Assembly (NCBI GenBank): GCA_016882305.1
Contig: VGQX01000019.1
Span: 1 to 33,453 of the forward strand
DNA from: Cyanobacteria bacterium K_Offshore_surface_m2_239
GTDB taxonomy: Bacteria > Cyanobacteriota > Cyanobacteriia > PCC-6307 > Cyanobiaceae
Reading direction: 5' to 3'
DNA: 33,453 nt
Below the pieces are notes generated by a model. The model was not told the origin of the DNA. It saw only the letters and a program-made list of their open reading frames with translations, and ran no database searches. This document shows, piece after piece, positions 1-33,453 of the stretch. How positions within the stretch are numbered: the stretch's first letter is position 1; each line of letters begins with the position of its first letter. A program made the position numbers and the translations under genes.

Positions 1-61
1 CATGCGCATGCTGCAATCCTTCGCGCCGGATGACGCCCTTGAGGCCTCCGGACCCTGGTGA
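1..61 (+). CDS. hypC: C-terminal end of a hypC-like gene (partial)
   Basis: An open frame enters from the left edge in frame 2 and ends in TGA at 59-61. The last residues read LQSFAPDDALEASGPW. The stop overlaps the GTG start of hypD by four bases (GTGA at 58-61), as expected for translationally coupled hyp genes. HypC is the small chaperone that works with HypD in building the Fe(CN)2CO group of NiFe hydrogenases, and hypC usually lies just before hypD. Only the tail is present, and HypC tails are poorly conserved, so the name rests mainly on position. Confidence 0.5.
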   Translation, partial: MRMLQSFAPDDALEASGPW

Positions 62-1152
62 CCGGCTGCCCCCCCAGCGTCGCGGCCTCCGCCGACACCG
101 TGGCCGCCCTGGCGCGGCGCCTGGCCGAGCGCCTCAGCCGCCCCCGCACGCTCATGGAGGTCTGCGGCGGCCAAACCCACAGCCTCCTGCGCTGGGGCCT
201 GGATCAACTGCTGCCTCCCGGCCTGCGCCTGAACCATGGCCCCGGCTGCCCCGTCTGCGTCACCCCCGCCGCCACCATCGACGACGCCATCGCCCTGGCC
301 CGCACCCCTGGCGTGATCCTCTGCACCTATGGCGACATGGCGCGCGTGCCCGGCACGCGGCCTGGGCTGGATCTGCTCGCGGCCCGGGCGGCGGGCGGGG
401 AGGTGCGCCTGCTCACCAGCCCCCTCGACGCCCTGGCCCTGGCCCGCGGCGCCCCCGATCACCAGGTGGTCTTTCTCGCCGTGGGGTTTGAGACCACCGC
501 CCCGGCCACGGCCCTCCTGGCCCGACAGGTCAAGGCCCTCGGCCTGTGCAACCTCTCCCTGCTCGCCGCCCACGTGCGGGTGGCCCCCGCCATGGAGGCG
601 ATCCTGGCCGATCCCGCCAACACCGTGGAGGCCTTCCTGGCGGCGGGCCACGTCTGCGGCGTGCTCGGCACCGCTGAACTGGAGGCTCTCGTGGCGCGGT
701 TTCAGGTGCCGGTGGTGGTGACGGGTTTCGCGCCGGAGGAGCTGCTGGCGGGCCTCAGCCAGGCGGTGGATCTTCTGGAGGCGGGCCAGGCGCGGGTGGC
801 CAATGCCTACGGCCGCGTGGTGCGCCCCGAGGGCAATCCCGCCGCCCGCGCCCTGCTGGAGGAGGTGTTCCAGCCCGTGGATCAAGTTTGGCGAGGGCTG
901 GGGCCCATCCCCGGCGGTGGCCTCGCCCTGCGGCCCCCTTACGACGCCCTCGACGCCCGGCGGCGCTTTGCCCTTCCCCTCCCCGAGGAACCCCGGGAGC
1001 CGGTCTGCATCAGCGGCGCTGTCCTGCGGGGGCGCGCCACCCCGGACCAGTGCGCCGCCTTCGGCACGCGTTGCACGCCGGACCACTCCTTGGGCGCGCC
1101 GATGGTCTCCAGCGAGGGAGCCTGCGCCGCCTGGCATCGCTACCGCCGATGA
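58..1152 (+). CDS. hypD: Hydrogenase maturation protein HypD
   Basis: HypD is the iron-sulfur scaffold on which HypC and HypE assemble the Fe(CN)2CO moiety of NiFe hydrogenase in the cytoplasm. The 364-residue product has the family hallmarks: MEVCGGQTH at residues 33-41 with Cys36 and His41, GPGCPVC at 61-67, a GFETTAP motif, and four C-terminal cysteines (C317, C332, C339, C356) placed as in the 4Fe-4S site. The GTG at 58 is chosen because in-frame stops lie just upstream (31-33 and 40-42) and it overlaps the preceding gene's stop. The stop at 1150-1152 overlaps the hypE ATG. Length matches the family. This implies a hydrogenase, probably the bidirectional Hox type, elsewhere in the genome. 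Confidence 0.96.
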   Translation: MTGCPPSVAASADTVAALARRLAERLSRPRTLMEVCGGQTHSLLRWGLDQLLPPGLRLNHGPGCPVCVTPAATIDDAIALARTPGVILCTYGDMARVPGTRPGLDLLAARAAGGEVRLLTSPLDALALARGAPDHQVVFLAVGFETTAPATALLARQVKALGLCNLSLLAAHVRVAPAMEAILADPANTVEAFLAAGHVCGVLGTAELEALVARFQVPVVVTGFAPEELLAGLSQAVDLLEAGQARVANAYGRVVRPEGNPAARALLEEVFQPVDQVWRGLGPIPGGGLALRPPYDALDARRRFALPLPEEPREPVCISGAVLRGRATPDQCAAFGTRCTPDHSLGAPMVSSEGACAAWHRYRR

Positions 1153-2194
1153 CCACTCCGGACTTCGCCCCGGGAATGTCCACGCCTGCGGCGGCCTCCG
1201 CCGACGAACCGGAGCGCATCCGCCTCGGCCACGGCGGGGGCGGCACCCTGACGCAAACGCTGATCGACCGGGAGCTGCGCTGTCTCTACAGCGACCCCGC
1301 CCAGCCGCTCCACGACGCCGCCAGCCTGCGGCTTCCCCCCGGCGCCCTGGTCTTCACCACCGACAGCTATGTCGTCCATCCCCTGGAATTTCCCGGGGGC
1401 GACATCGGCCAGCTGGCAATCACCGGCACCGCCAACGACCTGGCCATGGCCGGCGCCCGTCCCACCAGCATCAGCGTCGCCCTGATCCTGGAGGAGGGCC
1501 TCGACCTGCCCTGCCTGCGCCGCGTCGTCGCCTCCATGGCCCGGGCGGCCGCCGCCTGTGGCGTGGCCATCGTCACCGGCGACACCAAGGTGGTGGAGCG
1601 CGGCAAGGCGGACCGGCTGTTCGTCACCACCAGCGGCCTCGGCGTGATCGAAAGCCCCAGCCCCATCGAACCCGGCGCGATCGCGGTGGGGGATCAGTTG
1701 CTGGTGAGCGGCGATCTGGGACGTCATGGCCTGGCGATCCTCGCCGCGCGTCACGGACTGGCCCTCGATCCTCCGGTCCTCAGCGATTGCGCCCCCCTCT
1801 GGCCGGCGGTGGAGCGCTGCCTGCGGGCGGGCCTTCAGCTGAACTGCCTTCGCGATCTCACCCGCGGGGGACTGGCCAGCGCCCTGCATGAACTGGCCTG
1901 CGCCGCCGGCGTCACCTTCCACCTCGACGAAGACGCCATCCCGGTGCAACCCTCCATCGGTCGAGCTTGCGAGCTCCTCGGCTTCGATCCCCTCCACCTG
2001 GCCAATGAGGGCGCTTCGTCGCGGTCGTGCCGCCAAACCACCTGGATGGGGCCTTGCACCACCTGGCCCCCCTCGGGGGGCGGTGGATCGGTGAGGTGCG
2101 GGAGGGAGAGCCGAGGGTGGTGCTCCGCACCCGCTACGGCAGCGAACGGGTGTTGCTCCCGCCCAGCGGCGAGCTCCTGCCCCGCATCTGTTGA
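1149..2194 (+). pseudogene. hypE: Hydrogenase maturation protein HypE, interrupted by a one-base frameshift
   Basis: HypE (PurM/AIR-synthase fold) dehydrates a thiocarbamoyl group on its C-terminal cysteine to make the cyanide ligands of NiFe hydrogenases. The ATG at 1149 overlaps the hypD stop (ATGA). The GHGGGG motif near the start and the central PurM-like region read well in frame until about residue 287 (LHLANEG). At 2010-2011 the frame breaks. Adding one G to this short G run restores a continuous HypE tail that ends in PRIC at TGA 2192-2194, the terminal cysteine motif required for activity. The repaired protein would be 348 aa, normal for the family. Read literally, the frame runs on to 3098 through the opposite-strand gene and loses the active cysteine. 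This may be a real mutation or a sequencing error; the intact downstream frame favours an error or a very recent event. Confidence 0.88.
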
Positions 2195-2198
2195 AGCC

Positions 2199-3092
2199 TC
2201 AGTTCTGGCTCGTGGCCATGGGGGGCCGCGGGTGGCGCAGACCGCTGAGGAACATAGGAATGAACTGCTCCACCAGCTTCTCTGGCTTGTCTTCCAACAC
2301 GCGCTGCACGGCGAACAGGCGCGACTTCTGCAGGTTGGGAGCCAGCAGCGCCTGGGGCAGGCGCTCCAACACATAGCCGGGACGCTCCCAGGCGGGCAGG
2401 GTGTTGGCGATCTCCACCAAATGCCCCAGCCGGCGCAGCTCAGCCCCGGCGGTGATGTCCATCACCGCCTCAAAGGCGGCCTGCTCGATCAAGGCGTATT
2501 TGCTCTTGGCGGCATTGACCCGCTGGCGATGCTCCGGGCTGCGGCTGGCGATCTGGCCCAGCCAGCGGCTTCCCCAACGCACGTGGCCCGCTTCCTCGGG
2601 AAGGATCTTTTCCAGGGTTTCGCGAATCCGCTGGTTCTCCTCCGTGGCCGGCGCCTGCCGCAAGGCGGCGATGTGGGCGGAGAAGGTCTGGCAGCCGCGC
2701 TTTTCGGTGGCGTTGATCGAGGCCAGGGCGGAGATCAGCCCATCCTCCTGTTGCACCGCATCCGCTCCCTTGTCAAACAAGGCATTGAGTTCATCGATGT
2801 AAGAACCGCTTTTCGGGTTGCCGATGTCCTCCCCCAGCTCGCACAACAGATCGGTGAGCCAGACCGCGTGGCGCGCCTCGTCGTTGATGTGATGAGAAAT
2901 CTCTCGGCACAGTTCCTGCGGCTTGCCGTCCAAAGCCTCCAGCAGATTGGTGAGCTCAGCGCAGGAGCGCTGCTCGTTGAAGCGGTAGCTGTTGAGGAAC
3001 AACACCTGAGCCTTGCGCTCCTTCACCACCTCGGTGAACACCTCCTTGGGACCGATGCTGTTGAGAACCTTGCGGGGATAGCTGACAGCCAT
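2199..3092 (-). CDS. Ferritin-like di-iron domain protein
   Basis: The 297-aa all-helical protein carries the ligand pattern of a ferritin-like di-iron fold: a Glu in the first helix (about E40), E72-x-x-H75 in DEARH, E130 in NATEKRG and E167-x-x-H170 in EEAGH. No signal peptide or membrane segment is visible, so it is probably cytoplasmic. The substrate or role (iron storage, oxygenase, tRNA hydroxylase-like or peroxide scavenging) cannot be read from sequence. It converges on hypE with only four bases between stops. A TATAAT hexamer lies about 28 bases before the ATG. It is not a known hydrogenase accessory protein, so the proximity to hyp genes may be chance. Confidence 0.8.
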   Translation of the reverse strand: MAVSYPRKVLNSIGPKEVFTEVVKERKAQVLFLNSYRFNEQRSCAELTNLLEALDGKPQELCREISHHINDEARHAVWLTDLLCELGEDIGNPKSGSYIDELNALFDKGADAVQQEDGLISALASINATEKRGCQTFSAHIAALRQAPATEENQRIRETLEKILPEEAGHVRWGSRWLGQIASRSPEHRQRVNAAKSKYALIEQAAFEAVMDITAGAELRRLGHLVEIANTLPAWERPGYVLERLPQALLAPNLQKSRLFAVQRVLEDKPEKLVEQFIPMFLSGLRHPRPPMATSQN

Positions 3093-3119
3093 CGGTGAGG
3101 GGGAAACATAAGTGGGGGA

Positions 3120-3125
3120 ATTATA
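3120..3125 (-). promoter_or_regulatory. Putative -10 element of the ferritin-like gene
   Basis: The minus strand reads TATAAT here, a perfect sigma-70 -10 consensus in otherwise GC-rich DNA, about 28 bases before the ATG at 3092. No convincing -35 (TTGACA-like) sequence sits 17 bases upstream. Confidence 0.45.
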
Positions 3126-3249
3126 ACGACGCTGGCGATCAACAGTGATGCCATGGCCAGTCGGGTCCGATCGCGGGCGGGCGCTCCCCGGCTGCGGCGC
3201 GGCCCTGCCGAGGGCAACTTCCTAGGCTGAGGGAGCTGCGGGGCAGTCC

Positions 3250-3822
3250 ATGAAACGGTTTCGGGTGCTGGCGCTTCTGCTCCCCACCCTGGTGGGAGCG
3301 GCGGCCTGGGCGGTTCCCTACCGCGCCAGCCTGCGTCAGCAATACGTGACTTTTGAGATCAACGCCACGGATGAGGGGTCCATCCAGCTCCTCCAGGTGC
3401 GGGCCAAGCGGGGGCGGCAGCCCTACCGCCCCGTGAAGCAGGAGCTGATCGGCCAGGTGGTGGAGGCCAACGCGGCGGATCTCGACGGGGATGGCCATCC
3501 CGAGCTGGTGGTGAGCGTGCGCAGCGTCGGCAGCGGCAGCTACGGGAGCGTCCAGGCCTGGAGCGCCGGTCCCGGTCGCCGCCTCGAACCCATCGCCCTG
3601 CCCGACCTCAGCGGTCCGCTGCTGGAGGGCTATCAGGGACACGACAGGTTTGAACTGACCCCGAGGGGACTGGTGCGGCGATTCCCCCTCTACGCATCCG
3701 GGGACACCCGGGCCAACCCCAGCGCTGGCCAGCGCGAAATTTTCTACGCCCTCCAGCGCGGCCCGGATGGTTTGGTGTTCGTTCCCCAGCGCGGCACCCC
3801 TCTCCCCGCCCCCGCCCCGTGA
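3250..3822 (+). CDS. PliI-family (I-type lysozyme inhibitor-like) exported protein
   Basis: The 190-aa product begins with a signal peptide (MKR, then a hydrophobic stretch to about residue 21, AWA as likely cleavage site). The mature part matches the periplasmic I-type lysozyme inhibitor fold by recalled family motifs: [10 protein letters not shown], the GSGSYGSV loop that corresponds to the inhibitory SGxxY-type loop, [10 protein letters not shown] and LVRRFPLY. Such proteins act in the periplasm against invertebrate-type lysozyme, and a role against grazers is a plausible inference. The stop overlaps the GTG of cobQ by four bases (3819-3822), making it first gene of a tightly coupled operon with no obvious functional link to cobalamin synthesis. 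The proline-rich C-terminus is non-conserved. Confidence 0.82.
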
Positions 3823-5393
3823 GCGCCCCCGGGCCCCTGATGGTTCTCGGCACGAGCAGCGGGGCGGGGAAGTCGCTGATGAGCGCCGCCCTGTGTCGGG
3901 TGCTCCACCGCCAGGGCGACCAGCCGCTGCCGTTCAAGGGGCAGAACATGAGCAACAACGCCTGGGTGGATCCCGAGGGGGGCGAAATGGCCTATTCCCA
4001 GGCCCTTCAGGCCTGGGCCGCCGGGCTCGAACCCCGCTGCGCCATGAATCCCGTGCTGCTCAAACCCCAGGGCGACAGCACGAGCGAGGTGATCCACCTC
4101 GGACGCTCCGTCGGCGCCACCCGGGCCGAGACCTACTACCGCGACTGGTTCCGGCCGGGCTGGGCCGCCATCCGCCAGGGCCTGCGCGACCTGCGGCAGC
4201 GTCATCCCGACGGGCGCCTCGTGCTGGAGGGGGCCGGCAGCCCGGTGGAGGTGAACCTCCAGCCCCGCGACCTCACCAACCTGCGCCTCGCCCAATACCT
4301 GCGGGCCCAGTGCCTCCTGGTGGCCGACATCGAGCGCGGCGGCGTGTTCGCCCAGGTGGTGGGCACCTTGGCCCTGTTGCGGCCCGTGGAGCGTCCCTTG
4401 ATCAAGGGCGTGTTGATCAACCGTTTTCGCGGCCGTCGCGAGCTGTTCGAGGACGGGCGCCGCTGGCTTGAGGCGCACACCGGCCTTCCCGTCCTGGGCG
4501 TCATGCCCTGGCTGGATGAGCTCTTCCCCCCCGAGGATTCCCTGGATCTCCTCGAACGCCGCGGCCGGAAACGCGCCGCCGAGCTGGAGCTCGCGGTGCT
4601 CCAGCTGCCCTCCCTCAGCAACTTCTCCGATCTCGATCCACTGGAGGCGGAACCGAGCGTGAGCCTGCGCTGGCTCCGGCCCGGCCAGGAGCTGGGCCAG
4701 CCCGATGCGGTGGTGATCCCCGGCAGCAAGCAAACCCTTCGGGATCTGGCCGCCCTGCGCGCCAGCGGCCTGGGCCAAGCGCTGCGGCACTACGTGGCGG
4801 CGGGGGGCCAGGTGTTCGGCCTCTGCGGTGGCCTGCAGATGCTTGGCCGGGAGCTCCGCGATCCCGATGGATTGGAGGGGAGCGGTGACGCCACCGCCGC
4901 CGGCCTCGACCTGCTGCCCCTGCGCACGGTGATGGCCAGCGGCAAGGTGTTGCGCCAGCGCCGCGCCCTCGCCCTCTGGCCGCCCGCGCCCGGCGGATCC
5001 GTCACACCCCTGGAGAGCAACCCCCGGGAGGCCGCCCCCCTGGCGTTCGACACCCTGGAGATCGAGGGGTTCGAGCTGCATCGCGGTCGCAGCAACCCGC
5101 TCGACGGGACGGACGGCTTGGCCTGCCAACCCCTCAGCGCTGATCCCGAGCTGGGCTGGGTGCGAGCCGAGGGCTGCCGGGGGGGGATCGTGGCCGGCAC
5201 CTATCTCCACGGCATCTTCGACAACGGGCCCTGGCGGCGGCGCTGGCTCAATCAGCTCCGTCACCGCCGCCAGCTCCCCCCCCTCAGCGAGGCGCAGCCC
5301 CACCACAGCCGCCAGCGGGAGCTCCTGCTCGACCGCCTGGCGGACGCCTTCGCCACCCATGTCAACTTGGAGCCATTGACGGGGAGGCCATGA
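3819..5393 (+). CDS. cobQ: Cobyric acid synthase (CobQ/CbiP)
   Basis: This glutamine-dependent amidotransferase amidates the corrin ring side chains b, d, e and g to give cobyric acid in cobalamin (pseudocobalamin in picocyanobacteria) synthesis. The 524-aa protein has an N-terminal dethiobiotin-synthetase-like ATP domain (GTSSGAGKS at 11-19; the family's KGQNMSNN motif near residue 43) and a C-terminal class I glutaminase-like domain with nucleophile Cys336 in [10 protein letters not shown] and His464 in GTYLHGIFD. Start is GTG at 3819, inside the upstream stop. The stop overlaps the ATG of the next gene (ATGA at 5390-5393). Length is normal for the family. Confidence 0.96.
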
Positions 5394-5683
5394 CGGAGGC
5401 GGCGCCAACGACCCAGCCGAGGCCCGCAGGGCGGAGCGTGCCCGCCCTCGCGCGCACAACCCTCCTTTGGCCGAATGGCCTCCAGACGACCGTCGACGCT
5501 GGAACCGACTGGCTGGCCGCCGCCCAAACCGCTGGCTGCCCCATTCCCACCGGCTGCCTGGGAGGCAGCTGCGGCGCCTGTGAGATCACGGTCGATGGCG
5601 ACACCGTGCGCGCCTGTGTCAGCGGCGTGCCCGCCAGCGCGGAGCCGCTGACCGTGGAGCCCTGGGACGATCCCGCCTGGTGA
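5390..5683 (+). CDS. Small 2Fe-2S ferredoxin-fold protein
   Basis: The 97-aa protein has a beta-grasp ferredoxin fold signature with cysteines C56-x4-C61-x2-C64 in [10 protein letters not shown] and a last cysteine C76 only 11 residues later. Canonical photosynthetic ferredoxins have about 29 residues in that last gap; the short gap resembles the N-terminal 2Fe-2S domains of molybdenum hydroxylases. An extra Cys50 is present. It is probably a soluble one-electron carrier, partner unknown. It overlaps cobQ at its start and the deacetylase-like gene at its end (GTGA at 5680-5683), so the three are probably translated together. A role in supplying electrons to the corrin pathway is possible but unproven. 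Confidence 0.82.
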
Positions 5684-6594
5684 GGCTCCCGCTCGTCCAT
5701 CACCCGGCCTATTCCGCGCCGCTGCCGCAGGACCACCGCTTCCCCATGGCGAAGTTCCGCCTTCTGGTGGAGCATCTCCAGCGATTGGAGCTGCTGGATC
5801 CCGCCCGGCTGCACCAGCCCCTGCCCGTGCCGCGCCGCTGGCTGGAGCTCGTGCATCCCCGCAGCTACCACGAGGCCTTCGCCCGCCAGCGCCTGAGCCG
5901 GCCCGAAGCCCGCCGCATCGGACTGCCCGCCACCCCGGCGGTGGTGCGACGCAGCTGGCTGGCGGTGGGGGGCACCGTCCTGACGGCCCGGCTGGCCCTG
6001 CGCCATGGCCTGGCCTGCCACCTCGCGGGCGGCACCCATCACGCCTTCGCCGAGGCGGGCAGCGGCTTCTGCATCTTCAACGACGTGGCCGTGGCGGCGC
6101 GGGCGCTCCTGGCGGAGGGGCTGGTGCGACGCCTGCTGGTGGTCGATCTGGACGTGCACCAAGGGGATGGCACCGCCAGCCTGTTCGCCGATGACCCGCG
6201 GGTGTTCACCTTCTCCGCCCACGCCGAGCGCAACTTCCCCCTGCGCAAGGGCCAGAGCGACTGCGATCTCCCGCTTCCAGACGGCATGGAGGATGGCCCC
6301 TACCTGGCGGCGGTGGCGGCGGTGTTGCCCGATCTGCTCAGCCAGGTGCGCCCCGATCTGGTCTTCTACAACGCGGGCGTGGATCCCCATCGCCAGGACC
6401 GTCTCGGCCGCCTGTGCCTCTCCGACCTGGGCCTCCTGCAGCGGGAGCGGATGGTGCTGGAAACCTGCCTGCGGCAGCGGGTGCCCGTGGCCACGGTGAT
6501 CGGAGGGGGCTATGACACCCTCGGCCCGCTGGTGGAGCGGCATGGGCTGGTCGTGCGGGCCGCGGCGGAGATGGCCCTGCTCCACGGGCTTTGA
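5680..6594 (+). CDS. Histone deacetylase / acetoin-utilisation family hydrolase
   Basis: The 304-aa protein belongs to the zinc-dependent arginase/deacetylase fold. Visible catalytic features are the charge-relay pair H120-H121 in GGTHHAF, zinc ligands D158 and H160 in DLDVHQGDG, third ligand D235 in NAGVDPH, and the GGGYD tyrosine (Y278) that stabilises the transition state. All key residues are present, so an active deacylase is expected. The bacterial substrate could be acetyl-lysine, an acetylated polyamine or a small amide; sequence alone does not decide. The GTG start overlaps the preceding stop. It closes the operon that begins with the PliI-like gene. Confidence 0.9.
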   Translation: MRLPLVHHPAYSAPLPQDHRFPMAKFRLLVEHLQRLELLDPARLHQPLPVPRRWLELVHPRSYHEAFARQRLSRPEARRIGLPATPAVVRRSWLAVGGTVLTARLALRHGLACHLAGGTHHAFAEAGSGFCIFNDVAVAARALLAEGLVRRLLVVDLDVHQGDGTASLFADDPRVFTFSAHAERNFPLRKGQSDCDLPLPDGMEDGPYLAAVAAVLPDLLSQVRPDLVFYNAGVDPHRQDRLGRLCLSDLGLLQRERMVLETCLRQRVPVATVIGGGYDTLGPLVERHGLVVRAAAEMALLHGL

Positions 6595-6625
6595 AGGGCC
6601 CGGTCGCGAACGACGTGCCGGGGGC

Positions 6626-8060
<1,435 letters not shown>

Positions 8061-8357
8061 TCAATCCAGATCGTTCGGCTTGCGGGCTTCCCCCTTTTCA
8101 CGCGTGGACAGCAAGCGTTGCGTTCCCGTGCGTGAGGGCGGGCTGAGGATTCGGCTCAAAGCCCTTCACCGCACTGGAGGGCTTGGGCTGGCGAGCGTCC
8201 CTCGGTTAGCGACCCTCGGCGACTAATCCCATGGCAAGGGAACCCCGGCGAATCACCCTATGGCAAGTGAACCCCGGGGAAAATCACCCCTTGGCGAGGG
8301 TTGGATCCGGCGGTCCATTGAAGCTGCTCATGAGATCAAGTGGCGCTGCTCAGGGAA
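8061..8357. other. Intergenic stretch between PSRP-3 and the aldolase
   Basis: About 300 bases with no convincing gene. It holds a small inverted repeat (AAGCCCT at 8159-8165 against AGGGCTT at 8178-8184, 12-base loop, no T tract) and the imperfect tandem repeat described separately. The two flanking genes converge, so transcripts from both sides should end here. Confidence 0.6.
8226..8304. repeat. Imperfect tandem repeat, about 2.7 units of 26-31 bases
   Basis: Three consecutive units begin at 8226, 8252 and 8283. Each contains a form of ATGGCAAGGGAACCCCGG after a short ATC-CCC lead. Units one and two are nearly identical over GGCAAG-GAACCCCGG; the third is truncated (TTGGCGAGGG). Unit lengths differ (26 and 31), so the array is not coding in one frame. 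Confidence 0.75.
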
Positions 8358-9050
8358 TCAAGCCCTCGTCAGCCCTTGATCCCCTGACGTCGTTTCCCGG
8401 GCATCCTGTTCAAATCGGGCCGCGGCGGCCTCGGAGGCGCTGTGGCACCACAGCTGCCGAGCCAGCTGCGGCGAGAGGGTGAAGGTGTCGACTCCTTCGG
8501 CGGCCAATCGGGTGAGGTCCTCCAGCGAACGCAGGCTGGCCACAAGCAGCCGCGTCGAGGACGCAAGGGCCCGCAAACAGCGCCCCATCATGATCACTTC
8601 GCCGCATCCATCACGACCGTCATCGCTGATGCGCCCCAGATAAGGAGCCACATAGGTGGCACCGAGGGCTGCTGAAGCCAACGCCTGCGGGATGCTGTAA
8701 CAGGCGGTGAGGGTCACCCGCTCGCCAGCCCTGAGCAAGCGTCTGGCCACCCGCAAACCGGGATCTGTCATCGGAAGCTTGACCACCACAATCGCCGGAG
8801 CCATGGCCAGCAACTCCTGGCCGCACGCGAACAACTCCGCCTCCGTGCCCCCCCAGGCCTGCAAATGGAGCTCATGGCAATCGAGCGCCTCGGCCGCGCG
8901 CACCAGAGTCAGCAAACCCTCTCGGTTGCAGGTCCGACCCGCGCGGCGAAGCAGGGTGGGATTGGTGGTGATGCCCCGAAACAAGCCAAGAGGCCAGAGC
9001 GAAGCCCAGGCCTCTTGATCTGCCGTATCCAGGAACAGACGTGGTGTCAA
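8358..9050 (-). CDS. Transaldolase / fructose-6-phosphate aldolase family protein
   Basis: The 230-aa TIM-barrel protein is close to the short FSA/TalC-type transaldolases. It has LFLDTAD near the N-terminus, ITTNPTLL, the Schiff-base lysine K91 in VVVKLPMT, and the APYLGRISDDG segment near the phosphate site. It probably makes or breaks a C-C bond through dihydroxyacetone or fructose-6-phosphate chemistry; the exact donor is uncertain. The start is TTG at 9048-9050, as no ATG or GTG precedes LFLDTAD in frame. It lies 32 bases after atpC on the same strand and may be read through from the atp operon. Confidence 0.86.
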   Translation of the reverse strand: MTPRLFLDTADQEAWASLWPLGLFRGITTNPTLLRRAGRTCNREGLLTLVRAAEALDCHELHLQAWGGTEAELFACGQELLAMAPAIVVVKLPMTDPGLRVARRLLRAGERVTLTACYSIPQALASAALGATYVAPYLGRISDDGRDGCGEVIMMGRCLRALASSTRLLVASLRSLEDLTRLAAEGVDTFTLSPQLARQLWCHSASEAAAARFEQDARETTSGDQGLTRA

Positions 9051-9082
9051 AGGATGCCGAGGGCCGACACGCTCGCGATGCT

Positions 9083-9490
9083 TCAGGCGCCGCGGCTGGC
9101 CGCAAGGCGCGCCCGGGCCTGAGCCAGAGCGTCCTGCGCCTTCAACTTCTCCGGACTGGGAGCCTGGCCTTCGAAAGTCCGAGCCGCTTGTTCGGCGGCT
9201 TCAAACTCTCGTTCGGCGCTGGCGGCATCAATGCTGCTGCCCAGTTCCGCGCCATTCACCAACACGGTGACCTCATTGGACTCCACCTCGGCAAAGCCGC
9301 CAAGTAGCGCAATGGATCTCCAAGAACTGCCTTCCCGCAGACGCAACACGCCGCTGTCAAGGGCGGTGAGCAAGGACACGTGGCCGGTGAGGACTCCCAA
9401 CTGACCGGTGGCGCTGGGGAGAATCACCTCATCCACCGGTCCATCAAACACGCTCTGATCAGGAGCCAGAACACGCAAAGTGAGGGTCAT
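9083..9490 (-). CDS. atpC: ATP synthase F1 epsilon subunit
   Basis: The 135-aa product (MTLTLRVLAPDQSVFDGPVD...) has the N-terminal beta-sandwich of epsilon, with LPSATGQLGVLTGH typical of the family, and a C-terminal Ala/Glu-rich two-helix hairpin. It is part of the central stalk that couples rotation to catalysis and restrains ATP hydrolysis. Start is ATG at 9488-9490, four bases after the atpD stop; a longer frame to 9520 would run into atpD. The atpD-atpC pair separate from the main atp cluster is the usual cyanobacterial arrangement. Confidence 0.97.
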   Translation of the reverse strand: MTLTLRVLAPDQSVFDGPVDEVILPSATGQLGVLTGHVSLLTALDSGVLRLREGSSWRSIALLGGFAEVESNEVTVLVNGAELGSSIDAASAEREFEAAEQAARTFEGQAPSPEKLKAQDALAQARARLAASRGA

Positions 9491-9494
9491 CTGA

Positions 9495-11252
<1,758 letters not shown>

Positions 11253-11288
11253 TCAGCAATGCCTGTTGTTTCCTCTCTCCCATCCCCC

Positions 11289-13296
<2,008 letters not shown>

Positions 13297-13345
13297 TCGA
13301 TGTCTCCATTCCCCTCGGGGATCTCCTGGGGGGAAACATTCATCC

Positions 13346-13372
13346 GGGAGGGCGAAAGCCCTCCCTTTTTTT
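13346..13372 (+). terminator. Rho-independent terminator of groESL
   Basis: GGGAGGGC (13346-13353), a GAAA tetraloop and GCCCTCCC (13358-13365) form a perfect 8-bp stem followed by seven Ts. It sits 50 bases after the groEL stop. Confidence 0.95.
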
Positions 13373-13413
13373 GGTCTGAAGGGAGGCAGGCCTGGAAACA
13401 AATCGCCTGGGTT

Positions 13414-14004
13414 TCAGGCCAAAGGCGCATTCCAACATCCCAACGCTGGCGTGCCCCGATAGTCGCTGAGCACGCTGATCGTCGTGGTGTCGAGCAGGAA
13501 GTTTTGGCCCGCCAGGGGAGGCAGCCCCAACCAACGAGCCGCCAACACCCGCAGCAGGTGGCCATGGGAAAACAACAGCGTCGGCCCCGGCCCCTGGCGC
13601 AGCCGCGCGATCACCCGATCCACCCGCGCCCCCACCGCATCGGGGCTCTCACCTTCGGGGCAACCGTCGCGAAACACCAGCCACCCCGGGGTCTCCGCTC
13701 CGATTTCGGCGCTGGTTCGCCCCTCATAGGCGCCGTAGTTCCACTCCATCAGGTCCGGGTCCAGCACCAAGCGCGGGCCGTAACCAGCCAGCTCGCCGGT
13801 GCGTCGCGCCCGCTCCAGCGGGCTGGCCCACACCCGCGCGAAGCTCAGAGATCCCAGCACAGGCCCCAAGGCCCGAGCGGCCGCCTCCCCGGCTGGAGTC
13901 AGCGGAAGGTCCGTGGCGCCAGTGTGCTGGCCTGACAGGCTCCAGGTCGTTTCCCCGTGACGCGCCAGCACCACATCAACAGGTCGAAGAGAAAGGAGGG
14001 GCAT
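13414..14004 (-). CDS. Histidine phosphatase family protein (phosphoglycerate mutase-like)
   Basis: The 196-aa protein has the catalytic RHG motif in LARHGETTW (R15, H16, G17), a family YGAYEGRTSAEI segment with the acidic catalytic residue nearby, and the second histidine in LLFSHGHLLRVLAARWLG. It is shorter than true phosphoglycerate mutases (about 230-250 aa), so a phosphatase of sugar phosphates or nucleotides is more likely. The ATG at 14002-14004 puts the RHG motif at the usual distance; the frame remains open upstream without family resemblance. It faces groEL, with the groESL terminator between. Confidence 0.88.
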   Translation of the reverse strand: MPLLSLRPVDVVLARHGETTWSLSGQHTGATDLPLTPAGEAAARALGPVLGSLSFARVWASPLERARRTGELAGYGPRLVLDPDLMEWNYGAYEGRTSAEIGAETPGWLVFRDGCPEGESPDAVGARVDRVIARLRQGPGPTLLFSHGHLLRVLAARWLGLPPLAGQNFLLDTTTISVLSDYRGTPALGCWNAPLA

Positions 14005-14354
14005 GATCGGAGAGAGGGTGAAACCGCGGTGGCACAATCCTGGCAACCGAGGCCACCGCGCTCTGTCCGCCACGCGTTCCCGCTCTCACCCCCTCAAGTC
14101 GCACGATCCGTTCCACGGCCTCGCTGGCGGCTGAAGCGCTCCCGCCCCCTGCCAGCCCCGCGGGCCGCCGCGGCCCCGGGACTGCTCTCCGGCTCGTTCC
14201 GCGAGCCCGTGTCAGGGATTGTTAAGAGACTGCTAAATCCCCCCATGAGGGGCGGCGCCATCAACCCCACCCCCTAGCATGGGTGGGAATGGCAAACGCG
14301 ACCACCAAAACCTACCAAATCGCCCAAGATTTGCCCACTCCAGATAGCCAACGC
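14005..14354. other. Intergenic and leader region before the siroheme reductase
   Basis: This stretch divides the minus-strand phosphatase from the siroheme reductase. The first 200 bases are very GC-rich. From about 14215 the sequence becomes AT-richer (GGGATTGTTAAGAGAC), followed by two small hairpins: CCCC-ATGA-GGGG at 14241-14252 and the CCCACCC/GGGTGGG inverted repeat at 14266-14287. No NtcA-type GTA-N8-TAC site was seen by eye. Alternative reductase starts (GTG 14283, ATG 14289) lie inside it. Confidence 0.5.
14266..14287 (+). promoter_or_regulatory. Inverted repeat at the siroheme reductase leader
   Basis: CCCACCC at 14266-14272 and GGGTGGG at 14281-14287 are exact reverse complements with an 8-base loop. 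The right arm covers the GTG at 14283 and ends just before the ATG at 14289, so a folded mRNA would hide these starts. It could regulate translation or mean that the true start is the later ATG at 14355. Confidence 0.45.
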
Positions 14355-16688
14355 ATGACCACGACCCAGCCCCAATCTTGGAAAGCCAAACTGGCCGAGA
14401 AGATTCCTCCCCAGATGGCAGATGAGATCGATACCTTTGAAAATCAAATGGTGTTGCGCTGTCAGGGAAAAATCGAAGACAAGGTCTTTGCTGAATTGCG
14501 TCTGCGTCGTGGTGCTTATGGTCAACGCTACGACAATGGCTTTCGCCATGATGGCGAGAAAACACAGGAGATCGCCTTCCCTCACCCCGAGCTGACCAAG
14601 GGGCCAGAGACGAAATGGGAAGCGCCAGGGATGCAGCGCATCAAGATTCCCTACGGAGGACTCTCCGCGGAGCAGATGGAAGTCCTCGCAGACATCGCCG
14701 AGGAATATTCCGACTCCATCCTTCACATCACCACTCGACAGGACATCCAACTCCATTTCCTCTCCCTGGAGGACACGCCGGACATGCACCGCCGCCTGGC
14801 AGCCGTGGGCATCACGGTGCGCGAAGCTTGCGGCAACTCTGTGCGCAACGTCACCGCCTGCCCTCTCGCTGGTGTCTGCCGTGATGAGGCCTTCGATGTC
14901 ACCGGTTACGCCAACGAGACCGCAAATTATTTCCTCGGCCATCGTGATGTTCAAGACTTTGGTCGCAAGTTCAAGATTGCCTTCTCCGGCTGCGCGCAAC
15001 ATCCCTGCGGCCTGACCTACATGCATGATCTCGGCCTGATCGCCAAGAAGCGTCAGCGCGAAGGCCAGGAAGAAATCGGTTTTGAACTTTATGTTGGCGG
15101 CGGTCTCGGTGCGGTGCCCCACCTGGCCAAGCTGTTCGACGATTTCGTGCCCCCTGAGGAATTGCTGCCTCTATCCCAGGCCATTGCGCGTGTCTACGCG
15201 CGGCTGGGAGAGAAGAAAAACCGTAACAAGGCTCGCATCAAATTCCTTGTGCAGAAGCTGGGCATTGACGAATTCCGCCGTCTCGTCCTGGAAGAGCGCG
15301 CCACCCTGGAGAATGATCCCGAGTGGACCCAGTGGCTGCAGGCGATTCCTCAGTACAGCGAAACTGGGCGACCTGAGCCTGTGACCGCCGGACAGGTGAT
15401 CGATCTTGGCGAAGACGCTGAGGCGTTTGCCCAGTGGAAAGCCACCAACATCTATGTCCAACGCCAACCCGGCTTCGCCTGCGTCACGCTCAATCTCCCC
15501 CTGGGGGACCTCACCGCCCAGCAGATGCGCGGCCTCGCCGATGTCGCCCGTCGTTTCACGCCAGACGCCACCCGCACCACGGTGGAGCAAAACCTCCTGC
15601 TCCGCTGGGTTCATGAACCTGATCTGCCAGCCCTCTATCTCGCGCTCAAGGCTCTGCGGCTCCACACCCCTGGAGCCCAGACCATCGCTGACGTGACCGC
15701 TTGCCCGGGCACTGACACCTGCAAGCTGGGGATTGCGAGCTCCCGCGGCCTGGCCGGCGAATTGCGGCAGCGCCTGGCCCACAAGGGCTATCAATACGAC
15801 GAGGCGTTGAAGGACATCCGCGTCAAAGTGAGCGGCTGCTTCAATTCCTGCAGCCAACACACCGTGGCCGAAATCGGCTTCTACGGCTCCAATCGTCTGA
15901 TCGATCGTCACCGCGTTCCCCATCTCCATCTGATCCTGGGTGGCGAATGGAGCAACAACGCAGCTCACTACGGGCAATCTCTCGGGGTGATCCCCACAAA
16001 ACGGGTGCCAGAGGTCGTTGATTTCCTGATTGATCTCTATCTCCAAGGGAAAAATCAGGGCGAAACCTTCTCCCAGTTTGTTAATCGCATCGGCAAGAAA
16101 GATATCAAAGAACGGGTGCAGCCATTCACCCACGTTCCCTCCTACGCAGAGGATCCCAGCTTCTACACCGATTGGGGCGATGCCCGTGAATACACGATTG
16201 GTGATATCGGCATCGGCGAATGCGCAGGTGAAGTTGTCTCCCTGACCAATTTTGACGTCGCCAGGGCAGAAAGCCTCAACTTTGAGGCCACTCTCTTGCT
16301 GGATGGCGGAGACATGAATGGGAATGTGCAACAAGCCGCGGACAAAGCACTGGCGGCGATGGTCAAGGCTGCCCAGGCGGTTTTGAAGGCACAGAACGTG
16401 GACATCGCTGACGATGCAGCGGTCATCATCCGTGACTTCCGTCGCTATTTCTATGATACTGAGTTGTTCTTTGATCCATTCGTCAAGGGCAAATTTGCAA
16501 GCTACCTTTTCAATGCCTATGACAATCGCCAAGCTCCGGCCTCCTTTGATCGCGCACGTCAGGCTGTGGAAGAAGCGCGTCTGTTCATTGAGGCAGCCTA
16601 CGAATGCCACTCCCGCATGATGCAGGCTGGGATCAACTCTCCTGGTGCCTTCACTCAGTGGTATGAGACGCGTGTGCCCGTGAGCTGA
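14355..16688 (+). CDS. Siroheme nitrite/sulfite reductase with C-terminal HEPN-like extension
   Basis: This ferredoxin-type nitrite/sulfite reductase (777 aa from ATG 14355; ATG 14289 would add 22) reduces nitrite or sulfite by six electrons at a coupled siroheme-4Fe4S centre. It has the tandem ferredoxin-like and NIR/SIR repeats. The second half has the cluster cysteines C450-x5-C456 (ACPGTDTC) and C495-x3-C499 (SGCFNSC). The first half also keeps a pair-like set, C169-x5-C175 (ACPLAGVC) and C213-x4-C218 (GCAQHPC). After IGIGECAGEV, near residue 620, follows a roughly 140-residue helical tail, absent from ordinary cyanobacterial Sir (about 600-650 aa) and resembling the HEPN tail of Bacteroidetes-type reductases. 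Whether sulfite or nitrite is the substrate cannot be decided here. Codons are visibly less GC-rich than most neighbours. The downstream gene at 16758 probably shares its transcript. Confidence 0.87.
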   Translation: MTTTQPQSWKAKLAEKIPPQMADEIDTFENQMVLRCQGKIEDKVFAELRLRRGAYGQRYDNGFRHDGEKTQEIAFPHPELTKGPETKWEAPGMQRIKIPYGGLSAEQMEVLADIAEEYSDSILHITTRQDIQLHFLSLEDTPDMHRRLAAVGITVREACGNSVRNVTACPLAGVCRDEAFDVTGYANETANYFLGHRDVQDFGRKFKIAFSGCAQHPCGLTYMHDLGLIAKKRQREGQEEIGFELYVGGGLGAVPHLAKLFDDFVPPEELLPLSQAIARVYARLGEKKNRNKARIKFLVQKLGIDEFRRLVLEERATLENDPEWTQWLQAIPQYSETGRPEPVTAGQVIDLGEDAEAFAQWKATNIYVQRQPGFACVTLNLPLGDLTAQQMRGLADVARRFTPDATRTTVEQNLLLRWVHEPDLPALYLALKALRLHTPGAQTIADVTACPGTDTCKLGIASSRGLAGELRQRLAHKGYQYDEALKDIRVKVSGCFNSCSQHTVAEIGFYGSNRLIDRHRVPHLHLILGGEWSNNAAHYGQSLGVIPTKRVPEVVDFLIDLYLQGKNQGETFSQFVNRIGKKDIKERVQPFTHVPSYAEDPSFYTDWGDAREYTIGDIGIGECAGEVVSLTNFDVARAESLNFEATLLLDGGDMNGNVQQAADKALAAMVKAAQAVLKAQNVDIADDAAVIIRDFRRYFYDTELFFDPFVKGKFASYLFNAYDNRQAPASFDRARQAVEEARLFIEAAYECHSRMMQAGINSPGAFTQWYETRVPVS

Positions 16689-16757
16689 GCGCTCCAGCCC
16701 TCCGTCCTCAGCCCATTCTCCCTCCCCCACCCAACGATCACCCCCCCAGCTGCAGCA

Positions 16758-17324
16758 ATGGATGTTGAGCGTTTTTATCTGAAATTCTTTGCCCGTGAAA
16801 ATGCGATTGATGAAACCGGCTTCATTCCCATTTTTCATGACTGGATTCGCTTGAAATCCTTGCCCGGCACCTTGATTGATGTGGCGGACTACCGCCACGT
16901 CCCTGATGGTCCGGGGATCATGTTGATCAGCTTCGAAATCAATTACGCCATGGAGCACGGCGGTGGCCAATTTGGTCTCTCCGCCCAACGCAAACTCGGT
17001 TCTGACGGGAGCCATTCTGAGCGAATCGTGGAGCTTGCCAAACGCACAGCGTTGTTTGGCAGCCTGCTGGAAGCGGATAGCCGCCTCAACGGTGCCCTGA
17101 CCCTGGACGGCGGTCGCTTTCTCTATGCCGCCAATGATCGGCTGCGCCTTCCGAACACCGCGGACGCTTTCGCGGCTCTTCAGCCTGACCTGCAGGCAGC
17201 CGCGGCGACGCTCTATGGCGATCAGCCGTTCACTGTGAAGCGCGTGGAGAATGATCCTCGCGAGCGACTGACCGCCCTCGTGGAGACATCTGGTCCTGTT
17301 CCCATCGCCGCCCTCGCCGGTTAA
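16758..17324 (+). CDS. Unrecognised protein, probable partner of the siroheme reductase
   Basis: The 188-aa product (MDVERFYLKFFARENAI...) is not a family I can name. It appears soluble, with an aromatic N-terminal half (FIPIFHDWIRL, VADYRHVPDGPG, INYAMEHGGGQFGL), a possible nucleotide- or ligand-type Gly cluster and a more variable helical C-terminus. No signal peptide, membrane segment or cysteine pair is present. It follows the reductase by 69 bases on the same strand with the same lower-GC codon use, which suggests co-transcription and a linked role, for example assembly or electron delivery. Its TAA overlaps the stop of the next, convergent gene in a TTAA palindrome (17321-17324). Confidence 0.75.
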   Translation: MDVERFYLKFFARENAIDETGFIPIFHDWIRLKSLPGTLIDVADYRHVPDGPGIMLISFEINYAMEHGGGQFGLSAQRKLGSDGSHSERIVELAKRTALFGSLLEADSRLNGALTLDGGRFLYAANDRLRLPNTADAFAALQPDLQAAAATLYGDQPFTVKRVENDPRERLTALVETSGPVPIAALAG

Positions 17325-17578
17325 CGATCTTCGGGGCAGATCCCGGCCTGGCGCTGGCGAGTCAATTCGTCAGCGTCCCGGGCCAGAGATGCGCCCTGAG
17401 GGGTGTAAACGATGAATCCCTGCCGATTGCGATAGCGCACCGGCCAGCTTGCTTCGAACAGCCGTGCCGCCTCCAGCCGACAACGACTCCAGGCGGCATC
17501 GTCCATCGCCCATGGGGTGAGACGTCGAAAGTGGGGCCTAGTCTTCAGGCCAAGCCGCTTCCATCGGCTCGCAGCCAT
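17321..17578 (-). CDS. Small conserved-looking protein of unknown function
   Basis: The 85-aa product (MAASRWKRLGLKTRPHF...) is basic, Trp/Arg-rich at the start, with a PVRYRNRQGFIVYTPQG segment that could form a beta hairpin. I do not recognise the family. The ATG at 17576-17578 follows the stop of the upstream minus-strand gene by six bases, so the two are probably one operon. Its stop shares bases with the convergent gene at 16758-17324. Compact fit between neighbours supports it as a real gene. Confidence 0.65.
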   Translation of the reverse strand: MAASRWKRLGLKTRPHFRRLTPWAMDDAAWSRCRLEAARLFEASWPVRYRNRQGFIVYTPQGASLARDADELTRQRQAGICPEDR

Positions 17579-17584
17579 CCCTCC

Positions 17585-18004
17585 TCACCCCGCGACGGGG
17601 CCGTCGTCCCCGGGGTCGGCATCAGCGGACACCGTCATTGGCATGGCCTCCCTCCATTGCGGGGAGACCGAAGAATCCTGGGGAACCAGCCCGTCCGGAG
17701 CGAGCGATGGCTCCTTCGGCGGCTTCAGCTGCGGAGACTCGGGGAGCTCGCGAACGGCTGGCGCCCGGTGCAGCTCCCGCTCGAGCATGCGAATGCGACT
17801 CTCGCGCAGACAATACTTGCAGCCTCCGCTGGTTTGCAGATGCTTCTCAGGAGTGATACTGATCAGCTTGACGGGATGGAGACGACAACGAATAAGAAGC
17901 GGCGATTTATAACTCTTATACACGATTTCACTGTAATCATAGTGATCAGCAAAGCGGGCGCGGGCGCGTTGCAAAAATGTTTCCTTGCTGATGGGGCTTC
18001 CCAT
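17585..18004 (-). CDS. Treble-clef zinc-finger-like protein, unknown function
   Basis: The 139-aa product starts FLQRARARFADHYDYSEIVY and continues LIRCRLHPVKLISITPEKHL, GGCKYC. This layout (aromatic YDYS, then C40-x2-H43 and C62-x2-C65) resembles the DUF723-type treble-clef domain common in phage and mobile-element proteins, where it probably binds nucleic acid. The second half, from about residue 75, is Pro/Glu-rich and looks disordered. The 5' half of the gene is clearly lower in GC than the surroundings, compatible with transfer. It is the first gene of a probable two-gene minus-strand unit. Confidence 0.68.
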   Translation of the reverse strand: MGSPISKETFLQRARARFADHYDYSEIVYKSYKSPLLIRCRLHPVKLISITPEKHLQTSGGCKYCLRESRIRMLERELHRAPAVRELPESPQLKPPKEPSLAPDGLVPQDSSVSPQWREAMPMTVSADADPGDDGPVAG

Positions 18005-18122
18005 GCCGTCAGCACAAGCTGAAAGAATTCGTCCATTTTCTCAGGTTTCCGCCAACAGCCCCGTCAGGGACATCTTCCGCAATGAACAGGCCTGGAGCGG
18101 GAAGCCTCTCGCGGTTGTGGGC

Positions 18123-18638
18123 TCAACCTTGAGCGGCCGGCTCAAACACCAGAGCCACCCCGTTGTTGCAGTAGCGCAACCCTGTCGGGCGGGGACCATC
18201 CTTGAACACATGACCCTGATGGCCACCGCAACGACGGCAGTGATATTCCGTGCGCGGCACGATCAACTTGAAATCCACCTTGGTCGCCACCGCATCTGAG
18301 AGGGGCTGCCAGAAACTGGGCCAACCGGTGCCGCTGTCGAATTTCGCGCTGGAGGAAAACAGAGGCAAGCGACAGCCAGCGCAGAGGAAGCGACCTTGAC
18401 GTTTTTCCTTGTTCAAGGCGCTGCTGAACGGAGGCTCCGTGCCCTCCTGGCGCAAGACCTTGTAAGCCTGGGGGGACAGACGCTTTTTCCATTCCGCTTC
18501 GCTCAACGCCCAGCGTGGATCGGCGGCTTTGGAGGCAGCGTCAGCGCGCTGACCCCAACTGAGCAGAGGAAGGGCACCCAACAGGCCTTGAATCAACCGT
18601 TCCACGCTGACCTTCATCAGTTCACGACGGGTGGACAC
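18123..18638 (-). CDS. msrB: Peptide-methionine (R)-S-oxide reductase MsrB, exported
   Basis: MsrB reduces the R form of methionine sulfoxide in proteins. The 171-aa protein has the zinc CxxC pairs (CAGC and CRRC), the GTGWPSFWQPL motif, the HCRRCGGHQGHVFKDGP segment and the catalytic cysteine in GLRYCNN. The N-terminus reads STRRELMK followed by a mildly hydrophobic stretch ending in ADA, which fits a twin-arginine signal peptide, so the enzyme may act in the periplasm or thylakoid lumen. The start is GTG at 18636-18638; an in-frame ATG at 18615-18617 would drop the RR pair. It is five bases after secG, third in a gpmI-secG-msrB unit. Confidence 0.93.
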   Translation of the reverse strand: MSTRRELMKVSVERLIQGLLGALPLLSWGQRADAASKAADPRWALSEAEWKKRLSPQAYKVLRQEGTEPPFSSALNKEKRQGRFLCAGCRLPLFSSSAKFDSGTGWPSFWQPLSDAVATKVDFKLIVPRTEYHCRRCGGHQGHVFKDGPRPTGLRYCNNGVALVFEPAAQG

Positions 18639-18643
18639 GCGCT

Positions 18644-18874
18644 TCAGCCCACCCAGCCAGCGCTGAGGATGACGGCGAGAGACAGGAACAGTGCCATCAA
18701 CGTCCAGGAGATGCGATTGAGGGTGGCTTCCGCGCTGCGGGCGCTGGAGAACATCCCACCGCTACCAGAGACCAAACCTCCCAACCCATCCCCTTTGGGA
18801 CTATGCAGGAGAATGCTGATGACAAGAAGGATGCCGGAGAGCATCCACAGCCAGGAAAGAGCGGATTTGACCAT
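18644..18874 (-). CDS. secG: Protein translocase subunit SecG
   Basis: The 76-aa product has two membrane helices (roughly residues 4-24 and 52-75) flanking the conserved loop SPKGDGLGG-SGSGGMFSSARSAE and LNRISW. SecG assists the SecYE channel in plasma or thylakoid membranes. It starts at the ATG at 18872-18874, 17 bases after the gpmI stop. Confidence 0.95.
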   Translation of the reverse strand: MVKSALSWLWMLSGILLVISILLHSPKGDGLGGLVSGSGGMFSSARSAEATLNRISWTLMALFLSLAVILSAGWVG

Positions 18875-18891
18875 GCGACAAGTTTAGGAGA

Positions 18892-20541
18892 TCAAACACT
18901 CACAGCCTTGCTGGAACGGTCCGACGAGACCGGGGAGCTGGCGACGCCAATCAGCGATTCGCCGGTCATGCGGGCGGGCTTGGGCAATCCCAGAATCGAC
19001 AGCACCGTCGGCGCGATGTCCGCCAGGCCGCCGCCCTCCCGCAGGCGCACATTCGTGGCGTGGCCAGGCAACTGCCGCTTTTCTCCCTCCACAAGAATCA
19101 CCGGGACGGGGTTGGTGGTGTGCGCTGTCCAAGGGCGTCCATCCGGCCCGCGCATCACCTCCGCATTGCCGTGGTCCGCCGTGATGAGCATGGTTCCGCC
19201 CATCCGATTGGTGGCTTCGAGGAGGCGACCCACGCAGCGATCAACCATGGCAATTGCTTCCGCCGTGGCCGGAATCTGCCCTGTGTGTCCCACCATGTCG
19301 GGATTGGCGTAATTGATCACCACCAAGGAGTAGATGCCCTTGTTGATGGCAGCGATACAACTCTCGGTTAGCTTTTCCGCTGACATGGAGGGAGCCATGT
19401 CATAGGTGGGAACGCGTGGAGAAGGAACCAGGTGCCTGTCTTCGCCAGGAAAGGCCTGCTCAATGCCACCGTTCATGAAATAGGTGACATGGGGATATTT
19501 TTCTGTTTCCGCCGTGCGAAATTGACGTAGTCCATGCTCGGAGACCACTTGCCCCAGCAGACCGTCCAATGATTCTGGCGGGAAGGCCACCGCCACGGGA
19601 AGCCCCTGCTCGTATTGGGTGAAGGTGACGACATGGAGGGGCGTGACAAGCTCCCGAGGGAAACCATGAAAATCGGGACAGACCAGCGCACGGATCAGCT
19701 GACGCACCCGATCGGGGCGAAAGTTGAAACAAATCAGACCGTCTCCAGCCTTCAGAAGGCTTGGCGAGAAGCGCACGGGCTCCAGAAATTCATCCGTGAT
19801 GTCATCGGCGTAGGACTGGGCGAGCACCTCCTCGGGGGCGAGGGTGCTGATCGGGCCCTCCTCGGTGAGAAGGCGATAAGCCTTTTCGGTGCGATCCCAC
19901 CGGTTGTCACGATCCATGGCCCAATAGCGGCCACAGAGTGTGGTGATCTCCCCGACACCAGACTCTGCCAACAGCTGTTGAACCCGCTGGAGATCAGCTT
20001 GGGCACTGGTGGGCGGAGTGTCACGACCGTCGGTGATCACATGCACGCAGACTTGTCTCAACCCCCGTTGGGCGGCCCACCGCAGCAGACCGCCAAGATG
20101 CTCGAGGTGGCTGTGCACGCCACCTTCCGAGCAAAGACCCAACAGATGGAGGGTGCGACCGTTCGCCAGAAGGGTGTCAGCCAGCTCGTTGAGCGCTGGC
20201 GTGTCCGCCAGGCTGCCATCCTTGACTGCCTGACTGATCCGGACCAACTCCTGGCGGATGATGCGCCCGGAGCCGATGGTCAGATGTCCGACCTCGGAAT
20301 TGCCCATCTGATCCCCGGGGAGGCCCACCGCCCCTCCGCTGGCGGCGATCAGGGTGTGGGGATAGGCCTCCCACAGCGCATCCATCACCGGGGTATCCGC
20401 GACGGCGATGGCATTGGCGGCACTGGTGGCGCTGTACCCCCAACCATCAAGGATGGTCAGCACGACCGGCGCGATGGGCGAAGAATCAGCGAAAGCGGGG
20501 GGAACTGTCGAGAGCAACCTTGTGCTCGCGGAAGATCCCAC
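18892..20541 (-). CDS. gpmI: 2,3-bisphosphoglycerate-independent phosphoglycerate mutase
   Basis: GpmI interconverts 3- and 2-phosphoglycerate using two metal ions. The product has the N-terminal metal site [11 protein letters not shown], the phosphoserine nucleophile in [16 protein letters not shown], the [11 protein letters not shown] segment, and the C-terminal metal ligands in [12 protein letters not shown] and ITADHGNAE. The frame stays open far upstream to 21432, antisense to pyrR, so the start is set at the GTG at 20539-20541, giving 549 aa, close to the family size. A TTG ten codons further in, or CTG-type starts, are possible. First gene of the gpmI-secG-msrB unit. Confidence 0.95.
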
Positions 20542-20769
20542 AGGAGTGGCCGTCGGAGAGAGGGCCTGCTGGGAAGGAGGGACTGGATTCACCCTAGGCC
20601 TGCTCTCTGGTGTGACCTCAACCAAGTCCAAACTACAACCAGCCTCACCCGGGGGCAGGAGCCAGCGACAGTCCGTCAGGTTTCGGGAACATCGGACAAC
20701 AGAGCGCGGAAGCGAAGCTGTAAGGATTGGCTTACGTTGGGGCGACTTTCTTGACGGAGGGGTGATTGC

Positions 20770-21381
20770 TTGAGCCACTCCCCCACGGATCCGCCCCCAC
20801 CTGATCCCGTCTCCGCGAGTCCCGCTGGCGACAACCTCTCCGCTGCGGGCTCCCCCCCCATCGAAATCCTCTCCGCTCAGGAACTTCGTCGCACCTTGGA
20901 CCGACTGGCGTCCCAGGTCCTGGAAGCGTCTGCGGATTCCAGCGATCTTCTTCTCCTCGGCATTCCCACCCGCGGCGTGGCCCTCGCCCGGGTGCTGGCG
21001 GAGCGGCTTCAAGCGATCACTGGCCACGCGATTCCGTGTGGCAGCCTCGACCCCACCTTCCACCGCGACGATCTGAACCGCGTGGGAACCCGCCTGGTGG
21101 AAGCCACCTCCCTCCCCGTCAGCGTCGATGATCGGCTGGTGGTGCTGGTGGATGACGTGATCTACACGGGGCGCACGGTCCGGGCGGCCCTGGAAGCGCT
21201 CCAGGCCTGGGGTCGCCCCCGTCGCGTGTTGCTGGCGGTGATGGTGGATCGCGGCCACCGGGAGCTGCCGATCCAACCTGACTTCTGCGGTCGCGTGGTG
21301 CCCACCTCCCGCCAGGAATCGATCCAGCTCTGCCTGCAGGCGGTGGATGGCCAGGAAGGCGTCTATCTCCTCCATCCCTGA
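20770..21381 (+). CDS. pyrR: PyrR bifunctional pyrimidine regulator / uracil phosphoribosyltransferase
   Basis: The 203-aa protein has the PyrR signature: [21 protein letters not shown], a DPTFHRDDL segment, the PRPP-binding loop [18 protein letters not shown], and [18 protein letters not shown] with VPTSRQE. PyrR binds pyr mRNA in some bacteria and makes UMP from uracil and PRPP. The first 28 residues are a Pro/Ser-rich extension. The start is TTG at 20770, supported by a GGAGG at 20756-20760 nine bases upstream and by an in-frame stop at 20752. It is divergent from gpmI across 228 bases. No attenuator was identified. Confidence 0.94.
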
Positions 21382-21472
21382 ACGTGACCGTTTCAGTCGG
21401 CGGGTGTCACTCGCTGAGGTGGTTCCCCGCAAAAGCGTTGATCAACCGTGACGGTGGTCCCGGGAAGGGCGC

Positions 21473-21691
21473 TCAGGCCGGAAGGAGCTCGTCGGCGCGG
21501 AAATGGGCGCGAAATTTTCCGAAGGCCACCACGACCGGCAGCGTGGGGCTCACCGGTCGCCCTTTCCAACCGTCGATCACGCTCACCACCTCCCCCTCTT
21601 GACCCTGGAGGTCGAAGGGTTGCCCCCGATGCTCTGGATGGGTGTACACCACCACGCTCGCCGACACCTGTACCCGATCACCAGGCTGCAT
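21473..21691 (-). CDS. ftrV: Ferredoxin-thioredoxin reductase, variable chain
   Basis: The 72-aa product (MQPGDRVQVSASVVVYTHPE...) is the SH3-like variable subunit of ferredoxin-thioredoxin reductase, which pairs with the catalytic 4Fe-4S chain (ftrC, elsewhere) to pass photosynthetic electrons to thioredoxin. Family segments are VVVYTHPEHRGQPFDL-GQEGEVV and KFRAHFRADEL. Length is normal. Last gene of a minus-strand run with the Hsp70-like pair, 52 bases after the membrane protein's stop. Confidence 0.95.
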   Translation of the reverse strand: MQPGDRVQVSASVVVYTHPEHRGQPFDLQGQEGEVVSVIDGWKGRPVSPTLPVVVAFGKFRAHFRADELLPA

Positions 21692-21743
21692 ACACCCTCT
21701 CGAATCGGCGACATCCTGTCACGCGCGGGCCGCCACTGACGCC

Positions 21744-22571
21744 TCATTGCTCGCAGGTGGCTTCGGGCCCCTTCTCCACCACCCGTCCCCCCAGAGCCCG
21801 ACAGGACTGACGAAAGGCTTGCCAATCCGGCACGCCCGCCTCCATCTGACGGCGCACGAGGGCATCCAACTTGTCTTTCGGTATCGCGTAGGGCAGAGGC
21901 CCATGGGTGTCCACTCGCCGTTGTTCGAGCCTGGCGACCTGCTGCTCGACGCGCTTGCGCAGCGGCTGGCTCCGAGTGCGCCAGTAGGGATGTTGGATGG
22001 CATTGAGAGCGGCGAGCGACTCCCACCATTTGTTTTTGGCCGCCATCGCCTCGGCGCGAGCGAGACTCGCCTGGTTGCTCCCCCAGATCTGACGCAACTG
22101 CTCGGCCATGGCCGCCACGCCTGGATCACGACCGCTGGTGTCGCTCAGGCGGAGCTGGGACAGGGCGCGCTCCAGGCTGCCCTGATCAAACGCCTTCAAC
22201 GCGGAACGCTGCACCTCCGCCTTCCATTTCCGCAGCCGCTCAAGGTCCGCGCTGGTGACGGCCCTGGAGCCCACCAACTCCGCCTGGAGTCGCAGGGCCA
22301 GGTCGATCCTTTTCTGGCTCCAGAGACGCTGGGCGGCCTCGCGGCGGCAACGGCCGGCATCTTCCGACGCCGACGGTGGGCTCGGCACCCACTCCAGAGG
22401 TTGCAGTTGGCGTTCCAACTGGAGACAGCGCTCCAACCGCAGATCCGCCGAAGCGGTCCGCAGCTGGCGCGTGAGGTGCTGCTTCCAGGCCCACAGACCG
22501 GTCATGCCCAGGGCGAAGGCCAGGGTCGGGATGCCAACCCAGCGGTGAACCTGTGCGAGGCGTCGAGACAC
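21744..22571 (-). CDS. Membrane-anchored coiled-coil/TPR-like protein, unknown function
   Basis: The 275-aa product has one N-terminal membrane helix (about residues 12-30, VGIPTLAFALGMTGLWAW) preceded by basic residues, then a long helical region rich in Leu, Gln, Arg and Ala that could form helical repeats. No named domain is recognised. The start is GTG at 22569-22571, 42 bases after the Hsp70-like gene's stop, which suggests a joint unit. By context it may be a membrane tether or substrate adaptor for the Hsp70-like protein; this is inference only. Confidence 0.78.
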   Translation of the reverse strand: MSRRLAQVHRWVGIPTLAFALGMTGLWAWKQHLTRQLRTASADLRLERCLQLERQLQPLEWVPSPPSASEDAGRCRREAAQRLWSQKRIDLALRLQAELVGSRAVTSADLERLRKWKAEVQRSALKAFDQGSLERALSQLRLSDTSGRDPGVAAMAEQLRQIWGSNQASLARAEAMAAKNKWWESLAALNAIQHPYWRTRSQPLRKRVEQQVARLEQRRVDTHGPLPYAIPKDKLDALVRRQMEAGVPDWQAFRQSCRALGGRVVEKGPEATCEQ

Positions 22572-22613
22572 GGCCCACGGAGGACAGCTGTCGCACTCAA
22601 GCAGACCTTCTCC

Positions 22614-24188
22614 TCACCGCACCACCCCCAACACCTGGCTGGGCCGAGCGGAGCGGCTGAGCAGATCCTCCGCGTCCAGCACCAGCTCGCCGCGGACGTT
22701 GATCGTGAAGCGCAGGCGCAGCCGATCCACCCCTGCCTCACCCGCCGGGGAGAGGGGCAGAACGATCGGGGGTTGCGCCCAGGGACGCACCCGGACCGCA
22801 CCAGCCTCCATCGAACGGATCACGGGCACCCCCGCGGCAAAGATCACTTCCGGCCGCTCCTCCGCCAGGGGAGTCCCGAGCACGAGCTCGAGCTCCGCTT
22901 GATCGGGCGACGCGCTGGCCAACACCAGCTCCAGGGGTTGCGGGGTGGGCCAGGGCTGCCCGGGCACGAACAGCGGATGCCACAGATGGCAGCGGCTGCG
23001 TTGATCCCACACCCGCAGGCTCACCCCCTGGCTGAGCACGTCCTGGATGCGCACCCCCGGCGTCAGCGCCAGGGCGCCCAGGGCCACTGCGGCCACGGGA
23101 CGTTCATCCCGGAGCGGAACCTCCGGCAACCACTCCTGGATCAAGCGACGCAGCCAGGGGAGACGGCTGCTTCCCCCCACCGGCAGGACAGCGTCGATCC
23201 GGGACAGCTCGAAGCCTTCGCGGCGGGCGGCGGAGGCCACGGTCTCCAACAGGCTGATCAGGATGCGCCGCAGGCCACGCTCCTCCAGAACCCTCTCCAG
23301 GTCCTGGCGGGTGAGGCGAAGCGCCCGCCCGCCCCCCCCCTCGGAGGAGGGCAGGATTCGCAACGCCTCCTCCTGATCGCTCACAGCGCACTTGAGCGCT
23401 TCCGCGAGGCCCAGCAGCTCCGCCGTCAAGGGCTGATCAGGGCAGAGATCGGCGGCGATCCAACGGTCGAGATCCCGACCGCCGAGAGGCACCCCGGCCT
23501 TTCCCAAGACGCGCGCTGTCCGCCAGCGCTGGCGGCTCCCCGTCAGGTCCCGTCCCGCGAAGCGCAGAAGCTGGGCCACCGGAGCCGCCCGCCCCTCTCC
23601 CCCCTGCAGGGCCACCAGGGAGACATCCAGGGTGCCGCCGCCGAAATCCACCACCAGCACCCGGCTCCCCGGGGGCAACCCGGAACCGATGGCGGCGGCC
23701 GTGGGCTCATCCACCAGGGCGATCTCCTCCACGGGCAGCGCGGCGCAGACCTCCCGCAACCAGCGGCCATACCCCGCGCACGATTCCACCGGCGCGGTGA
23801 GGATGAGTCGAGCCGGCTCCAGATCGGGGGGCAAGGCCTCCCACAGCCGTCGCAGCAGGAGATCCCCCGCCGCCTCAGGCGACAGCCAGCTCCCTGACTC
23901 GCCAGCGCCTGTCAGGCCGGGGGTGACCTCCCGCGCCTGGCCGATGGAGCGCTTGAAATCCCGACAGAGCCCCGGGCCGCTGCGGTCAGCCAGGCCGGCC
24001 TCCACCACCTGACGGCCGATCAGGGGATGGGTCTGGCCGGGATGGCTCAGCCACAGCAGGCTGGGGACCGCACAGGGATCGCCTCCGCTGTACGGCGGCA
24101 GGGCCAGCAGCCGGGGCTCCCCGCGCTCCTCTTGCCAGGCCACCACGGTGGTGGTGCTGCCAAGGTCGATCGCCAGGGTTCCGGCCAT
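22614..24188 (-). CDS. Hsp70-family (DnaK-like) protein without a canonical lid
   Basis: The 524-aa protein has the actin/Hsp70 ATPase fold: phosphate-1 motif AIDLGSTTTVVAW, an LVDEPTAAAIGSGL segment, phosphate-2 VLVVDFGGGTLDVSLV, and the adenosine motif LPVGGSSRLPWLR. A beta-rich substrate-binding-like region follows to residue 524, but the alpha-helical lid of DnaK (about 640 aa) is missing. It is therefore a divergent Hsp70, perhaps for a narrow client set. It is divergent from rpoZ with only 32 bases between start codons, so the two promoters must overlap or lie in the coding regions. Confidence 0.9.
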   Translation of the reverse strand: MAGTLAIDLGSTTTVVAWQEERGEPRLLALPPYSGGDPCAVPSLLWLSHPGQTHPLIGRQVVEAGLADRSGPGLCRDFKRSIGQAREVTPGLTGAGESGSWLSPEAAGDLLLRRLWEALPPDLEPARLILTAPVESCAGYGRWLREVCAALPVEEIALVDEPTAAAIGSGLPPGSRVLVVDFGGGTLDVSLVALQGGEGRAAPVAQLLRFAGRDLTGSRQRWRTARVLGKAGVPLGGRDLDRWIAADLCPDQPLTAELLGLAEALKCAVSDQEEALRILPSSEGGGGRALRLTRQDLERVLEERGLRRILISLLETVASAARREGFELSRIDAVLPVGGSSRLPWLRRLIQEWLPEVPLRDERPVAAVALGALALTPGVRIQDVLSQGVSLRVWDQRSRCHLWHPLFVPGQPWPTPQPLELVLASASPDQAELELVLGTPLAEERPEVIFAAGVPVIRSMEAGAVRVRPWAQPPIVLPLSPAGEAGVDRLRLRFTINVRGELVLDAEDLLSRSARPSQVLGVVR

Positions 24189-24220
24189 GGGCTGAGGGGA
24201 GCTGACTTAGTGTGAGGGAA

Positions 24221-24466
24221 ATGAGCGGTCTGTTGATGCAAAGCGGTATCGACCTCAACCCGAAGGATCTGGCGCAGCGGGCTGAAAGCCTGATTCGCCA
24301 CTCCAGCAACCGCTATCTCACCACCGTGCGCATCGCGTATCGGGCCAAGCAGCGCCGCTTCGACGACTTCGACGGCCTGCTGGATGAATCCATGGTCAAG
24401 CCGGTGCAGCGGGCCATCGTCGAACTCAGCGACGAACAGGATCAGCCCGACCTGCTCCCCGGTTGA
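24221..24466 (+). CDS. rpoZ: DNA-directed RNA polymerase omega subunit
   Basis: The 81-aa product carries the cyanobacterial omega pattern: [27 protein letters not shown], followed by [19 protein letters not shown]. Omega helps fold and assemble the beta-prime subunit. The ATG at 24221 is preferred; GTG at 24212 would add three residues, and ATG at 24236 would shorten it. The DUF1818 gene follows after nine bases. Confidence 0.93.
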
Positions 24467-24475
24467 CAGCCGGGC

Positions 24476-24904
24476 GTGTTGGAGCGTGAGGGCGAGGGCT
24501 GGCGGCTGGCCTGGGATGACCAGCGCCACCCTTTTCCCCTGTTGATCGGCGGCGAAGGGTGGGCCACGGAGCTCACCGCCGCAGAAGGAGAGGCCTTGCT
24601 CAATGCCATCGGCGCGCTCGGTGCTCAGCATCAAGCGCTGGTGGACACCTTGCTGGACGAGGAGACGATCGGGCTGGACTTCACAGGCTCCGTGCCCTCC
24701 GCCACCGGGGAGGAGAGCGGAGAGCTCTGCGTGGTTCTGGAGGGTGATCGCTGGACCTGGTCCCTTCGCTTCGTCCTTCATCCCTCAGCGGGTCAACGGG
24801 CGGTGGAGGGCGCCTGGGGCCCGGGAGCTGCTCAGGCATTCGCGCGGGCCTGCGCCGTGTTGGCGGAAGCGACCGCCGCCCGCTCCGGGGGAGCCGGGGC
24901 TTGA
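24476..24904 (+). CDS. DUF1818 family protein
   Basis: The 142-aa protein begins LEREGEGWRLAWDDQRHPFPLLIGGEGWATELTAAE in short beta strands, with helices LLNAIGAL and the C-terminal AQAFARACAVLAEAT. This matches the cyanobacteria-specific DUF1818 family, related in fold to small DNA-binding-like Whirly proteins by published structure predictions as I recall; the function is unknown. The start is GTG at 24476, nine bases after rpoZ, so the pair is probably co-transcribed. Confidence 0.82.
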   Translation: MLEREGEGWRLAWDDQRHPFPLLIGGEGWATELTAAEGEALLNAIGALGAQHQALVDTLLDEETIGLDFTGSVPSATGEESGELCVVLEGDRWTWSLRFVLHPSAGQRAVEGAWGPGAAQAFARACAVLAEATAARSGGAGA

Positions 24905-25293
24905 GACCCGCTCGTTTCAAGGCATTGATCAGAAAGAATGATGGGTGAAGCCTTCCCCAGGGTTCCCCCGACGAGCGCGACGTTTTCCCCGGCTTTTCCC
25001 CACCCCCGCGCAGAGTGGGAAAGGCCTCAGGCCCGGACTGGGGAAACCATCCTCCCCGGGCTGGGCCCACCTTGACGCCGTGCGCGTTGCGCGACAGCGG
25101 GCGAGCGGGAGCCCTTTCGCGCCGCCCCAGAGCAGGCCACCACAGCGATCTCAAGGTGAGACAGGCGCTGAGGAGCCGCTGGCGCCAGGATTTGACGGCC
25201 ACGCCGGGCTGTGGAGAAGTGGGGGGGTCGTTCGCGAAACCCGGGTTGATGAGGACACCCAACGGGGAGGGACATGGAGACCAGAACGGGACG
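24905..25293. other. Long intergenic region with possible nested stem-loops
   Basis: Nearly 390 bases without a supported gene. TTCCCCAG (24953-24960) can pair with CTGGGGAA (25038-25045). Inside it, CTTTTCCCCAC (24993-25003) can pair with GTGGGAAAG (25015-25023) with one bulge. This could be a 93-nt structured RNA, leader or terminator remnant. The rest is GC-rich and shows nothing further. The ATG at 25249 is an alternative start for the next gene. Confidence 0.4.
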
Positions 25294-25569
25294 GTGAGCT
25301 TGCGGGTCGAGGTGCCGGAGCCGCTGCTGGCGGCCATGCGGGCGTTCATCGACCGTCACCCCCACTGGGATCAATACCGCCTTGTTCAAGCGGCCCTGGC
25401 GGGTTTTCTGGTGCAGCACGGCAGCCAGGATCGGGCGGTCACCCGCTGCTACCTGAGCAACCTCTTCCCTTCCCACCGAAGCTTTGAGGGAGCGCCAGTC
25501 TCAGAGACACGACCCCAGCGCTCCCGTCTTGATCCCGGGACGCGGCCTGCATCCCGGGACGCGGCCTGA
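25294..25569 (+). CDS. DUF2811 family protein
   Basis: The core (SLRVEVPEPLLAAMRAFI, HPHWDQYRLVQAALAGFLV, QDRAVTRCYLSNLF) matches the small cyanobacterial DUF2811 family, about 65 residues with a ribbon-helix-helix-like look. The GTG at 25294 puts the start where relatives begin (VSLxVE); ATG at 25249 would add 15 residues. The protein is 91 aa because a Ser/Arg/Pro-rich tail follows the core. The last codons lie in an 18-base direct repeat that changes the reading frame at the end. Confidence 0.8.
   Translation: MSLRVEVPEPLLAAMRAFIDRHPHWDQYRLVQAALAGFLVQHGSQDRAVTRCYLSNLFPSHRSFEGAPVSETRPQRSRLDPGTRPASRDAA
25532..25568. repeat. 18-base direct repeat, period 19, at the DUF2811 3' end
   Basis: ATCCCGGGACGCGGCCTG is present at 25532-25549 and again, identical, at 25551-25568. 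The period of 19 is not a multiple of three, so the second copy is read in another frame and supplies the TGA stop. With one copy, the gene would end GAG TAA four codons earlier. Confidence 0.9.
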
Positions 25570-25632
25570 GTAACCGCGGCTTGCTGGTCTCCTCAGGCCT
25601 TCCTCGACGGTTGGACCCGCTTCGGAGGAGGG

Positions 25633-26102
25633 TCAGGGTTCGCTGCGAGCCAGGGTGTAAATCCGGCGGGCCGCGGCCTCCGGAACAGGCAGAATCGACA
25701 GCCTGTTGCCGCGACGCACCACAGCCAGATCCTCCTCGGTGAAGGAGGCGCGCAAACAATCGAGGCTGACCAAGGCTGCAAACGTTCGCAGATGACGCAA
25801 TCGGACGCAATCCCAGCGGGGAGCGTCGGGACGCGAGCGAGGATCGAAATACTTTGAGGCGGGATCAAATTGGGTTGGATCCAGCAAACCGGTCTCACAC
25901 ACTTCCATCAGGCCAACAATCCCTGGAGGTGAGCAATTGGAATGGTAAAAGAAAGCGCGATCACCTCTCCGCATGGTGCGCATGAAATTACGCGCCTGGT
26001 AATTACGAATGCCGTCCCAGAGGGTGGTGCCTTCCCGGGCCAGATCATCAATGCCGTACACCTCTGGCTCGCTTTTCATCAACCAGTGGGTTGGGAAGGG
26101 AT

Positions 26103-26106
<4 letters not shown>
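25633..26106 (-). CDS. EVE domain-containing protein
   Basis: The 157-aa protein is a stand-alone EVE domain (PUA-like fold): HWLMKSEPEVYGIDDL at the start, TTLWDGIRNYQARNFMRTM, then DRAFFYHSNCSPPGIVGLMEV and FDPASKYFDPRS. EVE domains bind modified bases in RNA or DNA. The start is GTG at 26104-26106, sharing a GTGA overlap with the murD stop, so translation is coupled. The link between base recognition and cell-wall synthesis is probably only positional. Confidence 0.94.
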
Positions 26107-27503
<1,397 letters not shown>

Positions 27504-27524
27504 CGGGCAGCCGGAGAGGGGAAG

Positions 27525-27596
27525 TGGGCGATACTGGAATCGAACCAGTGACTCCTACCGTGTCAAGGTAGTGCTCTACCTCTGAGCTAATCGCCC
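27525..27596 (-). tRNA. tRNA-Val(GAC)
   Basis: The minus strand folds as a full 72-nt cloverleaf: acceptor GGGCGAT paired with ATCGCCC, D arm GCTC/GAGC, anticodon stem CTACC/GGTAG with loop TTGACAC (anticodon GAC, valine), T arm ACTGG-TTCGATT-CCAGT, discriminator A. CCA is not encoded. It lies between the PSII S4 gene and murD. Confidence 0.97.
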
Positions 27597-27795
27597 CGAC
27601 GGGCAAGACCCCGATCGCGGTCCAAGCGTGGATGTCCAACGCTTTGGTGGACCTTAGCAGTCCAGCCAGCGCCATCACGGTCAGCGAAACCGCGACGATC
27701 AAAGCGAGCACGCCCCTGGCCCTTCCCTCGCGGCAGGCCCGCCAGCTGGCGCGCGCGCCCTCCCGCGTCACCGCCTGACATGGCCGCGCTGGCTG

Positions 27796-28602
27796 TCAGC
27801 GCCGCGTCATCTGGATTCGCCACCGACCCCGCTGCGTTGGACTGGCCGCGTTGATCTCCAGTTCGCCCCGACCCTCCATCTGAATGCGCTGACCGGGCTT
27901 CACCGGATGGCTGGGCGAGTGGATGGGGCGCCAGTCCACCCGCAGGGCCCCCTGGCGAATCCACTCCGCCAACCGGGTGCGGGAGATCCCGAAGCCGGCA
28001 GAGGCCACGGCATCCAATCGCAGCGAGGCCTCCACGGTCTGCAGGGTGCGGGGCGCCCGCTCCGGGGGACAGCGAAGTTCGGAGAGGGGACGGCGTTCAA
28101 AACGCACCTCCACGCTGCGCACCTGGCCCAGACAGCCGTCGAGCCAGGCCGCCAAGGATTCCGTCATCACCCCCTGGGCCCCCCGATCCCCCCGGAGCCA
28201 CAGGTCCCCCACTTCGCCGGGGGCGGCCCCCGCCTGGTGCAGCCCCTCGCGCATGTCCGCCGGCGTCGCCGGATCGAACAGAAAGTTGCCGCTGATCTCC
28301 AGACCCACCAAGTCGGCCGCGGGGAGGCTTTCCGCCTCCACGGCCTCCTGGCGTCGCATCAGCAGGCGACGCCGCACGGCGCCGCTGGTGCCCCCGTCGC
28401 TGCTGAGGTGCAGATCGCTGAGGGCGCCGAGCCTCACCTCCGCCTCCCGACGCACCCAGGGATCCAGAAAGGGGGTCCATCGAGGCTCCCAGGTGCGGAG
28501 CGTCTCCGCCGCTTCCGCCTCCAGAGCCACCAGCTGCTGTTCGATCGCGCGAGGACGATGGCCGCCGTCCGCGAGGGGCTCCTCCGAAGGATGCACGGGC
28601 AC
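27796..28602 (-). CDS. Photosystem II S4-domain protein
   Basis: The 268-aa protein is of the cyanobacterial/plastid 'photosystem II S4 domain' family. It has an N-terminal helical region (RAIEQQLVALEAEAAETL), a YlmH-like central domain (LVGLEISGNF, GEVGDLWLRGDRGAQG), and a C-terminal S4 RNA-binding fold from about residue 185 (SLRLDAVASAGFGISRTRLA, then GALRVDWRP). It probably binds RNA or the ribosome; the photosystem link is from the family name. The start is GTG at 28600-28602 (another at 28594-28596), four bases after the upstream gene's stop; an open frame further upstream overlaps that gene and is not real. Confidence 0.9.
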   Translation of the reverse strand: MPVHPSEEPLADGGHRPRAIEQQLVALEAEAAETLRTWEPRWTPFLDPWVRREAEVRLGALSDLHLSSDGGTSGAVRRRLLMRRQEAVEAESLPAADLVGLEISGNFLFDPATPADMREGLHQAGAAPGEVGDLWLRGDRGAQGVMTESLAAWLDGCLGQVRSVEVRFERRPLSELRCPPERAPRTLQTVEASLRLDAVASAGFGISRTRLAEWIRQGALRVDWRPIHSPSHPVKPGQRIQMEGRGELEINAASPTQRGRWRIQMTRR

Positions 28603-28606
28603 CGCC

Positions 28607-29110
28607 TCAGGCCTCGTCCAGCCGAACCAGGGCTTTGGGCCGGGCCTCCCGCAGGAGCGACCAAGGCACCTCCGTGCCCGCCGCCGGCTCCAGCAGGAGC
28701 AGCCAGCCGCCCTCCTCCAGGCGATTGCGGAGGGTGCGGATGCGGTCGTCCCCCTCGGAGGGAACGCTGGCGGCTGCCACAAAGCTACCCAGCCAGCCCG
28801 ACCCCATCCCCAGCAGGCCGCCCACAAGGGGCTCCCCCCAGGGTCCCAGGGCCGAAAAGGTGTGGAGATCGGTGATCTGAGTGAAGGTGAGCCCCGCCAG
28901 GAAGCCAAAAGGAATCAGCCAGAGGGCCATGCCGCGCTGCCGGCGCTGTCGGGAATAGGAGGGATTGAGCGCCGGCACCTCCCCCAGCGGGGTCTCACCC
29001 GTGCCCACCGCCACCAATTGCCGCGGCGGCGGCTGCAGGGACGCGAGGCGTTCCCGCAACTCCCGCAGCCGCTTCCGGCTCTCCAGCACCACCACGACCG
29101 TTGTCGCCAC
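28607..29110 (-). CDS. Two-helix membrane protein, glycine-rich, unknown function
   Basis: The 167-aa product from the GTG at 29108-29110 begins with a short beta strand and basic helix (TVVVVLESRKRLRELRERL), a QLVAVGTGETPLGEVP segment and a basic RQRRQRG. Two membrane helices follow at about residues 61-80 and 93-115, the second glycine-rich (GGLLGMGSGWLGS) like a glycine zipper. The C-terminal part is soluble. I recall similar picocyanobacterial proteins of unknown function. It runs into the PSII S4 gene with a four-base gap, suggesting one operon, and is divergent from serA by 104 bases. Confidence 0.82.
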   Translation of the reverse strand: MATTVVVVLESRKRLRELRERLASLQPPPRQLVAVGTGETPLGEVPALNPSYSRQRRQRGMALWLIPFGFLAGLTFTQITDLHTFSALGPWGEPLVGGLLGMGSGWLGSFVAAASVPSEGDDRIRTLRNRLEEGGWLLLLEPAAGTEVPWSLLREARPKALVRLDEA

Positions 29111-29214
29111 CGAGGTCCTCCAAAGCGCATGACCGTCGCTGTCTACACTGCACTGTCGGCCGCGGCCCGCGGTGTCCTTCCAGCCATCCCGCACCGCGCA
29201 CCCTTTCGCCGCCC

Positions 29215-30801
29215 ATGACGAAGGTTTTGGTTTCCGATCCCATTGATCAGACAGGGATCCAGATTCTCTCCCAGGTTGCCCAGGTGGATGTCCGCACGGG
29301 CCTCTCCCCCGAGGACTTGCAGCGCTGCATCGAGGATTACGAAGCCTTGATGATCCGCTCCGGGACCCAGGTGACTGCCCCGGTGATCGATGCGGCCCAG
29401 CGGCTGCGCATCATCGGCCGGGCCGGGGTGGGCGTTGACAACGTTGACGTGGCCGCCGCCACCCGCCGGGGGGTGCTGGTGGTGAATTCGCCCGAGGGGA
29501 ACACGATCGCGGCGGCTGAGCACGCCCTGGCGCTGATGCTCTCCCTGTCGCGCCACGTGCCCCAGGCTCACGCCAGCATGATGGCGGGCGGCTGGGACCG
29601 GAAGAGCTTCGTGGGGAACGAGCTCTACAAGAAGACGCTCGGTGTGGTGGGTCTCGGGAAGATCGGGTCCCACGTGGCCCGGGTGGCACGAGCCATGGGG
29701 ATGGACGTGGCGGCCTACGACCCGTTCATCCTTCCCGAACGGGCTCAGCAGATGCAGGTGCGGCTCCTCCCCCTGCCGCAGCTCTTCGTCGAGGCCGACT
29801 ATGTGAGCCTCCATCTGCCCCGGACAGCGGAGACGGAAAACCTGGTGAACGCCGCCCTGCTGCGCACCATGAAGACCACGGCCCGCTTGGTGAACTGCGC
29901 CCGCGGCGGGATTGTGGACGAGGCGGCCCTGGCCGAGGCCCTGGAACAGGGCGTGATCGCCGGGGCGGCACTGGATGTCTTCGCCAACGAGCCCCTGGCG
30001 GTCGACTCACCCCTGCGCCAGGTGAAAGGCAATCTCATCCTCACCCCTCACCTGGGGGCCTCCACGGCCGAAGCCCAGGAAAACGTGGCCATTGATGTCG
30101 CCGAGCAGATCCGCGATGTCCTTCTCGGCCTGCCCGCCCGAAGCGCCGTGAACATTCCCGGCCTGACGCCGGAATTGCTGAACCAGCTCAAGCCCCATCT
30201 GCTCCTGGCGGAAACCCTCGGTCAACTCCTGAGCCAACTCGGTGGGGGACAGATCAGCGAGCTGGAGGTGCGCCTGCAGGGGGAGTTCGCCAGCCTGCAG
30301 AGCCAGCCGCTGGTGGTGGCGGCGCTCAAAGGGCTGCTCACCACCGCCCTGGGCGACAGCATCAACTTCGTCAACGCTGGCCTGGAGGCCAAGGAACGGG
30401 GCATCAAGGTGCTGGAGGTCAAGGACGACGGCAGTCGCGACTTCGCGGGGGGATCGTTGCAACTGCGCTCCCGCAGCGGCAAAGGCGTTCACAGCGTCAC
30501 TGGAGCCGTTTTCAACGAAGGGGATCAACGCATCATCAGCATCGATGATTTTCCGGTGAATGTGGCCCCGAGCCGCCACATGCTCTTCACCCGCCACAGG
30601 GACATGCCGGGCATCATCGGCCAGCTGGGCTCCCTGCTCGGCGAACACAACGTCAACATCGCCTCGATGCAGGTGGGACGACGCATTGTGCGGGGCGACG
30701 CGGTGATGGTGCTCAGCCTGGATGACCCGATCCCCCCCAGCCTTCTCGCCTCGATCCACGGCATCAACGGGATCCAGGAGGCGCACCCGGTCACCCTCTG
30801 A
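29215..30801 (+). CDS. serA: D-3-phosphoglycerate dehydrogenase
   Basis: SerA oxidises 3-phosphoglycerate with NAD in the first step of serine synthesis. The 528-aa protein is the long form: substrate/NAD domains with GRAGVGVDNVD, the Rossmann motif VVGLGKIGSHVA, catalytic NCARGGIVDEAAL and LTPHLGAST, then an intervening domain and a C-terminal ACT domain (HRDMPGIIGQLGSLLGEHNV) for allosteric control by serine. The ATG at 29215 (MTKVLVSDP) fits the family; the frame is open upstream without similarity. prmA follows with a one-base overlap. Confidence 0.97.
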   Translation: MTKVLVSDPIDQTGIQILSQVAQVDVRTGLSPEDLQRCIEDYEALMIRSGTQVTAPVIDAAQRLRIIGRAGVGVDNVDVAAATRRGVLVVNSPEGNTIAAAEHALALMLSLSRHVPQAHASMMAGGWDRKSFVGNELYKKTLGVVGLGKIGSHVARVARAMGMDVAAYDPFILPERAQQMQVRLLPLPQLFVEADYVSLHLPRTAETENLVNAALLRTMKTTARLVNCARGGIVDEAALAEALEQGVIAGAALDVFANEPLAVDSPLRQVKGNLILTPHLGASTAEAQENVAIDVAEQIRDVLLGLPARSAVNIPGLTPELLNQLKPHLLLAETLGQLLSQLGGGQISELEVRLQGEFASLQSQPLVVAALKGLLTTALGDSINFVNAGLEAKERGIKVLEVKDDGSRDFAGGSLQLRSRSGKGVHSVTGAVFNEGDQRIISIDDFPVNVAPSRHMLFTRHRDMPGIIGQLGSLLGEHNVNIASMQVGRRIVRGDAVMVLSLDDPIPPSLLASIHGINGIQEAHPVTL

Positions 30802-31757
30802 TGGGCGACAGCGCTCCCCGGGGATGGTGGCAGCTCTCCCTGGCCGTGCCGGGGGAGTTGGAGGAATCCCTTCTCTGGCGCCTGCCGCTCCTCGGGGTGT
30901 CCCGGGTGGCGATCCGCCATCATCCGGAAACCCCGACGGAGCGGGAGCTGGTGGCCTGGCTGCCCGAAGCGGATTGGCCGGAAGGAGAGCGACAAGCCCT
31001 GGAGGAGGCCCTGCGGCCCCTGGCGGAGCCCTTCGCTCTTCCCTTCCCCTCCCTGGGCTGGAAGCGGGTGGCCGATGAGGACTGGAGCTCCAGCTGGAAA
31101 CGGCACTGGGGTCCTGATCCCATCGGCGAGACGCTGCTCGTGCTGCCCGCCTGGCTCGCTGTGCCACCCGAGGCGGACGATCGGCGGGTGATCCGGCTGG
31201 ATCCAGGTCCGGCCTTCGGCACAGGCTCCCACCCCTCCACCCGCCTCTGCCTGCGGGGAATGGAACAGCTGGCGGCGGATCGCGTGCGCGAGGGGGCCGC
31301 TGAGGAAGCCGCCCCCCTGGAGGGCTGGCGCGTGGCGGATCTGGGCTGCGGAAGCGGCCTGCTCGGCCTGGCGGCCCTGGCCCTCGGGGCGCGGGCGGTG
31401 CTGGCCGTGGACACGGATCCGCTGGCCATTCGCGCCACCGAAGAGAACACCAGCCTCAATGCGTTCCAGGGGCTCACGGTGGCCCAAGGCTCTGCCGACA
31501 CCCTGGAGGACCTCTTGGCGGGGCAGCCCGCGGATCTGCTGTTGTGCAACATCCTGGCTCCGGTGATCGCCGAGCTGTGCGTCAGCTTTCGCCATCTGCT
31601 GGCTCCCGGAGGTCAGGGACTCCTGAGTGGGCTCCTGCTGAGCCAGGCGGACGCGTTGATACGGGTTCTGGAGGAGGAGGGTTGGGAGGCGAGCGTGATG
31701 GCCAGCAGCGATCCCTGGGCGTTGCTGCGACTGCGGGAACCCAAGGATGTTGCATAA
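30801..31757 (+). CDS. prmA: Ribosomal protein L11 methyltransferase
   Basis: PrmA trimethylates lysines and the N-terminus of ribosomal protein L11. The 318-aa product has the substrate-recognition N-terminal domain (DEDWSSSWKRHWGP), the RLDPGPAFGTGSHPSTRLCL motif, the SAM-binding VADLGCGSGLLGLAAL, and the LLCNILAPVI motif IV. The ATG overlaps the serA stop by one base (TGATG), indicating coupled translation. Length is typical for cyanobacteria. Confidence 0.96.
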   Translation: MGDSAPRGWWQLSLAVPGELEESLLWRLPLLGVSRVAIRHHPETPTERELVAWLPEADWPEGERQALEEALRPLAEPFALPFPSLGWKRVADEDWSSSWKRHWGPDPIGETLLVLPAWLAVPPEADDRRVIRLDPGPAFGTGSHPSTRLCLRGMEQLAADRVREGAAEEAAPLEGWRVADLGCGSGLLGLAALALGARAVLAVDTDPLAIRATEENTSLNAFQGLTVAQGSADTLEDLLAGQPADLLLCNILAPVIAELCVSFRHLLAPGGQGLLSGLLLSQADALIRVLEEEGWEASVMASSDPWALLRLREPKDVA

Positions 31758-31883
31758 GGCACACTGATGTGACACCAGCCTCTGATTGGGTGTTTGCCCA
31801 GTCCGGCCCGAAAACCATCGGGAGTGGCCCTGGCGGATGTAGGAAGGGCGGGTCCTGCAGTCCCAGCCCGCTGGCGGCTGTGA

Positions 31884-32198
<315 letters not shown>

Positions 32199-32222
32199 GC
32201 CCTCGCCAACAGGCCCGTGTTG

Positions 32223-32251
32223 AGCCACCCTGGAGGGGGTGGCTTTTTTTT
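32223..32251 (+). terminator. Rho-independent terminator of petF
   Basis: AGCCACCC (32223-32230) pairs with GGGTGGCT (32237-32244) around a 6-base loop, followed by a run of Ts to 32251, 25 bases after the petF stop. The T run ends against the GGAGG of the next gene. Confidence 0.93.
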
Positions 32252-32260
32252 GGAGGTGAA

Positions 32261-32662
32261 GTGCAGCTGGTTCACACGGTGCTCCCCCACGGCAGCATGC
32301 GCACCAGCCCGGGGGGGCAATACAGCTACCGGGTGCTTGGCCCCTGCTGTCGCTTGTTTGATCGCGAGGAGCTGCCCTGGCCCTGCTGCCGATTGGCCTG
32401 GAGAAGCAAGGAACCCAGCTGGCGGCGGGTGGGCCGGCGCTTTGTCCCCGATCTGGCGGCAAGGCGCTGTCCGTCCTATGCCGTGGAGCTGCTTCAGCCC
32501 GGCTCGCGGATCACGCGCACGGTGATCACCCTGTTCCCGCAGCGCCTCAGTCCCGACCTGCAGGAATGGTGGTACAGCAAGGTGCCGGACTCCCTGGACC
32601 CCGCGAACCAGGCCCCCCCGACGGATCCCGAGCCAGCCCCCCAGACCCGACGCGGTGGCTGA
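32261..32662 (+). CDS. Small unknown protein after petF
   Basis: The 133-aa product from GTG at 32261 (GGAGG at 32252-32256) reads QLVHTVLPHGSMRTSPGGQYSY, GPCCRLFDREELPWPCCRLAW and RVGRRFVPDLAARRCPSYAV, then a polar Pro-rich tail. It is basic and Cys/Trp-rich (paired cysteines CC and CC), with no membrane segment or recognised domain. The start codon is only a few bases after the petF terminator, so the gene is either read through from petF or has a promoter overlapping it. I cannot name it; its coding status is less sure than its neighbours. Confidence 0.6.
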   Translation: MQLVHTVLPHGSMRTSPGGQYSYRVLGPCCRLFDREELPWPCCRLAWRSKEPSWRRVGRRFVPDLAARRCPSYAVELLQPGSRITRTVITLFPQRLSPDLQEWWYSKVPDSLDPANQAPPTDPEPAPQTRRGG

Positions 32663-32733
32663 TCCGCGAGGCGACAGAACGAAGGCGGACCGCCCCTCCA
32701 TCCAGGCCGGGAGGCCACCCAAGCCCGGCCCAG

Positions 32734-32757
32734 AAAAAAACCTCCCCGGAGGGGAGG
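32734..32757 (-). terminator. Rho-independent terminator of psbV
   Basis: On the minus strand CCTCCCC (32757-32751), a three-base loop and GGGGAGG (32747-32741) form a 7-bp stem followed by seven Ts (32740-32734). It lies about 125 bases after the psbV stop, on the same strand. Confidence 0.9.
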
Positions 32758-32880
32758 CGTTCAGGGAGGCCGTGGGCGGACCTGAGCTGGCGATCCTTTT
32801 TCCGGGTCAGCGAAACCGGAGCTTGAGGCGTCCGCAGGTCAGAGGTGGTGGAGGGAGCTGGCGGCGGGATCGGCAGCGCG

Positions 32881-33399
32881 TCAGAAATAGATCTTGCCGC
32901 CGCCCCACTGAATCCCTTGCACCTTGGGCGCCACCAGGATGTAGCCGGCGATGAGTCGCAGGTCATCCTCATCCAGGTCGCGCATCTTCACGAAGATGTC
33001 GCTGCTGCGCAGGCTGGGATGCACATCGGCGATGCTGTACTCGCCGTCATACGACTTTGGATCCTTGAGGTAGTCCACCAGGGCTGCCACCGAGTCCCGC
33101 GGCGGAGTGGCCAGGGCCAGGGTTTCCGGATCGAGGCCAACATTCTGGTTGGTCTTGGTGATACCACCGGCGTGACAGGTGCCGCAGCTGTCATTGAAGA
33201 TTTTGCGGCCGGTTTTGATCTCTTTTTCGCTGAAGGTGACCGAAGCGCCATCGGGATCCGCGGGCACCGTGAGGGTTGCCGCATCCCACCGCGCAGCGGC
33301 GGCTGGGCCAGCGAAACAGACGAGCAGCGCCATGGCCAAAGGGACAACCAGAAGGGATCTGGCGATGGCGCGGACGGCTGAGCGAAGGGTGGGGGCCAT
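32881..33399 (-). CDS. psbV: Photosystem II cytochrome c-550 (PsbV)
   Basis: PsbV is a lumenal extrinsic subunit that stabilises the manganese cluster of photosystem II. The 172-aa precursor has a signal peptide to about residue 36 (AAA cleavage region), haem motif C72-x2-C75-H76 in CGTCH, the second axial ligand H127 in ADVHPSL, 51 residues after the first as in the mature family protein, and the diagnostic C-terminus WGGGKIYF. Length is normal. The ATG at 33397-33399 leaves 54 bases to the window edge, so the promoter lies mostly outside. Confidence 0.96.
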   Translation of the reverse strand: MAPTLRSAVRAIARSLLVVPLAMALLVCFAGPAAAARWDAATLTVPADPDGASVTFSEKEIKTGRKIFNDSCGTCHAGGITKTNQNVGLDPETLALATPPRDSVAALVDYLKDPKSYDGEYSIADVHPSLRSSDIFVKMRDLDEDDLRLIAGYILVAPKVQGIQWGGGKIYF

Positions 33400-33453
33400 G
33401 GAAGAAGCCGAAGAACGGGCGGACGGGCCGCACTGTGCCCTTGTATCACGGGG

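Follow-up and report, generated by a model that had tools for sequence, protein, structure and literature searches.

Probable replacement of Sir by a laterally acquired two-gene sulfite reductase in a cyanobacterium of the family Cyanobiaceae

Introduction

The draft genome of Cyanobacteria bacterium K_Offshore_surface_m2_239 (Cyanobiaceae) encodes, on a 33,453-nt stretch of contig VGQX01000019.1 (hereafter, the window), a siroheme reductase that is longer than the sulfite and nitrite reductases usual in cyanobacteria and has a set of four cysteines in each of its two halves. Which reaction does this protein catalyse, what do the additional cysteines bind and how did the gene come to lie in this genome? 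The answer that we favour, and hold to be probable, is that a laterally acquired assimilatory sulfite reductase consisting of two genes has replaced the usual cyanobacterial enzyme, Sir, and that it probably binds a second [4Fe-4S] cluster.

The reductase gene and its product

The frame at 14355..16688 (plus strand), in which a sequence-only reading of the window had recognized a siroheme reductase, is real: it is intact, has no internal stop and encodes 777 aa matching the Pfam domains NIR_SIR and NIR_SIR_ferr in two stretches each (182 and 124 bits). Upstream of it, at 14283, there is an in-frame GTG, but the N-termini of relatives agree with the start at 14355. The second half of the protein contains the ligand pattern of the superfamily, CX5C-Xn-CX3C, and by domains, ligands and predicted fold the protein belongs to the siroheme sulfite/nitrite reductase superfamily. 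Eleven NCBIfam models matched it, and it stays under the curated cut-off of every one, including that of TIGR02042 (sir; 104.5 vs 731.5 bits) and those of the NirA equivalogs NF007125 (221.5 vs 594) and NF007126 (264.8 vs 523). The earlier estimate that it exceeds the usual enzymes by about 150 residues is about right, canonical cyanobacterial Sir measuring 586–770 aa as extracted (some start-untrimmed) and NirA 472–559 aa. Together with the relatives described below, we refer to it as the long form. GC content in kilobase windows is slightly lower over the cassette (0.54–0.61) than around it (0.59–0.67), which is not decisive. The promoter scan gave three promoter-like sites, all on the minus strand, and the terminator scan five terminator-like sites vs 4.0 expected.

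A scan of 84,980 genomes, one for each species, confirmed at least 576 relatives, and the best 80 of these (L076–L155) form the set of loci compared here. A structure model of the reductase, based on 67 of the 78 available rows (the window and 77 intact loci), has a mean pLDDT of 85.7 and a pTM of 0.85. Its residues 23–588 align with M. tuberculosis NirA (1zj8) at Z 36.1, the best structural match, and sulfite reductases reach Z 27–31 (maize SiR, 5h8y, 31.3).

A partner gene of unnamed family

Downstream of the reductase, on the same strand, lies a conserved partner gene (16758..17324) encoding 188 aa and assigned to no Pfam or NCBIfam family; the sequence-only reading had overlooked it. A homologue follows the reductase on the same strand in all 77 loci in which the contig continues, the remaining three of the 80 stopping at a contig end after the reductase. 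The distance from the reductase stop to the partner start, as chosen by a script, is between -10 and 200 nt in 75 of these 77 (median 14). Across the 386 phylum genomes searched, partner and long form occur in the same four; a single further match to the partner, covering 42 residues of a 2595-aa frame (E 8e-4), was taken as chance. Moreover, divergence of the reductase is mirrored in that of the partner (r 0.62 over 71 loci; maximum of 999 permutations 0.17), a pattern that could also come from shared ancestry alone.

None of the 74 partner members scanned matched Pfam or NCBIfam at E<=0.01. The partner alignment comprises the 73 of 77 homologues of usable length plus that of the window, and the partner model is confident (pLDDT 96.3). 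Foldseek gave no match to the model at E<=0.001, the best being an AdoMet decarboxylase (E 0.016), and in structure comparison a phosphoglucomutase came first (Z 7.7) with TBP rows close behind; neither result was trusted. The partner family is conserved and unnamed, and no PDB structure matches it closely. Its invariant residues are D41, Y45, H47, P52 and R128. Cysteines, by contrast, are not conserved, and 24 of the 74 members have none, which argues against a cluster-binding redox subunit. The protein would most likely serve as an accessory subunit or maturation factor.

Insertion site of the cassette

Upstream of the reductase gene lie the end of a gene that we take to be groEL, at 13296, and then, on the minus strand, a histidine phosphatase gene (13414..14073), which is part of the flank and outside the cassette. 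Downstream of the reductase follow the partner gene, a short minus-strand frame (17585..18004), msrB (SelR domain; 18123..18638, minus strand), which forms the right flank of the insertion site, and a gene that is presumably gpmI. According to the sequence-only reading, related genomes lack the reductase at this place, and this is borne out by the two relatives read directly: the groEL–msrB interval measures 4.8 kb in the host vs 1.9 kb in G090 and 2.5 kb in G161, and in both relatives it is free of the reductase gene. Among eight relatives compared by DNA, the spacing is about 2–2.6 kb in G090, G161, G132, G166 and G159 (in the last of which gpmI is on a separate contig), 4.5 kb in G153 and 15 kb in G152, and the blocks lie apart in G062. 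The flanks on the window contig are matched in G090 (groEL 95.8%, msrB 72.8%, gpmI 77.5%). The phosphatase gene was also considered as a marker of the empty site and rejected, because its homologue lies near nirA elsewhere in the relatives (about 10 kb from a nirA-type gene in G090, G161, G166, G153 and G132); groEL–msrB–gpmI was used instead. Between the different cyanobacterial genera compared, only the reductase and the partner are common, and not their neighbours in the compared stretches, which suggests that the two genes travel together.

Absence of canonical Sir

The host assembly is a draft of 343 contigs, 95.6% complete with 3.3% estimated contamination. A search for canonical sir and nirA, suggested by the sequence-only reading, revealed two NIR_SIR genes, the long form and a NirA on contig C6, and canonical Sir was not found in the draft assembly. 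By contrast, Sir scores over the cut-off in 36 of 40 genomes, including all 24 others of the host genus. The four exceptions are the host, G172 and G175, the latter two with the long form, and G182, which falls just under the cut-off. In G062, sir is flanked by glyS on one side and by a small gene on the other, after which come a vanX-like gene and recG (we presume these names for the genes at the sir site). The host has glyS, the vanX-like gene and recG on a single contig, with a gap of about 0.6 kb and no match to sir at this site.

Sir is present at E<=1e-100 in 180 genomes of the class sample (187 matches minus seven outside the class) but not in six others, which were taken from the kinship order of the list. 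The long form, for which the phylum search scored the best two candidates per genome, is present in four of the six Sir-less genomes and in none of the 180 Sir-bearing ones (Fisher 3e-7; the lineages are not independent, and three of the four long-form genomes are of one genus). The long form is also present in two further Sir-less cyanobacteria from outside the class sample; G232 and G263 lack both enzymes. In the host and in each of the five other cyanobacteria with the long form there is another NIR_SIR gene, of NirA length, and five of these six genes, all but that of G266, group as NirA in the tree. The host also carries a gene with a PAPS_reduct domain, a domain that occurs in CysD as well. 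It appears that the host has lost the usual cyanobacterial Sir and has the long form in its place, and among cyanobacteria a two-gene unit seems to have replaced a central enzyme repeatedly.

An assembly artefact or a contaminant contig would account for a foreign gene in a draft of 343 contigs with 3.3% estimated contamination, the more so as the host is alone among 151 family genomes in having a full-length match among the matches listed. However, genes of the same genus flank the cassette on both sides on one contig, sir is missing at its own site and the cassette is present in other cyanobacteria, whose copies most resemble that of the window. We therefore regard such an origin as extremely improbable.

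Relatives and origin

Matches of 78 of the 80 best relatives extend to residue 746 or beyond, so the C-terminal tail is included. The closest full-length relatives, within the best 80 of at least 576, are 51–77% identical to the window protein, the closest two being cyanobacterial (76%). By record title, these 80 belong to Chloroflexota, Acidobacteriota, Gemmatimonadota, Myxococcota, Latescibacterota, SAR324, Spirochaetia, Actinomycetota and Fibrobacteres, with a few Pseudomonadota, a few cyanobacteria and others. Within up to 8 kb on each side, CysH-like genes are found at 22 of the 80 loci, cobA-like genes at 21, precorrin-2 dehydrogenase-like genes at 21 and CbiX-like genes at 9; at least one of these sulfur or siroheme neighbours is present at 26 of the 80 loci, and at 11 of the 40 that are flanked on either side by at least 5 kb. 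The window copy has none of the sought sulfur or siroheme genes alongside. The long form is the sole NIR_SIR gene found in 29 of the 47 relatives' genomes searched, which stand for 47 of the 80 loci.

A tree was obtained by a quick search with SH-aLRT support only, using 43 of 81 long-form rows with the tails cut off; S. meliloti, the host NirA and Thermus form long branches, and four rows have odd composition. The 43 long-form rows lie on one side of a branch (99), the six Sir rows are separate (100) and NirA is also distant. Nesting with vertically inherited cyanobacterial sir, which had been named as the result that would speak against transfer, is thus not seen. The window protein groups with five cyanobacterial copies (96), and this group adjoins an Anaerolineae MAG (100) within a group that includes Gemmatimonadota (99). 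Outgroups are two Bacteroidota rows (84), Thermus (95) and S. meliloti (94), some of them on long branches. The absence of the gene from the relatives' genomes and its position apart from Sir agree with the transfer suggested earlier, and lateral acquisition of the reductase and its partner is supported.

The sequence-only reading had also likened the protein to Bacteroidetes-type nitrite/sulfite reductases. The likeness itself holds, the junction motif GECAG (residues 621–625, 16215..16229, C623 invariant in the alignment) being shared by two Bacteroidota proteins; it does not extend to origin. A Bacteroidota donor was rejected: the two rows are 32–35% identical to the window protein, lack the first-half cysteines, have no partner homologue in the examined stretches and fall outside the long-form clade.

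Two cysteine sets and the substrate site

Both halves carry a CX5C and a second cysteine pair, as noted from the sequence before. In the first half, these are C169-X5-C175 and C213-X4-C218 (14859..15008); in the second half, C450-X5-C456 and C495-X3-C499 (15702..15851) correspond to the canonical siroheme-[4Fe-4S] ligands. All eight are unchanged in 81 of 81 intact long-form sequences, made up of 77 from the 80 loci, that of the window and three additional ones from cyanobacteria (L109, L137 and L142, which have an in-frame stop, and the cyanobacterial copies L073 and L075 were left out). The invariance holds for near relatives only, because the loci are the best 80 of at least 576, and for C450 and C456 it is partly built in, since both are in the scan pattern; the first-half set was not. 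C159, C623, R95, K97, R128, R164, K205, K207 and Y55 are likewise invariant in all 81. The first-half cysteines are absent from three canonical Sir, three NirA, two Bacteroidota and one S. meliloti rows, and the Thermus relative keeps two of the four (control rows L041, L044, L046, L156, L158 and L159 are included in the tree and lie outside this comparison).

By eye, the first-half CX5C pair and C218 coincide in position with the cluster ligands of the second half, with one residue inserted at C213. From this correspondence, the first-half set probably binds a second [4Fe-4S] cluster. A structural zinc site or disulfides are possible, because the spacing is CX4C and not CX3C and the model is without cofactors. 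More generally, cysteines without any cluster, forming a zinc site, disulfides or a redox switch, would fit the departure from the canonical CX3C and the retention of two of the four in Thermus. The positional match of three of the four to cluster ligands, and the invariance of the complete set in 81 of 81, speak against this reading, to which we nevertheless assign a real, if minor, chance.

Substrate binding appears to be confined to one site. R128 and R164 have, by eye, no arginine counterparts in the second half, so a second substrate site looks unlikely. The four positively charged residues of MjFsr are called perfectly conserved across sulfite reductases in a passage of PMC10229431. The lysine pair K205-F-K207 (14967..14975) is of the sulfite-reductase type: the three Sir rows have K,K and the three NirA rows K,N at these positions.

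This pair also bears on the possibility that the long form is a nitrite reductase, or a dual nitrite/sulfite reductase, serving nitrogen assimilation or detoxification. The nearest solved structure is that of M. tuberculosis NirA (Z 36.1), and NirA-type profiles come top among the NCBIfam models, though below cut-off. Yet M. tuberculosis NirA itself has K-X-K in the alignment and, according to the title of Schnell et al. 2005 (as cited in PMC8092218), is a sulfite reductase, whereas K-X-N is found in the NirA rows and in tobacco nitrite reductases. Furthermore, all six long-form cyanobacteria have the second, NirA-length NIR_SIR gene, and the long form occurs where Sir, and not NirA, is missing. 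A role in nitrite reduction is therefore distinctly unlikely. Ordinary assimilatory sulfite reduction is indicated instead by the absence of Sir, the K-X-K site and, in some relatives, the CysH-like and siroheme-synthesis genes nearby; the alternative electron-acceptor role suggested earlier for the gene is not supported.

For the assimilatory sulfite reductase that we prefer, the following arrangement may be envisaged. In two pseudo-symmetric halves, the four cysteines of the second would hold the siroheme-linked [4Fe-4S] cluster, arginine and lysine residues of the first would bind sulfite and the homologous four cysteines of the first would most likely serve a second [4Fe-4S] cluster, which could store ferredoxin-derived electrons for the six-electron reduction or relay them.

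The C-terminal tail and the additional N-terminal stretch

Residues 627–756 (16233..16622) are helical in the model and resemble HEPN structures, the closest being 2hsb (Z 15.0, 119 aligned residues, 2.8 A), followed by 1wol (Z 12.7), 1ufb (12.4) and 3o10 (12.3). Unrelated helical models typically reach a best Z of 14, so that the value of 15.0, only just above, is not proof of kinship. Fourteen structure rows cover the tail (Z 15.0–8.8), of which seven are titled HEPN, four are toxin–antitoxin pairs, whose toxin we take to be the HEPN protein, and three are neither. With these titles taken as support, a HEPN-type tail is supported by predicted fold. The HEPN-like tail of the sequence-only reading thus stands as a fold but not by profile: the window protein has no match to the HEPN profile (PF05168) at E<=1, and the tails of the two Bacteroidota relatives match at E 0.004 and 0.02, below the gathering score.

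An RNase-type HEPN tail was considered and rejected, as the Rx4-6H motif is found at no conserved position: 30 of 81 tails have any such pattern, and the commonest position is shared by 16 of 81. The same counts weigh against the idea of a toxin/RNase-type or regulatory module, made up of the tail and the partner, that has become attached to a metabolic enzyme. HEPN-fold toxins are indeed among the structural matches; the partner family, however, has no nucleotidyltransferase or other Pfam/NCBIfam match and is strictly linked to the reductase, which makes this idea very improbable. The HEPN-fold bundle of the preferred sulfite reductase, being without a conserved RNase motif, would most likely act as an assembly or docking module.

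The alignment and model also single out residues 58–91 (14526..14627). The Bacteroidota, Thermus and S. meliloti relatives lack this stretch, and in canonical Sir rows the corresponding columns are bridged by 37 different residues. It is conserved within the long-form family (mean 0.72, as in the core) and poorly ordered in the model (pLDDT blocks 44–49), suggesting a possible interface to which the partner may bind.

Comparison with known systems

Cyanobacterial Sir (TIGR02042) and NirA share with the long form the two NIR_SIR/NIR_SIR_ferr halves, the second-half CX5C-Xn-CX3C and the first-half lysine residues, and Sir would do the same job. The long form differs from both in its separate branch in the tree, the additional first-half cysteines, the 58–91 stretch, the HEPN tail and the partner gene. 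In M. tuberculosis NirA (1zj8), the cysteine of EACG, Cys161 after subtraction of an 11-residue chain offset, aligns with C159 of the long form; we take it to be the cysteine of the Cys-Tyr pair, the tyrosine lying outside the alignment made. Unlike the long form, this enzyme has no first-half cysteine set in the aligned region and no HEPN tail.

The nearest outgroups in the tree are the ‘nitrite/sulfite reductases’ of Bacteroidota (L069, L071) and Thermus (L070). The Bacteroidota proteins share GECAG and have the sub-threshold HEPN tail matches but, at 32–35% identity, lack the first-half cysteines. The Thermus copy has 574 aa and no tail and lies with genes for PAPS reductase and ATP sulfurylase. 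No partner homologue was found in the examined stretches around the Bacteroidota and Thermus copies. The Persicobacter and Thermus relatives are annotated ‘nitrite/sulfite reductase’. Long-form proteins are probably filed under this kind of generic name, and the two-gene family was not found in the open-licence literature searched.

DsrAB and Fsr likewise consist of siroheme-[4Fe-4S] modules. According to PMC10229431, DsrAB is made up of separate subunits and Fsr is a single module with an F420 oxidase, a ferredoxin domain is inserted and the function is dissimilatory or detoxifying, unlike that proposed for the long form. The same structural study has assimilatory sulfite reductases arise by duplication and fusion and keep only one siroheme-[4Fe-4S] site (PMC10229431). 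Judged by its alignment, the long-form family keeps, or has regained, a full second ligand set. In the extreme case, neither half of the single chain would be empty: it would hold two [4Fe-4S] clusters and perhaps also a second siroheme of structural function, with the unnamed partner as an obligate component, and would represent a fused DsrAB-like state such as the duplication–fusion model expects from before one site was lost; we consider this unlikely. By simple counting on the present tree, secondary gain of the first-half set is as likely as its retention, or likelier, because the outgroups have none or half of it. A widespread family with both cysteine sets makes the duplication–fusion scenario testable, and the long form, found in many little-studied bacteria, could show the origin of today's sulfite reductases.

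Relatives of the long form and other NIR_SIR proteins

Among the best 80 of at least 576 relatives of the long form, the genes at loci L109, L137 and L142 contain in-frame stops, which may reflect either a frameshift or a sequencing error. Another of these relatives, L149, is a long-form copy displaying 53% identity to the window protein and found in a MAG titled Bifidobacterium breve, although this label of the contig looks doubtful. Canonical Sir, the usual cyanobacterial sulfite reductase, and the long form are both absent from the cyanobacterial genomes G232 and G263, which may reflect either an assembly gap or another sulfite reductase. An additional NIR_SIR protein of ~500 aa is encoded at L168 and L170 in cyanobacteria G232 and G175; at the positions of the active-site lysine pair these proteins have a different pattern, K,S.

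Partner gene and flanks of the cassette

The partner family (window 16758–17324) is not represented by any Pfam or NCBIfam model and is a candidate for a new protein family in its own right. In the long-form cyanobacterium G172, the two-gene cassette is directly followed by an Rrf2-family regulator (L065:8002–8535). In the window, the cassette is adjoined by a histidine phosphatase gene (13414–14073, minus strand), which seems to have been relocated as well, because its homologue in host relatives G090, G161, G166, G153 and G132 lies ~10 kb from a nirA-type gene. To the right of the cassette, a short open frame of 139 aa (17585–18004, minus strand) has no counterpart at the G090 and G161 sites, the groEL-msrB intervals devoid of the long-form gene. 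This frame gives no Pfam match at E ≤ 0.01; its N-terminal part presumably resembles a domain of homing-endonuclease-like proteins.
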